A stretch of 64,000 nt of DNA, taken from Acidobacteriota bacterium. GTDB lineage: Bacteria; Acidobacteriota; Blastocatellia; RBC074. Positions 1 through 64,000 of this stretch are shown in pieces. The notes under the pieces are model-generated. The model had not been told where the DNA came from. It made no database searches and saw only the letters and a program-made list of their open reading frames with translations. Location of the stretch: positions 62,001 to 126,000 of the forward strand of contig JACPYM010000088.1 of the NCBI GenBank assembly GCA_016196035.1, in the 5' to 3' direction. The translations under genes were made by a program, and so were the position numbers. Within the stretch, counting starts at the first letter, position 1; each line of letters starts with the position of its first letter.

Positions 1-1612
1 CGAATTCTTCGCCCGCTTCGTCCTGGCTTTCGGTCACGCCATCGGAATAGATCACCAGCACATCACCGGGTTCGAGGTGCGCCATGCCTTCGTGATAATC
101 ACCAAAGGGCGTGATGCCGACCGGGAAGCCGCCGATGTCGAGCGTGGTGATTTCGCCGCTTGTGCGTACCAATAACGGCGAATTATGACCGCCGTTGATG
201 TAAGTCAGTTGATGCGTGCGCGGATCGAGTTCGCTGTAAAACAGCGTGACATAACGATTCGAGGGCGTGTTGTCGTAAATGTATTGGTTGATCTCGGTGA
301 CGATTTCGCTCGGCGCCAGCCGCGTCGTGCATTGCGCGCGCACCGCCGCGTGGATTGAAGACATCAAGAGCGCCGCGCCCGTGCCTTTGCCCGAAACATC
401 GCCCAGTGCAATCACGATGCGCCCGTCGCGTTTCTGGATAAAGTCGTAATAATCGCCGCCGACTTCGTAACAAGGGAAACTGACGCCCATCAAATCATAG
501 CCGTTGATGGCGGGCGGCGCTGCCGGGTGCAGCCGCAACTGAATTTCACTGGCGACCGCCAGTTCATTGGCCAAACGCTTCTGTTCGGCTTGCACATCCA
601 GCAGGCGCACGTTCTCGATGCGGATGGCCGCGACCCCGGCAATCAGCGTCAGCAATTCCAAATCGCGTTTGGTAAAACGATTGCTGTGCAGCGGGCTGTC
701 CACGTAAACCATCCCCAAGACGCGCTCTTCGATGGCGAGCGGGACAGCCATGATCGAACGGATGCCGCCGAGCATGATGGATTGATTGGCGGCAAAGCGC
801 GGATCGTGTTGCGCGTCGGAGGTCAGCAGCGCTTTGCGTTGTTGCAAAACCTGCTCGGTAATCGAGCGGCTCAACGAAACCTCGGTGCTGTTATCGCCGC
901 CGCTTGTTTTTTGCGCTTTGCAGACCAACTCTGCCGCGCCAATTTTGGCCGGCTCATTCTTTTTGCCTTCTGGCGTTTCCAGCAACATCACGTAGCCCCG
1001 GTCGGCCCGAATCGCCTGAAAGACGCAATCCAGCACTTGCGACAAGGTATCGTCCAGCGAGAGCGGCGTGAGCAAGGTCACACTGACGCGGCTGATGAGC
1101 GCGAGGGTGTCGTCCTGCTGCGTGATGATCTGGGCGCTAGGTTGGCTAATCGGTTGCTGAATGGCTTGCGCAATCAGCGTCTGATGGCTGCTGTCAATCG
1201 TGGTCAGCAGATTGGCTTGCGAATTGCTGACCGTGCCCGCGATGGTGACTTCGGTTTCCGATGGAGTGTAACTGTCGGCCAACAGAATTTGCGTGCGCCC
1301 CTTGGTGCGCGTGGTGTCGGCGCGATCATTGAATTCGATGGCGGTCTCGCCGATGCGAATCACGTCACCGTCTTTCAACATCACCGGCACCGTCATGCGT
1401 ACATCATTGAGCAAGGTGCCGTTGGCGCTACCCAGATCGCTGAGCCAGAAGCTGTCGCCCCGGCTGCGCACTTCGGCGTGCAGGCGCGAGGCGAAAGGGT
1501 CTTCGACACAGAGATCGTTGCGCGCAGAACGGCCAATCGTGATGCGCGAGCGATTCAATTCGGCGACTGAATCCCCGCCCGAAGGGGAAACTCTGACGAT
1601 CAGACGCGGCAT
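1..1612 (-). CDS. FHA-GAF-PP2C (SpoIIE/RsbU-type) protein phosphatase, C-terminus cut by window edge
   Basis: About 537 residues are visible from an ATG at 1612; the stop lies outside the window. An N-terminal FHA domain (about residues 20-95) carries the GRS, SRLHAEV and DLGSANGT motifs that bind phosphothreonine. A GAF domain follows (about 175-337), then a PP2C/SpoIIE phosphatase domain from about 350 with GGDYYDF, GDVSGKG, NGGHNS and YSDGVTE, which hold the metal-binding aspartates. The family dephosphorylates Ser/Thr substrates, often anti-sigma antagonists. The gene is downstream in the same direction as a Ser/Thr kinase with an FHA domain, so it may be the opposing phosphatase of that signalling cluster (inference). 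The domain reading is secure; its substrate is unknown. Confidence 0.9.
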   Translation of the reverse strand, partial: MPRLIVRVSPSGGDSVAELNRSRITIGRSARNDLCVEDPFASRLHAEVRSRGDSFWLSDLGSANGTLLNDVRMTVPVMLKDGDVIRIGETAIEFNDRADTTRTKGRTQILLADSYTPSETEVTIAGTVSNSQANLLTTIDSSHQTLIAQAIQQPISQPSAQIITQQDDTLALISRVSVTLLTPLSLDDTLSQVLDCVFQAIRADRGYVMLLETPEGKKNEPAKIGAAELVCKAQKTSGGDNSTEVSLSRSITEQVLQQRKALLTSDAQHDPRFAANQSIMLGGIRSIMAVPLAIEERVLGMVYVDSPLHSNRFTKRDLELLTLIAGVAAIRIENVRLLDVQAEQKRLANELAVASEIQLRLHPAAPPAINGYDLMGVSFPCYEVGGDYYDFIQKRDGRIVIALGDVSGKGTGAALLMSSIHAAVRAQCTTRLAPSEIVTEINQYIYDNTPSNRYVTLFYSELDPRTHQLTYINGGHNSPLLVRTSGEITTLDIGGFPVGITPFGDYHEGMAHLEPGDVLVIYSDGVTESQDEAGEEF

Positions 1613-1624
1613 AGTGGGAGTAAA

Positions 1625-1752
1625 TCAAAAGGCAAAAATCAAAAAGCAAAAATCAAAAGGGCGGCTTACAAGACTCCGATCATTCAATCACACTAAACTT
1701 TGCCTTTTGATTTTTGCCTTTTTGCTTGCTTGGATTTTGCCTTTTGCCTTTC
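1625..1752. repeat. Heptanucleotide array with inverted second arm
   Basis: Five tandem 7-base units of the type CAAAAGG/CAAAAAT/CAAAAAG fill 1626-1660. A second array at about 1698-1751 reads as the reverse complement of the same unit type, so the transcript could fold into a long AU-rich hairpin. It sits in the 143-base gap between the phosphatase and the upstream zinc-ribbon TPR gene. It belongs to the heptamer family described in the findings. Confidence 0.75.
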
Positions 1753-1755
1753 TAA

Positions 1756-3528
1756 CTACGGTTCCTGAAAACTGTTTTGATAGCCTTTGCCCGCAGCATT
1801 CTCTTTGCGCGCTTCGGGCTGTTTCGTTTTATCCGCCTGCACGGAGTTGAGCAATTCCTTCTGCTGCCGCTCGTTTTCCTTGCGCGCGGCCTTTTCCGTA
1901 TCTCTGGCCCCGCTCTGGGAAGTGCCGGCATAGATGCCGCTATCGCACTTCTTGTAATACTCATACGCCTTACCGGGCTGCCCAAGCCCGCGATACGAAC
2001 TGCCGAGAAAATAGTAAAGGTCTTTGTCACCCGGGGTCAGTTTGACGGCCTGTTGCAATTCGGCAACCGCCGCGCTGAATTCGCGGATGTTCATATAGCG
2101 CAACCCCAGTTCCTTGTGATGCGATGCCGCCACGTGCGGGTCGGGCGGTTCAAGCGGACGGACTGGATTCCAATTCAGCGCGGCCCGCGCGCCCGGCGCG
2201 GCAAAGGGGTTTTGGGCCACCAACGCTACCTGGGAGCGATTCGTCGCGCTGGGCGGCAGCACTGGCCCAACACGCTTTTGCCCGGCCACACGGCGCGGCC
2301 GCGTGGGGAAAGGCGTGCTGCTCGCCAAAGCGTTCAGCCCCAGCGTGCCTTCAATTTCTTCGATGGCTTCCAGCGCGCGGCTGGCTTCGGGGCTGTTGTG
2401 ATTGAGCGAGATGATGCGTTGATATTGTGAGCGCGCTTCGTTGACGTTGCCTTTGGCGCGGTGCAAATCAGCGACCTTGAGCCGGGCGCTTAAATTCTCC
2501 GGCGAGATTTTGAGCAAGCCATCATAAGCCCTGAGCGCATCATCCGGGCGGCCAGAGCTTTCCAGCGTTTCAGCCAGCAACTGGCGCGGCTCGGTTTGAT
2601 CGGGTTTCAATTCAATCGCCTTGTTCAGATTTTCTGCCGCTTGCTCCATCTGCCCAGTTTGCCGGGCCTGTTCGGCGACCTGCACAAGTTTGACGACTTC
2701 ATCGTCGGTCGAAAGCAGGTTGCGCTGTTGCGCGCCGGCATTCAATTGCTGCGCGCGTTGATTGCGGTAGAAATAGACGCCGCTGCCTAACAGCAAAAGG
2801 CCCAACACCGCCGCCGCCATGCGAATATAAAAGCCAGCCTGCGGATGTTCGCGCAAGCCCGAAGCCTCGGCCACCGCCGAAGACGCCGACATCGAGAGCT
2901 TGCCGGTATTCGAGACCAGGCTGGACAGCGCACCTGAATTGCGGCCCGCATTGCGCGGCAAGGGTGCGGTGCGCACGCGCGGCGCAGCGTTCAAGGCTCC
3001 CGAATTACGCGCGCCGCCGCCCACGCCGGTTTCGCTTTGTCCGGCAGCTTGCGCCAGCCGTTGCGAGAGCGTGCTGCTCACGGCCTGTTTGATTTGGCGG
3101 GCGTCTTCTTCTTGGAGTTGTTCGATGCGTTTCGCTTCGCGCATTTGCCCCGTTGACTCAGCCGGAGTTTGCAGCGGCACTTGCATCTCGGCAGTGCCCG
3201 CTTTGGGTAACTCGCCTGTGCGCGCCTTACCTTGCTCAGCAGATTTTTGAGCAGTTTCTTTCTCCGCCGACCTGGCAGGCGGGGTGGATGCGGTGACAAT
3301 CCGCAATTGCGGCTTAGAGGGCGAACTGGCACTCGCGGCGGCGCGGCCTGATGCAGCCCGGCCCGTCGCGGCTTGATTCGATGAGGTTGCTGAAGTTGAA
3401 GATTTAAGGCTCGACTGTGTGGCAGCCGGTTTGGCGGTTTGGCCATTCAGATCAATACCGCATTGGCGGCAGAACCGGGCCTTGGCGCCGTTGGCTGCTC
3501 CACAACTCCCACAATAAATGACAGTCAT
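1756..3528 (-). CDS. Zinc-ribbon TPR membrane protein
   Basis: A 590-residue protein. Residues 6-24 form a double-CxxC zinc ribbon (CGSCGAAN...FCRQCG). A long Ala/Ser/Gln-rich linker with low complexity follows, then one membrane segment at about residues 230-250 (IRMAAAVLGLLLLGSGVYF), then tetratricopeptide repeats from about 285 to 560, and a charged Lys/Glu/Gln-rich tail. The layout puts the zinc ribbon in the cytoplasm and the TPRs outside the membrane (inference). The zinc ribbon is shared by several proteins in this cluster (kinase, FHA protein, rhomboid). It is probably a scaffold or assembly factor; the specific role is unknown. The ATG at 3528 is preceded by a weak GTGAG. Confidence 0.85.
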   Translation of the reverse strand: MTVIYCGSCGAANGAKARFCRQCGIDLNGQTAKPAATQSSLKSSTSATSSNQAATGRAASGRAAASASSPSKPQLRIVTASTPPARSAEKETAQKSAEQGKARTGELPKAGTAEMQVPLQTPAESTGQMREAKRIEQLQEEDARQIKQAVSSTLSQRLAQAAGQSETGVGGGARNSGALNAAPRVRTAPLPRNAGRNSGALSSLVSNTGKLSMSASSAVAEASGLREHPQAGFYIRMAAAVLGLLLLGSGVYFYRNQRAQQLNAGAQQRNLLSTDDEVVKLVQVAEQARQTGQMEQAAENLNKAIELKPDQTEPRQLLAETLESSGRPDDALRAYDGLLKISPENLSARLKVADLHRAKGNVNEARSQYQRIISLNHNSPEASRALEAIEEIEGTLGLNALASSTPFPTRPRRVAGQKRVGPVLPPSATNRSQVALVAQNPFAAPGARAALNWNPVRPLEPPDPHVAASHHKELGLRYMNIREFSAAVAELQQAVKLTPGDKDLYYFLGSSYRGLGQPGKAYEYYKKCDSGIYAGTSQSGARDTEKAARKENERQQKELLNSVQADKTKQPEARKENAAGKGYQNSFQEP

Positions 3529-3960
3529 TGCTCACATCCCCACGGAAAATCCGAAGTTTGATTTTGTTGTACAAGCGCAGCTTCATACGGCGAAGCTGCG
3601 TGGGGCACAGCTTAATCATTCGTTGTCTGCCAAGCTCAGCCAGCCTCACACTAGAGCATCAACAAATTGACCTCCACGCTGACTGCACGGCCATTCCATC
3701 AATTCGGCAATGGACGCCGTTTGGCACTCTTCTAATCGCGTTCGAGCCGGAGGCGTTCCGGTGGGGGAACGACGCTATGCATCTGTTTATTCAACGGCTC
3801 GTCATCATTGCACGATTGACCGTGTGTCGCAACTCTACTGGAACTGCAAACTGACAAAAGGTGATTCCGGTACAAATTAAAGCATCCGCGTGCAAGTTTT
3901 GTCTGAGGTCACGACCAAGACATCAGCGATTTGTGACTCAAAATGAAGGCGTCGCAACCT
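3529..3960. other. Intergenic region without a convincing gene
   Basis: 432 bases between the TPR gene and the RDD gene. A hairpin is visible at 3576-3600 (CGCAGCTTC, 7-base loop, GAAGCTGCG). A 108-codon open frame on the plus strand has no recognisable family and no SD, so I do not call it. The stretch is less GC-rich than its neighbours and may hold the promoter for the minus-strand TPR gene. Confidence 0.5.
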
Positions 3961-4494
3961 TCATTCTTTCCCTAATTCTTTGACGACGAGCGTGCCCGCC
4001 AATTTATCGTGCCAGCCTTGTTGCTTGGCATCCCAAAGCGCCCAAAGCAGCCCTAAACCGCCACAAAGTAACGCCAGCGGATAACCGACGAAATGCCGCA
4101 ACGCGAGAGCACGAAAATCCAGCGGGCGTCCATCCGTGCGAATCACCCGGATGCCGATAAAGCGTTTGCCAAACGTCTGGCCCTCCGGTTCGGCGTAATA
4201 AACCAAATTCAAAAACAGCACGATGGCCGTCAACAAATAGCCGATCAGCAAGATCACATTGGCCGCCTCGGGCAATTCCCAGCGGCGTTTTAGGTAGTAA
4301 GCCACCAGCACAGTAAGCGCCAGTACCAGTAACGTTAAGATGTAATCCAGCAAAAACGCGCCGCAACGCAAGCCGATGCTCGCCAAGGCGACTTGTTTTT
4401 TGCCGGGCACGGCAGGCGGGTAAGAAAAATCTGTCGCCACCGCCGGGCTTATGGGTGACCTAGACATGCGAGGAGCGTTGGGAGTTTGGGGCAT
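3961..4494 (-). CDS. RDD family membrane protein
   Basis: 177 residues. The pattern LRCGAFLLDYILTLLV near residue 45 (the Arg-Asp pair at its start), then EGQTFGKRFIGIRV (about 105-118), and a C-terminal Asp-rich end (WDAKQQGWHDKLAGT) are the marks of RDD domain proteins. Three hydrophobic segments are visible. The family lies in the inner membrane; some members have been linked to ion transport, but function is mostly unknown. It lies between two zinc-ribbon signalling proteins on the same strand, so it may belong with them. An internal ATG at 4467 is an alternative start. Confidence 0.85.
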   Translation of the reverse strand: MPQTPNAPRMSRSPISPAVATDFSYPPAVPGKKQVALASIGLRCGAFLLDYILTLLVLALTVLVAYYLKRRWELPEAANVILLIGYLLTAIVLFLNLVYYAEPEGQTFGKRFIGIRVIRTDGRPLDFRALALRHFVGYPLALLCGGLGLLWALWDAKQQGWHDKLAGTLVVKELGKE

Positions 4495-4650
4495 GCAGTA
4501 ATTGTCAGTCGCGCACGAGCGCAGGGTTTTCCACCTGCGTGCGCTGTCAAAGGCAGGCCGGTAGGGGTTCGCGTAACGTACCTACCTGAGTTTCACGCTG
4601 CCAGACGATAAAGGGAAAATGAGCCGCTCGTTGTGCGCGTGACTGGTGCT

Positions 4651-6138
4651 TTAGGAAACCACGAATTTGAGCATGGTTTCGCCCAGCTTTAATTCATCGC
4701 CACTCATCAACGCGTGCAATTGGCCCTGCGGCAACTTGAGTTTGCCATTGATAAAGGTGCCATTGGCGCTGCCCAGGTCTTCGATAAAAAACTGGCTTTC
4801 GCGGGCGATGATCTTGGCGTGACGGCGCGAAACGCGCGCGGCTGGATCGTATTTCGACAAATCCACTTCAGGACGTATGCCGCGGTTGGGATCAACACGC
4901 CCAATCAGGCTTTCGCCCTCGGCGTTGAGCATAAACTGGACGTTCATTTCGCTCGTGCCCAACACGACCAGCTTCGCCGTCGAGCGCTGGCGGTGCCCGC
5001 AATAGGCGCAGAAAAGATCGCCCGGCGCCAATTCACGCCCGCAGTTGGTGCACGTTTGCAGCGGCGCGGGCGGCGCGGAATAGTCCATCTGGCGGATGAG
5101 CGGGGCGTGACCCTGCATACGGCGCAGGTGTTCGACCAGTTCATCGCCAAAGGCTTTGGCCGACGCAAAACGGTTTTCCGGTTTGTATTCGACCGAGCGG
5201 CAGAGCAACTCTTCCATCTCGGGCGTGATTTCGGGATTGACCTGACGCGGTTTCGGGTTCTTGGCAAAATCGAAGATCAGCAGCGGATTGTCCTGCGGGT
5301 CTTGCCCCGTCAGCAGGTGAAACATCGTCGCGCCCAGGCTGTAAATATCCGAACGCGCTTCGACATTCCCAGCGAACAACTCCGGCGGCGCGTACCCCAT
5401 TGTCCCGATGGCCGTCACGCCCTTAACGGTCGGCGCCACAAACCGCGCGATGCCGAAATCCACGAGCATAATGCGATTGGTGCGCGCGTCCACCATCAGG
5501 TTCGCCGGTTTCAGATCGCGATAAATGATCGGCGGATTTTGCGAGTGGATGTAATCGAGCACGTCGCAAATCTCGATAGCCCATTTGCTGACCGTCAGTT
5601 CATCCAGCTTGCCCCCGGCGGCGCGCTGCCGCGCGGCCAGATCGCCGCCGTCAATGAACTTCATGACCAGGTAATAGCGCCCGCGCGCCGTGTCGAAAAA
5701 GTATTGTAGGATGGTCGGAATCGAGGGGTGATCGAGTTGGGCGAGCAACTCGGCTTCGCGTTTGAAGTCGTCAATCGCCTTCGTGCGCGCCGAATCGTCG
5801 GCGAACATCTCGATCATTTCTTTGACCGCGACCTTGCGGTTGGCGAGGTTCTGGTCTTCCGCCATATAGACCGACCCCATGCCGCCGCCGCCAATGCGCC
5901 GCACGATCTTGTACCGGTCGGCCAACAACGTGCCGGGCGGAAGTTGTATGCCTGCCGTGTTATTGCCGGATGCGTTCATACTCAGGTGTGACGTTCGCCC
6001 ATCTCCTGTTACACCCCCCGTGCCCAAAATGCGGGACGGCGGCGGCGGCGCTGCTGCCAACTCCTGGGGCCATCCGCATTCGCCGCAAAACGGATCACCG
6101 GCTGTGGTGGGCTGGCCACATTCGGGACAGAATGGCAT
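4651..6138 (-). CDS. Ser/Thr protein kinase with two zinc ribbons and C-terminal FHA domain
   Basis: About 495 residues. It starts with a zinc ribbon (FCPECGQ...FCGECG). A Hanks-type kinase domain spans about residues 75-345: glycine loop IGGGGMGSVY, VAVKEM lysine, catalytic YRDLKPAN (Tyr replaces the usual His, common in bacteria), DFG, and the APPE motif. A second zinc ribbon (CTNCGR...FCAYCG) lies near 363-384 and an FHA domain near 395-495 (GRVDP, SRRHAKI, DLGSANGTFING). No transmembrane segment is seen, so it is probably cytosolic. The ATG at 6138 is preferred to the in-frame TTG two codons earlier. FHA domains in this kinase, in 6224-6979 and in the phosphatase at 1-1612 suggest one phospho-signalling circuit. 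Confidence 0.92.
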   Translation of the reverse strand: MPFCPECGQPTTAGDPFCGECGWPQELAAAPPPPSRILGTGGVTGDGRTSHLSMNASGNNTAGIQLPPGTLLADRYKIVRRIGGGGMGSVYMAEDQNLANRKVAVKEMIEMFADDSARTKAIDDFKREAELLAQLDHPSIPTILQYFFDTARGRYYLVMKFIDGGDLAARQRAAGGKLDELTVSKWAIEICDVLDYIHSQNPPIIYRDLKPANLMVDARTNRIMLVDFGIARFVAPTVKGVTAIGTMGYAPPELFAGNVEARSDIYSLGATMFHLLTGQDPQDNPLLIFDFAKNPKPRQVNPEITPEMEELLCRSVEYKPENRFASAKAFGDELVEHLRRMQGHAPLIRQMDYSAPPAPLQTCTNCGRELAPGDLFCAYCGHRQRSTAKLVVLGTSEMNVQFMLNAEGESLIGRVDPNRGIRPEVDLSKYDPAARVSRRHAKIIARESQFFIEDLGSANGTFINGKLKLPQGQLHALMSGDELKLGETMLKFVVS

Positions 6139-6223
6139 AACCAAACCGAAAAAGTTGAAAGCTCAAAACAAAAGCTGAAAGCAGGGTTGCGGTTTCGCAA
6201 AATCCGAGTCGGAGGCTCGACTT

Positions 6224-6979
6224 TCAGCTATTCAGGACAAATTTCAAAAACGTTTTTCCCACGATAATCTCGTCGCCATTTTTCAGGGGTTGCTTATTGC
6301 CGGGCAACAAGCGGGCGCCGCGATTAACAAAAGTACCATTGGTGCTGCCCAGATCTTCAATCGTGAATTGACTGTTCAGAAATTGAATGCGTGCATGGCG
6401 GCGCGAGACTTTCGCTTCGGGATCATCCTGATCCAAATCCACATCCGGGAAAATGCCGCCGTCGGCATCCCAGCGTCCGATCAGCGCTTCGTCGCCGGCC
6501 AGCGCAAACTCTTTGCCGAGTTTGCCGCCGCGTTGAATAACCAATTTGGCGCGTACCATAGACGTTCCCTCTGCCACTGAAACTGAGGTCGCATGCAAAG
6601 CCCCAGTTGAACCTTTAACCACGCTGGTCGCATTAGCCGCACTGTTGACGGCCGTTTGATTCCCAACACTCGCCTGATTCCCCAACGCTGACACCAGCTT
6701 CGGCGGCGTCGGGCGAGCAGGCGGCGCGCTCGCGATCACCGGGGCAGCCGGGGCGACTTTGGGCGGCGGCGCCGTGTAGGGAGTCGCGGGTTTCGGCGTC
6801 ACACTCTCGTGCACGAAACTGGGCGGGGGCGGGGGCACGAATTGCGGCGGAGGCGGTGCCGCAGACGGTTGCGCCAGTACCGCAAGCACCGAGGGCGTAG
6901 CACTTAATTTTGCGCCGCATTCATCGCAATACTCCGACCCATCCAGATTATCGGTGCTGCACTGCTGACATCTGATCAT
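6224..6979 (-). CDS. Zinc-ribbon FHA domain protein
   Basis: 251 residues. An N-terminal zinc ribbon (CQQCSTDNLDG...YCDECG) is followed by a Pro/Ala-rich linker (about residues 30-105), then a C-terminal FHA domain (about 145-251) with GRWDADGG, SRRHARI and DLGSTNGTFVN. It resembles the C-terminal half of the kinase immediately downstream and is probably a phosphothreonine reader for it (inference). GGAGG lies 11 bases before the ATG. It is the first gene of the minus-strand signalling cluster, divergent from 7322-7939. Confidence 0.88.
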   Translation of the reverse strand: MIRCQQCSTDNLDGSEYCDECGAKLSATPSVLAVLAQPSAAPPPPQFVPPPPPSFVHESVTPKPATPYTAPPPKVAPAAPVIASAPPARPTPPKLVSALGNQASVGNQTAVNSAANATSVVKGSTGALHATSVSVAEGTSMVRAKLVIQRGGKLGKEFALAGDEALIGRWDADGGIFPDVDLDQDDPEAKVSRRHARIQFLNSQFTIEDLGSTNGTFVNRGARLLPGNKQPLKNGDEIIVGKTFLKFVLNS

Positions 6980-7321
6980 ATCTCGTTTGCCTCCGCTTCA
7001 AGGCAACTGCACCTTCGTAAAATGCCCGGTTGATATGCCCGGTTGGGATGCTTGATTGAATGCGTTAAGAGTGGTTCAAGCTAACGGCGAGATGCCATAG
7101 CCATTCAAGAGTACAAACGCACAGAGTAAATCGCGCGTGCAAATCACATTTGCTTACATCTGCCCTTGCTGCTCACTAGACAACCACCTAAGGCATTCTA
7201 CAACGGCTCATTATGCTTATGTCAGAATTGTTTGCAACCGTTCGGCCCGGCAAATTGCTTTGCTTTCGACGCATCTGTTACCATCCGCAGGCTTGTGACC
7301 GTCATTTCCAATGAGACCTTT
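6980..7321. other. Divergent intergenic region
   Basis: 342 bases separating the divergent FHA gene and the lipoprotein gene. It must hold both promoters, but I see no sigma-70 hexamer pair good enough to call. A plus-strand open frame continues upstream of 7322 but has no family resemblance. CCCGGTTG(A/G)(T/G)ATG occurs twice at about 7024-7055. Confidence 0.4.
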
Positions 7322-7939
7322 ATGCCAAATCGCATCCACTTCCTGCTTTTTCTAGCGGCGCTCGCGGTCGCTCTCTCCTGCGGCACACGCACGCCGACCC
7401 GCGTGCCCGCCGGAACGCCGCCTGCCAGTCTGGATGTCAAACACATCCGCGAACTCTTGCAACACGTCGCGGGCGCCGACCTGAAACCGGCACAAGTCGA
7501 AATCAAAAGCATTGCGCCCGGCACCGGCAACGACAATGCCGTCGTCGAAGCACGCATCGAAACGGCGTTTCGGTTGCAGCGCGAGAACGGTGCTTGGAAA
7601 GTTGCCGAAGTGCGGTTGGGCGACCGCCAATGGGAATCTCTCGACTTAGTTGAAGCCGCAGTGCAGCACGAAAAAGAACGCCGCACCACGGGGTTGTTGC
7701 AACGGCTGGCCGAGGGACTGGAGGCTTACCGGCGTGAAAAGGGCCAGTTTGTCGCCACTGAAGACGTCAGTGTGCTGCTCGACCATTTGGCGCCGCGTTA
7801 TCTTGGCAATCCGCTACGCTTCGATTGGTGGGGCTCACAGTTCGTCTATCACGGCACACCTTCGAGCTATCAACTGCTTTCCGCCGGCCCCGACCGCAAG
7901 CCCGGCACCAGCGACGATTTGGTGGTTCGTAGCCAATGA
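7322..7939 (+). CDS. Predicted secreted lipoprotein with GspG-like C-terminal region
   Basis: 205 residues from the ATG at 7322, which gives a clean signal peptide (IHFLLFLAALAVALSC) with a Cys suited to lipidation; a longer open frame upstream lacks this. The middle is unrecognised. The last part (about residues 120-205) contains a single helix, then LGNPLRFDWWGSQFVYH and SAGPDRKPGTSDDL. This resembles the C-terminal part of major pseudopilins (GspG), where the Gly-Pro-Asp-rich loop binds calcium. It begins a plus-strand group with the membrane protein, rhomboid and TPR genes. Confidence 0.65.
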   Translation: MPNRIHFLLFLAALAVALSCGTRTPTRVPAGTPPASLDVKHIRELLQHVAGADLKPAQVEIKSIAPGTGNDNAVVEARIETAFRLQRENGAWKVAEVRLGDRQWESLDLVEAAVQHEKERRTTGLLQRLAEGLEAYRREKGQFVATEDVSVLLDHLAPRYLGNPLRFDWWGSQFVYHGTPSSYQLLSAGPDRKPGTSDDLVVRSQ

Positions 7940-7971
7940 ACTGTCGTCCTGAAAACTACTAACCCCTCTGC

Positions 7972-8454
7972 ATGGACATGCAATACGTTTCTGTCGAAGA
8001 CCAAAAAAGGATTGCCCAAACCTATCGCACAACCGTGATCATTGTGTTGGCCTTTTGTTTTACGCCCCTGTTATTGGTTGGACTGGGATATTTCATTGGC
8101 GCCAAGGGCGGCGCGATTCGGGATGCGGAAACCTACCTGCTGATGACCAAAGTGGCCTATAGCGGCGCCTTGATTGCCGGGCTGGCGGTGGTGGCTTTGC
8201 GGCGTTTCTGGATGAGTTTTATGCGCGGCGTTGCGAACTCAGTGCCCGCCACGTTAAGCAAGCTGCGCATACTGGCTCTGCTCAGTGCGGGTTTAGGCGA
8301 AGTGGTGGCCATTATTGGGTTCATTGCGTTTTCGTTGTCGGGTGATTATCAGTTTTGCTGGCGGTTAGGTGTCGTCGGTCTGCTATTGATGCTGTATGGC
8401 TTTCCGCGTCGCTGGGAGTGGGAGCGGCTGTTAGCGGCGCGCGCGCAAGCCTAA
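7972..8454 (+). CDS. Small four-helix membrane protein of unknown function
   Basis: 160 residues with four hydrophobic segments at about residues 21-43, 63-80, 100-122 and 126-142. No family is recognised. The start could be Met1 or Met3. It is 32 bases after the lipoprotein and 33 bases before the rhomboid protease, so the three are probably co-transcribed. Confidence 0.7.
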   Translation: MDMQYVSVEDQKRIAQTYRTTVIIVLAFCFTPLLLVGLGYFIGAKGGAIRDAETYLLMTKVAYSGALIAGLAVVALRRFWMSFMRGVANSVPATLSKLRILALLSAGLGEVVAIIGFIAFSLSGDYQFCWRLGVVGLLLMLYGFPRRWEWERLLAARAQA

Positions 8455-8487
8455 GCGCCCGCGCCGTTCACTGGATTTGAGGTGAAG

Positions 8488-9801
8488 ATGTCTCAGAATG
8501 ATTTGAAGATGTGCCAAACTTGTCGCGCGCTAATTCCGGCCAACGCGCCGCGTTGCGAGATGTGCGGCGCAGAGGGCCATTACGCCGCACGCGCGCGCGG
8601 TACGGAAAGCGAAACCTTTGGCCTCTTTGCCCATTGGCCAGTGACGACCTTATTGCTGACTGCCAATGTTGTGATTTATGCGTTGGCGCTGCTTTATCAA
8701 ATGCAACTCTTCACGCAAGCGGGTGAAGCACAAAGCTTCTCGCTCACACCTTACCCGTATGTGAACGAACTCTTCGGCTCCTCGCTGCCAAACATCCGGC
8801 AAACAGGCGAATGGTGGCGCTTGCTGGCTTCCTGTTTTCTGCACGGCGGGCCGATTCACCTGCTCTTTAATAGCATGGCGCTGATTCAGGCGGGCCGTCT
8901 CGCTGAAGAAGTTTACGGCCGTGCCCAATACATTTGTCTGTATGTGGTCACGGGAGTTGCTGGCAATTATCTCGCGATTATGTTCGGTTCGCGGGTGGTC
9001 GGCGCGTCGGGCGCCATCTTCGGCCTGATTGCCGCGTTGGCCATCTATGGCTATCGACATTCCAACAGCGCTTTGCGGAAGGATATGATGTATTGGTTGA
9101 TGTACGGGCTGGCGATGAGTTTTCTCCCGGGCATCAGCATGGCCGCGCACATGGGTGGCGCGGTCGCCGGGGCCGCGCTGGCCTTTGTCTTGCCGGATCA
9201 GGAACATTTGCGCAAAAGCTTCACCCGCACTCGTCTCGCCCAAGCCTTCGGGCTGGTGGCTGGCTTAATGATCCTGATGACAGCCGTCATCGCCGGGCGT
9301 AATGTCTTAGGGCAAAGCGAAGCGCGAAAAATCAGAAGCGGGGCGGATCAGGTTTATTCGGTTTGGGTGAGCCATCTGAACTTGGGCACATATCTGAAGC
9401 TGGCCTTGCAACAGGCCGCCCCGCAATCCGCCCATCCAAATGAGCCTGAGTTGGCAGTGCTGCTAAAAGATATAGATCAAATGCAAAAGGCTTTGTGCAG
9501 CGACATTGGGGCGTTTGAACGCTTGCCTGCGGACGATGCGGCTAGCGCGCAATTGCAGCAGCGCGTGGCGCATCACTTACGCGCGCGGTGTAACCAAGCC
9601 GGTGCTGCTGAAGCGCCGAAAACCGAGGCGGAATTACAAGCGAGTCTCAATGCGTATCAGGTACAGGATCAAGAGTTGAGGCAAATCATGAAAGAGTACG
9701 ATCAATGGCTGGCCGAAAAGGCCGCGACCTTGCACGTGCCGTTAGAAAGACTAAAACCGCAACTGGTGGAAAAAGACGAAGCGCCAGAGGCCAAGCGGTA
9801 G
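8488..9801 (+). CDS. Rhomboid family intramembrane serine protease with N-terminal zinc ribbon
   Basis: 437 residues from the ATG at 8488; GAGGTG directly upstream decides this start over the in-frame GTG at 8482. An N-terminal zinc ribbon (CQTCRAL...RCEMCG) precedes six or seven membrane segments (about residues 50-265). The catalytic Ser is in GASGAIFGL (about Ser174) and the catalytic His in AAHMGGAVAG (about His221); the HGGPIHLLFN motif of helix 2 is also present. A long C-terminal soluble region (about 270-437) is helical and charged. Rhomboids cleave transmembrane substrates inside the bilayer; the substrate here is unknown. The zinc ribbon ties it to the proteins encoded at 1.7-7 kb. 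Confidence 0.9.
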   Translation: MSQNDLKMCQTCRALIPANAPRCEMCGAEGHYAARARGTESETFGLFAHWPVTTLLLTANVVIYALALLYQMQLFTQAGEAQSFSLTPYPYVNELFGSSLPNIRQTGEWWRLLASCFLHGGPIHLLFNSMALIQAGRLAEEVYGRAQYICLYVVTGVAGNYLAIMFGSRVVGASGAIFGLIAALAIYGYRHSNSALRKDMMYWLMYGLAMSFLPGISMAAHMGGAVAGAALAFVLPDQEHLRKSFTRTRLAQAFGLVAGLMILMTAVIAGRNVLGQSEARKIRSGADQVYSVWVSHLNLGTYLKLALQQAAPQSAHPNEPELAVLLKDIDQMQKALCSDIGAFERLPADDAASAQLQQRVAHHLRARCNQAGAAEAPKTEAELQASLNAYQVQDQELRQIMKEYDQWLAEKAATLHVPLERLKPQLVEKDEAPEAKR

Positions 9802-9817
9802 AGTTGAGGGAATTTTG

Positions 9818-11916
9818 ATGTCAAACCAAAAACTGCTTACGGCTGTGCGTGTTTTATTCATGATGCTGGCATTCAAGCTTGGCCCCCACAGCAGCACCTT
9901 CGCGCAAGGCAGTCCGCCGCCCACTACTCCGCCTCTGCCAACACAACGCGCCGGTACCGACAACCCGCGCCAACAAGCCTTTCTGCGGTTTATGGAAGCG
10001 CGCCGTCTCAAAGCCGAAGCCTTGCGCCGCCGTGAAGACAAACTGATTGATCAGGCCATCGAGGCTTACCGCGACACCATCTGGCTCGATCCGCAAGCCG
10101 CCGAACCGCGCGTAGACCTGGGCGAACTCTATCTGTTCGCCAAAGGCGATCAACGTTCTGCCGAACGCGAAGCCGTCGAGGCGATCAAACGCGACGCCAA
10201 TTGCGTCGGCGCGCATTTGCTGCTGGCGCGGCTCTCCATCGCGGTTATCAAGCTCGAAAACCAAAGCCAGCAACAAGTCGCGACCCAGCTTGAACGCGCC
10301 GCGCGCGAGTATGAAACTGTCGTCAAACTCGATTCCAACAGCGCCGAAGCCTGGGCCTTGCTGGCGGAGCTGTATGGCATGAAAAACGACGCCGCCAACC
10401 AGTTGCACGCGCTGGAACGTTGGGCCAGTGCCCCGTTACCGAGCGAGCAAAACTTTTATTACTGGCTGGCCAACAGCGAACTCACGCCCGACCGGGCCTT
10501 CGCCCAATTGTCACAGGCCTATTTACGTCAGAGCCGCAATCGCGAAGCGCTGGACGCCGCGCGCCGCGCCTATGAATTTGATCCTGAAAACAATGAGTAC
10601 GGACGCAACCTGATTTTGGCCATCCGCGCGGCCAACAAGATTGGCGAGGAATTAAAACTGTATGCGCGCCTCTCAAAAACTGCGCCGAGCGCCGCGTTGG
10701 AAATCGGCTATGCCACCGCGTTGATCCGCGCGGGCAAATATGCGGAGGCTGTCGAGAAGCTGCGCGAACGTGTCAAAGGCGAGAATGCCAACACCAGCCT
10801 GATTGAGTTATTGGCCACCGCCCAACGTCGCGGTGGGCAACGTGCCGCCGCCGCCGATACGTTAAAAGCTGGTCTCACGCGCGCTGAAGCCAATGCCCGC
10901 CCCGGTTTCATGCTTGAACTCGCTGACACTTACGAAGAATTGGGACGCAACGACGAGGCGCTGGCGCAATACGAACAGCTTTACGAAGCGCTAATCGCCA
11001 AAGGTCCGGTCAATGACCAAACCAGCGGCCTTTTCAATCACGTTGTCGGCAAGATGGCCCGGCTCTTACGCCGCAGTGGCAACCAAGCCAGGCTGCAAGC
11101 CTTGCTTACGCGCGCACGGCGTTCGCTTGATGAACAGAACCCGCTGATCGAATCACTCACCATCGAAAGCTTGCGTGAAGAAGGCAAGCGCCGCGAAGCC
11201 CTGGAACTGACGCGCGCGACTATCCGCCGCGCGCCCGAAGACCGCAGCCTGCGCCTGACCGAAGTGCTGATACTGAGCGAGTTGAAAAGCTACCAAGAAA
11301 GCACCGACCTGCTGCGCGGCATGCTGACGGGCCAGTCTGAACGCGCCGCCGAAGACGCCAACGTTTACCTGATCCTCAGCAATGTGCAGATGCAGGCCAG
11401 CCAATTCAAGGACGCCGAGGCCTCTGCGCGCAAGGCGCTGGAACTCAATCCCGGCGATGGCGATGCGTTGTTGCAACTCAGTTCGGTGCTTGATCGTGCC
11501 GGTCAGCATGAAGAATCCGAGAAGCTGCTGCGCGACTTGCTCGAACGCGAACCGGACAACGCCACCGTGCTCAACAATCTGGGCTATTTTCTGGTCGAGC
11601 GCGGACAACGGTTGCCCGAAGCGCTGGCGCTGATCGAACGCGCGGTCGCCATCGAACCGCTCAACGGCAGCTTCCTCGACAGTCTGGGCTGGACGCAATA
11701 CAAACTCGGCAATGCTGAAAAGGCGCGCGCGAGTATTTGGAAAAAGCGCTCTTGCAATCCCGCCGCAATCCTACCCTGCACGAACATCTGGGCGATGTGC
11801 TGCACAAACTCGGCAAGCTGGCCGAAGCCCGCCGCGCCTGGGAAAAGGCGCTGGAATACACCTTAGAAGCAGACGAAACGGCGCGGCTAAAGAGCAAGTT
11901 GCGGGATGCCCGCTAA
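9818..11916 (+). CDS. Secreted TPR protein, apparently frameshifted near its C-terminus
   Basis: The ATG at 9818 follows GAGGG by 7 bases; a signal peptide (about residues 1-28, ending FAQGS) precedes many tetratricopeptide repeats. The frame as written stops at 11866 with an unnatural Trp/Cys/Pro-rich end. In the neighbouring frame, from about 11731, the TPR pattern continues cleanly (EYLEKALLQSRRNPTLHEHL, then LGKLAEARRAWEKALEY) to a TAA at 11914-11916. The total length is one base short of a multiple of three, and the break lies in a GC dinucleotide run (11722-11731). It is either a real frameshift or a base lost in sequencing. The family role is unknown. Confidence 0.82.
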
Positions 11917-11941
11917 GCCGGAGTTCAGGCCTGAGAGTTTG

Positions 11942-12850
11942 ATGTTACTGACACTACCATCCTTCGCAAAAATCAACTGGACGCTGGAAATCCTGGGCAA
12001 ACGGCCCGACGGCTATCACGAACTGCGCACCTTGCTGCAAACGCTCAGCGTCGGCGACGAACTGACGTTTGAATTGATTGAACACGGCATTGAATTGCAC
12101 AGCACGCATCCCGCCTTACCGCTAGATGAAACCAATTTGATTTATCGTGCGGCGCGATCACTCGCGCAATTTACGAACTGCCACAAAGGCGTGCGGGTTA
12201 CAGTCGACAAACAATTGCCAATGGCTGCGGGGCTAGGCGGTGGCAGCAGCAACGCCGCGGTGACGTTTTTGGCGTTGCTCACACTTTGGGACTTGCAGAT
12301 CGAACCGCACGAATTGTTTCGCCTGGGCGCACAATTGGGCGCCGATGTGCCATTCTTTTTTATCGGCGGCACCTGCATCGGCGTCGGGCGCGGAGACGAG
12401 GTTTACCCAACGGCGGAAATCGAGGCCGAGCATTTGTTGCTGGTGAACGCGGGCATCGCCGTCCCGACGCGCGAAGTGTATGGCAACCTGCCGCCTGAGT
12501 TGACAAACCCAGGGGCCGTCACTAATATCCCGGCTTCTTTGCGGGCCGCTTATGACGCCATGAGCAATAGGCAAGCCCCTTCCGGCAGGTTTTCACCGGC
12601 CTTGCACAATGATTTGGAAAACCCTGTGCTGACGCGCCATCCGTTGCTGGCTGAGCTTAAGCAGCGATTGTTGGCGCACGGTGCGCGCGGGGCCTTGATG
12701 TCGGGCAGCGGTTCGACGTTTTTTGCGCTCTTTGACAGTGAAGCGGCACGCGCCACCGCTCAACAGGATTTTATCGCCGAAGGTTGGTGGTGCGCCCCGG
12801 CGCGCACGCTAAACCGTAGCGCGTATCGCCAGGCTATGCAGTTGACTTAA
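11942..12850 (+). CDS. ispE: 4-diphosphocytidyl-2-C-methyl-D-erythritol kinase
   Basis: 302 residues. It phosphorylates the 2-hydroxyl of CDP-methylerythritol in the non-mevalonate isoprenoid pathway. Diagnostic features are the N-terminal SFAKINWTLEILGKRPDGYHE, the GHMP-kinase ATP loop PMAAGLGGGSSNAAV (about residues 90-105) and the C-terminal GALMSGSGSTFFALF. Length is near the family norm of about 285-300. The ATG at 11942 gives the expected N-terminus; an in-frame ATG at 11906 would add 12 residues overlapping the TPR gene. It is just upstream of tRNA-Gln and prs, an order common in bacteria. Confidence 0.96.
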   Translation: MLLTLPSFAKINWTLEILGKRPDGYHELRTLLQTLSVGDELTFELIEHGIELHSTHPALPLDETNLIYRAARSLAQFTNCHKGVRVTVDKQLPMAAGLGGGSSNAAVTFLALLTLWDLQIEPHELFRLGAQLGADVPFFFIGGTCIGVGRGDEVYPTAEIEAEHLLLVNAGIAVPTREVYGNLPPELTNPGAVTNIPASLRAAYDAMSNRQAPSGRFSPALHNDLENPVLTRHPLLAELKQRLLAHGARGALMSGSGSTFFALFDSEAARATAQQDFIAEGWWCAPARTLNRSAYRQAMQLT

Positions 12851-12874
12851 GCAAATAACGCACGGGATTTGCGC

Positions 12875-12903
12875 TTGCCAAGCGCACGGTTGACCGGTAT
12901 TCT
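12875..12903 (+). promoter_or_regulatory. Likely sigma-70 promoter of tRNA-Gln
   Basis: TTGCCA (12875-12880), a 17-base spacer, and TATTCT (12898-12903), 43 bases before the tRNA. Spacing is ideal and the match is four of six in each hexamer or better. Inference from sequence only. Confidence 0.45.
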
Positions 12904-12941
12904 CACGGGCGTTCGAACGCTGCACAATTTTGAAACAGTTA

Positions 12942-13020
<79 letters not shown>

Positions 13021-13098
13021 TTCTTTTGTATGGGTCTCGCCTGCTGATCGAAATCCTAAAAGCATAAAGCTGTAAAGTTCTGTAGAGGGGGGAGAAGC

Positions 13099-14046
13099 TT
13101 GAAGAGCTTACAGATATTCTCCGGCAACGCCCATCGCACGTTGGCCGAGGAGATCTGCCAATACCTGGAATTGCCGCTCGGCAGCGCGAATGCGACGCGC
13201 TTCCCTGATGGCGAGTTCAATTTCCAGATTATGGAAAACGTGCGTGGCAGCGATGTTTTCATCGTGCAACCGACCTGTCCGCCGGTTGATGCCAACGTGA
13301 TGGAATTGCTGATTATGACGGACGCCTTCCGGCGTTCGTCGGCGGATCGCATCACGGCGGTGATTCCCTATTACGGTTACGGACGCGGCGACAAGAAAGA
13401 CAGACCGCGCATTCCGATCTCGGCGAAACTGGTCGCCAACCTGCTGGTGATGGCGGGGATCAATCGCATTCTGACGATTGATCTGCACGCGCCGCAGATT
13501 CAGGGCTTCTTTGATATTCCGGTGGATCACCTGTTCGCCGCGCCGTTGATGATCAAATACTTCGCGGAACACCCGATTGAAGATTTGATCGTCGTAGCGC
13601 CCGATCCGGGTGGGGCCGAACGCGCGCGGGCTTATGCCAAACGTTTGAACGCCGATTTCGGCATCGTGGACAAGCGGCGCGATAAATCGCAACCCGGCCA
13701 CGCCGAAGCCGAAGTCATGCACGTCATCGGCAATGTCGAAGGCCGCAACGCCCTGATCGTTGACGATATGGTTGACACCGCCGGGACGCTGACTAAAGTC
13801 GCCGAAGCGTTATCGAAAAAAGGCGCGAAGCGGGTTTTGACCAGTTGCGTGCACGCGGTGCTGTCTGGCAATGCGATTGAGCGCATTGAAAAGTCACCGC
13901 TTGAAAAGGTGGTGATCACGAACACGATGCCGCGCAAGGAGGCTTGTGCTGAGCCTTTCTTTGAATGCCTGAGCGTCGCGCCGATGCTGGGCGAGGCGAT
14001 CCGTTCGATTCACGAAGAGTCATCGGTGAGCCGCCTGTTTATCTGA
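13099..14046 (+). CDS. prs: Ribose-phosphate pyrophosphokinase
   Basis: 315 residues, the usual length. It makes PRPP from ribose 5-phosphate and ATP for nucleotide, His and Trp synthesis. The start is TTG at 13099, placed by GGGGGGAG just upstream, giving the expected N-terminus SLQIFSGNAH. The flexible catalytic region (YYGYGRGDKKDRPRIP), the metal-binding DLHAPQIQGFFDIPVDH and the PRPP-binding loop VDDMVDTAGTL are all present. It is followed by a 28-bp perfect inverted repeat and rplY. Confidence 0.97.
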   Translation: MKSLQIFSGNAHRTLAEEICQYLELPLGSANATRFPDGEFNFQIMENVRGSDVFIVQPTCPPVDANVMELLIMTDAFRRSSADRITAVIPYYGYGRGDKKDRPRIPISAKLVANLLVMAGINRILTIDLHAPQIQGFFDIPVDHLFAAPLMIKYFAEHPIEDLIVVAPDPGGAERARAYAKRLNADFGIVDKRRDKSQPGHAEAEVMHVIGNVEGRNALIVDDMVDTAGTLTKVAEALSKKGAKRVLTSCVHAVLSGNAIERIEKSPLEKVVITNTMPRKEACAEPFFECLSVAPMLGEAIRSIHEESSVSRLFI

Positions 14047-14059
14047 TTACTTGATGCGG

Positions 14060-14130
14060 TGTCAGTAGCCCAACCGTCAGGGAGGGCCACCACCGCAAGC
14101 CAGCCCTCCCTGACGGTTGGGCTACTGACA
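14060..14130. repeat. Perfect 28-bp inverted repeat
   Basis: The arms 14060-14087 and 14103-14130 are perfectly complementary, separated by 15 bases. The arms begin with TGTCAGTAGCCC and end with GGGCTACTGACA. It lies between prs and rplY and has no T-run, so it is not a canonical terminator. Confidence 0.85.
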
Positions 14131-14169
14131 CAAAATCTCGTTGCTGAGATTGCAAGTGGAGTTTACGTC

Positions 14170-14817
14170 ATGAGTTTTGATTCCGAGCTTTCCTTAACTG
14201 CGCAAGCGCGCACCGAAAGAGGCAAAAATGCCGCGCGCCGGTTGCGCGCCAAAGGGGAAATCCCCCTCACGGTCTATGGTGGCGGCGATCCCGCCAGCGG
14301 CACGGTCAACAAACGCGAACTGGGCGCTTTTCTGCGCGCGAATGGCCGCAACAAGATTTTCAATCTGAATCTGGACGGCGCGGCCACGGCGGTCAAGATT
14401 TCCGAGATGCAACTCGACCCGATCAAGGGCGTGCTGATTCATCTCGATTTGATGCGCATTTCGATGACCGAAAAGTCCGAGTTCGAATTGCCCATCAGAA
14501 TCGTCGGCGAGTCTGAGGGAGTGAAGCTGTTCGGCGGCATTCTCGACTTTCCCACGCACTCGATCCGCGTGCGCTGCCTGCCGGGCGATTTGCCCGATAC
14601 CATCGAGGTGGACGTGTCCAAGCTCGGTCTCGGCGGTCACATCGAAGTCCGGGATTTGCGACTGGGTGACGCGGTCGAAATCCGCACCCGCCCCGAACAA
14701 ACCCTGGTCACTTGCGTGGCACCGGGCGCGGCTGAAGAAGCTCCGGCGGAAGCCGCTGCTGTGGCCGAACCCGAAGTCATCAAGAAGGGCAAGGGCGACG
14801 AGAAAGAGAAGAAGTAA
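14170..14817 (+). CDS. rplY: 50S ribosomal protein L25 (general stress protein CTC type)
   Basis: 215 residues from the ATG at 14170 (MSFDSELSLTAQARTERGKN). The N-terminal L25 domain binds 5S rRNA; the extra C-terminal beta domain (from about residue 95) marks the longer CTC form. The frame is open back to 14059 but that extension encodes the inverted repeat and is unlikely to be translated. The C-terminus is Ala/Glu/Lys-rich. The order prs-rplY-pth is conserved in many bacteria and supports the call. Confidence 0.95.
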   Translation: MSFDSELSLTAQARTERGKNAARRLRAKGEIPLTVYGGGDPASGTVNKRELGAFLRANGRNKIFNLNLDGAATAVKISEMQLDPIKGVLIHLDLMRISMTEKSEFELPIRIVGESEGVKLFGGILDFPTHSIRVRCLPGDLPDTIEVDVSKLGLGGHIEVRDLRLGDAVEIRTRPEQTLVTCVAPGAAEEAPAEAAAVAEPEVIKKGKGDEKEKK

Positions 14818-14823
14818 CGCTGG

Positions 14824-14886
14824 TGAAGTCGGAAGTCGGAATTGAGTAAGCAAAACTCCGACTTCCGACCTCTGACCTCTGACTTC
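14824..14886. repeat. Heptanucleotide inverted array between rplY and pth
   Basis: Left arm units GAAGTCG/GAAGTCG; right arm units ACTTCCG, ACCTCTG, ACCTCTG, ACTTCG, with period 7. The arms are complementary over about 14 bases (TCCGACTTCCGAC against its reverse complement). It ends two bases before the pth start codon and so covers the place where an SD would be. Confidence 0.75.
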
Positions 14887-14888
14887 GT

Positions 14889-15449
14889 ATGTGGTTAGTC
14901 ATTGGCCTGGGCAATCCCGGCGAGCAGTACGAATGGACGCGCCACAACGCCGGTTTCATGATCATTGATGAACTGGCGCGCCGCACCGGACAAACCGTCC
15001 GCGTGAAAGAGTGCCAGGCGCTGACCGCGCGCGCGCGCATTGGCGGCGTCGAAACCCTGCTGGTCAAGCCGCAAACGTTTATGAACCTGAGCGGCGTCGC
15101 GGTGGCCCAATTGAAAACCAAATACGAAGTCGCGGAGGCGGCCAACATTCTGGTCATCACGGATGATTTCGCCCTGCCCTTCGGCAAGTTGCGCGTCCGG
15201 CCCAGTGGTAGCGCGGGCGGGCATAACGGGTTGAAATCGTTGATCGCCAAGCTCAACACACAAGCCTTTCCGCGCTTGCGTCTGGGCATAGCGCCCGATC
15301 ATCCGCTGAGTAACTCGGTTGATTTCGTCCTCTCCGAATTTTCGCGCCAAGAGCGCGAACCGCTCGCCACTCTGGTCGAGCAGGCGGCAGATGCCGTCGA
15401 AGTTCTTTTGACAAAGGGCGTCGCGGAAGCGATGAACCGTTATAACTGA
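14889..15449 (+). CDS. pth: Peptidyl-tRNA hydrolase
   Basis: 186 residues. It frees tRNA from peptidyl-tRNAs released by stalled ribosomes. Family marks: WLVIGLGNPGEQYEWTRHNAG with the catalytic His of RHNAG near residue 20, KPQTFMNLSG (about 63-72), DDFALPFGKLRVRPSGSAGGHNGLKS (Asp near 96 and the GGHNGL loop). Length is typical. It has no evident SD because a heptamer array abuts the ATG. Confidence 0.96.
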   Translation: MWLVIGLGNPGEQYEWTRHNAGFMIIDELARRTGQTVRVKECQALTARARIGGVETLLVKPQTFMNLSGVAVAQLKTKYEVAEAANILVITDDFALPFGKLRVRPSGSAGGHNGLKSLIAKLNTQAFPRLRLGIAPDHPLSNSVDFVLSEFSRQEREPLATLVEQAADAVEVLLTKGVAEAMNRYN

Positions 15450-15560
15450 GACTTCAGACTTCAGACTTCAGACTTCAGACCTCAGACGTTCTCACAAGCA
15501 AGTGCCGCTTGGCATTGTGAAGAAGGTCTGAGGTCTGAAGTCTGAAGTCTGAAGTCTGAG
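15445..15560. repeat. Long heptanucleotide hairpin between pth and rpsF
   Basis: The left arm (15445-15487) is a run of CTTCAGA units ending in CCTCAGAC; the right arm (15526-15560) is its reverse complement, GTCTGAGG then repeats of TCTGAAG. About 34 bp can pair, with a 38-base loop that itself contains TTCTCACAA and TTGTGAAGAA arms. It starts at the pth stop codon. Confidence 0.85.
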
Positions 15561-15622
15561 AGTTTCTCCTTGCTTGCCGCCAGCACGTCGGCAGGCTTTC
15601 ACATCCATAAGGAGGAAACGCA

Positions 15623-16039
15623 TTGAGAACATACGAAGTCTGTTTCATCGTCAACCCCAATACGGTTGAAGATGATCTGAAGAAACTCACTTCCCAAATC
15701 GAACAAGTCATCGCCGATAAAGGCGGCAAAGTCACCAAGGTTGACAACCTGGGCCGCAAAAAACTCGCCTACCCCATCGGTAAATTCGATGACGGCAATT
15801 ACACCTTCATTTACCTCGAAGGCAGCGGCGGCGAAATTTACGAAGTCGAGCGCCGCCTGCGCGTCAATGACGCGGTCATCCGCCACATGACCGTGCGCAC
15901 CGACGAAGACCTGAAACGCGCCGCCAAGATGAAGGCCAAGCGCAAAGGCGCCGCCGCCGCCGTTGGCCGCCGCAGCGACGACGATCTCGCAGACCTGCCG
16001 CTGACCGCCGAAGAGCGCGCCGCGTTGGAAGATATGTAA
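15623..16039 (+). CDS. rpsF: 30S ribosomal protein S6
   Basis: 138 residues. The N-terminus RTYEVCFIVNPNTVEDDLKK and the core GRKKLAYPIGKFDDGNYTFIYLEG are S6 signatures; the C-terminal extension (about residues 100-138) is basic then acidic. The start codon is TTG at 15623, with AAGGAGG 8 bases upstream. It heads rpsF-rpsR-rplI. The ssb gene that often lies between rpsF and rpsR is absent here. Confidence 0.96.
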   Translation: MRTYEVCFIVNPNTVEDDLKKLTSQIEQVIADKGGKVTKVDNLGRKKLAYPIGKFDDGNYTFIYLEGSGGEIYEVERRLRVNDAVIRHMTVRTDEDLKRAAKMKAKRKGAAAAVGRRSDDDLADLPLTAEERAALEDM

Positions 16040-16104
16040 GAGGAAATGGAATTCGCTGTCTCCGCACAGCTTTTCACACAGAGGTCACACAAAGGTGAAT
16101 CACT

Positions 16105-16374
16105 ATGGCATTCAGAAACGATCAAGACGACGATAAAATGAGCCGCGGGCCGAAAGGCCGCCCCTCGCGCCGCCGCCGTGTCTCAAAACTCACGGCTGAG
16201 CGCATTGACTATATTGACTACAAGGACGTGAAGCTATTGCAAGCGTTCATCGCTGAGAATGGCAAAATCTTGCCGCGCCGCCTGTCGGGACTCTCGGCTT
16301 ACCAGCAACGCAAGATCACCGAGGCAATCAAGCGCGCGCGCAACATTGCGCTCTTGCCCTACACGAAATACTAG
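16105..16374 (+). CDS. rpsR: 30S ribosomal protein S18
   Basis: 89 residues. Core motifs [29 protein letters not shown] and [13 protein letters not shown] are typical of S18, which pairs with S6 on the small subunit platform. It starts 65 bases after rpsF. Its TAG stop directly touches a heptanucleotide array. Confidence 0.97.
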
Positions 16375-16441
16375 GGGTCGGTGGCCGGTGGTCAGGGGTC
16401 AGGGGTCAGGGGTCAGGGGTCAGGGGTCAGGGGTCAGGGGT
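16375..16441. repeat. GGGGTCA heptamer tandem array
   Basis: A run of near-perfect GGGGTCA units, about seven copies, begins with degenerate copies (GTCGGTG, GCCGGTG) right at the rpsR stop codon. Direct repeat, period 7. Confidence 0.88.
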
Positions 16442-16453
16442 TGATTTAATAAT

Positions 16454-16519
16454 CTGCCAACTGCCGACTGCCGACTGCCAACTGCCAACTGCCAACTGCC
16501 AACTGCCAACCGCCAACTG
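16454..16519. repeat. CTGCCAA heptamer tandem array
   Basis: About nine tandem units CTGCCAA/CTGCCGA/CCGCCAA, period 7, ending 8 bases before the GGAGG of rplI. Unlike most loci the two arrays in this gap have different units and are not complementary to each other. Confidence 0.88.
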
Positions 16520-16538
16520 ATCGTGGAGGATTTGAATC

Positions 16539-17006
16539 ATGGCAATGATGGAAGTTTTGCTACGCACGGACGTAGACAACCTGGGCGCGCGCGGCGAAGT
16601 CGTCAAAGTGCGCGCCGGTTACGGCCGCAATTATTTGCTGCCGCAAGGGCTGGCCGTCCAGGCCACAGTCGCCAACGTCAGGCAGATCACCATGCAACGC
16701 AAGGCGCTGCTCAAAAAAGCGACCGAAGAAAAAGCGGTGGCCGAACAGCAAGCCGGCCTGCTCAAAGAAGTCACCCTCGTCTTTCACCGCAAGGTCGGCG
16801 AGCACGGCCTGCTTTACGGCTCCGTCACTTCTATGGATGTCGCCGAGGCTTTCGCCGCCCAGGACTTCGAGATTGATCGCAAACAGATCACCCTCAAAGA
16901 CCCGATCAAAGAAACCGGCGAATACGAAGTCCCGGTCAAGCTCCACCACGAAGTCATCGCCAACGTCAAAGTGGTCGTGAAGAGCGAAGACGAAACCGCG
17001 GCTTAA
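16539..17006 (+). CDS. rplI: 50S ribosomal protein L9
   Basis: 155 residues. L9 binds 23S rRNA domain V. The N-terminal domain has MEVLLRTDVDNLGARGEVVKVRAGYGRNYLLPQGLA, followed by a long connecting helix (about residues 45-80) and the C-terminal domain with GLLYGSVT. GGAGG lies 9 bases before the ATG. It is followed by a strong stem-loop, which likely ends the ribosomal protein operon. Confidence 0.97.
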   Translation: MAMMEVLLRTDVDNLGARGEVVKVRAGYGRNYLLPQGLAVQATVANVRQITMQRKALLKKATEEKAVAEQQAGLLKEVTLVFHRKVGEHGLLYGSVTSMDVAEAFAAQDFEIDRKQITLKDPIKETGEYEVPVKLHHEVIANVKVVVKSEDETAA

Positions 17007-17025
17007 CCCGCTGCCAAACCTGGCA

Positions 17026-17075
17026 GAGGCTTGTTCAGGCGCGCGCTTGGCAGACTGAACAAGCCTCTCGCTTTC
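17026..17075 (+). terminator. Rho-independent-type terminator after rplI
   Basis: Perfect 13-bp stem GAGGCTTGTTCAG (17026-17038) / CTGAACAAGCCTC (17055-17067), followed by a short pyrimidine run CGCTTTCTT. It lies 20 bases after the rplI stop. Confidence 0.7.
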
Positions 17076-17090
17076 TTGCCGGCCCTTTGA

Positions 17091-17138
17091 CGTAGCGAAT
17101 TCATTCGCTACGTGACGTAACAAATGAATTCGCTACGA
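17091..17138. repeat. Short palindrome with partial direct copy
   Basis: CGTAGCGAAT at 17091-17100 pairs with ATTCGCTACG at 17103-17112. A further GAATTCGCTACG occurs at 17127-17138, so the left arm has two possible partners. It lies upstream of the ECF sigma gene, so it could be an operator or a folded leader. Confidence 0.6.
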
Positions 17139-17199
17139 CAAGGGGCATTGCAAACGCCCAAGTCCTGCGCGCCATGCCATTGCCATGGGAGGCCGCGTT

Positions 17200-17778
17200 T
17201 TGATTTCAGCTCCGCCCACAGAAATCACACGCCTGCTGGCCCGCATCCGCGCGGGCGATGCCGCCGCCCACGAACAACTCATCCCACTCGTCTATGACGA
17301 ACTGCGCCGCCTCGCCCGGCATTACCTGCAACAAGAGCAACCGCCGCACACCCTGCAACCGACCGCGCTCGTCAACGAACTCTACCTGCGCCTGTTCAAT
17401 CCACCCGGCAGCGCCGAGCCTGTCGAATGGCAAGACCGCAATCACTTCTTCGTCGTCGCCGCGCGCCAAATGCGCCGCCTGCTCGTAGACCACGCCCGCG
17501 CCAAACACGCCGCCAAACGCGACGGCGAGCGCCAGCGCGTCGAACTCACCGCCGCCGACGCCCACACCGCCCCACTTGATCTTGACCTGCTCGCCCTCAA
17601 CCAAGCCCTCTCGCGCTTGGAAGCGGATCATCCCCGCGCCGCTCAAGTCATCGAACTGCGCTACTTCGCCGGCCTGACGGAAGCCGAAGCGGCTGAGGCG
17701 CTCGGCATTGGGCTGACGACGCTGAAACGGGAATGGGAGTTTGCGCGGGCGTGGTTGTTCCAACAACTGAGCGGTTGA
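17200..17778 (+). CDS. ECF-like RNA polymerase sigma factor (pfam07638 type)
   Basis: 192 residues from a TTG at 17200 that has GGGAGG 7 bases upstream; an in-frame ATG at 17185 would place the SD inside the gene. Region 2 is seen in LLARIRAGDAAAHEQLIPLVYDELRRLARHYL and QPTALVNELYLRLF; the linker QMRRLLVDHARAKHAAKRDG is characteristic of this subfamily; region 4 (about residues 125-185) has the helix-turn-helix LTEAEAAEALGIGLTTLKREW. No anti-sigma gene is adjacent. This subfamily often lies by Ser/Thr kinases; one is encoded about 4 kb away, and 43721-44344 is a paralogue in a similar setting. Confidence 0.92.
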   Translation: MISAPPTEITRLLARIRAGDAAAHEQLIPLVYDELRRLARHYLQQEQPPHTLQPTALVNELYLRLFNPPGSAEPVEWQDRNHFFVVAARQMRRLLVDHARAKHAAKRDGERQRVELTAADAHTAPLDLDLLALNQALSRLEADHPRAAQVIELRYFAGLTEAEAAEALGIGLTTLKREWEFARAWLFQQLSG

Positions 17779-17800
17779 ACGGGACGGAACTCACGCTGCT

Positions 17801-20800
17801 TCAGCGGAAGCTCACCTGCACTAGATTGGCCGCCTGCCCATTGACCGATAGACTGACGTCCACCTGACCGCGCCCCGCCAAGCTGCGCGGCAGTTGCAGA
17901 TTAACCTGATCCACGCCGATCAAACTACCTTGTGCTCCGGCAAACGACGCTGGCGCATTCACGCCACCAATGGTTGCCGTCACGGTAGCGAGGTTGCTGC
18001 GATTGCGGATACCCGTGCCATACAAGATCAAAAAGACCTGATCGGTGGCGACGCCGAGGTCAATGGGTACGGCTACAAACCGATTGGTCGCAGGATCGAA
18101 GTGCGCCAACGGCTCGAAACTTTGTGCGCCTCCGCTTTTGACACGTAGCACGAGCGCTGCGGGTAGACCGCGCCCACTGGCATTGGCGGTGAACAACGCA
18201 GGCACCACAGCGGCGAGTTGCGCCGTTCCGATAAAGGTTGCGCCAGAGTTGTTTATGATGGTTACCGTTGCCGCACCGGCGGCAAGACCCGGCGGCATTT
18301 GATAATTGACCTGCGTGGGCGAAACGAAAAAGAGCGGGGCGAGGCGTTCAATACCGTCGCCATTTTTGACCCTGACAGTTGTCCCAGCTAATTCTGTCGG
18401 CAATGGCAATATAGCGGCGGCACGTGTTGCGTTAGCGAGGCCACTGCCAAACGCCGCGATGATGCTGTCGAGCGCCAGCGGGTCACCTGCGTAACTGGCG
18501 GCTGAAACATTAGCGATACGGGTATTGTTGGCTCCCTGTGTGAGGGTAAAGACTTGTCCCGCAATTGCCAGCGTGCCGCTGCGTGCATCACCGGGGTTGG
18601 CTGAAATTGAAAAGCTGACTGAGCCATTGCCGCTGCCAGTGCGATTATTGGCTGAAACTGTGAGCCACGGCTCATTACTTGATGCAATCCATTTGCAGCC
18701 TGTGTTGCAGTTGACGTTAATGCTGCCCGCGCCGCCACTAGCCGGAATGGATTGAGTGTTTGATGAAACCGTATAGTTGCAAGCCCCCGGCTCATACAAT
18801 CCCAGCCCTGCCTGAATTGCCACATCCCAATCTCCGGTGAATTGCCACCAATTGGTAAGCCGATTGGCATTGTAGGGAATGTTGCTGCTGCGGCCAGCCA
18901 TGCTCTGAAACCAGAAGATATACCACTTTGATTCAACCTCTTGCGGCGGAGCGATGCCGCCCGGCCAGGCGTAAGGCACATTGCCCCAAGTGTTGGCATT
19001 GACCATTGTGGTTGGGCCGCCCGCTGGCTGCCAATTCAAAATGTCGCTCGCCACTAGCGTCAGGTTGCCGTAATCGTAATCTTGCGTTGCATTGGGCGGA
19101 AAATGCGTGTTGCCACAACGCGCGGGCGGGTTGTTGGCGGCTCTGGCAAATTTCCCCCACCACAAATCTGTGTTGCCATCTTGCCGTTGATTGACATGGC
19201 TCAGGATGGATTCGAGTTGATGGCCGTGATTGTGAATCGCTTCAGCCTGTGTGCGATGGACATTATGCGCATAGAGAACGTATGTTTGATTGTAAATTGG
19301 GAGGTCGGCGTTATCCCGATAGCTATTGGAAATGTCTCCGGTCGTAGGGCTGGACATGTTCGATTCCGGCAAACCGACGTAGCTTTCCGGGCGCATGTCA
19401 GGGCGCTCAGCCCTGTAGTAGCCCGGTACGTTCCAAAGCCAGATTTCTTTTACTGCCAAGTCTTCGACAAAATGCTTGATATTCCACCGCTCGAAAATCT
19501 GATCATAATCCGGTCTGTAGGTGACGATTCCATTCGACACGCTTTCTATTGGGCCCGGAGGCGGTGGCTCGTAGACGGTGATGTATTGGACGACTTTGTA
19601 GCCGAGTGAACGGCGCGCGTTTGGATTGCTGTAGCCGCGAAAGCGACTACCTTCCTCAAGCATGAATTTGATCCGGGGATCGTAATCGGCAATCTGACTT
19701 TTTAGCATCGCCAGTGGAAATTGTGATTGCGGGCCGAGGTCGGCGTCATAAGCGGTGTCTATGTTGACTCCATCTGCTGTCGGTAGATAGCGCAATATCA
19801 GCACTGGGATTGTGTATAGGCTGTCCGATGGCAACGCACCCAATGCCGCTGGCACGGGCCCAACCTCCGTTGGTAAGACCGGCGCTTTGACCAGAATGTT
19901 CATTGAGTCTGACGCATTCTGAAGGCGCGCGGTCAAGGTCACATTACCAGGCGCAAGACATTTGACGCGGCCATCGGCTTGCACAATCGCTGTGTTTGGA
20001 TCGCTACTCGTCCAATTGACGCCAGCGGATGACACTTGCATCGTGCCTAGATTCGTGGTCGCTGTTAGCTTAGGAGTCCAAAACCAGCCTGGAAACAAGT
20101 GCAATGATTTCGGCTCCACCGTTAGGCTTGTAACCGTGATCGCCGCGAAGAAACTTTGCGCGATCTCGGCATCTGTGCGTGGAATGTCGCTGATCCGTAA
20201 CTCATCAATCGCAGCATTTAGGTATGCGCCATTATCGGTGTTGGCCCCGATGCGAAAAGTCGGATAGCTGATCTGCGGCAGCGGGTAATTGAGTCTTCCT
20301 TGCGAGACCAACCGTCCATCAAGGTAAGCCTTGACGAAGCGATTGGCGCTGCTCCAGGTATAAGCCACGTGATGCCATTGATTAGCCTGCCAATTGGTAA
20401 TGCTGGCATATTGCCCGTAGCCGTTGCCCTCAGGTCGAAGGAGATTGACGATCATCCGAAAATTAGGGTTGGCATCTTTCTGAATGACCAAGCCGCCTTC
20501 GAACCCCCACATCAGAGCGGTGCGATCAACATTGTCATTGCCGCTCCAGTTCGGCTTGATCCAGAACGCACAGGTGCCTTCAAGGGCATTGATGTTTCCG
20601 GCGCTTTGATACGTCAACAGGTTATTGACCGGTAAATTGATGGCTGAGCCAGCGATGCCGGGCACAAAATTGGTGCCTGAGACCTGTAAGGGCATCTCGC
20701 CATTTTCCCCATTAAGTGAGGTGTCGAAGTGTAAAACCAATAGGTCATGAGCATCCGTTATCTCAGCGGGCTGACGAGCCACAGAGTGGTAAGCAAACTG

Positions 20801-20941
20801 TAAATTGGTGGCCTGTGCATCGGGCAAATTGTTAGCCGAGCCGTACCACAGAATGAGAATGCACGAAATCAACATCAGCGCCCATCTGAGGGCAGACATT
20901 TTTGCTGTGATCCGAAAGTTGACGGATGAACCTGGGTTCAT
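17801..20941 (-). CDS. Secreted multidomain LamG/Big2/BACON protein with TIGR03437-type C-terminus
   Basis: 1046 residues from the ATG at 20941, chosen because GGAGG precedes it by 7 bases; it opens with a signal peptide or anchor (ALRWALMLISCILILWYGSA). Domains in order: LamG/concanavalin-like (about 40-260, with WIKPNW and HHVAYTW), a bacterial Ig-like domain (about 265-355), a central 380-residue region of unknown family with IHNHGHQLESILSHV, a BACON domain (about 735-815, SNEPWLTVSANN), and the Acidobacteria-type TIGR03437 domain (about 825-1046, FFVSPTQVNYQMPPG). Probably a cell-surface or secreted carbohydrate-binding protein. The His cluster of the central region could bind metal (inference). 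It converges with the sigma gene, leaving 22 bases. Confidence 0.88.
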   Translation of the reverse strand: MNPGSSVNFRITAKMSALRWALMLISCILILWYGSANNLPDAQATNLQFAYHSVARQPAEITDAHDLLVLHFDTSLNGENGEMPLQVSGTNFVPGIAGSAINLPVNNLLTYQSAGNINALEGTCAFWIKPNWSGNDNVDRTALMWGFEGGLVIQKDANPNFRMIVNLLRPEGNGYGQYASITNWQANQWHHVAYTWSSANRFVKAYLDGRLVSQGRLNYPLPQISYPTFRIGANTDNGAYLNAAIDELRISDIPRTDAEIAQSFFAAITVTSLTVEPKSLHLFPGWFWTPKLTATTNLGTMQVSSAGVNWTSSDPNTAIVQADGRVKCLAPGNVTLTARLQNASDSMNILVKAPVLPTEVGPVPAALGALPSDSLYTIPVLILRYLPTADGVNIDTAYDADLGPQSQFPLAMLKSQIADYDPRIKFMLEEGSRFRGYSNPNARRSLGYKVVQYITVYEPPPPGPIESVSNGIVTYRPDYDQIFERWNIKHFVEDLAVKEIWLWNVPGYYRAERPDMRPESYVGLPESNMSSPTTGDISNSYRDNADLPIYNQTYVLYAHNVHRTQAEAIHNHGHQLESILSHVNQRQDGNTDLWWGKFARAANNPPARCGNTHFPPNATQDYDYGNLTLVASDILNWQPAGGPTTMVNANTWGNVPYAWPGGIAPPQEVESKWYIFWFQSMAGRSSNIPYNANRLTNWWQFTGDWDVAIQAGLGLYEPGACNYTVSSNTQSIPASGGAGSINVNCNTGCKWIASSNEPWLTVSANNRTGSGNGSVSFSISANPGDARSGTLAIAGQVFTLTQGANNTRIANVSAASYAGDPLALDSIIAAFGSGLANATRAAAILPLPTELAGTTVRVKNGDGIERLAPLFFVSPTQVNYQMPPGLAAGAATVTIINNSGATFIGTAQLAAVVPALFTANASGRGLPAALVLRVKSGGAQSFEPLAHFDPATNRFVAVPIDLGVATDQVFLILYGTGIRNRSNLATVTATIGGVNAPASFAGAQGSLIGVDQVNLQLPRSLAGRGQVDVSLSVNGQAANLVQVSFR

Positions 20942-21025
20942 TGCATTACCTCCGCGACTGGTTGAAGGCATTTTTAGTTCCGTTGTAGCACCCTGACCGG
21001 CGACAGGCCGCTACTGACAGCCAAT

Positions 21026-21550
21026 TTACGGTTTAGATTTTGGCGCTTTGATCAGCGTGACGTGATCGGCTACGACCTGCCAGGCGCCATTCCGCTTCAC
21101 GTAAACCGTCGTGCCCTGCATCGTGCCATTCACCGGTTTTCCTTTGTTGGTGCTCTTCTCCGTCCAGCGCCCGCTGGTGACAACGGTGTTGCCATAAACG
21201 TGTATTTTGACGTCATCACTGTGGCCAACCTCGAACTTCACCGCGCCGGACTTGGCATTGGCGATCACCTCAGCCTTGGACGAGGCCTTGCCGGTTTCGT
21301 CGGTCAACACGGCATCGTCGGCCAGCAATTTTTCAAAAGCGGCGGCGTCTTGTTGCAGCCAGGCTTTGTCATATTCCCGCCCTATTTGGCGCACTTCTTG
21401 TTCAGCCTTGGCTGCTGTTTCAGCGGGTGTTTCCGCCGCGACGGTTGCCGCTGGCGCAGGCGTCGAACTGGCTTTCTCTCCGCTTGCCGCGCAGGCAGAG
21501 AAGCTGGCCGCTATCGTTGCTAGACCCACGGCTAAAAGGGTGGATTTCAT
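21026..21550 (-). CDS. DUF4440/SnoaL-like (NTF2 fold) lipoprotein
   Basis: 174 residues from the ATG at 21550 (GGAG 8 bases before). A lipoprotein signal peptide ends in FSAC. The remainder (about residues 50-170) has the DUF4440 pattern: EYDKAWLQQDAAAFEKLLADDAVLTDETG, GRWTEKS, and the terminal WQVVADHVTLI. The fold is a cone-shaped NTF2-like barrel, used as an enzyme or ligand pocket in many families; no activity can be assigned. A longer frame to 21628 lacks a proper signal peptide. Confidence 0.85.
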   Translation of the reverse strand: MKSTLLAVGLATIAASFSACAASGEKASSTPAPAATVAAETPAETAAKAEQEVRQIGREYDKAWLQQDAAAFEKLLADDAVLTDETGKASSKAEVIANAKSGAVKFEVGHSDDVKIHVYGNTVVTSGRWTEKSTNKGKPVNGTMQGTTVYVKRNGAWQVVADHVTLIKAPKSKP

Positions 21551-21720
21551 TTGGGCACTCCTTATCTTTTGAGTACGGCGTTGGAAGTTCTGGCTCGCTG
21601 AGTGGTGCCGCTTCGATTGCTCGGGCACAACGTGGCGAGTGACGGTCGAACCGGAGCGTTACTTGCCGGTTCAGCCATACAAGCGCAAACGGCGGAAAAA
21701 ACAGCCCACATTTTTTCGGA

Positions 21721-24700
21721 TTATTTTTTGGCTGGGTCTTGTGAAGAGAATTTTGCTTGACCTGCTGGTTCGGATGCCGCCCGCCACAACCGCACCATTC
21801 CATCCCAACTCCCGCTTGCCAGCGTATTGCCGTCCGGCGCAAACGCCACCGACCAGACTGCTTCGGTGTGACCTTTGAGGCTAAACAATTCCTGTCCGGT
21901 GGCGACATTCCAGAAACGCACGGTCTTGTCACGGCTGGCGGTGGCGAGGCGTTGGCCGTCGGGTGAGAAGGCCAGTTCAAACAGGCCGTCCGCGTGGCCT
22001 TTGAATGTGCGGACGAATTGGCGCGTGGCCGTGCTCCAGAGCCGCGCGGTGTTGTCGCCGCTGGCGGTGGCAAAGTATTGGCCGTCGGGCGTGAAGGCGA
22101 TTGACCAGATCGAGGCGTCGCCGTGCGGATGAAAGGCCGCGATTGACCGCCCGCTGGCGACATCCCACAAACGCAATTCGCCTTTGTCGGTGCCTACGGC
22201 CAGTGTGCGGCTGTCGGGCGCGAAGGCGAGCGACCAGATATTTTGGACGTGCCCGGTCTGGTCTGCGGCTACGGTGAGCGTGCGTGTTGCGCAGCCATTG
22301 GTGGCGTCCCAGAGCTTGACGCTACTGTCGTCGCTGGCGGTGGCGATTAACTTGCCGTCGGGCGAAAAGGCGGCGAAGTGCTGTTGATACTGATGGCAGC
22401 ACAATTCGAACAACAGCTTGCCGGTGGCGACTTCCCAGACGCGCGCGGCCTGGCCTTCGCCGGACGAAACCAGACGTTGGCCGTCGGGCGAGAAGTTGAC
22501 ACAAAGAATCTGGCCGGTGTGGCTGGCTAGTGTTTTCAATAAAGCGCCGGTTGCCACGTCCCACAACTTGATTGTGCGATCCTGGCTGGCGCTGGCGAGG
22601 GTGCGGCTGTCGGGCGCGAAAGCAACCGAGTAAACGTGACCTGTGTGACTGGTCAGCACGTCGGGACGCAAGACCTCGTTCACATCCCAAACTTTTAGCA
22701 CGTGATCGCGGCTGACCGAAGCGAACTGGCGATCCTGATCGAACCAGTACGCGTTCGTGACATCATCGTGATGGCCGCGCAGCGTCGCCAACGCCTGTTT
22801 GGTCGCCACATCCCAGAGCTTGACGGTGCGGTCGCCGCTGGCCGTCAACAGGCGTTGGCCATCCGCCGACAGCATCGCCGAGTTGACCCAGCCGGTATGC
22901 CCAACAAAGTTGTGCAGCAAGCGCAACGTGGGCAATTCATAAAACTTTACGGTGTTGTCCTGATAGCCAATCGCCAGCGGGTACTGCACCTGGCTGCTGA
23001 CAAAGACGACGCGGTTGTTGCTGGTGTCCAGCGTGTTGAGCCGCCGCGCCGTGCGCAGGTCATAGACGCCGAGCGAATTATTTCTGAATTCCACTACCAG
23101 CCAATTCTTCAGACTCCAACGAGCCACCACGCTGGCTACGTTCTCTAACCGGAGCAATTCGCGTTTGCGCGGCACATCCCATAATTGCATTACATTGTCG
23201 GTGGTCAGGGTAATGACCCATTGGTAGTCCCGCGTTTGAGATAGCGCGCGCAAGGGGCCTGCTGCTGTGAGCAGTGTTTCGCGCAGCCGTCCGGTCTGGC
23301 GTTCCCACCGTTTGACTTGTCCGTCGGCGTGTCCGGTGAGCAACCCTGTTTCATCACTCGTCGCCAGGCAAGTCACCGGGCTTGGATCGGTGAACCACGG
23401 CTGCCGCATGCCACTCAGCAGATCCATCGTCATCAAGGTGTGGCCGTCCACTTGGTAAAGGACGGTGATGCTGTCCGGCGCGGTGAAGTAGCTGTGGAGG
23501 AGTTGCGCCCCAGGAAGCTGCTGTTCAGCAATGGGCTGGCCTGTGCGCGCTTCCCGCAGCGAAAAGCGGAGCGGGTTATCCGCCCAAGTGTACAAATAGC
23601 CGCCCTTGTCCCGCGGCATCAAATCGGCGCCATCCGTATGCTCAAAACTCAAGCGTTCACGATGACCGAGCCGCCAGAGGTAGCGCCATTCCAAGCCGCG
23701 CAGATCTTCTTCGCCCGGTTGTGGCAGCACGGGCGCGCTTTGCAAAATTTCGTCGTAGCCGCGCGGGTCGCCGTCAAACCAGGCGGCGCTGGCCTGGCGC
23801 AGTTGCGCGGCGTAATTCGCACGCCGTTGTTCACGCGCCTGCGCGCGCGCTTGCCGTGTTTGATGAAGGGCAGACGCGAACGTCAGCAGCAACGCCAACA
23901 CCAGGGTCAACGTCACGGCAACGCCGGTGGGATGGCGGCGGATGAATTTCCCGGCGCGATAGACGAGGGTCGGTTGGCGCGCCAGCACTGGTTCGCCCGC
24001 GAGGTGGCGGCGCAATTCCGCGCTGAATTGTTCGACGGTTTGATAGCGCGCGGGGGCTTGCTGGTTGAGCGCTAACAGGAGGATGTTGTCCAGATCGCCG
24101 CGCAAGCGCCGCTGCAACTTTTCAGCGGAAGCTTCATTGCAATTGGCCGCGTGGGCGGGCGTCACGCGGCGGCTGGGCGGCAACGGGTCTTCCTCGTTCA
24201 ACACGCGGATGATTTCGTGCAGCGGCAAGTCTTGCAGGACGTGCGGGCGCACGCCGGTCAGCAGTTCGTAAAGCAATACGCCCAGGCTGTAAACATCGCT
24301 GGCCGTGGTGATCGTCTCTTCGCGCACCTGTTCAGGGCTGGCGTATTCGGGTGTCAGCCATTGCAAGCCGGTGCGCGTGCTGGCTTCGCTGTTGGTTTCC
24401 GGCGTGAGCACTTTGGCGATGCCAAAATCGAGCAGTTTGGGGACACCGCTTGCTCCGTCTGACGAAGCCGTGACAAGGATATTGTTGGGCTTGAGGTCGC
24501 GGTGAATCACCAGATTCTGATGGGCGTAGGCAACCGCGGCGCAAACGGTTTGAAAAAGTTGCAGGCGGGCCGCGAGGGAAAGCCGCTGTGCGTCGCAATA
24601 CTTCGTGAGCGGCAGCCCCTCGATGTATTCCATCACCAGATACGGCCAGCCCTGTTCGGTCGTGCCGCCGTCGAGCAGCCGCGCGATGTTCGGATGATTT

Positions 24701-25110
24701 AGCTGCGCCAGAATCTGGCGTTCCTGGCGAAAGCGGCGCACGACTTCGGCACTGTCAGCGCGCGGCCAGAGCAGCTTGACCGCGACTTGTTGCTGAAATT
24801 CGTCGTCAAAGCGCTCGGCCAGATAAACGGTCGCCATGCCGCCGCGCCCGATTTCGCGCAACAGCCGGTAGGAGCCGAGGCGCTGCCCGGCGGCTGCTTT
24901 GGCTGACGGCGCAGCCAATAGCAAAGGCGTTGCGAGAAAATCACCCGCGTGTGCGTGCGCGTGCAACAATTCCTGGACCTCCCTTAGCCTTTCGGCATCG
25001 TCCGTTTGGGTTTGCAAGAACTGCTCACGCGCACCCGGCGCAAGGTCGAGCGCCGCCTCGAAGAGCGCTTTGACTTGCTGTTGTCCGGATTGTTCAGTTG
25101 AATCTGCCAT
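21721..25110 (-). CDS. Transmembrane Ser/Thr protein kinase with WD40 propeller
   Basis: 1129 residues from the ATG at 25110. An N-terminal helical domain (about 1-65, KALFEAALDLAPGAREQFL) is shared with the kinase at 37400. The Hanks-type kinase domain spans about 80-350: IGRGGMATVYLA, VAVKLLW, VIHRDLKPNN, DFGIAKVL, PEYASPEQ. A membrane segment follows near 410-430 (VAVTLTLVLALLLTFAS), then an extracytoplasmic part with at least nine clear WD40 repeats (each ending in KLWDV or similar) plus several worn ones. The kinase probably senses an external signal through the propeller. It is in the same block as an ECF sigma factor and a TIGR03437 protein. Confidence 0.95.
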   Translation of the reverse strand: MADSTEQSGQQQVKALFEAALDLAPGAREQFLQTQTDDAERLREVQELLHAHAHAGDFLATPLLLAAPSAKAAAGQRLGSYRLLREIGRGGMATVYLAERFDDEFQQQVAVKLLWPRADSAEVVRRFRQERQILAQLNHPNIARLLDGGTTEQGWPYLVMEYIEGLPLTKYCDAQRLSLAARLQLFQTVCAAVAYAHQNLVIHRDLKPNNILVTASSDGASGVPKLLDFGIAKVLTPETNSEASTRTGLQWLTPEYASPEQVREETITTASDVYSLGVLLYELLTGVRPHVLQDLPLHEIIRVLNEEDPLPPSRRVTPAHAANCNEASAEKLQRRLRGDLDNILLLALNQQAPARYQTVEQFSAELRRHLAGEPVLARQPTLVYRAGKFIRRHPTGVAVTLTLVLALLLTFASALHQTRQARAQAREQRRANYAAQLRQASAAWFDGDPRGYDEILQSAPVLPQPGEEDLRGLEWRYLWRLGHRERLSFEHTDGADLMPRDKGGYLYTWADNPLRFSLREARTGQPIAEQQLPGAQLLHSYFTAPDSITVLYQVDGHTLMTMDLLSGMRQPWFTDPSPVTCLATSDETGLLTGHADGQVKRWERQTGRLRETLLTAAGPLRALSQTRDYQWVITLTTDNVMQLWDVPRKRELLRLENVASVVARWSLKNWLVVEFRNNSLGVYDLRTARRLNTLDTSNNRVVFVSSQVQYPLAIGYQDNTVKFYELPTLRLLHNFVGHTGWVNSAMLSADGQRLLTASGDRTVKLWDVATKQALATLRGHHDDVTNAYWFDQDRQFASVSRDHVLKVWDVNEVLRPDVLTSHTGHVYSVAFAPDSRTLASASQDRTIKLWDVATGALLKTLASHTGQILCVNFSPDGQRLVSSGEGQAARVWEVATGKLLFELCCHQYQQHFAAFSPDGKLIATASDDSSVKLWDATNGCATRTLTVAADQTGHVQNIWSLAFAPDSRTLAVGTDKGELRLWDVASGRSIAAFHPHGDASIWSIAFTPDGQYFATASGDNTARLWSTATRQFVRTFKGHADGLFELAFSPDGQRLATASRDKTVRFWNVATGQELFSLKGHTEAVWSVAFAPDGNTLASGSWDGMVRLWRAASEPAGQAKFSSQDPAKK

Positions 25111-25675
25111 TATGGCCTGGTCTCGTTGTCTGAATTCCGCCCGGCTGATTATGCGTAAAAGATGGCAAAAACAGTCCAGCCCGCCGCAAGATTTTTTTGG
25201 ACGCGCCAGTGATGACGGCGCGGGTGCGGCGACGCAACCGTTCGTCAGGTTTGTGCGTGCGCTTGGTTTTGGCGAGGTGGCGTTGCGCAGGATCGTCGGG
25301 GCTTTGCTCACGCTGTTCGTCCGCATCGCCGAAAACGGAACGCAGGCGGCGCAATTCGCTATCTATCAGCCCTAGAAACTCGGCTTGATTGGGGCGGCGT
25401 TCATATTCTTCGTTGAGCGAGAGCTCGACAAAGACTTGATCAAACGGGTGCGGCGCTTCGCCGCCAAAGATGCGCACGGTGCTGACGCGGGTTTCGAGTT
25501 GCGTGGCAGACGCTTGCCCCAAAGCGGTTAGGCGTTCGGGCGGCAGGTTGGGCGCGGAAGTCAACGGCGCGGCATTGATAGTAATTTGGTTTTGGTCGCC
25601 CGTGATGATGACGCTGTGGCTGACTTCATTTGCATTGACGTTGCGGTCGCCGTCTTGTCGTTGGTACTGATTCAT
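25094..25675 (-). CDS. Small protein of unknown function, possible remnant of a STAND-type NTPase
   Basis: 193 residues, ATG at 25675. The first 110 residues look like a real protein: NVNANEVSHSVIITGDQNQITI, then PPERLTALGQASATQLETRVSTVRIF and FDQVFVELSLNEEYERRPN. The last 80 are Arg/Thr-rich and poorly structured, and the end overlaps the kinase start by 17 bases. The N-terminal part is reminiscent of the segment before the P-loop in bacterial NACHT/STAND proteins, but no NTPase domain follows. It could be a small adaptor, or the stump of a longer gene. Family assignment is uncertain. Confidence 0.5.
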   Translation of the reverse strand: MNQYQRQDGDRNVNANEVSHSVIITGDQNQITINAAPLTSAPNLPPERLTALGQASATQLETRVSTVRIFGGEAPHPFDQVFVELSLNEEYERRPNQAEFLGLIDSELRRLRSVFGDADEQREQSPDDPAQRHLAKTKRTHKPDERLRRRTRAVITGASKKILRRAGLFLPSFTHNQPGGIQTTRPGHNGRFN

Positions 25676-25712
25676 TTCTCAAAACGGTTGCGCGATCTTG
25701 GAAACTGGCAGG

Positions 25713-26249
25713 CTATGCTTGAACAGCCGCAGGGAAAATCTCTGTCAACGCACAACTGAAACCGGGCAAAAGGTCGGGGCTTTCCAGGTTGCGCTCGCCC
25801 GCAATGACTTGCACTTGATCCATTGCGCGGAAGATCGTCACAGTACGGGTCTCTGACGAGACAAGCCAGACCTGTTTGACGCCTGCTTCCAGGTACTCCA
25901 GAACTTTGTGGCTGACTTTATCGTGCAGATCGTTCGGTGAAATGATTTCGACAGCAAGGTCGGGCGGGATTTGCCAAACGCCTTCGGGTACGCCCTCGAC
26001 AGGGATGCGGTCGGCGGCAACAAACGAAAGATTGGGGATGCGTTCGTTCTGACCAATCTTGAAGTTGACTTCAGTAAACGCGACACCGAGTTGATGGGCT
26101 TCGACAAAGCTGTTCAACCTGCTAAGCAGGCGAGCAGCAATCATTCCGTGTCGGGCTCCTGGCCTTTCTTTTTCCTCCGGCTGACCGTTGACGATCTCGT
26201 AGCTTTTTTCGGGATCGAGGATGAGTTCCTTTTCCATCACGGCTTGCAT
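25713..26249 (-). CDS. Uma2 family (DUF820) PD-(D/E)XK nuclease-like protein
   Basis: 178 residues. The family core is visible: EKSYEIVNGQPEEKERPGARHG, then PNLSFVAADRIP, PPDLAVEIISPND (the conserved acidic strand) and KVLEYLEAGVKQVWLVSSETR. Uma2 proteins share the restriction-endonuclease fold and multiply in some genomes; cellular role unknown. GGAGG lies 7 bases before the ATG. A second member is at 48185-48871. Confidence 0.9.
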   Translation of the reverse strand: MQAVMEKELILDPEKSYEIVNGQPEEKERPGARHGMIAARLLSRLNSFVEAHQLGVAFTEVNFKIGQNERIPNLSFVAADRIPVEGVPEGVWQIPPDLAVEIISPNDLHDKVSHKVLEYLEAGVKQVWLVSSETRTVTIFRAMDQVQVIAGERNLESPDLLPGFSCALTEIFPAAVQA

Positions 26250-26362
26250 AACGTTTCCTCCACATACTTGGCAAATGCTTGGCGATTGCCTTGATTGGCG
26301 GGGGCATTTTAGTTTTGATCAAAGCAGCCAGCAAGCAGCATTCAACCACGCCAGAAACACGA

Positions 26363-26405
26363 AAGCCGGTCACTTACCCACTCACAGGCAAGTGAACCGG
26401 CTTTC
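26363..26405 (-). terminator. Stem-loop terminator of sucD
   Basis: AAGCCGGTCACTT and AAGTGAACCGGCTTT form a 13-bp stem with a single bulged base and a loop of about 14 bases. Read on the minus strand it follows the sucD stop by 18 bases. Confidence 0.65.
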
Positions 26406-26422
26406 CACATTCATTCAACCAG

Positions 26423-27298
26423 CTAAAGGCCGAGCACTTCTTTGACCTTTGCGCCGATGTCCGCCGGGCTTTTCACCACGTGAATGCCTGCTTCGGTCAT
26501 GGCTTTCATCTTCTCTTCGGCGGTGCCTTTGCCGCCCGCAATGATTGCGCCCGCGTGGCCCATGCGGCGGCCTGGTGGCGCAGTTTGGCCGCAGATGAAA
26601 CCGACGACGGGTTTCTTGACATAAGCTCTGACGTATTCGGCGGCTTCTTCTTCAGCCGAGCCGCCGATTTCGCCGATCATAACAATGGCGTCGGTGTCGG
26701 GGTCGTGGTTGAAAAGCTCTACGGCATCGCGTTGTTGCGTGCCGATGATCGGGTCGCCGCCGATGCCGATGCAGGTGGATTGGCCGATGCCGAGCGCGGT
26801 CAATTGGCCGACCGCTTCATAGGTCAACGTGCCAGAGCGCGAGACGACGCCGACGCGGCCTTCAAGGTGAATGCGTGCGGGCATGATGCCGACTTTGCAT
26901 TTGCCGGGCGAGATGACGCCGGGGCAGTTGGGGCCGACAAGGCGCACGCCGGGACGCGCTTTCAGATAGGCGTAGGCTTTGACCATGTCGAGCGAGGGAA
27001 TGCCTTCGGTGATGCAGACGATCAGCGCGACGCCGGCGTCGGCGGCTTCCATGATCGCGTCGGCGGCGAAGGGCGGCGGTACGTAAATGACTGAGGCATT
27101 CGCGCCGGTTTTCGCGACGGCTTCGCTGACGGTGTTGAAGACGGCGAAGCCTTCGTGCGTCGCGCCGCCTTTGCCGGGCGTGACACCGCCGACGATGTTA
27201 GTGCCGTAATCGCGCATTTGCAGCGCGTGGAAAGTGCCCTCTTTGCCGGTCAAGCCCTGGACGAGCAAACGGGTGTTCTTATCAACGAGAACGCTCAA
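26423..27298 (-). CDS. sucD: Succinate-CoA ligase (ADP/GDP-forming) subunit alpha
   Basis: 291 residues, standard length. It binds CoA and carries the active His phosphorylated during substrate-level phosphorylation in the TCA cycle. Seen: [13 protein letters not shown] and GGVTPGKGG (CoA-binding Rossmann part), [20 protein letters not shown], and [10 protein letters not shown] with the catalytic His near residue 249. The start is TTG at 27298 with GAGGAGG just upstream. The beta subunit gene sucC is not adjacent, which is unusual. Confidence 0.96.
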
Positions 27299-27433
27299 GC
27301 TTCCTCCTCGATCTCGTGATTTCAGGTTTGAAATTGGAGATCAGTTATTGGTGAATTGATGATTGCCTGCCTAAATGAAGCGGCCCGAATGAAGCGAGAA
27401 GATAGCACGCGCAAATTGCAATTTGAAACGTCT

Positions 27434-27555
27434 CTGGGTACGCACGGCTTCCAGCGTGCAGGCTTGGCGCTAGACAGGCGAAGGACGAAGGCACATTCTT
27501 ACAGCAGACTTCCGCCTAAGGCCAAGCCTGCATGCTGAAAGCGGTGCGTACCCAG
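27434..27555. repeat. Long imperfect inverted repeat between sucD and the HEAT gene
   Basis: The outer arms CTGGGTACGCAC (27434-27445) and GTGCGTACCCAG (27544-27555) are perfect. Inner segments also pair: AGCGTGCAGGCTTGGC against GCCAAGCCTGCATGCT. It ends 2 bases after the stop codon of the minus-strand HEAT gene, so it could also work as a 3' end structure. Confidence 0.7.
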
Positions 27556-27557
27556 GC

Positions 27558-28421
27558 TCACTTCCGCGCGCCCTTCAGCTTCGCCAGCGCCTCAGCGGCG
27601 GCGTTCTTCACCGCCGGATGCGCGTCATGGGCAGCGGCCTCTTCCAAAGCGGGGCGGGCGCGTTCGATGCCGAGTTTGCCCAGCCATTCGCAGGCCCAGC
27701 GGCGCATTTCGGGCATGTTTTGCTGTTTCAAAATGCCGATCAATTCACTAGGGCCGTTGCGCGTGTCTTTCAACGCATACATGGTTTGCTCGGCCAGTTG
27801 GCGGATATTTGACTGACTGCTGCGCAGCAAAAAGGACATCATCTGCATGCTCTTGCGCGAGAAGGTCACATCGGTCATTTGATTCAATGTAAGCGCCGCG
27901 ATGCAACGCACGCGCATGTCGTCTTCATCCGTCACCTCGACGCCGTTCGGATTGAAGATGCTGTTGAGCACCGCATTCTTGGCCTGAAAGACTTTGAACG
28001 AACCGAGCGCCGGAACTAAGGCTAACCGCACACGCCAATCAGGATCGCCGGTGAGTTCGCGCAAGGGTTCAACGGCTTCCTTCGAGCCAAGCTGCCCCAG
28101 CGTTTGGATGGCGGCAAGGCGCACTTGTGCATCTTCGCTGCGCAACAAACCAATCAACGGTTCGACCGCTTGCTGGCGGCAAGCCTTGCTCAATTGCTTG
28201 ACCGCCTCGGCCCGCGCCGCAGCATCAGCGCTTTTGAGCGCCGCCAGTTCGCGTTGCAAGGTCTCGCTGGCGCCTTCACGCAAGCTGGCGCATTGCTCGT
28301 AAAAAGGCAGCGGCGCGAGTTTGGATTGCGCGCGCGCCGCGACGGACAGGCACAGGCTGAGCAACAAGAGCATTGTATAGGGCTGCCAGTACATTAGTTG
28401 ATTTAACCGATAAGCTTTCAT
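27558..28421 (-). CDS. Secreted HEAT-repeat protein
   Basis: 287 residues with a signal peptide (MLLLLSLCLSVAARAQS). The rest consists of about six HEAT/PBS-lyase-like helical repeats, for example EPLIGLLRSEDAQVRLAAIQ and EPLRELTGDPDWRVRLALVP, a scaffold for protein binding. Its ATG overlaps the TGA of the upstream Tat-signal gene (ATGA at 28418-28421), so translation is coupled. The two products probably work together in the periplasm or at the envelope. Confidence 0.85.
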   Translation of the reverse strand: MKAYRLNQLMYWQPYTMLLLLSLCLSVAARAQSKLAPLPFYEQCASLREGASETLQRELAALKSADAAARAEAVKQLSKACRQQAVEPLIGLLRSEDAQVRLAAIQTLGQLGSKEAVEPLRELTGDPDWRVRLALVPALGSFKVFQAKNAVLNSIFNPNGVEVTDEDDMRVRCIAALTLNQMTDVTFSRKSMQMMSFLLRSSQSNIRQLAEQTMYALKDTRNGPSELIGILKQQNMPEMRRWACEWLGKLGIERARPALEEAAAHDAHPAVKNAAAEALAKLKGARK

Positions 28422-29791
28422 TTTTGTGCGATCTGCCCCGCCAGATCGGGGTTGTTCGGCGTCAACAATTTCAACGCGCGCACGGCGTGCCCGATAGCGA
28501 TCACCAGGTCGCTGACGAATTTGCTGTGCCAGCGGCGGAATTCATCCAGATCGAGCGCGCGCAATTTGACCAGACTTTCATACAATGCCTGTTCGCCCGC
28601 TTTGACACGCTGTTGCTGATCGGGGGTCAGTGTGAACAGTTTGTTGAGCAAGCCATAATTGATGGCTTCCAAAATGTGCCCCTGCATTTTGATCTGCGAA
28701 CGCAAGCGCATGGCTTCCAAAATCTGGGGGGGCGGGCTGCCGCTAGTGACGACGCGCCCTTCCTGACTGACGGCCATGCGCTTGATCGCTTCGGGGCCCA
28801 TCGCTTTAGCGGCATCGGCTTCACGGTCAATCGCTTTGGCATCGCCCTCCATGCGGTAAATCGTCAGATCGAGCAGGCTCTTGACGCGCGCGGGCATGTC
28901 GTTGCGGCGATAGCCGTGTTGGCAACTGGCAAAGAATCCGTAAACCGCGTGCAGGCCAAAACAACTGTGTTTGTTGATCGCCTGGCGGAATTCGAGCGAT
29001 TCCAATTCGCCCTGCGCCAGCGAGTTGCGCACGCCGCTGCACATCTGCTCATAGGCGGCAAAGGCGCGATCCAGCACCTGATGCAAATCAATCTTTTCGC
29101 CATATCCATTCACCCACGTGCCGGGCGTCGGCGGCACCAGCCTCGAGAGTGCAATCAAACCCCACGGCAGATGTTCTTCCAGCAACTTGGCTTCATAGCG
29201 GTTCAAATCGGTTGGGTCGCAGCGAAAGAGCGCTTTGGCATGTTCGCCCGCCTCGCGCAACGTGTATTGATTTGCGCCCACGCGCAACGCTTGATCGGGG
29301 CTGACATGCGCTTCGAGAAAGGTTTTGAGAAAGCTGTTCTCGTGGACTTCGGCATTGCGCTGAAAGCAGACATAGCGTTTGCCGTTGACCTCACGCTCTT
29401 CAGCATATTTGGTGCAAAGGTGATCCACGGCTTTCGCGCCATCGCTCAGCGTGAAGTCGCGCCCGAAACCGCGCACCGCATGAATGAGCGCCCACGGCGT
29501 CATCAGTTCACGCGCATAATGACTGGTGATGTCTTCCGCCGCGCGCAAGGCATTGGCGTAATCGGCAGTCAACTTGACGGGCGGCAGCAGTTTGAAATTG
29601 GCGGCCGCATTCGTGGCCGGATTTGCCGCAGGAGCGGGTTTGCTAGCGCTAAAGAAACCGGCTTGATACGCCAACGCGCCCGCGCCAATGGCGCCCAATG
29701 CGCCCGCGCCGAGCAGCAAAAAGTTCCGGCGGGCAGGTTGGGGCGCAGCCTGCTCGACTGTTTTTTTCTGACGATGCTTTGCTTTACTCAT
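28418..29791 (-). CDS. Twin-arginine signal protein of unknown function
   Basis: 457 residues. The N-terminus has a twin-arginine-like export signal (PARRNFLLLGAGALGAIGAG). The mature part is alpha-helical with conserved-looking stretches such as TPWALIHAVRGFGRDFTL, GKRYVCFQRN, NKHSCFGLHAVYGF and KHSCFG/CQHGY, where Cys and His residues cluster. I do not recognise the family. Tat export suggests folding or cofactor insertion in the cytoplasm (inference). It is coupled to the HEAT-repeat gene by a 4-base overlap. Confidence 0.8.
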   Translation of the reverse strand: MSKAKHRQKKTVEQAAPQPARRNFLLLGAGALGAIGAGALAYQAGFFSASKPAPAANPATNAAANFKLLPPVKLTADYANALRAAEDITSHYARELMTPWALIHAVRGFGRDFTLSDGAKAVDHLCTKYAEEREVNGKRYVCFQRNAEVHENSFLKTFLEAHVSPDQALRVGANQYTLREAGEHAKALFRCDPTDLNRYEAKLLEEHLPWGLIALSRLVPPTPGTWVNGYGEKIDLHQVLDRAFAAYEQMCSGVRNSLAQGELESLEFRQAINKHSCFGLHAVYGFFASCQHGYRRNDMPARVKSLLDLTIYRMEGDAKAIDREADAAKAMGPEAIKRMAVSQEGRVVTSGSPPPQILEAMRLRSQIKMQGHILEAINYGLLNKLFTLTPDQQQRVKAGEQALYESLVKLRALDLDEFRRWHSKFVSDLVIAIGHAVRALKLLTPNNPDLAGQIAQK

Positions 29792-29919
29792 CGAGAATTC
29801 TTTTCATTCGGACTGAACTATGAAACGAGGCAGGCAACGCTAAACCACGCTGTGAGGCTTGTCAATCGGGCCTTTCCGCGCGGCAATCCGCGAGTCGTTG
29901 GCGCAACCAAGCTGAGTGA

Positions 29920-29947
29920 TTGACTCTGTACTTTCGCCAGCTATAAT
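29920..29947 (+). promoter_or_regulatory. Sigma-70 promoter of the thiolase gene
   Basis: TTGACT (29920-29925), a 16-base spacer, and a consensus TATAAT (29942-29947), 56 bases before the thiolase ATG. This is the best promoter match in the window. It lies in the divergent gap between the Tat-signal protein and the thiolase. Confidence 0.7.
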
Positions 29948-30003
29948 CGCCCTTACTTCATCAACAACGCGGTTTTTCATACCAGCGCAGAGGTCTAGCA
30001 GTT

Positions 30004-31194
30004 ATGGCAACCACCATCAAAGAAGCCGTCATCATCAGCGCCACGCGCACGGCCATCGGCAAATTCCAAGGTGCGCTCAAACCGTTTCGCGCGCCCGAAC
30101 TCGGCACCATCGCCATCCGCCACGCCATCGAACGCGCCGGCCTTGACGCCGCGCAGGTGGACGAAGTGTTGATGGGCAATGTGCTGCAAGCGGGTCTGGG
30201 ACAAAACCCGGCGCGCCAGGCCGCTTTGAAAGCGGGCATCCCCGATACAGTTTCGGCAATGACCGTCAACAAAGTCTGCGGCTCCGGGTTGAAGACAGTC
30301 ATGCTGGCCGCGCAATCCATCGCGCTGGGCGACAATGAATTGATCGTCGCGGGCGGCATGGAATCCATGAGCAATGCGCCGTATCTGCTGCCCAAAGGCC
30401 GCGACGGTTATCGCATGGGCAACGGCGAAATCGTGGATTCGATGGTGCACGACGGTCTCTGGTGCGCATTTGACAACTGGCACATGGGCGAGACCGGCGA
30501 AGTCGTTTGCGAACGCTACGGCATCACGCGCGCACAGCAGGATGAATACGCGCTCAATTCGCAACGCAAGGCCGTCGCCGCCATCCAAGCAGGCAAGTTC
30601 AAAGACGAAATCTGCCGGGTCGAAATCCCGCAACGCAAAGGCGACCCGGTTATCTTTGACACCGACGAAGGCCCGCGCGCCGATTCGACGTTGGAGTCAT
30701 TGGCCAAATTGAAACCGGCTTTTCGCAAAGACGGTTCGGTCACGGCGGGCAACGCTTCGACGATTAATGACGGCGCGGCGGCGTTGGTCGTGACATCGCT
30801 GGAACTGGCGCATAAGATGCAGCGCGCGCCAATCGCCCGCATCGTCGCGCAAGCCGTGGCCGGCGTCGAACCCAAGCTGGTCATGATGGCACCGGTGGAG
30901 GCCGTCAAAATGGTTGCGGCCAAAGCTGGTTGGAAATTGGCGGATGTTGATCTATTTGAATTGAACGAAGCGTTTGCTTCGCAAGCAGTCGCGTTGATCC
31001 AACAGCTTGAACTCGACCCGGCGCGCGTCAACGTCAATGGCGGCGCGGTGGCGTTGGGCCATCCCATCGGCGCATCCGGCGCGCGCGTGCTGGTGACGCT
31101 GCTTTATGAAATGCAAAAGCGCAATGCCAAACGCGGCATCGCCAGTCTTTGCCTGGGTGGCGGCAACGCCGTCGCCCTGGCGGTTGAAAGATAA
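30004..31194 (+). CDS. Acetyl-CoA C-acetyltransferase (thiolase)
   Basis: 396 residues, family length. It condenses or cleaves acetyl-CoA/acetoacetyl-CoA. The acyl-accepting Cys is in NKVCGSGLK (Cys92); His353 lies in [12 protein letters not shown]; the second catalytic Cys383 is in [10 protein letters not shown]. The signature [14 protein letters not shown] is complete. This is the biosynthetic (thlA/atoB-like) type by similarity. An excellent promoter precedes it, and a heptamer hairpin separates it from the TPR gene downstream. Confidence 0.95.
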
Positions 31195-31200
31195 TACAGA

Positions 31201-31260
31201 AGGGGCTGGGGGCTAGGGCCGCAGCCTCTAGTCCCTAGCCTCTAGTTCCTAACCCCTAAC
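31201..31260. repeat. Heptanucleotide array upstream of the zinc-ribbon TPR gene
   Basis: Left part AGGGGCTGGGGGCTAGGG; right part made of 7-base units CCCTAGC, CTCTAGT, TCCTAAC, CCCTAAC. The two parts are roughly complementary. It ends one base before the ATG at 31262, leaving no room for a normal SD. Confidence 0.75.
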
Positions 31261-31261
31261 C

Positions 31262-32506
31262 ATGATTTTCTGCCAACGTTGTAAAAAGGCGAATTCGCTC
31301 GATGCCGACTATTGCGAAAGTTGCGGCACACGGCTCTTGCTCGTCTCGCATACCTTTGACAACGCGCTTTTTGAAGGGCCGGAAAATCCGCTGGAAGAGC
31401 ACCTGCTCGAACGCATCAGCGCGCTTGAAGGTGCCCTCACTCGTGCGAATGAACGTTTTGAACAACTGCTTGATTTGGCGCAGCAGCAAGCGACCGGCAG
31501 CTTTTACGACCACATGATGTTGGAATCGCTGACCGAGATTCTGACCGAGATGCGCGCGGTAGACCCTGAGGAATTGGAAACCCGCTGGCGCAATCGGGTG
31601 GCGCGGCATTACGAAGAGACGGCTGAGCGTGAACGGTTGGATGAGCGCTGCGACTTGATCATCGGCGCTTATCGGGGCGCCCAGCGCGAGCAACGCGAAC
31701 AATTCATTGATCTGGTCGAAGAAGGCACGCTACTCATCAGCGAGGGCCGCACGCGGCGCGGCTTGCGTATGCTGGAAAGCGCGCTGGCACTGGATGAACA
31801 CAACGCCGAACTCTGTTTCACCGTCGGCGAATACTATTTCCATCTGGGCAAAGCCAGCGAGGCCACCTCGTATCTGCAACGCGCGTTGCATAAACGCAGC
31901 GATCATTTTGGCGCGCAATTGCTGCTGGGCTTGCTTGACAGCGACGAAGGCCAGACCGAATCGGCACGCACGCATTTGCAACACGCGCTGGCGCTGGATG
32001 ACAACTCATTTGCCGCGCACTACAGCCTGGGCCGCCTGCTCATCAGCCATGGCAAAGTCGAGGAAGCCGTCACGCATCTCAAACGTGCGCTCACGCTCAA
32101 ACCCACGCCGGAAATGCATTATCTGGTCGGACGCGCTTACTGGGAGCAGGGCCGCGAAGAGCAGGCCTTGAAGCATCTGCAAAAAGCCATCCGTCTGGAC
32201 CCGCGCTTTGATGCCGCGCTGTACAGCCTCGGCTGGATTCACTGGCAAGCCAATCGCACCAATGAAGCGCGTGTGCATTTCCAGGCTGCCTATGACATCA
32301 ATCCGCACGACGCGCTCTATCGCAACGCACTGCAAGCCAACGCGGGTGAACCACTGGCGACACCGCCTTCGCTGGGTTGGTCAAGTCTGCTCAAGCCGCT
32401 GGGCCAGCGGCGCAAAAGCAAAGTCAACGAGACGCGCTTTGCGGAATTGTTATGGCGCGATTTGAATTCGCTGGCCGGGCTGCCGCGCAAAGTTTCGCGG
32501 AAATAA
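31262..32506 (+). CDS. Zinc-ribbon TPR protein
   Basis: 414 residues. An N-terminal zinc ribbon (FCQRCKKAN...YCESCG) is followed by a helical segment with coiled-coil character (about 50-150), then about six TPR units (about 155-350; e.g. [40 protein letters not shown]). No membrane segment or signal peptide, so cytosolic. It shares the zinc-ribbon plus repeat design with the protein at 1756-3528. Function unknown; TPRs suggest a protein-binding role. Confidence 0.85.
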
Positions 32507-33087
32507 AAGCTGGTTCACCAAAAGGATCGTTGCAAAACCAACCAACGCTGTGCCTGCACTTCACACTCTACGGGCGGCCTGTGAGCGCAGTCCCTTTTTC
32601 CAAGCACCGTCATGGACGATTATCCATTCGTGAGCTGTCACTAAAAAGCTGCTTGCTGTAAAAAATTCGGGGAAAGAAGTTCAGAGTTCAGGCTTCAGCG
32701 TGACAGGTTCTTACCCGTGACACGCTAAAGCCTGAACTCTGAACGCTTGTTCCCTTTCCAACCCCGAATTAGTTACAGCAAGAAAAAATTTCCTCTCCAA
32801 AAATGGCGCTCCCCTTCCGGCTTTTTCACTGCCACGTGTTATACTCCTCAGCGTTAAGCCAACAAGGAATCAGCAGTCAATAATGCCTGCCGTTGAACTT
32901 GTGGCCGACGTACTCAGATGCGGTAATTGAACGCATTGAATTCAACTAGCCTTCAGTGCGAAAACGCCTTCCCGGTTGTTTGGCTTCCCGCCTTTAGAAT
33001 CAAAGCCGCAACCAGCGAAGTGCGCGCGGGCCGCGAACGTAGGCTGAAAGATCAACCTGAATTGGAAACCAATAGAGAAGGACAACT
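32507..33087. other. 581-base leader region of recA
   Basis: No gene is supported here. It contains a nested palindrome at 32652-32782, then a TATACT that could be a -10 element at about 32839 (no clear -35), and about 250 bases of possible leader before recA. I see no clear LexA/SOS box. Confidence 0.45.
32652..32782. repeat. Nested palindrome with heptamer core upstream of recA
   Basis: Outer arms CTTGCTGTAA...TTCGGGG and CCCCGAATT...TTACAGCAAG. Inner arms 32679-32702 and 32721-32744 pair over 24 bp with one mismatch, and their sequence is built of 7-base units (GTTCAGA, GTTCAGG, CTTCAGC). The innermost loop is GACAGGTTCTTACCCGTGA-like. Confidence 0.85.
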
Positions 33088-34188
33088 ATGGCTATTGTAA
33101 ACAGCGAAAAAGCGAAAGCGATTGAAGCGGCCCTGGCGCAAATCGAGAAGAACTTCGGCAAAGGCTCGATCATGAAACTCGGTGACCACGGCACCGATGA
33201 CATCCCGGTGATTTCCACCAGCAGCATCGGCATTGACGCCGCCATCGGCGTGGGCGGTTTCCCACGCGGTCGCGTCGTCGAAGTCTTCGGCCCGGAAAGC
33301 TCGGGCAAAACCACGCTCGCCTTGCACGTCGTCGCCGAGGCGCAAAAGGCCGGCGGCATTGCGGCTTACATTGACGCCGAACACGCGCTCGATGCGGTTT
33401 ATGCCCAAAAACTGGGCGTGAACATCAACGACCTGTTCGTCTCGCAGCCCGATTCGGGCGAGCAGGCGCTGGAGATTACCGAATCGCTGGTGCGCTCCAA
33501 CGCGATTGACGTGCTGGTGATTGATTCGGTCGCCGCCCTGACGCCGCGCGCCGAATTGGAAGGCGATATGGGCGATTCGCTGCCCGGTTTGCAGGCGCGG
33601 CTGATGTCGCAGGCACTGCGCAAATTGACGGCGGTCATCGGACGTTCCAACACCTGCCTGATCTTCATCAACCAGATTCGTGAAAAGATCGGGGTGATGT
33701 TCGGTTCGCCCGAAACCACGACCGGCGGGCGCGCGCTGAAGTTCTATTCGTCGGTGCGCGTGGACATTCGCCGCATCGCCGCGATCAAGGATGGCGACGC
33801 CGTCGTCGGCAACCGCACCAAGGTCAAGATCGTCAAGAACAAAGTCGCGCCACCTTTCCGCGAAGCCGAATTCGACATCATGTATGGCGAAGGCATCTCG
33901 AAATGGGGCGAGATTATTGATCTCGGCGTTGACCGCAAAGTGGTCGAAAAATCCGGCGCGTGGTTCTCTTATCGCGGCGAACGGCTAGGTCAGGGCCGCG
34001 AAAACTCTAAGAACACCTTGCGCGAAAATCCCGAACTGGCCGGACGGGTCGAAACGGAATTGCGCGCGGTGTTGGGCTTGGTTGCCAAACCGCAACCGGC
34101 CGCAGCGGCTAGTGCAGCGGCCGCCGCCAGTGCTGAAGCCGCCCCGGCCGCACGGCGCGGGCGCGCGGCGAAAGAAGGGGAAGAGTAG
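33088..34188 (+). CDS. recA: Recombinase RecA
   Basis: 366 residues. ATP-dependent strand-exchange protein and SOS co-protease. Walker [10 protein letters not shown] (about residues 69-77), the signature [31 protein letters not shown] (loop L1/L2 side), and [10 protein letters not shown] are all intact. The C-terminal tail is Ala-rich ([17 protein letters not shown]) and longer than in E. coli, without the usual fully acidic end. GAGAAGG precedes the ATG. Confidence 0.98.
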
Positions 34189-34244
34189 TTGAAGATGAGG
34201 GCGGGCAGGCTAATTGCCTGTTCGCCCTCAAATGGAGCTACGCG

Positions 34245-34553
34245 ATGGGCACTCATAAGAAAGGCAAGAGCAGCGAAGCGGTGCGACTTGGATTGCCACT
34301 GCTGAAACGTGTTTATGATGGCGAGGAGATCGAATACTACCCGCTCGGCAAATACATCGTGATTCAACCACAATGTTGCGGCGGGCGGCCGACGGTATTG
34401 AATACGCGCATTACAGCGGAAGGTATTATGGATTTGCTATCAGCCGGATATAGCGTGTGGCAAGTAGCGACCCGTTTCGGACTTCCCTTGGCAGCGATCA
34501 AAGAGGCAGCCGCTCTAGCTCAGCAATATGATTACGCCCAAAGCTTTGCATAA
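34245..34553 (+). CDS. DUF433 domain protein, likely antitoxin
   Basis: 102 residues. The pattern CCGGRPTVLNTRITAEGIMDLLSAGYSVWQVATRFGLPLAAIKEAAALAQQY is the DUF433 winged-helix-like domain. Such genes commonly pair with a PIN-like DUF5615 gene downstream, as is the case here (2-base gap). Probably the DNA-binding antitoxin that also represses the pair (family knowledge, not shown here). Confidence 0.85.
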   Translation: MGTHKKGKSSEAVRLGLPLLKRVYDGEEIEYYPLGKYIVIQPQCCGGRPTVLNTRITAEGIMDLLSAGYSVWQVATRFGLPLAAIKEAAALAQQYDYAQSFA

Positions 34554-34555
34554 TT

Positions 34556-34924
34556 GTGGTTGATGCGGATATTAGCAGCACCATCGTGTTGCAAGAGATT
34601 GCGCGCTGGTATCCAGGCATGGTTATTAGTTTGCGGGACATCCGGCCTAACGCTCGAATTCTTGACCCCGAAATTCCACTCTATTTATTGCAATTACGTC
34701 AGCCTACATTTGTGACAATCAACTACGCAGATTTTCAGCCAAAGGACTTTGTGCATCCACGGTATTGCATTATTCGGTTGAAACTAAGACAGCGTGAGGA
34801 ATCTTTTGTCCCAGCGATTTTGCGTTCCTTTCTGCTTGAGCCACAATTCAAGAGCAAGGCTAAGCGCCCGGGCAAAGTCATTTCGTGGACAAAAGAAGGT
34901 GGAATTCACTGTGTTGGAGTTTGA
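34556..34924 (+). CDS. PIN-like (DUF5615/Mut7-C type) protein, likely toxin
   Basis: 122 residues from a GTG at 34556, two bases after the stop of the DUF433 gene. The N-terminal VDADISSTIVLQEIARW carries the first acidic residues of the PIN-like fold, and FVTINYADFQPKDF corresponds to the second acidic motif (usually T-x-D-x-D-F; here weaker, INYADF). The fold is related to RNA-cleaving PIN nucleases. The weakened motif makes activity uncertain. Confidence 0.7.
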   Translation: MVDADISSTIVLQEIARWYPGMVISLRDIRPNARILDPEIPLYLLQLRQPTFVTINYADFQPKDFVHPRYCIIRLKLRQREESFVPAILRSFLLEPQFKSKAKRPGKVISWTKEGGIHCVGV

Positions 34925-34955
34925 AGCGGGCGGATTGCCGTTCAACGTAAACAAT

Positions 34956-35017
34956 AGTGCCGGTCGGAACATTTTCGGTATGCTGGAGGGCAGCGTGAAA
35001 ATGTTCCGACCGGCACT
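34956..35017. repeat. Perfect 21-bp inverted repeat
   Basis: Arms 34956-34976 and 34997-35017 match perfectly (start AGTGCCGGTCGGAAC, end GTTCCGACCGGCACT) with a 20-base loop. It lies after the toxin gene and has no T-run. Confidence 0.85.
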
Positions 35018-35039
35018 GGTGGGCTAACAACTTGAAGAA

Positions 35040-35168
35040 ATGAGAGCCATCGAAGCGGGAGAAGCAGTGTACGATGAACTCTCGACGGCGGGCATTATAC
35101 ACTGCAATCCTATTCAGGCAAGTCCTGACTGGGCTTTCGATACGATAATTTTCCAGCACGAAAGCTGA
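35040..35168 (+). CDS. Possible 42-residue small protein directly upstream of selD
   Basis: Open frame from ATG 35040 to TGA 35166-35168, ending 3 bases before the selD ATG. The product starts MRAIEAGEAVYDELSTAGII and ends in FDTIIFQHES. There is only a weak SD (GAAGAA). Composition is protein-like and the tight spacing would allow coupling to selD, but it could equally be a gene fragment. No family recognised. Confidence 0.3.
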   Translation: MRAIEAGEAVYDELSTAGIIHCNPIQASPDWAFDTIIFQHES

Positions 35169-35171
35169 CTT

Positions 35172-36209
35172 ATGGCGAAACGATTAACTGAAATGGTGAA
35201 TTGTGCCGGTTGAGCGTCAAAGCTCTCACCGAGCACACTCGCTCAGGTTCTGAGCGGGCTACCACCACAACCGCATAACCCAAACTTGCTAGTTGGCTTT
35301 GAGAACGCCGACGATGCCGGGGTGTATCAACTGCGTGATGATCTCGCCATCGTGCAGACGCTCGACTTTTTCACGCCCATCGTGGACGACCCGTTTGATT
35401 ACGGGCGCATCGCCGCGCTCAATTCGATCAATGACGTGTGGGCGATGGGCGGGACGCCGATTACGGCGATGGCGATCACCTGCTTTCCCAAAAAGGGCGT
35501 GCCCGTTGAAATCCTGGGTGACATCATGCGCGGCGGGCTTTCGATTCTGACCGAAAACGGCGTCGCCCTGATCGGTGGGCATTCAGTGCAAAGCGAAGAG
35601 ATTATGTTCGGCTACTCGGTCACCGGCATCATTCATCCCGACGAAGTCGCCACGAACGACGGTGCCAAACCGGGCGATGTGCTGTTGCTGACCAAAGCGC
35701 TGGGCACAGGCATCATTTCAACTGGCATTAAGTTTAAGAAAGTCACCCCGGAGATTGCGCAACATTCCATTGCCACGATGCTGACTCCGGGCCGCCAGGC
35801 TGCAGCGGCAATGCGCGAATTCGGCGTGCGGGGCGCAACCGACATTACGGGTTTCGGGTTGCTGGGACATGCCTGGGAAGTGGCCAAGGCCAGCCATGTC
35901 ACCTTTGAAATTGAGGCCGAGCAACTTCCCCTCTTGCCCGGCGCGTTGGAATTGGCGAGCCGCAAGTTGCTGACCCAGGGCGATAAAACCAATCGCGAAT
36001 ATGTCGGCGCGGGCGTGCAATTGAGCGGCGCGCTCAGCAAGGAGATGGCGAGCGTGCTGTTCGATCCGCAAACGGCGGGCGGCATGTTGATCGCGGTGGC
36101 CTTGGATAAGGCAGATGCCTTACTCGCCCGCTTGCGGGAGAGCTATGCCGCGGCGGCGCGGATTGGGCGTGTGATTGACTTTGCGGGCACGCATGTCGTC
36201 GTACATTGA
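35172..36209 (+). CDS. selD: Selenide, water dikinase (SelD), a selenocysteine-containing enzyme read through an in-frame TGA
   Basis: 345 residues if the TGA at 35211-35213 (codon 14) is read as selenocysteine. It makes selenophosphate from selenide and ATP for Sec and selenouridine synthesis. From ATG 35172 the frame reads [13 protein letters not shown][16 protein letters not shown], which aligns with the SelD active site where Cys or Sec sits before x-x-K; the Lys is present. Downstream are [42 protein letters not shown] and [11 protein letters not shown]. If the TGA were a stop the gene would have to start at TTG 35286 and lose its catalytic residue. A SECIS-like hairpin follows the TGA. 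Full length matches the usual ~347. Confidence 0.92.
35238..35258 (+). promoter_or_regulatory. Candidate bacterial SECIS element in selD
   Basis: Stem CGCTCA (35240-35245) / TGAGCG (35251-35256) with loop GGTTC, extendable by two outer pairs. The apical loop begins with GGU, as preferred by SelB, and lies 33 bases downstream of the Sec TGA, within the range known for bacterial SECIS. It is inside the coding sequence, as expected in bacteria. Confidence 0.7.
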
Positions 36210-36305
36210 GCATGGTTGGGAACCGGCGCGGCTGGCCTTCTTGACACCTCTTGAAGGCGCTTCTTAGAATGCCCGCGCAAATCAACAATACAACGGAGAA
36301 ATCAG

Positions 36306-36734
36306 TTGCAAAGCGAGAAAACTTTTAGCGCTCCGATTGCCCTGGAGCCGGTCTCGACCGGGCGCACGCTGGCGGCTTGCCTAGCCGCCCTGGTGTTTCC
36401 CGGCCTGGGCCACGCCGTCTTGGGCAGATGGGGCCGCGCGCTGTTGCTGGCGGTGACGATTGCCCTGCTGTTCGTCTTCGGCTTCTGGATGGAAGGCCAT
36501 CTGTTCTGGCCGGAGCGCAATGAATGGCTGACGTGGTTTTTCAGCGTGCTGGATATGGGCTTGGGACTTCCCTACCTCGTCTGCCTGATGCTGGACAAAG
36601 GCTTTGCCGTCACCGCCGAGCAAGCCGCCAAAATCACGTTTGAATACGGCAACACGTTTCTTTGCGTCGCGGGCGCCTTGAATTTGCTGTCAGCGATGGA
36701 TGCCTACGACATTGCCATCGGGAGGAAGCCGTGA
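36306..36734 (+). CDS. Small membrane protein (DUF6677-like)
   Basis: 142 residues, TTG start at 36306 behind a GGAGA. Hydrophobic segments at about residues 20-65, 72-95 and 115-130; the first holds FPGLGHAVLGRWGRALLL, a Gly-rich helix pair seen in small acidobacterial membrane proteins. It is the first of three short membrane-protein genes that overlap or nearly abut. Function unknown. Confidence 0.75.
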   Translation: MQSEKTFSAPIALEPVSTGRTLAACLAALVFPGLGHAVLGRWGRALLLAVTIALLFVFGFWMEGHLFWPERNEWLTWFFSVLDMGLGLPYLVCLMLDKGFAVTAEQAAKITFEYGNTFLCVAGALNLLSAMDAYDIAIGRKP

Positions 36735-36907
36735 CCCATTTTATCGCGATGGTGTTGTTCAGCTTGCTGGTTTCGGTCGCCTTCGCAGTGTTGTCACAGG
36801 AACATCACTCGACCGAAGAGCGGGTGAAATATGGCTTCAAAGTCTTCGGCTATTTTGTCGGCGTGGGGCTGGTGATTGCCTGGATTCTTTATCCTTTGCC
36901 TCTCTAA
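36731..36907 (+). CDS. 58-residue membrane protein
   Basis: GTG start at 36731 overlapping the TGA of the previous gene (GTGA), with GGAGG 5 bases upstream. Two membrane helices (about residues 4-20 and 36-55) flank a short polar stretch SQEHHSTEERVKYG. Coupled to its upstream neighbour; function unknown. Confidence 0.75.
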   Translation: MTHFIAMVLFSLLVSVAFAVLSQEHHSTEERVKYGFKVFGYFVGVGLVIAWILYPLPL

Positions 36908-36928
36908 CCGATTCTTGAGACGCAGCCT

Positions 36929-37375
36929 ATGGACATCTTCAACTCGGTCTTCGGCGACTCTTACACGCGGCAAATGCTGGCCGCGATTGCGTTGTTGATT
37001 GTCGCGGCCATTCTTTGGCTGGTGTGGAAGTTCTTCTTTTCGCTCTTCAAGCATGTCTTAATGGCCTTGTTTATCGCAGCCATCGCTTCGACTGTTTACT
37101 ATTACGTAATGAATCAGCCGCCGCCGCGCGACCCGAGTGTCGGCAAACATGCGTATGGCGTCAGCAGTGGCCGCTATTTAGGCGTGGTCGAAGGCGCGCA
37201 AAATGATCCGCAAAGTGGCCCGGTGTGGATCATCCGCCAACCGGGCGGACAGCCGACCAAGCTTGCCAAGGCGCGCGTGATCGTGAAAGACAAAATGGAG
37301 CCGCTTGCTGCCGAATCGCCTGCCGCTACGGCAACACCCGCGCAAAATCCTAAGCCCAGACCTAGCAAAAAGTAG
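36929..37375 (+). CDS. Membrane protein with C-terminal soluble tail, unknown function
   Basis: 148 residues. Two membrane segments (about 15-35 and 40-62) are followed by a soluble part (PVWIIRQPGGQPTKLAKARVIVKDKME) and a Pro/Ala/Lys-rich tail. 21 bases after the 58-residue gene and 24 bases before the kinase, so the four genes may form one operon. No family recognised. Confidence 0.7.
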   Translation: MDIFNSVFGDSYTRQMLAAIALLIVAAILWLVWKFFFSLFKHVLMALFIAAIASTVYYYVMNQPPPRDPSVGKHAYGVSSGRYLGVVEGAQNDPQSGPVWIIRQPGGQPTKLAKARVIVKDKMEPLAAESPAATATPAQNPKPRPSKK

Positions 37376-37399
37376 CACGTTAAAAGCTGGAGTGCCGCT

Positions 37400-40312
<2,913 letters not shown>

Positions 40313-40446
40313 AATGGCTTATCCAGCCACGGTGTTGCTGACCGAACTCTTGGGCTATAGCTCAGCCTGCAAAAGAGGGCCGGTAAAGCAACTCGCTCGA
40401 CCAGCCCTTCCACTTCTTCAAAGGCTAAACTAACGCAGCGCGCTGC

Positions 40447-43400
40447 CTACTTAATGTTGACCTTGACCGTGTTCGCTGCCTGTCCATCCACCGTCAACAC
40501 CACGTCCGCTTCGCCGCGCCCGAGCAAGCTACGCGGAATGCGCACATTGACTTGATCGAGGCCGACCAGCCCGCCTTGCGACCCAGCGAAAGAAACCTCG
40601 GACGTCGCCCCACCGATGGTCGCCACGACCGTCGTCAGCGAATTGCGGAAACGGATACCAGTGCCGAAGAGCACCAGGAAGACCTGGTCGCTGGTGGGGC
40701 CAAGGTCAAGCGCGCGCGCGACGAACGTGGTCCCGTCGAACTGTGCGACCAACTCGGTGCTTTGCGCGCCGTCAGCCTTGACGCGCAAGGCTATCGCAGC
40801 CGGGACGCCTTGCCCGTTGGCATTGGCGGTGAACAACCCCGGCGCGACCTGGGCGATCTGCACCATTCCGGTGGCGATGCTCGCCGTCCCGCTCAAGGCG
40901 CTGACAACAGCAGGCCCTGGCAGTGTCCCCGGCGGGATTTGGTAGTTGATCTGGCCGGGCGAAACAAAGAAGAGGGGCGCGAGACGCTCGGTCCCGGCGC
41001 TGTCCTTGACCCGCACGCTGACCCCGGCAAGCAGTGTCGGCAGCGGCGTGGTGGTGGCCGCTTGGGTAGTCGCAGCCAGGCCAGCGCCAAAGGCGGCGTT
41101 GATGGATTCGGTGGCGGCTGCCGCTCCGCTGAAACTGGCGGCCGAGATGCTTGCCAGGCTCGTGGCCCGGTCATCCGCGCTGAACTTGGTAAAGAAGCCG
41201 TCGGTGCCGCTTTTGCGCGCCGCTTGCAGCGGGTTCTTGGTCGGGAAATTGGTCGAAGTGGTTTCCCCGGCCACATAAGCATTGCCTGCTGCATCAATCG
41301 CGAGGTCTATGCCCAAATCCTTGCCGCTGCCACCGAGGTAGGTCGAATAGACCAGTCCGCTGCCCGCTTGGTTTAACTTCGTCACGAACGCGTCGGTGGC
41401 CCCGCCATAGGTTGACTGTGTGGCGTTCGCACGCGGGAAGTTGGTTGAACTCGTCTCCCCGGTCACGTAAGCGTTGCCGCCCCCGTCCACCGCAACGCCG
41501 TATGCCAGATCATCGCTACTGCCACCGAGATAGGTCGAATAGACAAGGGCTGACCCCGCCGGATTTATCTTCGTGACAAAAGCATCGGTGAATGAGCTGC
41601 TGTTGCCGAGCGCCGGCTGCAAAGGATTCTTGGTAGGAAAATCGGTTGAGGTTGTATAGCCCACGACATAGGCGTTGCCGGCCTCATCCGCCCTGATGGC
41701 ATAGCCCGCATCCTCACCCTTCCCCCCGAAGTAGGTGGAATAAACCAGCGCCGTGCCGTCAGCGTTGAGCTTAAAGACGACGGCGTCAACTGCGCCGCCG
41801 AACGTTGGTTGCAAGGGATTCTTGACCGCGAAGTCAGACGAGCTGGTATACCCGGTCACATAGGCGTTACCGGCCCCGTCCACAGCAATGGCGTAAGCCG
41901 CGTTGTTCCGGCTGCCGCCCAGGTAAGTGGAATAGATCAGTGCCGTGCCGACGGCGTTGAGCTTGGTGACGAAAGCGTCATAACAGAAGGGCGCATCGCT
42001 GCAAGTGGCGCCCTTAAGGCTGGCCTGCACGGGGTTCTTGGTCGGGAAATTGGTCGAACGGGTATAGCCTGCGATGTAAGCATTGCCGGCCGTATCCAGC
42101 GCCACGCTACCGGCGACATCCCCCAAACCGCCGCCAAGATATGAAGAGTAAACCAGCGCCGCACCGTTCGCATTCAGCTTGGTCACGAAAACATCGGTGA
42201 CCCCGCCCAGAGTAGTCTGGAAAACGCCGGTCGTTACTGGGAAATTGGTTGATTCCGTCTCCCCAGCGACATAGACATTGCCCGCCCCATCAATGGTGAT
42301 GCCATCAGGATAATCATCGCCGCTGCCGCCGAGGTAGGTGGAGTAAATCAGCGCCGTGCCAGCCGGATTGAGCTTCGCCACGAACACGTCGTCTCCCGCG
42401 CTCTTCGTCGCGCGCAAGGCATTGGCGGTCGGGAAATCGGCGGCCGCGGTATAGCCTGCCAGATAAACATTGCCGGCAGCATCCGTCACTACTTTGCTGA
42501 TGCTATCGGTGCCGGTGCCGCCGAGATAGCTTGAATAGACAAGTGTGGGGTCAATCACCAACGACTTACTGTGGTCATACGCGGCGACCTCAAAACCGGC
42601 CACGCGCTTGCCCCTGAGCACGAAGCGGCCCGCGACGGGTTGGCGCGCGCCGTCGCTGTTTTGATAAATGACCGGCGTGTGCTGCCGCACTTCACCCATA
42701 GCGGTCTTAATCACCAGATCGCCGCGCGCGTCAATCCGCACCTGTTTGGCGCCCGCAAAGGCCAGTTGGATGCGGTTAGGGTCAGCGCCTGGCGCGACCA
42801 CCCAGTCATATTCGAGTTGCCGCTCATTGCCGTAGTAGACCAAATCAATACCGGGGTAGACCGCCCGGCATTGCACCTTGGCGTAGTGGGCCACGTCTGT
42901 ACGCCACTGCCCAGGGTTTGAGCCAGTGAAGTAATTGCTTTTGCCGGGCAGTTCTTCCAAACCCACGACCGAGGCCGCCGGATTCGCGCCCACGAACTGC
43001 ATCCGCACGGCTGCGCTGGCAACCGCCCGCGCTTGCGTGCTTGCCGCGCGCACCTTCTTTTCGCGCTGGCCCGCGCCTGGTTTGATAAAGGCCAGCACCG
43101 CCTCGGTCGCGGTTAGATAGAGGTTATAGCCAACACCGCGCGCGCTAAATTTGACTTCAGCCACGCTTTGTCCTTGGTTGGCTTCAAAACTCAACGGCAA
43201 CTTTCCATACGCCCCGCTCACCCGCGCGTTCGTCGCCTTAGCAGGTTGAACCAAGCTTGTGGCCGCCGCCAATGGTTGAGCGGCGCTCGCTTTACTGCCA
43301 GGGTTTGACTCAGCCCTCCGGCCCAAAGAGGGGCTGGGCAAGACCAGGCTAATGACGAAAAGCGCGCTGGTCAGCTTGGCGATTGTTTGACGCTGGTGCC

Positions 43401-43479
43401 AGCGGCTTGCCAAGCTCAGGGTGAGTGCGGCTGTTGTAGCGCGGCAAAATCGGTTACTGGGTAGGGTTGTTTTTTTCAC
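40447..43479 (-). CDS. Secreted SBBP-repeat protein with TIGR03437-type C-terminus
   Basis: 1010 residues from a GTG at 43479, chosen because AAAGGAG lies 9 bases upstream; an ATG 26 codons earlier has none. Signal peptide about residues 30-50. A DUF7948-like N-terminal part (SFEANQGQSVAEVKFSARG...QLEYDWVVAPGADPNRI, about 95-300) leads into seven SBBP (beta-propeller) repeats built on YSTYLGG...DAAGNAYVAGYT...FPTKNPLQ (about 310-780), and a TIGR03437 domain (about 790-1010, FFVSPGQINYQIPPGT). Probably a surface or secreted adhesive/propeller protein. It is divergent from the ECF sigma gene. Confidence 0.92.
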   Translation of the reverse strand: MKKTTLPSNRFCRATTAALTLSLASRWHQRQTIAKLTSALFVISLVLPSPSLGRRAESNPGSKASAAQPLAAATSLVQPAKATNARVSGAYGKLPLSFEANQGQSVAEVKFSARGVGYNLYLTATEAVLAFIKPGAGQREKKVRAASTQARAVASAAVRMQFVGANPAASVVGLEELPGKSNYFTGSNPGQWRTDVAHYAKVQCRAVYPGIDLVYYGNERQLEYDWVVAPGADPNRIQLAFAGAKQVRIDARGDLVIKTAMGEVRQHTPVIYQNSDGARQPVAGRFVLRGKRVAGFEVAAYDHSKSLVIDPTLVYSSYLGGTGTDSISKVVTDAAGNVYLAGYTAAADFPTANALRATKSAGDDVFVAKLNPAGTALIYSTYLGGSGDDYPDGITIDGAGNVYVAGETESTNFPVTTGVFQTTLGGVTDVFVTKLNANGAALVYSSYLGGGLGDVAGSVALDTAGNAYIAGYTRSTNFPTKNPVQASLKGATCSDAPFCYDAFVTKLNAVGTALIYSTYLGGSRNNAAYAIAVDGAGNAYVTGYTSSSDFAVKNPLQPTFGGAVDAVVFKLNADGTALVYSTYFGGKGEDAGYAIRADEAGNAYVVGYTTSTDFPTKNPLQPALGNSSSFTDAFVTKINPAGSALVYSTYLGGSSDDLAYGVAVDGGGNAYVTGETSSTNFPRANATQSTYGGATDAFVTKLNQAGSGLVYSTYLGGSGKDLGIDLAIDAAGNAYVAGETTSTNFPTKNPLQAARKSGTDGFFTKFSADDRATSLASISAASFSGAAAATESINAAFGAGLAATTQAATTTPLPTLLAGVSVRVKDSAGTERLAPLFFVSPGQINYQIPPGTLPGPAVVSALSGTASIATGMVQIAQVAPGLFTANANGQGVPAAIALRVKADGAQSTELVAQFDGTTFVARALDLGPTSDQVFLVLFGTGIRFRNSLTTVVATIGGATSEVSFAGSQGGLVGLDQVNVRIPRSLLGRGEADVVLTVDGQAANTVKVNIK

Positions 43480-43618
43480 GGCAATGCTCCTTTGACATTC
43501 GTCAGGCCTCCGCCTGATGATTTGGGCCAACCGTCGCAAGACGGCACAAGACTTCATGCTGTAAGGCGCAAAGCCGGGAAATCAGGGGTCATCCCGAAAA
43601 TCATTTTTGACCATTGTT

Positions 43619-43699
43619 GCTAGTACTTCATCAACTTGAAATTGAGAGGCACCAGAACGGCGGCAACCGCCAGCGTTTTCAACTTGATGCAGCACTAGC
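43619..43699. repeat. Imperfect 23-bp inverted repeat upstream of the second sigma gene
   Basis: GCTAGTACTTCATCAACTTG (from 43619) pairs with CAAGTTGATGCAGCACTAGC-like sequence ending at 43699, with three mismatches. It ends 22 bases before the sigma ATG, in the divergent region with the SBBP gene, so it could be an operator. Confidence 0.6.
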
Positions 43700-43720
43700 G
43701 CAAGGGCCACCCAAGGACAC

Positions 43721-44344
43721 ATGGTTATGGCCGAGCAGAACAAGCCAACCATCAACGTAACGCAATTGCTGCGGGCCTGGCGGCAGGGCGATGAAGCGGC
43801 GATGCAGGAATTGATGTCTGTCGTCTATGCCGAATTGCGGCGGCTGGCGGCTCATTACTTGCGCGGCGAACACGCCGGACACACGTTGCAGCCGACGGCG
43901 CTGGTGCATGAAGCGTGGTTACGGCTGATCGAGATTGACCGGATCGAGTGGCAAAGCCGCGCGCATTTCTTCGGCATCGCCGCAACGTTGATGCGGCGCA
44001 TTCTGGTTGATCACGCGCGCGTCAAGCGGGCCGCCAAACGCGATAGCGGCGGCGAAATGCTGTCGCTATCCGCCGCCGCAGATTTTCCCGCCCAGCCCGT
44101 GCTGGATGTGCTGGCGCTCAATGCCGCGCTCACCGAATTGGAACGGCTCGACCCGCGCCAAGGCCGCGTCGTCGAGTTGCGTTTCTTTGCCGGCTTGTCC
44201 GTCGAAGAGACCGCCGAAGTGCTGGGCATTTCGGCGAAGACCGTCAAACGCGATTGGAGCACGGCCAAACTCTGGCTGGCGCGCGCCATCGGCAACCAGC
44301 CGGGCGAATCGGCGGGACCGACGGGGCTGACGGGAAATGACTAA
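43721..44344 (+). CDS. ECF-like RNA polymerase sigma factor (pfam07638 type), second copy
   Basis: 207 residues. Region 2: LLRAWRQGDEAAMQELMSVVYAELRRLAAHYLRGEHAGHTLQPTALVHEAWLRL; subfamily linker TLMRRILVDHARVKRAAKRD; region 4 with the helix-turn-helix LSVEETAEVLGISAKTVKRDWSTAKLWLARAI. It is clearly paralogous to 17200-17778. No anti-sigma gene adjoins it; the nearest partners are the SBBP protein and the TPR kinase. Starts at Met1 or Met3. Confidence 0.93.
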   Translation: MVMAEQNKPTINVTQLLRAWRQGDEAAMQELMSVVYAELRRLAAHYLRGEHAGHTLQPTALVHEAWLRLIEIDRIEWQSRAHFFGIAATLMRRILVDHARVKRAAKRDSGGEMLSLSAAADFPAQPVLDVLALNAALTELERLDPRQGRVVELRFFAGLSVEETAEVLGISAKTVKRDWSTAKLWLARAIGNQPGESAGPTGLTGND

Positions 44345-44472
44345 CCCCGTGGCCTTGCCGCTGCCTACGATTCACGCCGTTCATTGCCCCAATCAGCCAG
44401 GCTCATCAACAAACTGCGCGGCGTTTTACCGCAACTTTACTAATTCGGTTTGACCAATTACGATGCCTTCTT

Positions 44473-45246
44473 ATGCCTTTGCACGATACGCCAGCCTATG
44501 TGCTGCGCACCTTTACACTCAAGGAAGCCGACAAAATCTGCGTGTTTTTGACGCGCGCGGCGGGCAAGGTGCGCGGCGTAGCCAAGGGCGCGCGGCGTTT
44601 GCGCAGCCGTTTCGGGGCGAGTCTGGAACCGTTCACCGAGGTGCAACTCACCTATTACCAGAACGAGGCCAAAGAGTTAGTCTCGATTTCCAGTTGCGAA
44701 ATCCTGCGCTCGCCCTTTGTCTCAAATGTCAGCAGCGAACGGCTGGGCGTGTGGCATTACCTGTCAGAATTGCTGCAAGAATTCGTCCCCGATCACGAAC
44801 CGAACGAGGTGCTTTACCGGCTGATTGGCGCGACGGTCGAGGCGCTCGGCAAGGCTTCGGATCAACAAGCGGTGCTGCTGACACGGTACTTTGAACTCTG
44901 GTTGTTGAAGCTGGCCGGTTTTCTCGCCGACCTGCGCCGCTGCGGTCAATGCCAAACGGTTTTTACCGCCGAAGAGCGCGTCTGGCTCAACAATGAAGGC
45001 TTGCCGCGTTGTTACAACTGCGGCGCGGGCGTGGGCGACGAGTTAGCCCCGCGCACAAGGCAGTTGGTCGCCACAATGCTGGCCCAACCGCCGCACAAAT
45101 TGCTGGACGCAGCACCAGATGAGCAGACACTGCTGCAACTTGGCGCGCTGACGACCAAACTCATCGCGCGCATTCTGGAACGCGAACTCAAATCATTCGA
45201 GATGCTAGACCGGTTGAAACCGGGAGAACTAGGGGCTAGGGGCTAG
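44473..45246 (+). CDS. recO: DNA repair protein RecO
   Basis: 257 residues. RecO loads RecA on SSB-coated DNA together with RecR. The N-terminal OB fold (DTPAYVLRTFTLKEADKICVFLTRAAGKVRGVAKGARR) and the central helical part with a four-Cys zinc site (CGQCQ...CYNCG, about residues 157-185) are typical. The last five residues (LGARG) and the TAG stop are encoded inside a heptanucleotide array, so the C-terminus has been set by repeat growth. No SD is evident. Confidence 0.93.
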   Translation: MPLHDTPAYVLRTFTLKEADKICVFLTRAAGKVRGVAKGARRLRSRFGASLEPFTEVQLTYYQNEAKELVSISSCEILRSPFVSNVSSERLGVWHYLSELLQEFVPDHEPNEVLYRLIGATVEALGKASDQQAVLLTRYFELWLLKLAGFLADLRRCGQCQTVFTAEERVWLNNEGLPRCYNCGAGVGDELAPRTRQLVATMLAQPPHKLLDAAPDEQTLLQLGALTTKLIARILERELKSFEMLDRLKPGELGARG

Positions 45247-45288
45247 GGGCTGGAATTTCATCGCCAGCCCCTAGCCCCTAGCCCCTAG
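45229..45288. repeat. CTAGGGG heptamer hairpin between recO and ppdK
   Basis: Left arm 45229-45253 is three CTAGGGG units plus CTGG; right arm 45264-45288 is its exact reverse complement. 25 bp of perfect pairing with a 10-base loop. The recO stop codon lies in the left arm. Confidence 0.9.
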
Positions 45289-45320
45289 CCTCAAACTTTA
45301 CAGGGAGATCACAAACAACG

Positions 45321-48101
45321 ATGTCGAAGAAATATGTTTACACATTTGCCAGCGGCAAGGCCGAAGGCAATACGAATATGAAGGGCTTGCTGGGCGGCAA
45401 AGGCGCGAACCTGGCCGAGATGACCAACGCGGGTTTGCCCGTACCGCCGGGCTTCACGATTACGACCGAGGCTTGCAACGCCTATTACGCCGAGGGCGAA
45501 AAGTTCCCCACCGGCATGTGGGATGAAACGCTGGCGGCGCTCGCCAATATCGAAGCCGTCACCGGCAAGCAATTCGGCGGTGTTGAAAACCCGCTGCTCG
45601 TTTCCGTCCGTTCGGGCGCGAAATTCTCGATGCCGGGCATGATGGATACCGTGCTGAACCTCGGTTTGAATGACGAGACGCTCAATGGTTTGGCCGCGCT
45701 GACGGGCAACGAACGTTTTGCGTGGGACGCCTATCGCCGCTTCATTCAGTTGTTTGGCAAGATCGTGCTCAACATTGAATCAGAGAAGTTCGAGCACGTC
45801 TTTGAAGGCTACAAAAAGCAACTCGGCGTCAAAGAAGACACCGCCGTTGACGCCGCGACGCTGGCCAAGGTCGTCGCCGATTACAAAGTGATCGTCAAGA
45901 AAGAGACCGGCAAGGACTTCCCGACCGATCCGAAAGAGCAGTTGAAGTACGCCATCCAGGCCGTCTTCGCGTCGTGGAATGGCCGCCGCGCCAAAGACTA
46001 TCGCCGCATCAACAAGATTGACGACAACCTCGGCACCGCCGTGAATGTGCAAACGATGGTCTTCGGCAACCTGGGCGAAGATTCGGGCACGGGCGTCGCC
46101 TTCACGCGTGACGTGGCGACTGGCGAACACGTCCTTTACGGCGAATACCTGCAAAACGCGCAGGGCGAAGACGTCGTCGCGGGCATCCGCACCCCGAAGA
46201 AAATCGCCCAACTGCACGAAGAAATGCCGGATATGTACAACGAGTTCGCGGCGCTCGCCACCAAGCTCGAAGGCCATTACAAAGACGTGCAGGACCTCGA
46301 ATTCACCATCGAAAAAGGCAAGCTCTATATGCTGCAAACGCGCAACGCCAAGCGCACTGCGGCAGCCGCCGTCAAGATCGCGGTGGACATGGTCAACGAA
46401 GGCGCAATTGACAAGCGCACTGCCATCACCCGCGTCGAACCCGCGCAACTCGATCAATTGCTGCACCCGCGCATTGATCCGGCTGCCAAGCTGAACGTCA
46501 TCACGACGGGCCTGCCCGCTTCGCCCGGCGCGGCGACCGGCACGGCGGTCTTTGATCCGGATGAAGCCGACGCGCTGGCCAAAGACGGCAAAAAAGTTAT
46601 CTTGGTCCGCACCGAAACCTCGCCCGAAGACTTCCACGGCATGGTCGCGGCGCAAGCCATTTTGACGGCGCGTGGCGGTATGACTTCGCACGCTGCTGTG
46701 GTCGCGCGCGGCATGGGCAAATGCTGCGTCGCGGGCGCAGGCGATGTCGCCGTGGATTACGCCAACCAGCAATTCACCGTCGGCGACATCGTCGTCAAGA
46801 AAGGTGAATCGCTCACGCTCAACGGTTCGACCGGCGAAGTGATTCTCGGCGAAGTGCCGCTCATCAAGCCCGAAGTCAGCGGCGATTTCCGCACGCTGAT
46901 GGAATGGGTCAACGAATTCCGCAAGCTCGGCGTGCGCGCCAACGCCGACACGCCGCACGATGCCGAAGTCGCGCGCGGTTTCGGCGCCGAAGGCATCGGC
47001 CTCTGCCGCACCGAACATATGTTCTTCGAAGGCACGCGTATTGACAGTGTACGCCAGATGATCCTTTCCTCCGGCGATTACAAGTCGCTCGAAACGCAGC
47101 TCGACACCGCCAAAGCCGAAGTCGAAAAAGCGAGCGGCGAAAAACTGAAAGACGCCAAGAAACGCGTCAAAAACCTGGAAAAGAAGATCGCCAAACCCAG
47201 CGCGCTTTATCGCGGCGCTTTGGCTGATCTGCTAGAACTTCAAAGGGAAGATTTCGTCGGCATCTTCCGCGCGATGGACGGCTTCCCCGTCACCATCCGC
47301 ACGCTTGATCCACCGCTGCACGAATTCGTGCCGCACGACGACAAGACGCTCAAAGACCTCGCGGGCAAAATCAAAATGCCGTTCAAAGAGGCCAAGGCCA
47401 AGGTCGCATCGCTGCACGAATTCAACCCCATGCTAGGTCATCGCGGCTGCCGTCTCGGCATCATCTATCCCGAAATCACCGAAATGCAGGCGCGCGCCAT
47501 CTTTGAGGCCGCCGTCATCGTGCAAAACGAAGGCAAGACGGTGAAGCCGGAAATCATGATTCCGCTCGTCGGCAACGTCGCCGAACTCAAGCTGCAAGCG
47601 GATGTCGTCCGTCGTGTCGCCGCTGAAGTCTTCGAGAAAGAAGGCGTCACGGTGGATTACCTCGTCGGCACGATGATCGAAGTTCCGCGCGCCGCGCTCA
47701 CCGCCAATCAAATTGCCGAAGTCGCCGAGTTCTTCAGCTTCGGCACCAACGACCTGACGCAAATGACGATGGGCCTGAGCCGCGACGATGCCGGCAAATT
47801 CCTGCCTGCTTACGTAGACAAGAAGATTTACGCGGACGATCCCTTCCAAGTCCTCGACCAGGAAGGCGTCGGCCAACTCGTAGACATGGGCATCAAGAAA
47901 GGCCGTTCGACCAAGGCTGATCTCAAAGTCGGCATCTGCGGCGAACACGGCGGCGATCCCGAATCCGTCATCTTCTGCCACAAGGTGGGGATGAATTACG
48001 TGAGCTGCTCGCCCTATCGCGTACCCATCGCGTTGCTGGCGGCAGCACACGCGGCGATTGCGGATGAGACGGGCACGCAGGCGAGTTCGGCGACGGCCTA
48101 G
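45321..48101 (+). CDS. ppdK: Pyruvate, phosphate dikinase
   Basis: 926 residues. It interconverts pyruvate, ATP and Pi with PEP, AMP and PPi; in heterotrophs usually gluconeogenic or glycolytic with PPi. N-terminal ATP-grasp part (GGKGANLAEMTNAGLPVPPGF, VSVRSGAKFSMPGMMDTVLNLG), swivelling His domain (GGMTSHAAVVARGMGKCCV, catalytic His), and the PEP-binding barrel with GHRGCRLGI, SFGTNDLTQM and GICGEHGGDP. A Lys/Glu-rich coiled-coil insert lies near residues 575-620, as in some longer forms. AGGGAG stands before the ATG. A strong terminator follows. Confidence 0.97.
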   Translation: MSKKYVYTFASGKAEGNTNMKGLLGGKGANLAEMTNAGLPVPPGFTITTEACNAYYAEGEKFPTGMWDETLAALANIEAVTGKQFGGVENPLLVSVRSGAKFSMPGMMDTVLNLGLNDETLNGLAALTGNERFAWDAYRRFIQLFGKIVLNIESEKFEHVFEGYKKQLGVKEDTAVDAATLAKVVADYKVIVKKETGKDFPTDPKEQLKYAIQAVFASWNGRRAKDYRRINKIDDNLGTAVNVQTMVFGNLGEDSGTGVAFTRDVATGEHVLYGEYLQNAQGEDVVAGIRTPKKIAQLHEEMPDMYNEFAALATKLEGHYKDVQDLEFTIEKGKLYMLQTRNAKRTAAAAVKIAVDMVNEGAIDKRTAITRVEPAQLDQLLHPRIDPAAKLNVITTGLPASPGAATGTAVFDPDEADALAKDGKKVILVRTETSPEDFHGMVAAQAILTARGGMTSHAAVVARGMGKCCVAGAGDVAVDYANQQFTVGDIVVKKGESLTLNGSTGEVILGEVPLIKPEVSGDFRTLMEWVNEFRKLGVRANADTPHDAEVARGFGAEGIGLCRTEHMFFEGTRIDSVRQMILSSGDYKSLETQLDTAKAEVEKASGEKLKDAKKRVKNLEKKIAKPSALYRGALADLLELQREDFVGIFRAMDGFPVTIRTLDPPLHEFVPHDDKTLKDLAGKIKMPFKEAKAKVASLHEFNPMLGHRGCRLGIIYPEITEMQARAIFEAAVIVQNEGKTVKPEIMIPLVGNVAELKLQADVVRRVAAEVFEKEGVTVDYLVGTMIEVPRAALTANQIAEVAEFFSFGTNDLTQMTMGLSRDDAGKFLPAYVDKKIYADDPFQVLDQEGVGQLVDMGIKKGRSTKADLKVGICGEHGGDPESVIFCHKVGMNYVSCSPYRVPIALLAAAHAAIADETGTQASSATA

Positions 48102-48124
48102 TCAAAACACAATTCGCGCAAGTA

Positions 48125-48170
48125 GAATGCGGGTTGAAAGTCATAGCGCTTTCAACCCGCATTCGTTTTC
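48125..48170 (+). terminator. Rho-independent terminator of ppdK
   Basis: Perfect 16-bp stem GAATGCGGGTTGAAAG (48125-48140) / CTTTCAACCCGCATTC (48149-48164), 8-base loop, then GTTTTC. It lies 23 bases after the ppdK stop. Confidence 0.85.
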
Positions 48171-48184
48171 AGAGGTAAAAAACA

Positions 48185-48871
48185 ATGACTGTAGCGGCAA
48201 GCCGAAAACCAACCACTGATTATCTTGACGCCATTGCCCATCTACCTGAAGGCGGCACGCTGATTTTCCATCACGTGCCGTGGGCGGCTTATGAAGCCTT
48301 ACTCAATGATCTCGGCGCGGGATACAAGGCTCGCATCAGCTATGACCTCGGCAGACTGGAGGTAAATATGCCAACAGCCATTCACGAACGATGGAAAGCA
48401 TTTCTTGCACGCCTCATGAGTTTGTTGACGGATGAACTCGGCTTGGATCTGGAAGACCTTGGTTCGACGACCTATAAGTTTGAAGATTGGGCTGCCGGGT
48501 TGGAACCTGATGAGTGCTTTTATATTGCCAATGTAGCGAGCATTCTTGGCATTAAGCGTTTCGATCCGCAAACGCCGCCACCACCGCCGGACATTGCGGT
48601 CGAAGTTGACATCACCAGCGAATCGCTGGGCCGCTTTGCCACTTACGCCAAGCTGGGCGTGCCTGAAATCTGGCGCTGTGATGAAGGGCAACTGCAAATC
48701 TATCACCTGACCGAAGCGGGTTATGTGGAAGCCGAGAGGAGCCTGACTTTCCCTTTTCTGACCGGGGCAATTTTGTTTGAGTACCTCGAACGCAGCCTGA
48801 CGGAAGGCCAAAGCGCCACCTTGCGGGCCTTCCGGCAATGGGTACAAACGCAGCCAACGACGCGGCAGTAA
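48185..48871 (+). CDS. Uma2 family (DUF820) PD-(D/E)XK nuclease-like protein
   Basis: 228 residues. Core: RISYDLGRLEVNMPTAIHE, then PPDIAVEVDITSESLGRFATYAKLGVPEIWRCDEGQLQIY, the acidic/hydrophobic strand pair of the Uma2 fold. Here the usual E-I-x-S-P becomes EVDITSES, a known variant. It is 17 bases before the AbiEii-like gene, so they may be co-transcribed. Function unknown. Confidence 0.87.
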   Translation: MTVAASRKPTTDYLDAIAHLPEGGTLIFHHVPWAAYEALLNDLGAGYKARISYDLGRLEVNMPTAIHERWKAFLARLMSLLTDELGLDLEDLGSTTYKFEDWAAGLEPDECFYIANVASILGIKRFDPQTPPPPPDIAVEVDITSESLGRFATYAKLGVPEIWRCDEGQLQIYHLTEAGYVEAERSLTFPFLTGAILFEYLERSLTEGQSATLRAFRQWVQTQPTTRQ

Positions 48872-48888
48872 GAACTCGGGAGAATTTG

Positions 48889-49521
48889 ATGGTTTTCGTC
48901 GCCGACACAATCAATTTCCGGGAGATCGTGCTGAAAGAGCCGCTGCCGCTGACCACGATTCAAAATGCCGTCATAGACTTTGTGCGCGGGCGGAAGGATG
49001 TCGTCCTGTTTGGCGCACAAGCCGTCAACGTTTACGTTAATGAACCACGTGCGACGCAAGACGTAGATTTGATGTCTACGCGAGCGGCAGACTTGGCCGA
49101 AGAGTTGCGCGCTCATTTGGCAGATCATTTTCACATTGCTGTGCGTGTGCGCGAAATCAAAGAAGGTGCAGGCTATCGCGTGTTTCAGTTGCAAAAGACC
49201 GGCAATCGGCATTTGGTAGATGTGCGCGCTGTTGCTTCATTCCCTCAATTGCAATTGCTGGATGGAATACAGGTTTTGTCACCTGCTGAATTGATTGCGA
49301 GCAAAGTCATTTCGCATTACCAGCGGCGCGGCAAATCGAAATCGTGGACGGATCGCCGCGACTTGGTTGTGCTGTTGCTGGCCTTTCCAGGACTCAAATG
49401 TGATCCCGGCCCGGTGACCGAATGCTTGAACGTCGCACAGGCTGATGCTGCGGTGTTGTCTTTGTGGCGTGAGTTGGTGGCGCAAGAGCTTTTGCCAGAA
49501 ACTGAAGACGATGATTTTTGA
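48889..49521 (+). CDS. AbiEii/AbiGii-like nucleotidyltransferase
   Basis: 210 residues from ATG 48889 (GGGAGA upstream; an earlier ATG at 48838 would overlap the Uma2 gene). FGAQAVNVYVNEPRATQDVDLMS is the nucleotidyltransferase core with the two Asp in DVDLM; later LSPAELIASKVISHYQRRGKSKSWTDRRDLVVLLLAFP fits the conserved K-x-D-x-x-D region (here K...DRRDL). In type IV toxin-antitoxin pairs such proteins are the toxin, but no AbiEi-like antitoxin lies beside it. It may be solitary or act with the Uma2 gene. Confidence 0.75.
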   Translation: MVFVADTINFREIVLKEPLPLTTIQNAVIDFVRGRKDVVLFGAQAVNVYVNEPRATQDVDLMSTRAADLAEELRAHLADHFHIAVRVREIKEGAGYRVFQLQKTGNRHLVDVRAVASFPQLQLLDGIQVLSPAELIASKVISHYQRRGKSKSWTDRRDLVVLLLAFPGLKCDPGPVTECLNVAQADAAVLSLWRELVAQELLPETEDDDF

Positions 49522-49571
49522 TTTCCGCCGCCTTGTGGGCAGCAAGTCCTTTTGAGCAGGAGTTATCAACT

Positions 49572-50372
49572 ATGCCATCCAACAATCAGCGCGTCGTGGT
49601 CGTGATGCCGGCCTATAACTGCGAGGCCACGCTGTTGCAAACATACCAGGCCATTGACCGCGCCGTGGTTGACGAAGTGGTGCTGGTGGATGATGCCAGC
49701 AGCGACCGCTCGGTCGAAATCGCGCAAACCTTACCCGTGCACGTGCTGCGGCACCGGCGCAATCGTGGCTACGGCGGCAATCAGAAAACCTGTTACCGCT
49801 ACGCGCTCAGTTTGGGCGCGGATGTGGTGGTGATGCTGCATCCCGATTACCAGTACTCGCCCAAACTGCTGGCCGCCATGACCAGTATGATTTCCACCGG
49901 TGTGTACGATTGCGTGCTCGGCTCACGCATTCTGGGCGTAGGCCAGATTGCCAGCGGCATGCCGCGATATAAATACATCGCCAACCGCTTCCTGACCGCC
50001 GTGCAAAATCTGCTGACGCATCACAAGCTGAGCGAATACCACACCGGCTATCGCGCCTTTTCGCGCCGGGTGCTCGAAACGATTCCTTTCGAGCGCAACA
50101 GCGACGATTTTATCTTCGACAATCAAATGCTCTGCCAGGTCATTTATGCGGGCTTTCACATCGGCGAGTTGAGTTGTCCCACCCGCTACGCGCCCGAATC
50201 GAGTTCGATCAGTTTCCGGCGCTCGGTGCAATACGGCTTGGGCGTGTTGCAAACCAGCGTGCTGACTTGTGGGGCCTTGCATGGCGTGATGAAGCCTCAG
50301 CTGTTTGCTTCCACGGAGGCCAAACACGATCCGCCTAGCCCGCAGGAAGTCGAAATCGTCAAAGTCGCCTAA
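49572..50372 (+). CDS. Glycosyltransferase family 2 (dolichyl/polyprenyl-phosphate sugar synthase-like)
   Basis: 266 residues from ATG 49572 (AGGAG 8 bases before). GT-A fold signature: VVVMPAYNCEATL, VDEVVLVDDASSDRS, NRGYGGNQKTCYRYAL, VVMLHPDYQY (metal/sugar site) and YHTGYRAFSRRVLETIPF. It likely transfers a sugar from a nucleotide donor, perhaps to a polyprenyl phosphate, feeding the integral membrane transferases downstream (inference). Confidence 0.9.
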   Translation: MPSNNQRVVVVMPAYNCEATLLQTYQAIDRAVVDEVVLVDDASSDRSVEIAQTLPVHVLRHRRNRGYGGNQKTCYRYALSLGADVVVMLHPDYQYSPKLLAAMTSMISTGVYDCVLGSRILGVGQIASGMPRYKYIANRFLTAVQNLLTHHKLSEYHTGYRAFSRRVLETIPFERNSDDFIFDNQMLCQVIYAGFHIGELSCPTRYAPESSSISFRRSVQYGLGVLQTSVLTCGALHGVMKPQLFASTEAKHDPPSPQEVEIVKVA

Positions 50373-50451
50373 AGCATTCACTGCCTGCCCGCCTGCCAAA
50401 AATGATGGAGTGATTGAGCGATCCGCCGTTGGGGTCGCAATCAATAACCAA

Positions 50452-51798
50452 ATGCCAAACACTACGCTTACTGTCGTTTTGAAACCCCTGCGCTTTATTC
50501 TCCTACTCGCAGCGATGCTCAATGGGTTGCTGGGAGTTTGGCTGGTGCGACAGTCGTTCAGTTTTCCAGATATTTATCGAAAAGATATTTTGCAGGAGTA
50601 TGTGATGGGCAAGGCTGTGCTTAACGGCAGCAATCCCTACATGCCAGTTAATGAGTTGGTCACCCGGTGGGTTGGCGAGGCCAGCCAATATAACAAGATC
50701 AAGCATCCTTCTTTACATCCACCTGTCGTGGCAGTGCTCAGCGCGCCATTGGGATGGTTGAGCTATGGGCAAGCCTCTTTTGTCTGGCTCTTGTTTGAAG
50801 TGGTGTGCCTGTTGCTCACGCTCTGTTTGCTGTTGCGGTGGGTGGGACAGCCGTTGCGCCCGTTGCTCATTGTTGCGCTGTTGCTGGTGGCGCTCGGTTT
50901 CCACGCTGTCGAAGCAGAGCTTTGGTACGGACAACTGAATGCGCTGATGCTGTTGTTATTGACGGGAAGCTGGCTAGCCTTGCGGGCCGGGCGTGCATGG
51001 TGCAGCGGCGTCTGGCTGGGTGCGGCGATTGCGCTCAAATGGATTGCCTGGCCGCTGGTGCTTTTTTTACTACTACAACGCCGCTGGAAATGCGTGGCCG
51101 CCTCAGCCGGTGTGGTCATTGCGGCGAATCTCTTGGCGTTGTTTTTTCTTGGGCCGGCGGCAATTCAGACCTATTACCTGAAGATCATTCCCATTGGCGC
51201 GTATGTCCGAACGTTTGAATTTAATCTCTCGGCCTCAGCCTTGGGGCTGCACCTCTTTTCGGAAATGGGTTGGGATCACAAGTTAGTGCCGTTGTACAAC
51301 TCACCGACGTTGGCCTGGGTCTCAAGTACGCTGATTACGGTAGGGGTACTGGCGCTGGGGCTGAGAGCAGCTTTTCAAATATCAAGCCTGGACACAGCCT
51401 TCGGTCTATTGACCGGCCTGAGTGTGCTGCTCAGCCCGGCGGTCTGGTCGCATTACTTGTTACTGGCTGCGCCAGCATTGACGGTTACGGTCAGCAAACT
51501 CGCCGCACGCCAATTCCCATTGGCTCAGACAATGGGACTGGTACTACTCATGCTACAGTTGCTGACCCCTGCGAGTGCCTTACATTGGCAGTGGATCTCG
51601 GCTGGAATCATCGGCAAAACTGCTGACGGAATACCCATCATCGCCTTTTGGCCGAGTTTGCTTTTTCTGCTTCCCACTGTGTCATTGATTGGGTTGTTAT
51701 GGCTGCTGTGGCGGTTGGATCGCACCAAGCCCGCTTTAGCTGCAACCGAACCAACCGGGTTTGGAACGTTGTTTCGATTTAACGGCGATTCAGAGTGA
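50452..51798 (+). CDS. GT87-like (DUF2029) integral membrane glycosyltransferase
   Basis: 448 residues, ten or more membrane helices. After the first helix an extracytoplasmic loop holds RKDILQEYVMGKAVLNGSNPYMP, the position of the catalytic Asp in polyprenyl-linked GT-C enzymes. The WYGQLNALMLLLLTGSWLALR stretch is typical of DUF2029 proteins (mannosyl/arabinosyl transferases). A close relative follows 10 bases later. Start chosen at ATG 50452, because the upstream extension has no family features. Confidence 0.82.
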   Translation: MPNTTLTVVLKPLRFILLLAAMLNGLLGVWLVRQSFSFPDIYRKDILQEYVMGKAVLNGSNPYMPVNELVTRWVGEASQYNKIKHPSLHPPVVAVLSAPLGWLSYGQASFVWLLFEVVCLLLTLCLLLRWVGQPLRPLLIVALLLVALGFHAVEAELWYGQLNALMLLLLTGSWLALRAGRAWCSGVWLGAAIALKWIAWPLVLFLLLQRRWKCVAASAGVVIAANLLALFFLGPAAIQTYYLKIIPIGAYVRTFEFNLSASALGLHLFSEMGWDHKLVPLYNSPTLAWVSSTLITVGVLALGLRAAFQISSLDTAFGLLTGLSVLLSPAVWSHYLLLAAPALTVTVSKLAARQFPLAQTMGLVLLMLQLLTPASALHWQWISAGIIGKTADGIPIIAFWPSLLFLLPTVSLIGLLWLLWRLDRTKPALAATEPTGFGTLFRFNGDSE

Positions 51799-51808
51799 CA
51801 AAACGATA

Positions 51809-53080
51809 ATGAAACAACCCTTCCTTCCCAAGTTAACGAAGTGCGCCTTGCTCGTAATACTGAGTCTCAGTACAGGGTTGGGAATCATCGTCGTAGTCAG
51901 TTCACTGACGATGCCCCAGGTCAAAGATTTTCGCCAAGAGTATGTGTTAGCCCAAGCTATCCGGCACGGCGTCTATCCTTATCTGCCCGTTCCTGAACTG
52001 GGAAAGTTGTGGCTGCCGGGCGTAGACCTTTCCGGCTATCCGCATCCCACGCCGCATCCGGTGGTGGTGGGCTGGCTTTGTTTGCCGCTGACCTGGTTTG
52101 GCTTCGGTGCAGCGGCGCAACTTTGGTTGGTGTTTGAATTGTGCTGTCTGCTGTTGGCCGTACTTTTATGGCAGCGGCTTGCGCATGTGACGCTGGATCG
52201 TCAGCACGTTCCGCTCACAATCTGCGTCCTGCTAGGCTGGCCGCCGCTCTATGGCGAGTTATGGATCGGGCAATTAACGCTTTTGCTGCTGGTTTTATTT
52301 TTGACCGCCTGGCTGGCGCTGCGACACGGCTGGGAAAAATTGGGCGGCGCATTGTTGGGGGTGTTATTGCTGCTGAAGTTGATGGGCTGGCCGCTCTTGC
52401 TCTGGTTGCTGTGGCGGCGGCAAAGACGGCCGGTCTGGGCCGCTGCCCTGACGTGCCTCAGCGCGCATGCGCTAATCGGTCTGGTACACGGCTGGGCGCT
52501 TATTTGGGATTACTACACGCGCGTCGGCCCACTGGTCACCGCACATTACCAAACCCACGAGGACAATTTTTCGCTGTGGAGTATTGGCCCCAGGCTTTTT
52601 TCAGCCGCCCACCAGGGCAAGGGTTTTGCAGCCGCACCGCTGCTGAATGCACCGCTGCTGGCGCAGGCGTTGGCGGTGTTGTTGCCGCTGTTATTCCTGG
52701 CTGCCGCCTTGCGCTGGGCGCTACGGGTCAAGCATTTCGATTTAGGATTTGCACTCTTGTTGGCGGCGGGCGCGGTGCTCAATCCGGTCGCTTGGAGTTT
52801 TTATCTCTTGCTGGCCCTGCCAGCCTGTGACTTGCTCTTGCGCCAATTGCAAGCGCAGAGGTGGCCGCACGGGTGGACGTTCGCGACGGCGCTCACGCTG
52901 GGCGCCACCCTTATCCCACAGCCGCTTTACAGCCGGGTGGCGCTGCTTTTTGCGAGCGGCGTTGATGCGGCGGGCCGACCGGTGGTGCCGGTGTTGCCGG
53001 GGCTGGTGACATTCGTGCCTTTGGCTGCGCTCGTGCTGTTACTGGTCATGCTGGTAAAAGTGGAAAGCCAATTGGAATAG
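51809..53080 (+). CDS. GT87-like (DUF2029) integral membrane glycosyltransferase, tandem paralogue
   Basis: 423 residues from ATG 51809. Same plan as its neighbour: a first helix, the loop VKDFRQEYVLAQAIRHGVYPYLPVPEL, then LWIGQLTLLLLVLFLTAWLALRHGWEKLGGALLGVLLLLKLMGWPLL. About ten helices. The pair probably arose by duplication and diverged. Donor and acceptor unknown. It ends 12 bases before the convergent membrane protein gene. Confidence 0.82.
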   Translation: MKQPFLPKLTKCALLVILSLSTGLGIIVVVSSLTMPQVKDFRQEYVLAQAIRHGVYPYLPVPELGKLWLPGVDLSGYPHPTPHPVVVGWLCLPLTWFGFGAAAQLWLVFELCCLLLAVLLWQRLAHVTLDRQHVPLTICVLLGWPPLYGELWIGQLTLLLLVLFLTAWLALRHGWEKLGGALLGVLLLLKLMGWPLLLWLLWRRQRRPVWAAALTCLSAHALIGLVHGWALIWDYYTRVGPLVTAHYQTHEDNFSLWSIGPRLFSAAHQGKGFAAAPLLNAPLLAQALAVLLPLLFLAAALRWALRVKHFDLGFALLLAAGAVLNPVAWSFYLLLALPACDLLLRQLQAQRWPHGWTFATALTLGATLIPQPLYSRVALLFASGVDAAGRPVVPVLPGLVTFVPLAALVLLLVMLVKVESQLE

Positions 53081-53092
53081 TTTTGGCTGCGT

Positions 53093-54901
53093 CTAAGTAG
53101 GCGTACCAACCCTGCTTTGAGCTAGCCGTCGTTGAATTAGCCAGCCACAGAACCCAACCCATGCACAGACCGAAAGCCAACACGCCACGCGTTCCAGCCA
53201 ATGGCGCGGCTCGAAGCTGGCGCTCAAGGTGTGCTGGCCTACTGGCAATGCAAACAACATTAACCCGCTGCCCGCTTCGACCCGCGGCTGAATTTCGCGG
53301 CCATCCAGCCGGATGATCCAATGCGGGTAATGATAGGTTTCGAGCCGGGCGCTGACAGCCTCGGCGCAATCCAGCACGAATTCACGCCGTTGGTTGCGCA
53401 AGCTTTGGCTGACGATGCGACCGCGCCCATTCAAAATGCTAAGACTGCCGGGTTGCGTGGCGGGCGGGTAGGCATCCAATTCGGCTCCGCGTGGCCGGTA
53501 ATAAATGTGATTACTGGTGTAAGCCTTGACGCGCAGGCTGTCTTCACCTTCGAACCGCGCGAGTGCGTCCATTGACAGTTTTGCGCCAGCGGGTTCGTTC
53601 ATGAGTTGCAGCGTCTGAGTCGCGGTTAGCTTGGAGACGGGGCCTTGTAAACCAGCCCAGGTCAGACCGGAGTTGAGCAGCACCAACAACGCCAAGAAAA
53701 AGGTGAGCAACACGCGCGACAGCGGTTTGAACGCCAGCCAGTATGGCAATCCATCTGTGCGGGCAGCGGCAACAATCAATCCACACGCCAGCGAAACAAA
53801 GGGCAGAAAGCGCCAAGGAAATTGAATAAACGACAAACCCGGCAGCCAGCGCCACACCCAGGCCGTGACTGGCAGTGAGATGCTCAGCATAAACAATACC
53901 AGCGCCAACGCGAACCGTAACGGCAGCGCCAACCGTTGCCCCCATCGCAACAACGGCCAACAGACCAGCAAACAAAGCAGCGCTAGACCAACCTGCGCCA
54001 ACGTCGCCGAACTGGCGAGTTGATTCAACAAAGCCCAGGCTTGCCGGTGCTGGCTCGCGTCAGCCGGGGCGGCAAACAGCAAATAGTCACGATAATCGTG
54101 CCGCCCAGTTTGTAACTCCACGCGCACCCAGGGCAGTTCGATCAGTTGCGGCACTAAGAAAAACGCCGTGAGCGCCACGACCAAACAGCCGCCCAAACTG
54201 AGCCGCCACACACCGCGCCAACCCGTTTGCGGCCAACAAACGAGCGTCAGCAGGGCGATGGCAATGGCACAAAGATAGGTCGTGATCACGTGTGACAGCA
54301 GCACTCCGCTCAGGCCCAGCGCCAGGGCGATCACCCCGGCACGCATCCGCTCGCCCAGCAGCAATTCATAGGCGCCGCGTAAAGCCAGCGGAACCAGGCT
54401 CAGCGCCACCGCATTCGCCAGGAAGCAGCGATTCAAGCCCAGGATCGGCAAGGCGGGCAAACCAACATAAAGCAAGGCCACCTTCAGGCTGGCGGCGTGG
54501 GAAAAGAAGGCGCGCGCGAAATAATAAGCGCTGGCTTGCGCCGCGAACACGCTCAAGGCCAAGGTGAGTTTGAGCGCCGTCAAAAGTTCCAGGTTGAACA
54601 CCTTCACCCACAACAGGCTGCTGAAATAGGTGAGCGGCGGATAGAAGGTGAACAGCGCGTCGCCCCGGCCACCGTCCAACAGTCCGGCCCAACGCGGCAG
54701 CCAATTCCCCTCGGCCACACTCTGGGCATAGGCGCGCGTAATGTGGTAATGCAGCGACATATCGCCGCGCAGGCCAAATTCAGGATGCGTCACCGGCTCC
54801 CAGACCAGCAGCCCGGCCAGCAGTATCCACACAGACACCAGCAACACCGTGCGCGGGCGCGCTTGTGACCAAATCTGATTGAGCAGCGTAGCGTGATTCA
54901 T
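53093..54901 (-). CDS. PTPS-related (6-pyruvoyl-tetrahydropterin synthase related domain) membrane protein, likely GT-C transferase
   Basis: 602 residues with about eleven membrane helices. The N-terminal part, HPEFGLRGDMSLHYHITRAYAQSVAEGNWLPRWAGLLDGGRGDALFTFYPPLTY, is the signature loop of this family of large membrane proteins, with the Asp of GDMSLH likely catalytic by analogy to GT-C enzymes. A soluble C-terminal domain follows (about 440-580; LDAYPPATQPG, DCAEAVSARLETYHYPHW) then a last helix. Probably transfers a sugar to envelope glycolipids or proteins together with the genes at 49.6-53 kb. Confidence 0.8.
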   Translation of the reverse strand: MNHATLLNQIWSQARPRTVLLVSVWILLAGLLVWEPVTHPEFGLRGDMSLHYHITRAYAQSVAEGNWLPRWAGLLDGGRGDALFTFYPPLTYFSSLLWVKVFNLELLTALKLTLALSVFAAQASAYYFARAFFSHAASLKVALLYVGLPALPILGLNRCFLANAVALSLVPLALRGAYELLLGERMRAGVIALALGLSGVLLSHVITTYLCAIAIALLTLVCWPQTGWRGVWRLSLGGCLVVALTAFFLVPQLIELPWVRVELQTGRHDYRDYLLFAAPADASQHRQAWALLNQLASSATLAQVGLALLCLLVCWPLLRWGQRLALPLRFALALVLFMLSISLPVTAWVWRWLPGLSFIQFPWRFLPFVSLACGLIVAAARTDGLPYWLAFKPLSRVLLTFFLALLVLLNSGLTWAGLQGPVSKLTATQTLQLMNEPAGAKLSMDALARFEGEDSLRVKAYTSNHIYYRPRGAELDAYPPATQPGSLSILNGRGRIVSQSLRNQRREFVLDCAEAVSARLETYHYPHWIIRLDGREIQPRVEAGSGLMLFALPVGQHTLSASFEPRHWLERVACWLSVCAWVGFCGWLIQRRLAQSRVGTPT

Positions 54902-55037
54902 ATTTACCTTGGCGGAATAGGCTGGCGAGAGTGCACTTCACTTGCGGTAATGCTGTCAGGCTAATGTGCGCGGCACAAGATGCCAGCTTGCGCCCTGTCT
55001 GGCAACTGTAAAAACCCTGTCACTACTCAGCCTATCT

Positions 55038-55314
55038 CTGGGAGCGCAAGCGTCCGCGCCAGCCGCATAGCCACAGACGGAAAAAATGCCTTCCTGTAAA
55101 AAATCCCCGGTGATGACAACGTAGGGGCAGACCTGTGTGTCTGCCTCGGTCGCTTTTGCAGCCTTCGATGCCGTCTGCCGCCACCGGGGCAGACACACAG
55201 GTCTGCCCCTACGTTGTCACCGAAAAATTTACAGAAAGAAAAATGCTGACAGGATACCCTGCGGCAGCATTTCGTCTATTGCCACGCAGCAAGCGCGGAC
55301 GCTTGCGCTCCCAG
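55038..55314. repeat. Nested long palindrome
   Basis: Outer arms 55038-55059 and 55293-55314 pair perfectly over 22 bp (CTGGGAGCGCAAGCGTCC...). Inner arms 55115-55145 and 55188-55218 pair perfectly over 31 bp (GACAACGTAGGGGCAGACC...), with further pairs CTGTAAAAAA/AAATTTACAG between them. The outer arm resembles the arm at 57391. Confidence 0.85.
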
Positions 55315-55928
55315 GCTAAAAGGTTGGGAATTTTCCGTTGGCTGGGCCGCCGCCAACACTACATTTTCCATCCCGGCCATAGAAATAGGCGCGGACGTGT
55401 GGGATGCCGGTGATTTATTACATCTTCCCCGAAGAATTAATAAAAACGGTTGCCAGCCTTATAGTTTTAGTGTACAGTCCGCCCCCGTTAGTAACAAGCT
55501 TCCTTACGCCCCGTTTGAACTTGTTACTTTTTGCAAGTCGCAACGATTGCGAAAAACTCGAACCGATAAGTTGTTCGTGTGGTGTTAGTGCCAACTGGAA
55601 TGGGTTAACTCGCGCTTCTTGGCCTTGGCGAGTTAGGATGCACCTCAACTTCATCACTTTCCCTTATTAACTTTCCCCGTCACTGGTGCCGTTTTGGGGA
55701 TATTGTCTGTCAGTACCTTTGGGTGTGCTTAAGTGCGGTTTTTTCCCTGAAAATCCACGAGCATTGCGCCTTTCCACCTTCTGCTGACGATGATTTCGAG
55801 AGCGTGCTGTAATAGTTCTCGCTCCTGAAGCGCCTACGCGTAACGAATTCCTGTAACTCAAAAACGTCCCGGCAAACTGTTCCGTTTTTGCCAGTTATTC
55901 TTTCGTTACCAATCCAGAACTCAAAGTT

Positions 55929-55960
55929 ACCCTGATACTAACAGGGTGCTTGTTGTTTTT
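55929..55960 (+). terminator. Terminator-like hairpin in the flp upstream region
   Basis: ACCCTG (55929-55934), 7-base loop, CAGGGT (55942-55947), then GCTTGTTGTTTTT. A short but classical terminator or attenuator shape, 335 bases before flp1. Weak evidence. Confidence 0.35.
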
Positions 55961-56169
55961 GATGGCAAACGCTCGCGCGCTTGCGTTGCCGTAGGCTTAC
56001 CCGACTGATTGACCAGCCTATTTCCGGGCTGCTCCGCTTGGTTGTCACAGCCTTTTTGGTAACAAGACGCGTCGGCGAGTTAGTCGAGGTGTATCTAGTT
56101 ATCATCATCTCATCATTACCCCCCTGCTTTATTCATAATCTCGATAACGCTATCTCTAACAATTTCGCC

Positions 56170-56295
56170 GCTTGTCCCTGTTTTTTAGTCCTTGGACGTT
56201 ACTTTATTGCAAACGAATGTTCACGGCAGGCAAGCGATCTTTAACCACTATTTACCTTAGTGCTCACACTAGCGCTAGAAGGGGCCACAGAAACC
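56170..56295 (+). promoter_or_regulatory. Duplicated flp leader (first copy)
   Basis: The segment before flp1 resembles the one before flp2 (56492-56597). Shared blocks: TTGTCCCTGTTT, then GTTACTTTATTGCAA (56198-56212) versus ATTACTTAATCGCAA (56519-56533), then CCACAGA(A/C)ACCATG at the start codon. A third, shorter GTTACTTTTTGCAA lies at 55523-55536. These are candidate protein-binding or leader motifs. Confidence 0.5.
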
Positions 56296-56466
56296 ATGAA
56301 TACGATCAAGAACTTTCTGAAAGACGAGTCCGGCCTTGAGCTTTCCGAGTATGCAGTTGCAACCGCGCTAGTGGTGGCGGCACTGGTTACGGCCTTTACT
56401 GACTTGGGAAGCGGAATTAGGGCGCGGATCGTCGCGCTGACTGGCGTCATTACCAGCATCAGTTAA
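56296..56466 (+). CDS. flp: Flp/Fap-type class IVb pilin (first copy)
   Basis: 56 residues. Short Flp pilin with a basic leader, DESGLELSEYAVATALVVAA (Gly, then Glu at +2/+4 and Tyr near +6, the processing site for the prepilin peptidase) and one hydrophobic helix ending in FTDLGSGIRARIVALTGVI. It is the structural subunit of tight-adherence pili. A near copy follows 131 bases later, and cpaA (prepilin peptidase) after that. No strong SD: GGGGCCACAGAAACC precedes the ATG. Confidence 0.92.
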   Translation: MNTIKNFLKDESGLELSEYAVATALVVAALVTAFTDLGSGIRARIVALTGVITSIS

Positions 56467-56597
56467 TTTTTTTGTTTTCACGATTCCCTACTTTGTCCCT
56501 GTTTGTTTGTCTTTGGGCATTACTTAATCGCAAGTGGTGTTTGAGGCAAGCAAATTGAACCTAACAATCATTCAACTTAGAAAGGACCACAGACACC

Positions 56598-56768
56598 ATG
56601 AACATGATCAAGAATTTCCTGAACGACGAATCCGGCCTTGAGCTTTCCGAATACGCGGTTGCCACCGCGCTAGTCGTGGCGGCACTCGTCACGGCCTTTA
56701 CCCAATTGGGAAGCGGGATCAAGGGCCGCCTCACTGCGCTGACTGGCGTCATTACCAGCATCAGCTAA
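56598..56768 (+). CDS. flp: Flp/Fap-type class IVb pilin (second copy)
   Basis: 56 residues, differing from the first copy at only a few positions (NMIKNFLNDES, FTQLGSGIKGRLTALTG). Same DESGLELSEY processing region. The leader before it also resembles that of the first copy, so a whole unit (leader plus gene) was duplicated in tandem. AAAGGACCAC stands upstream of the ATG. Confidence 0.92.
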   Translation: MNMIKNFLNDESGLELSEYAVATALVVAALVTAFTQLGSGIKGRLTALTGVITSIS

Positions 56769-56847
56769 CCCTTTTTTGTTGCCAGTTCCAGCAGGAGTGC
56801 GATTGATTCATTCGCACTCCTGCGTCTTTGATCTGAGATAGAAGAAA

Positions 56848-57378
56848 ATGCCAAGTCTGCTCATCTTACAAACTGCCTTGTGTTGCATTACGGCAATCCT
56901 GGTTGGCTATTTTGATATTCGCTATCGGCGCATTCCTAACAAGTTAGTGTTACCCCTACTGTTGAGCGGCTTGTTATTGGGGCTTGTCTTTGCGGGCACA
57001 GCGGGATTGATCGCCAGCTTGCAAGGATTGTTACTGGGCTTTGGCTTGATGTTTTTGCTGCACCTGTTTGGCGCGCTGGGCGCGGGTGACGTCAAGTTAT
57101 TCGCTGCACTGGGCGCAGTGCTGGGCGTGCAATTGGTCTTGCCGACCTTTGTGATCGCCGTGCTGACGGGCGGCGTGCTGGCAGTGGCTTCGATGCTGTA
57201 TGCGGGTACGGCACGCGTAACCAGCGAACGTGTGTTGCTGATTCTTGGCGGGCTGGTTATGGGGAGCGTGCCGCGCTTCCCCGTGCCGGACGACAAACGG
57301 CAAACGCTGCCTTATGGCGTCGCCATCACGGTGGGCAGTTTGCTTTCGCTGCTGTGGCATAACGTATCAATGAACTAA
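56848..57378 (+). CDS. cpaA: Prepilin peptidase CpaA/TadV
   Basis: 176 residues, six membrane segments. Catalytic aspartates are in GYFDIRYRRIPN (about residue 24) and GALGAGDVKLFAALG (the GxGD motif, about residue 76). Short form without the N-terminal methyltransferase domain, as in the Tad family. It cleaves the leader of Flp and the TadE/F pseudopilins. Good placement directly after the pilin genes. Confidence 0.95.
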   Translation: MPSLLILQTALCCITAILVGYFDIRYRRIPNKLVLPLLLSGLLLGLVFAGTAGLIASLQGLLLGFGLMFLLHLFGALGAGDVKLFAALGAVLGVQLVLPTFVIAVLTGGVLAVASMLYAGTARVTSERVLLILGGLVMGSVPRFPVPDDKRQTLPYGVAITVGSLLSLLWHNVSMN

Positions 57379-57390
57379 CGGCGCGCCCCT

Positions 57391-57685
57391 GGGAGCGCAG
57401 GCATCCTTGATACCGCTGGGATACCGCTGGGATACCGCTGGTGAATGCGCCAAGTTGTCCGACAAGCTGCCAGCTTGTCGTGGTCGTGGCTGGCGAACAT
57501 TGGGTTTAACGGCCAGGCATCCGACAAGCTGGCAGCCTGTCGGACATTCGCCAGCACTATCATCATTGCCTGCTGTCAAAGAAAGCCGCGTAGCTTCCTT
57601 CTCCCAGTCTCCGGGTCTACGCAAGGTGCGGAAAACGGAACGCTGTGCGGCGTTTCTTTTGGCAGGCAAGGATGCCTGCGCTCCC
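57391..57685. repeat. Nested palindrome between cpaA and cpaB
   Basis: Outer arms 57391-57409 and 57667-57685 pair over 19 bp (GGGAGCGCAGGCATCC...), related to the arm at 55038. Inside are three direct copies of GATACCGCTGG (from 57410), and two self-complementary segments around TCCGACAAGCTG-CCAGCTTGTCG and TCCGACAAGCTGGCAGCC that also pair with each other. It fills most of the 361-base gap. Confidence 0.8.
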
Positions 57686-57739
57686 CGGGGAAACACCGAG
57701 TTATTTACTGGCAGAAAAATTCCCCACAGGACAAATGCT

Positions 57740-58681
57740 ATGAAAAATAAAGCCCCCTATCTGGTGCTCATTGGCGCGATCCTGTTCGGCTTGCTGGCGT
57801 CGGTTTCAGTGACCAATTACCTGGCCAATGCGCGTGGTACTAACAAGCAGAACACCATCGTCGTGGCCAGCATGGAAATTCCGTTGGGCAGCAAAATCCT
57901 GGCCGAACAATTGACCACGGTGCAGATGCCCCAGGGCGCGACGCCCGAAGGCACGTTTAGCGAAGTGGCCAAAGTCGTCGGGCGCGTCGCCGCCACGCGC
58001 ATCGCAGCGCGCGAAACGGTAATCAATGCGCGCCTCGCGCCGGTGGGTGCAGCGGCGGGCTTATCGGCCATCATCCCTGAAGGCCACCGGGCGATGACCG
58101 TCAAGGTGGATGACGATTCGGGCATGTCGGGCTTTGTGCTGCCGGGGACGTATGTAGATGTCGCGGCGGTGATCAATCTGGCCAGCACCGGCGGCGGCAC
58201 GATTTCGAAAATCATCCTGCAAAACATCAAGGTACTGGCCAATGGTGACAACCTGGACGAACCCACCGACAAGCGCGACGCCCAAAAGGCCCGCACCGTG
58301 ACCTTGCTGGTCATGCCCGACCAGGCCGAAAAACTATTACTGGCCTCGACCGATGGCCGGTTGCGGCTGGTGATGCGTAATGGCGCAGATCAAAACAATC
58401 AGCCGACACAAGGGGCCAACGTGCGTTCGTTGTTGACGGGCGAGGGCGGCCTGTCAGCGGCCAATTACGCCGCGCTGGCCGGCCTGCAACCCGCCACCAG
58501 TCCCACACCAACGGCTCCGCCAGCGGCCTCCGCGCGCCAAATCAAACGGCTGGCCCATATCACGGCGATTGTGCCGGACTTTAACAATGCCGTCCCCAAA
58601 CCCGCGCCCGCGCCGTCCCGCCCGCCGGTTGAATTTTTTGAAGGCACCAAAAAACGTTCGGTTGAATTTCCGGACCGTTAG
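57740..58681 (+). CDS. cpaB: Flp pilus assembly protein CpaB/RcpC
   Basis: 313 residues from ATG 57740. N-terminal anchor (YLVLIGAILFGLLASVSVTNYL), SAF-like domain (VVASMEIPLGSKILAEQLTTV, about 35-100), then the CpaB/RcpC core (about 110-215; SAIIPEGHRAMTVKVDDDSGMSGFVLPGTYVDV). Periplasmic part of the Tad secretion channel, thought to modulate the secretin. The frame upstream of the ATG covers the palindrome and is not coding. Confidence 0.93.
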   Translation: MKNKAPYLVLIGAILFGLLASVSVTNYLANARGTNKQNTIVVASMEIPLGSKILAEQLTTVQMPQGATPEGTFSEVAKVVGRVAATRIAARETVINARLAPVGAAAGLSAIIPEGHRAMTVKVDDDSGMSGFVLPGTYVDVAAVINLASTGGGTISKIILQNIKVLANGDNLDEPTDKRDAQKARTVTLLVMPDQAEKLLLASTDGRLRLVMRNGADQNNQPTQGANVRSLLTGEGGLSAANYAALAGLQPATSPTPTAPPAASARQIKRLAHITAIVPDFNNAVPKPAPAPSRPPVEFFEGTKKRSVEFPDR

Positions 58682-58735
58682 GCTGTTTCCTCTCCCCACC
58701 CATCAGCCGCGCAAGCTAAAAGGAGAATCGTTCTT

Positions 58736-60409
58736 ATGCCGACAAGTCATCCCCTAATCACATCGCGCCGTTGGCGGCGCTGCCAAAGATTCTTGCTGCT
58801 GGCCGCGTTTTGGTGCGCGGCCATTGCCGTTTCTGTGCACGCGCAAGAGACCATCATCAAAACCTCGTTTGCCAATCCGCCCAAAGAACCGATTCCGGTG
58901 TATGTGCTGACGGGCCAATCCATGGTGGTAAAATTCGATCAGGATTTCGGGCGTGTGGCGGCCTCGAACCTGGACTTTGCCGAGGCCGTGCTCGTCGCGC
59001 CCGATCAAATCGTGATCAACGGCAAAGCCTCGGGGCGCGCGCGCATTACGGTCTGGTCGCGCAACAGCGAGGTCTTGATCTTTATTGACGTGGATGTGCG
59101 CGTGAATCTGGCCCAGATAGATTCGCAAGTGCGCGCGCTCTTTCCCAAAGACGACATCCGCCTCAGCCAGGCCAACGGCTCGGTGGTGATTTCGGGCAGC
59201 GCCGAACCCAAGGTCGTACAACAGGTCGAACAGGTCGTGCAAGCCGCCGGTTTCAAGACGGTCAATCTGCTGGCGCAGCCCGTCCAAAACACCGCGCAGG
59301 TGCAATTGCAGGTGCGCGTGGCCGAAGTCTCGCGCAACAAACTGAGCGAGTATTCGTTTTCGCCCGCTTACCAATCTTCACCGGGCACGGGCGGGTTTTC
59401 CAATACCGGCACTGGCCCTTATTCCGTGACGGCGATTGATCAAGGCAACATTATCGGCACGGTCGCCAACAACCTGAATCTGTTTATCATGGGGCAAAAC
59501 GTCTTCGCGTTTTTACGGGCGCTGCAATCGCAGGGCGCATTGCGCGCGCTGGCCGAACCCAATCTGATTGCGATGAGCGGGCAAACGGCCAGCTTTTTGG
59601 CGGGCGGCGAAATCCCCGTCCCGCTCGTCACCGGCGCGGGCGGCAACTCGGCGGTGTCAATTCAATGGAAAGAATATGGCGTGCGCCTCAATTTCAAGCC
59701 GACGATCATTGACGAACAGCACATCAAGCTGGAACTCGAACCCGAAGTCTCCACGCTCGATTATGCCAATGCAGCGCGGCTGAGCGGCTTTTTGATCCCG
59801 GCCTTGCGTGTGCGCCGCGCCAAAACCGGTATCGAGTTGCAAGACGGACAAAGTTTCGGTATCGCCGGTTTGCTCGATAACAACGAAACCAAGTCGTTGG
59901 GCAAATTGCCGGTCATCGGCGATGTGCCGATTCTGGGCAATCTGTTCAAATCGAAATCGTTTCAACGCAACGAGACGGAATTGATCTTTATCGTGACGGC
60001 CAAACTGAGCAAACCGCTCAACCCCGACGCCGTGCCGCGTCTCAAGGAAGTGGATGGCTTGCGCGACGGTTCGCCGCTGGGCATCGAACAACCGAAGTCG
60101 GACAAGTCAGATAAGACGGATGGCGCCGCCAGCGAAACCGCCGCGCCTCCCGCCGAAACCGCAACGCCAACTCCGGCAACGCCAACTCCGGCAACGCCAA
60201 CGAATGAAGAGACCAAACCCAAGCTGCCAGTCGCGCCGGAACCGGCCAAAGTGGCTGACTTAACGCTGCCCTTGCCGCTCTTCAAGTTTGAAAAATTGCA
60301 CTGGGTCTTAACGCCGCCGCCCGACATCAAACTCGGCGCGGCGCGCGCGTTGTCGGCAGAATTGAATTTCGTTTTGCCCACTGCCCCCGTGGTCAAACAG
60401 GAGCCATAA
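58736..60409 (+). CDS. cpaC: Tad secretin CpaC/RcpA
   Basis: 557 residues. Signal peptide (about 15-35), pilus-assembly N-terminal domain (about 45-125), a BON-like ring (about 135-175, RLSQANGSVVISGSAEPKVV), then the secretin core (about 210-430; ALRALAEPNLIAMSGQTASFLAGGEIP, SFGIAGLLDNNETKSLGKLPVIGDVPILGNLF). Forms the outer membrane channel for the pilus. The C-terminal region has a TPTPATPTPATPT stretch from tandem 15-base repeats. AAAGGAG stands before the ATG. Confidence 0.95.
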   Translation: MPTSHPLITSRRWRRCQRFLLLAAFWCAAIAVSVHAQETIIKTSFANPPKEPIPVYVLTGQSMVVKFDQDFGRVAASNLDFAEAVLVAPDQIVINGKASGRARITVWSRNSEVLIFIDVDVRVNLAQIDSQVRALFPKDDIRLSQANGSVVISGSAEPKVVQQVEQVVQAAGFKTVNLLAQPVQNTAQVQLQVRVAEVSRNKLSEYSFSPAYQSSPGTGGFSNTGTGPYSVTAIDQGNIIGTVANNLNLFIMGQNVFAFLRALQSQGALRALAEPNLIAMSGQTASFLAGGEIPVPLVTGAGGNSAVSIQWKEYGVRLNFKPTIIDEQHIKLELEPEVSTLDYANAARLSGFLIPALRVRRAKTGIELQDGQSFGIAGLLDNNETKSLGKLPVIGDVPILGNLFKSKSFQRNETELIFIVTAKLSKPLNPDAVPRLKEVDGLRDGSPLGIEQPKSDKSDKTDGAASETAAPPAETATPTPATPTPATPTNEETKPKLPVAPEPAKVADLTLPLPLFKFEKLHWVLTPPPDIKLGAARALSAELNFVLPTAPVVKQEP

Positions 60410-60413
60410 ATGT

Positions 60414-60476
60414 GTAGGGCAGGTTGAGAACCTGCCCTGCACGCAACTTACAGGGCGGGATGAGAACCTGCCCTAC
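60414..60476. repeat. Switchable hairpins between cpaC and tadG
   Basis: GTAGGGCAGGTT (60414-60425) can pair with AACCTGCCCT (60429-60438) or equally with AACCTGCCCTAC (60465-60476). The two pairings exclude each other. Confidence 0.6.
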
Positions 60477-60499
60477 CCCTTGCTTGAGGAGTTTTCTTT

Positions 60500-61711
60500 A
60501 TGCGGATCATAAGCCCAGCAACCGCGCGACACCGCCTTGATCAACGCGGCTCGATCCTCGGCGTGTCGGCGATTGCCATCCTCGCCATTTTGGGCGTCGT
60601 CGGTCTCGCCGTGGACATCAGCCACATGTATCTGGTCCTCGCCGAATTGCAAAATGCGGCAGATGCGGCCGCCTTGGCGGGTGCGTCAGGCTTGAACGGC
60701 GGTCAGGAGGGCATTCAGACGGCGATTGACCGCGCCAGCGCCGCGATGAATAAGTACGAGTTCAATAAAACGGCGGTGGGTTTAGCAGAGGCCAATGTTA
60801 CTTTCGCCGCCAATCTGGCGGATTTTGGCACGGGCAATGAAAAGACGACCAAGGCTGCCGCGCAAGCCGCCGCCGCCACCATGAAATTCGTCAAGGTGAG
60901 CGTCCCGGCGAAAACCGTTTCAACCGTCGTCGCCAAAGCGTTTATGCAACTCGCGGCAGGCGGCGGCAGCGTGCCAGCTTTTACCGTCGGGCCGTCGGCC
61001 ATTGCGGGTCAATCAGTGGAACTCAGCTTCCCCTGCAACTATGCACCCCTGGCAATCGTCTATGACGGCACAAAGGATTTACCGGTCAAGCCCGGCACGA
61101 CTTGTGCGAATCAAAAACAATTTACGCGCGGTTGCGTTTACGTACTCACCTGGTCGGCCTCCAACAGCAAAAACCTGAATGCGGGTGAATATGTGATTCT
61201 GAATCCCACCACGACGCGCGCGACTGATTTGCGCGCCCGGATGGCGATTGGCGCTGACGGCTGTGCCCAAACCAGCACGACGCAAGCTTTGGATACCGGC
61301 GCGGCTTCCGGGCAAGTGCGGCAAGGGCTGAATACGCGGCTTGACGATTACCAAAGTTCGGGCGTGGACCCGGTGCAATTTCCGCCTGACCTCAATGTGA
61401 AAACGAGTATCGGCTATGGCCAATACAAAGACGCCCTACCCGGCAGCGCGAATTTTACGGCGCCGACGCACACGGGCTTTCCCAATCGGCGCGTGCTGGT
61501 GATGGCGATGGTCCAGGCTAGCAGCTTTGTCAAAAACACGTCGGTGACGATCAGTTCATTTGGCGCCTTCTTTATGCGCGTCATGGTGCCCAACGGCGGC
61601 GCTGATCTCGAGGTCGAATACATCGGCGACAGCGTCGTCCTCGGTAACGGCGGTTACACTATCGGCAGCGGACATCTCGCGGGCCTCACCGTGCCTGTGT
61701 TATATCGCTAA
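60500..61711 (+). CDS. tadG: TadG-like pilus assembly protein
   Basis: 403 residues. The N-terminal pfam13400-type segment RGSILGVSAIAILAILGVVGLAVDISHMYLVLAELQNAADAAALAGA is the TadG/TadE-like anchor. The rest is a large extracytoplasmic domain without a recognisable von Willebrand fold (no clear MIDAS). Placement between the secretin and two TadE genes supports the assignment. Confidence 0.87.
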   Translation: MRIISPATARHRLDQRGSILGVSAIAILAILGVVGLAVDISHMYLVLAELQNAADAAALAGASGLNGGQEGIQTAIDRASAAMNKYEFNKTAVGLAEANVTFAANLADFGTGNEKTTKAAAQAAAATMKFVKVSVPAKTVSTVVAKAFMQLAAGGGSVPAFTVGPSAIAGQSVELSFPCNYAPLAIVYDGTKDLPVKPGTTCANQKQFTRGCVYVLTWSASNSKNLNAGEYVILNPTTTRATDLRARMAIGADGCAQTSTTQALDTGAASGQVRQGLNTRLDDYQSSGVDPVQFPPDLNVKTSIGYGQYKDALPGSANFTAPTHTGFPNRRVLVMAMVQASSFVKNTSVTISSFGAFFMRVMVPNGGADLEVEYIGDSVVLGNGGYTIGSGHLAGLTVPVLYR

Positions 61712-61720
61712 ACGGAAGCA

Positions 61721-62215
61721 ATGATGAATCGCACACAGCTTGCCACTCCGGCCCCATCGTCACACCTGCGTCACCCGCACCGCCGCCGCCGCGAACGCGG
61801 TGTGCAAATGATCGAAGTAGTTTTGGTCATGCCGTTGCTGCTGATGCTGATGGCGTCAACGGCGGAACTCGGACGGTACTTTTATACTTACTCGGTACTG
61901 GCGCGCGCCACACGCATTTCGGCGCGTTATCTGTCCGGCAGTTTGCTGAACACTGCCAATCACACGGCGGCGAAAAACATGGCGGTCTGCGGGTTGACGA
62001 CGACATGCAGCATTGCGGTTGTGCCGGGCTTGACCACGAGTAACATTGCGATCACCCCGGCAGCCAATCCGACCACCTGGCCGAGCACGGTGACCGTGAG
62101 CATCACCAGCTACAACTATCAACCGATTTTCAACCTGGGCAATTGGACGGGCGTGAGTTGGACATCAGTCGCGGTCAAACCGAGTACGACGATGCGCTAT
62201 TTATTGAATAACTAA
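61721..62215 (+). CDS. tadE: TadE-like minor pseudopilin
   Basis: 164 residues. Basic N-terminus with RRRRERGVQMIEVVLVMPLLLMLMASTAELGRYFYTY: the G-x-x-x-E-V prepilin-like cleavage region and hydrophobic helix of TadE. The C-terminal part is beta-rich. It overlaps the next gene by one base (TAATG). Confidence 0.9.
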   Translation: MMNRTQLATPAPSSHLRHPHRRRRERGVQMIEVVLVMPLLLMLMASTAELGRYFYTYSVLARATRISARYLSGSLLNTANHTAAKNMAVCGLTTTCSIAVVPGLTTSNIAITPAANPTTWPSTVTVSITSYNYQPIFNLGNWTGVSWTSVAVKPSTTMRYLLNN

Positions 62216-62718
62216 TGGCTGAGATGCTGAACCAAATCCGACAACGAGCGAACACGGAACGAGGCACAGTCCTAGTGGAATTTGCCATCGCGGCGCTGGT
62301 CTTTTTTGTCGCCGTGTTCAGCGTGCTCGAAATGTCGCGCATGCTGTGGACGTACAACGCGCTGGCCGATGGCGTGCGGCGGGGGGCGCGTTACGCCGCC
62401 ACGCATAGCCCGGACGCCACCGGTTCGACCACGAACAGTGCCAAGGTAAAAAATGTCGTCGTGTATGGCACGGACAGTCCGGCAGTCGGGGCGCAACCGA
62501 TTGTTTATGGTTTGGCCACCAGTCACGTCACGGTCACATATAGTGGCAACTTCGGCGTCAATTTGGGAACCGCGACGGTAAGCACGAGCGGTTTCAGTTT
62601 TCAATTTCTGGCTATCCCGTCGGTGCTGGGCGCGTCGCTGACGTTTCCGACTTATCAAGTGATCGTGGCGGGTGAAAGCGCGGGGTGCGTGCCCGGCGTG
62701 ACAACAACCGGTTGTTAG
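62215..62718 (+). CDS. tadE: TadE/TadF-like minor pseudopilin
   Basis: 167 residues. RGTVLVEFAIAALVFFVAVFSVLEMSRMLWTYNALADGVRRGARYAATH carries the TadE motif with Glu at +5. Translationally coupled to the previous pseudopilin gene through TAATG. A long inverted repeat follows before cpaE. Confidence 0.9.
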   Translation: MAEMLNQIRQRANTERGTVLVEFAIAALVFFVAVFSVLEMSRMLWTYNALADGVRRGARYAATHSPDATGSTTNSAKVKNVVVYGTDSPAVGAQPIVYGLATSHVTVTYSGNFGVNLGTATVSTSGFSFQFLAIPSVLGASLTFPTYQVIVAGESAGCVPGVTTTGC

Positions 62719-62752
62719 AGTGGTTTGCAATTGCGTGTACGGTAAGGCGCGT

Positions 62753-62864
62753 AGCGCCGCGAGACGGTACCGCGCGCGTGAGCAAGCGGCGCAGCAAGTA
62801 CGGCGCACTCACACAATCGTGCAAGCTCCGCTTGCTCACGCGCGCGGTACCGTTTCGCGGCGCT
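62753..62864. repeat. 37-bp inverted repeat between tadE and cpaE
   Basis: Arms 62753-62789 and 62828-62864 pair over 37 bp with one mismatch (AGCGCCGCGAGACGG...). GC-rich; not followed by a T-run. It has repeated CGCGCGCG motifs. Confidence 0.85.
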
Positions 62865-62963
62865 GCTTTTCCTGTCAACCGAAGTGAAAACCGATCTAGT
62901 TGCCCCGTAGACAAAACGGGCGCGTGCACACGTTCCCCTTTTGTAACAGAGTTTTGATTCGAT

Positions 62964-64000
62964 ATGACACCGTTACTGACTTGTGTAATTCAGGCCGATG
63001 ACCGGGCGACGGCCACGCATCTCTGCCACGCGCTCGAAGCCGATGCGCGGCTGCGCGTCACGGCCGTCTTTCGCACCAACCAACAGATTTACGAAGAAGT
63101 CATGCGCCAGCGCCCGGCCATCGTGGTGTTAATGCTGAGCGCGCAACCGCAAACCACCTGGGCCTTGGCCCAGGCTATTCAACAGGGTGCGCCCGGCGTC
63201 GCCGTCATCTGTGCCGCGCAACAAGCTTCCACCGATCTGATTCTGGATACGTTGCGCAACGGTGCGCACGAATTTTTGCGCCTGCCTATCCGGCCCGAAG
63301 AGTTGCGCACCGTGCTCGACCGCATTGTCGAAACACATGCGAGCGATCCCTTTGGCATTGGCGGCGCGGCTAAACGCGGGCGCGTCACGGCGGTCTTTTC
63401 GCCCCGGGGCGGCTGCGGCACTTCGTTCATCGCGGCCAATCTGGCGGCGGGCATCCATGCCCCGACGGTGCTCGTTGATTTGAACCTGCAAGCCAGCAGT
63501 CTGGATTTGTATTTGGGTCTCAAGCCGCGCTTTTCCTGGGTGGACCTGATCGAAAACCAGGCGCGCCTGGACGACCAAATGCTGGTGAGTCTCTTGACGC
63601 CTTTCAATGAGCGCCTGTCGTTGCTGGCAGCCCCCGCCAAATCTGAAGACGCCGAGGAAGTGCGGCCCGAACAAATTCACGACGCCATCAACGCCTTGCG
63701 GGCGCGTTTCGATCACGTGCTGCTCGATGTGATGCACTCGTTTGACGCCTTGACGCTCAGCGCGCTTGATGCCGCCGACGACATTCTGCTGGTGCTGGGA
63801 CTCGACATCGTTTCCGTCCGCGCGGCGCAACGCGCGCTCACCATCTTTCAACGCCTGGAATATCCGCGCGCGAAAACCCGGCTGGTGCTGAATCGCTGGA
63901 ATCAACACAGCGAGTTGGAATTGCGCGAGGTCGAGCGGGCGCTGGGCCAACCCGTGCGCAACCTGATTCCGGACGACTATCGCACGGTGGTCGGATCGCT
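62964..64000 (+). CDS. cpaE: CpaE/TadZ-like pilus localisation ATPase, cut by window end
   Basis: 345 residues visible from ATG 62964. The N-terminal part (about 1-115) has a receiver-like fold (TCVIQADDRATATHL, PAIVVLMLSAQ, LILDTLRNGAHEFLRLPI). A MinD/ParA-type ATPase domain follows from about 135, but the P-loop reads SPRGGCGTSF: both invariant Lys of the KGGxGKT motif are lost. VLVDLNLQASSLDLYLGL is the switch region. In this family ATP binding is often weak; the protein localises the Tad apparatus. The C-terminus lies beyond the window. Confidence 0.93.
   Translation, partial: MTPLLTCVIQADDRATATHLCHALEADARLRVTAVFRTNQQIYEEVMRQRPAIVVLMLSAQPQTTWALAQAIQQGAPGVAVICAAQQASTDLILDTLRNGAHEFLRLPIRPEELRTVLDRIVETHASDPFGIGGAAKRGRVTAVFSPRGGCGTSFIAANLAAGIHAPTVLVDLNLQASSLDLYLGLKPRFSWVDLIENQARLDDQMLVSLLTPFNERLSLLAAPAKSEDAEEVRPEQIHDAINALRARFDHVLLDVMHSFDALTLSALDAADDILLVLGLDIVSVRAAQRALTIFQRLEYPRAKTRLVLNRWNQHSELELREVERALGQPVRNLIPDDYRTVVGS

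Follow-up and report, generated by a model that had tools for sequence, protein, structure and literature searches.

Zinc ribbons are common in bacteria and mostly unexplained, and a ribbon–FHA architecture is found in FraH of heterocyst-forming cyanobacteria. SpoIIE-type phosphatases are best known for their action on STAS anti-anti-sigma factors in partner switching. In Sulfolobus acidocaldarius, the ribbon of ArnA alone binds unphosphorylated ArnB, and its FHA domain binds ArnB phosphorylated by ArnC (PMC12852372). Actinobacterial ribbon–kinase, PP2C and vWA gene sets have been described in GTPase-centred systems (PMC7159879). Our literature search, which was thin on subscription journals, recovered no paper on the locus analyzed here or on such signaling in Blastocatellia.

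A six-gene ribbon–FHA block

The window, i.e., the whole 64,000-nucleotide stretch of DNA analyzed here, starts inside a block of six co-directional genes on the minus strand, arranged in the order PrsW–double-ribbon–FHA, FHA–GAF–SpoIIE, ribbon–TM–TPR, RDD, ribbon–kinase–ribbon–FHA and ribbon–FHA reader. The five adjoining minus-strand genes of the initial annotation are all found with the domains assigned to them, with the "PP2C" label of the first gene now refined to the SpoIIE branch of the PP2C/PPM superfamily (Pfam SpoIIE, E = 3e-41). The sixth gene, which encodes a PrsW-type intramembrane protease with a double ribbon and an FHA domain (L001:12501-13793, minus strand), falls to the left of the window. 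The 3′ end of the FHA–GAF–SpoIIE phosphatase gene (1..1612) is cut by the window edge, and the whole gene (L001:13844-15613, minus strand) encodes 589 aa; its FHA domain (1349..1543) is of a type of its own, forming the SPO group of our tree with support of 98/94. The next gene (1756..3528, 590 aa) encodes an N-terminal zinc ribbon (3457..3513; CGSCGAANGAKARFCRQCG), one TM-like segment and TPRs, with matches within the block restricted to genomes of families f1 and f8 (families are denoted f1 to f8). The RDD membrane protein (3961..4494) lacks a ribbon in this genome, and 19 of its orthologs harbor one at the N terminus (seven in f2, six in f7, three in f8, two in f4 and one in f6).

The Ser/Thr kinase (4651..6138), for which ATG at 6138 is a better start than TTG at 6144, harbors two ribbons and a C-terminal FHA domain (4681..4863). 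Its middle ribbon (4996..5052) is found in all 75 near-full-length orthologs and its N-terminal ribbon (6073..6129) in 60 of these 75, the latter not being seen in f4, f6, f8 or two of the seven f2 genomes. Both ribbons are modeled by AF with moderate confidence (block pLDDT 61–81), and a simple hydropathy scan reveals a TM-like segment in none of 76 orthologs. Directly upstream of the kinase, across a gap of 79, lies the reader (6224..6979, 251 aa), which consists of an N-terminal ribbon (6914..6970), a Pro-rich linker and an FHA domain (6257..6472) with a conserved acidic insert, GIFPDVDLDQDDPEAK. The reader ribbon follows the consensus MIRCxxCGTDNLDGSEYCDECG in 20 aligned orthologs, with an AF pLDDT of 92 over residues 1–20.

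Of the motifs tested for catalysis or phospho-binding, most are retained in the kinase, phosphatase and FHA domains. The kinase conserves DFGIAR (75/75) and YRDLKPxN (74/75), and its FHA domain GR (75/75), SRxHA (74/75) and NGT (75/75); the SpoIIE domain conserves GGDYYD (72/72), DxSGKG (69/72) and DDxT (72/72). Less consistent are a third SpoIIE motif, which matches a strict pattern in 30 of 72, and the GR motif in the FHA domain of the same protein, found in 63 of 72. All 73 readers harbor the C4 ribbon, GRW and SxNGT, with SRRHA in 67 and a linker of ≥10% Pro in 63. In the tree, the kinase-tail and reader FHA domains are sister groups in one clade (support 100/99).

In a PADLOC scan, the kinase matches many models, PD-T4-6 and other kinases among them, and the best-matching stretches fall within the region of the kinase domain; the reader, SpoIIE, TPR and PrsW proteins return no match. 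The reader scores 48 bits against the T6SS-associated FHA model (TagH, TIGR03354), for which the cut-off is 120. A promoter scan of 1500–8600 yields one site versus 2.7 expected, and the sole Rfam match within 1–35000 is a tRNA at 12946–13017.

Conservation of the locus in Blastocatellia

A kinase match (E ≤ 1e-60) is found in 77 of 78 class genomes and is the only one at this threshold in 71 of them, with up to 19 candidates scored per genome. The reader adjoins the kinase in all 76 loci; the SpoIIE gene then follows in 73, the three misses corresponding to contig ends, with an RDD gene in between in 69 and absent from seven genomes of genus g17 (f4). A set assembled with the reader profile (the best 80 of 164 contigs, partly overlapping the same genomes) shows the kinase following the reader in 79 cases, 78 scored by script and one (L235) by eye; the remaining contig, L204, ends at the reader. 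The kinase, reader, FHA–GAF–SpoIIE phosphatase and usually RDD thus occur in fixed order across eight families, a conservation of gene order, named as a check by the initial annotation, that is stronger than was claimed there. Near-constant presence, a copy number that is mostly one and a fixed gene order across the Blastocatellia genomes sampled make this Hanks kinase locus a good candidate for the core Ser/Thr signaling system of the class.

The genes to the right of the block, encoding the rhomboid, a T2SG-like protein, a 160-aa protein of unknown function and a second TPR protein, are excluded as module members by their non-recurrence: no rhomboid match occurs in the fetched stretches of the other 75 loci, and the other three recur only in G047 among the fetched stretches of the 76 loci, a count that leaves out five extra loci (L152–L156). 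In one of these extra loci (L156, from G032), as in the genome studied here, PrsW–FHA has a dnaB-like gene within a few genes of it, and the dnaB side may therefore be an old link of PrsW. An apparent kinase–SpoIIE fusion in L228 (a frame of 1100 aa) was rejected as an artefact, because the frame contains a run of X that stems from assembly-gap Ns.

Over 297 genomes of the phylum, the reader profile matches 161 at E ≤ 1e-12; matches below 1e-50 are confined to the class, and the best outside it is 6e-28. Twenty of the outside-class places were fetched for inspection. In nine, the matched protein starts like a cNMP-binding domain as read by eye; one further frame is ambiguous, and in ten the FHA protein was not recovered by ORF calling. 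Apart from FHA proteins themselves, these 20 stretches contain no match to the window kinase.

Zinc ribbons within and beyond the block

At least 40 ribbon-bearing frames are present in the 9.59-Mb genome, four of them inside the six-gene block; the count of 40 derives from 44 rows at E ≤ 0.05 with 150 of 222 candidates scored and is therefore a lower bound. Enrichment in the block is strong (hypergeometric P ≈ 8e-9, assuming 8000 genes), a P value left uncorrected for the locus itself having been picked for its ribbons. The initial annotation placed the same ribbon on the rhomboid (8488) and a TPR protein (31262) and suggested that it may be a common docking tag. Neither match reaches its cut-off: the ribbon of the rhomboid is matched weakly (Zn_Ribbon_1, E = 0.045; DZR_2, E = 0.0018), and that of the TPR protein, 24 kb distant, scores 22.5 bits versus a cut-off of 25.

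We compared the ribbons as 19-residue motifs with a background of 24 ribbons from 20 fetched loci of the same genome, leaving out those whose spacing deviates, namely the one on the pseudokinase–PP2C (11 residues) and the first of the two on PrsW. Each block ribbon is conserved among its own orthologs. As far as these motifs tell, the ribbons fall into unrelated sequence groups, one of the two refuting conditions given in the initial annotation, and the pair of residues between the last two cysteines differs by ribbon type. Counted over unique sequences, this pair is D-E in 47 of the 59 ribbons of the reader, A-F/H/Y in 39 of the 56 middle ribbons of the kinase, G-E or P-Y in 30 of its 51 N-terminal ribbons, and R-x or P-x in 17 of the 19 ribbons on RDD proteins.

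That one shared ribbon serves as a docking tag for the block proteins, the rhomboid and the TPR protein now appears very unlikely. Ribbons do occur on four of six block genes, far above the genome rate, as well as on the RDD of relatives and on same-locus pseudokinase–PP2C proteins, and the kinase N-terminal and middle ribbons are closer to each other (mean BLOSUM 17.5) than to background (7.3 and 4.8). Against this, similarity within the block equals that to background (11.0 versus 10.9, p = 0.47), the rhomboid ribbon is an outlier (−4.4 to the block) on a gene with no match in the stretches fetched for the other 75 loci, and the kinase N-terminal and RDD ribbons are not paired across families, occurring together in f2 (5/7) and f7, the former alone in f1, f3 and f5, and the latter alone in f6, f8 and two f4 genomes. 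A second possibility, which we also regard as unlikely, is that the ribbons have no partner specificity and serve as general structural modules or as modules that respond to metal or redox state. Consistent with this, 36 of the at least 40 ribbon frames counted fall outside of the block, most ribbon residues vary from group to group, and a kinase-tail paralogue (L002:4069-4767) lacks the second Cys pair; the reader ribbon, on the other hand, has N11, D19, E20 and L25 invariant in 20 aligned sequences from eight families, which exceeds what zinc binding needs, and the ArnA ribbon is a demonstrated protein-binding surface (PMC12852372). Docking by individual ribbons, following the ArnA precedent, is plausible.

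A proposed phospho-signaling module

The conserved neighborhood supports the matched kinase, reader and phosphatase module put forward in the initial annotation, and we favor, as reasonably probable, a class-wide Blastocatellia Ser/Thr phospho-signaling module with two-step reading of a partner and reset by SpoIIE. The kinase would likely phosphorylate a Thr of the partner, which the reader and the kinase tail, by analogy with ArnA–ArnB of Sulfolobus, would likely grip by the ribbon first (loosely and independently of phosphorylation) and by the FHA domain second (tightly, via phospho-Thr). The SpoIIE phosphatase, controlled by its own GAF and FHA domains, would then likely reset the state. 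More tentatively, the RDD, PrsW and TPR proteins might serve to place the soluble enzymes at the membrane, and every ribbon might bind a partner of its own. A vWA partner type is found in none of 76 class genomes (cyanobacterial vWA query, E ≤ 1e-15, at which a distant vWA could escape) nor in the genome studied here at E ≤ 0.001, so the docked partner would have to be something else; the same query finds both control plasmids, but these are close relatives (67% and 42% identity).

A more specific version is speculative and, in our estimate, doubtful: the ribbons may be distinct protein "addresses," each having a second knuckle that is conserved and particular to it. Without need of phosphorylation, they would dock different members of a single assembly of kinase, reader, phosphatase and protease tethered to the membrane, and the FHA domains would lock on upon Thr phosphorylation. 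If so, the kinase would be a soluble core signaling hub common to a whole bacterial class, and PrsW–FHA would, in some families, provide phospho-controlled intramembrane proteolysis.

Two described mechanisms offer other readings of the same proteins. The reader could be a metabolic switch of the GarA/OdhI type, phosphorylated near the FHA domain and releasing a target enzyme by self-closure. Among solved structures, GarA and OdhI come closest to the FHA part in sequence, beating ArnA when the FHA domain is considered alone (single-piece E ≈ 1e-16 versus 1e-8), with VIA-align, which covered the FHA part only, giving Z = 15.3 for GarA/OdhI, 13.8 for ArnA and 16.9 for MDC1. This reading nevertheless has a slim chance, since a pattern search finds ETT/S, which we take to be the GarA phosphosite motif, ahead of the FHA domain in just 3 of 73 readers, and the OdhI NCBIfam model scores 62 bits versus a cut-off of 200. 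Partner-switching sigma control, in which FHA–GAF–SpoIIE would dephosphorylate an anti-anti-sigma factor with the kinase side feeding in, gains from the SpoIIE family membership of the phosphatase and from below-cut-off matches to the NCBIfam RssB and SpoIIE models; with a STAS or anti-sigma domain in none of 16 proteins scanned, we consider it quite unlikely.

Comparison with known systems

The reader shares with ArnA an N-terminal C4 ribbon, a Pro-rich linker and a C-terminal FHA domain, and ArnA chains rank at the top of solved chains when the ribbon and FHA pieces of the reader profile are combined (E = 7e-18), with profile pieces in both ArnA halves; the ArnA ribbon piece alone (E = 1.5e-5) extends into the low-complexity linker. 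The ArnA sequence in this comparison corresponds to chain C of 8s05. Manual mapping by cysteine register places the ArnA contact hairpin D31–Q41 at reader G14–K24, which includes the D19–E20 pair (86–89% conserved in 59 unique ribbons), with N11 (89% conserved) falling outside of the mapped hairpin. A Hanks kinase is part of the Arn pathway as well (PMC12852372). Unlike ArnA–ArnB, the Blastocatellia locus has a phosphatase of the SpoIIE type rather than PP2A, a kinase that adjoins the reader and has its own ribbon–FHA tail, and SpoIIE and usually RDD genes, with the vWA partner type not found.

GarA and OdhI resemble the reader in FHA sequence and fold but differ in lacking its N-terminal ribbon, and the reader lacks a conserved ETT/S site. 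PknB/Stk1 resembles the window kinase in the kinase domain (1o6y, E = 5e-35), whereas the latter has a ribbon–FHA tail in place of a TM-like segment and scores 195 bits against the PASTA-kinase NCBIfam model, below the cut-off of 450. The actinobacterial sets share a zinc ribbon–kinase fusion next to a phosphatase gene, but include vWA and PP2C (PMC7159879), neither of which is found in the window's locus.

Plasmids of cyanobacteria and Deinococcus (Tolypothrix NZ_CP063787, Gloeothece NC_014534 and D. radiodurans NZ_OV024759) harbor a cousin block that includes vWA and PP2C. These blocks resemble the Blastocatellia locus in reader architecture, in the insert-bearing FHA domain and in an N-terminal ribbon on two of three kinases read; they differ in their vWA genes, in gene order (the D. 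radiodurans kinase precedes the reader) and in lacking the SpoIIE and RDD of Blastocatellia, whereas the window's locus lacks PP2C. The pseudokinase–PP2C of G028, an f8 genome, can be aligned to the PP2C proteins of the plasmids (in one case with 27% over 444 aa and E = 8e-34 against a database of 12 sequences), which suggests a pseudokinase part in the plasmid proteins. In the genome studied here a pseudokinase–PP2C was not found, with PP2C-domain matches only (nearest, C11:42144 and C59:111102). Matches spanning at least query residues 133–602 occur in 14 of 76 class genomes, in the locus in f4 (2), f6 (1) and f8 (4) and on other contigs in f2 (7). The locus lends itself to asking directly whether the zinc ribbons of bacteria act as docking surfaces, and one ribbon–FHA architecture links archaeal ArnA, the cyanobacterial and Deinococcus blocks, and Blastocatellia.

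Gene content of the block

The window is part of a 9.59-Mb draft genome (G000:C88:62001-126000), and the portion of the block that it holds comprises five adjacent minus-strand genes. These encode an FHA–GAF–SpoIIE protein cut by the window edge, a ribbon–TM–TPR protein, an RDD protein, a ribbon–kinase–ribbon–FHA protein (the kinase; 4651..6138) and a ribbon–FHA protein (the reader; 6224..6979), where ribbon denotes a short double-CxxC zinc ribbon. Intergenic gaps are 143, 432, 156, and 79 bases, on a single strand throughout. The genes and domains agree with the initial annotation, except that the phosphatase belongs to the SpoIIE branch rather than to the classical PP2C branch. The block extends beyond the window: just left of window position 1 lies a gene for a PrsW-type intramembrane protease that also carries a double ribbon and an FHA domain (L001:12501-13793, on a fetched stretch), an architecture that suggests phospho-controlled membrane proteolysis. 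Matches to the ribbon–FHA part of this protein (E below 1e-30) are found in 19 of 78 class genomes: all 11 of family f1, five of six of f7, one of f4, and two of f8. A dnaB-like gene, identified by eye, follows further left; one also lies near the PrsW–FHA gene in stretch L156 (genome G032), where that gene lies away from the kinase locus, and this L156 neighbor speaks against a clean left boundary of the block.

Conservation across Blastocatellia

The locus is a real, class-wide conserved signaling locus. Of 78 class genomes, 77 have a kinase match at E ≤ 1e-60, as do all 67 high-quality ones; 71 of the 78 have exactly one such match (among at most 19 candidates scored in each). We assembled the own locus and 75 fetched loci from eight families, leaving out G042 (no kinase match) and G049 (a 202-aa fragment), and labeled genes by running family profiles, made from first-pass matches in the same loci, on all frames. 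The conserved gene order in Blastocatellia is borne out: in 76/76 loci the reader shares the kinase's strand and no other labeled gene separates the two, SpoIIE is found in 73/76 (it is missed in G016, G039, and G056, where the contig ends), and RDD is found in 69/76, all seven misses belonging to genus g17 of f4. The right-hand flanking genes, used as control, recur in G047 only, and just three of them there. A second set consists of the 80 best-scoring contigs among 164 matched by the reader profile, and its genomes partly overlap the first; in 79 of these contigs the reader is followed by the kinase (78 by script and L235 by eye). One contig bearing a Blastocatellia reader, L218 (JAAFHI010000202.1), is titled Actinomycetota while its contig name reads Acidobacteria, and is probably mislabeled.

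A tree of 66 FHA domains, built on few columns (a tool warning) and with many unsure forks, places reader and kinase-tail FHAs in one clade (support 100/99). Seventeen of 18 other own-genome FHA domains fall outside it; the eighteenth, a tail-only paralogue at C30:54431, groups with the kinases. This paralogue (L002:4069-4767) has another N-terminal part in front of the ribbon–FHA tail and has lost the ribbon's second Cys pair.

Upstream of the reader, f4 (G003 and G008), f6 (G005), and f8 (four genomes) carry a further gene, encoding a ribbon–pseudokinase–PP2C protein. By eye, HN replaces HRD and FDR or FNQ replaces DFG in 7/7 copies; in the G028 copy, Pfam gives a partial kinase domain plus PP2C, the latter exceeding the Stp1 cut-off. 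Relatives spanning most of its length occur on other contigs in 7/7 f2 genomes, and none were found in the f1, f3, f5, and f7 genomes searched.

Ribbon comparisons

The initial annotation proposed one shared ribbon as a docking tag. We compared the five block ribbons of standard spacing with 24 other own-genome ribbons and obtained scores of 11.0 (block–block), 10.9 (block–other), and 10.4 (other–other), with p = 0.47 for the block ribbons against background. Class-wide, ribbon identity at non-Cys positions is 0.35 to 0.51 within ortholog groups and 0.17 to 0.28 between them, against a background of 0.23; the kinase N-terminal and middle ribbons, which resemble each other (BLOSUM 17.5), are the exception. 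The reader's ribbon is the most uniform: 47 of 59 unique sequences have D-E between the final two cysteines. Ribbons are gained and lost between families on the kinase N-terminus, RDD, and TPR proteins without pairing. Because block ribbons score as background, groups differ, and presence is unpaired, a common tag is not supported by these sequences: ribbons are enriched in the block yet do not appear to be recognizable copies of one tag.

Other ribbon proteins of this genome include a second ribbon–FHA protein with a PP2C gene directly after it (C59, L008:3070-4964), three adjacent N-terminal-ribbon genes resembling tandem paralogues (C16:18200-23400, L267), and a ribbon–kinase protein that probably has a TM segment and is encoded ≈2.2 kb from a PP2C-domain frame (C11, L268:1670-3847).

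Activity motifs and proposed mechanism

Motif counts speak for an active kinase and phospho-Thr-competent FHA domains, and by such counts the SpoIIE phosphatase is probably active. The third SpoIIE motif fits a narrow search pattern in only 30 of 72 SpoIIE proteins, and the GR of their FHA domain is present in 63/72. A hydropathy scan found no TM-like segment in 76/76 kinases.

Searched against solved chains, the reader profile scores highest with ArnA, via two pieces (ribbon and FHA); for the FHA part alone, GarA and OdhI score better than ArnA. The reader's AlphaFold model has a pLDDT of 92 for residues 1 to 20 and >90 across much of the FHA domain, with lower confidence in the linker. The FHA domain is clearly recognizable by its fold (Z 16.9 with MDC1, 15.3 with GarA, and 13.8 with ArnA). 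In Sulfolobus, unphosphorylated ArnB is bound by the ArnA ribbon alone and phosphorylated ArnB by the ArnA FHA domain, the change being driven by the kinase ArnC (PMC12852372). By our mapping in cysteine register, the ArnA contact hairpin corresponds to reader residues 14 to 24, including D19-E20. Because of the ArnA precedent, the ribbon-plus-FHA match, and the hairpin mapping, the reader is probably a two-step holder of a partner, its ribbon taking the unphosphorylated and its FHA domain the phosphorylated form, and the kinase tail, by homology to the reader, would be one too. By this analogy, two-step ribbon-plus-FHA reading is the best-supported candidate mechanism.

Relation to known systems

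A tblastn search against plasmids matched 21 records, and the three inspected (Tolypothrix, Gloeothece, and D. radiodurans) carry vWA, ribbon–FHA, PP2C, and kinase genes in varying order. In the D. radiodurans plasmid (L279:4393-5336), the annotation splits the reader into two genes that abut, one for the ribbon and one for the FHA part, apparently through a frameshift of either the record or the strain. A ribbon–kinase/PP2C/vWA theme is already published for actinobacteria (PMC7159879). A vWA of the plasmid-block type was found in 0/76 Blastocatellia genomes, with a query whose positive control comprises close relatives only, and we therefore regard the Blastocatellia locus as an apparently vWA-less variant of the vWA/ribbon–FHA/PP2C/kinase theme. 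The PP2C proteins of the plasmid blocks align with the Blastocatellia pseudokinase–PP2C; FHA–GAF–SpoIIE and usually RDD set the Blastocatellia locus apart from these vWA-bearing blocks.
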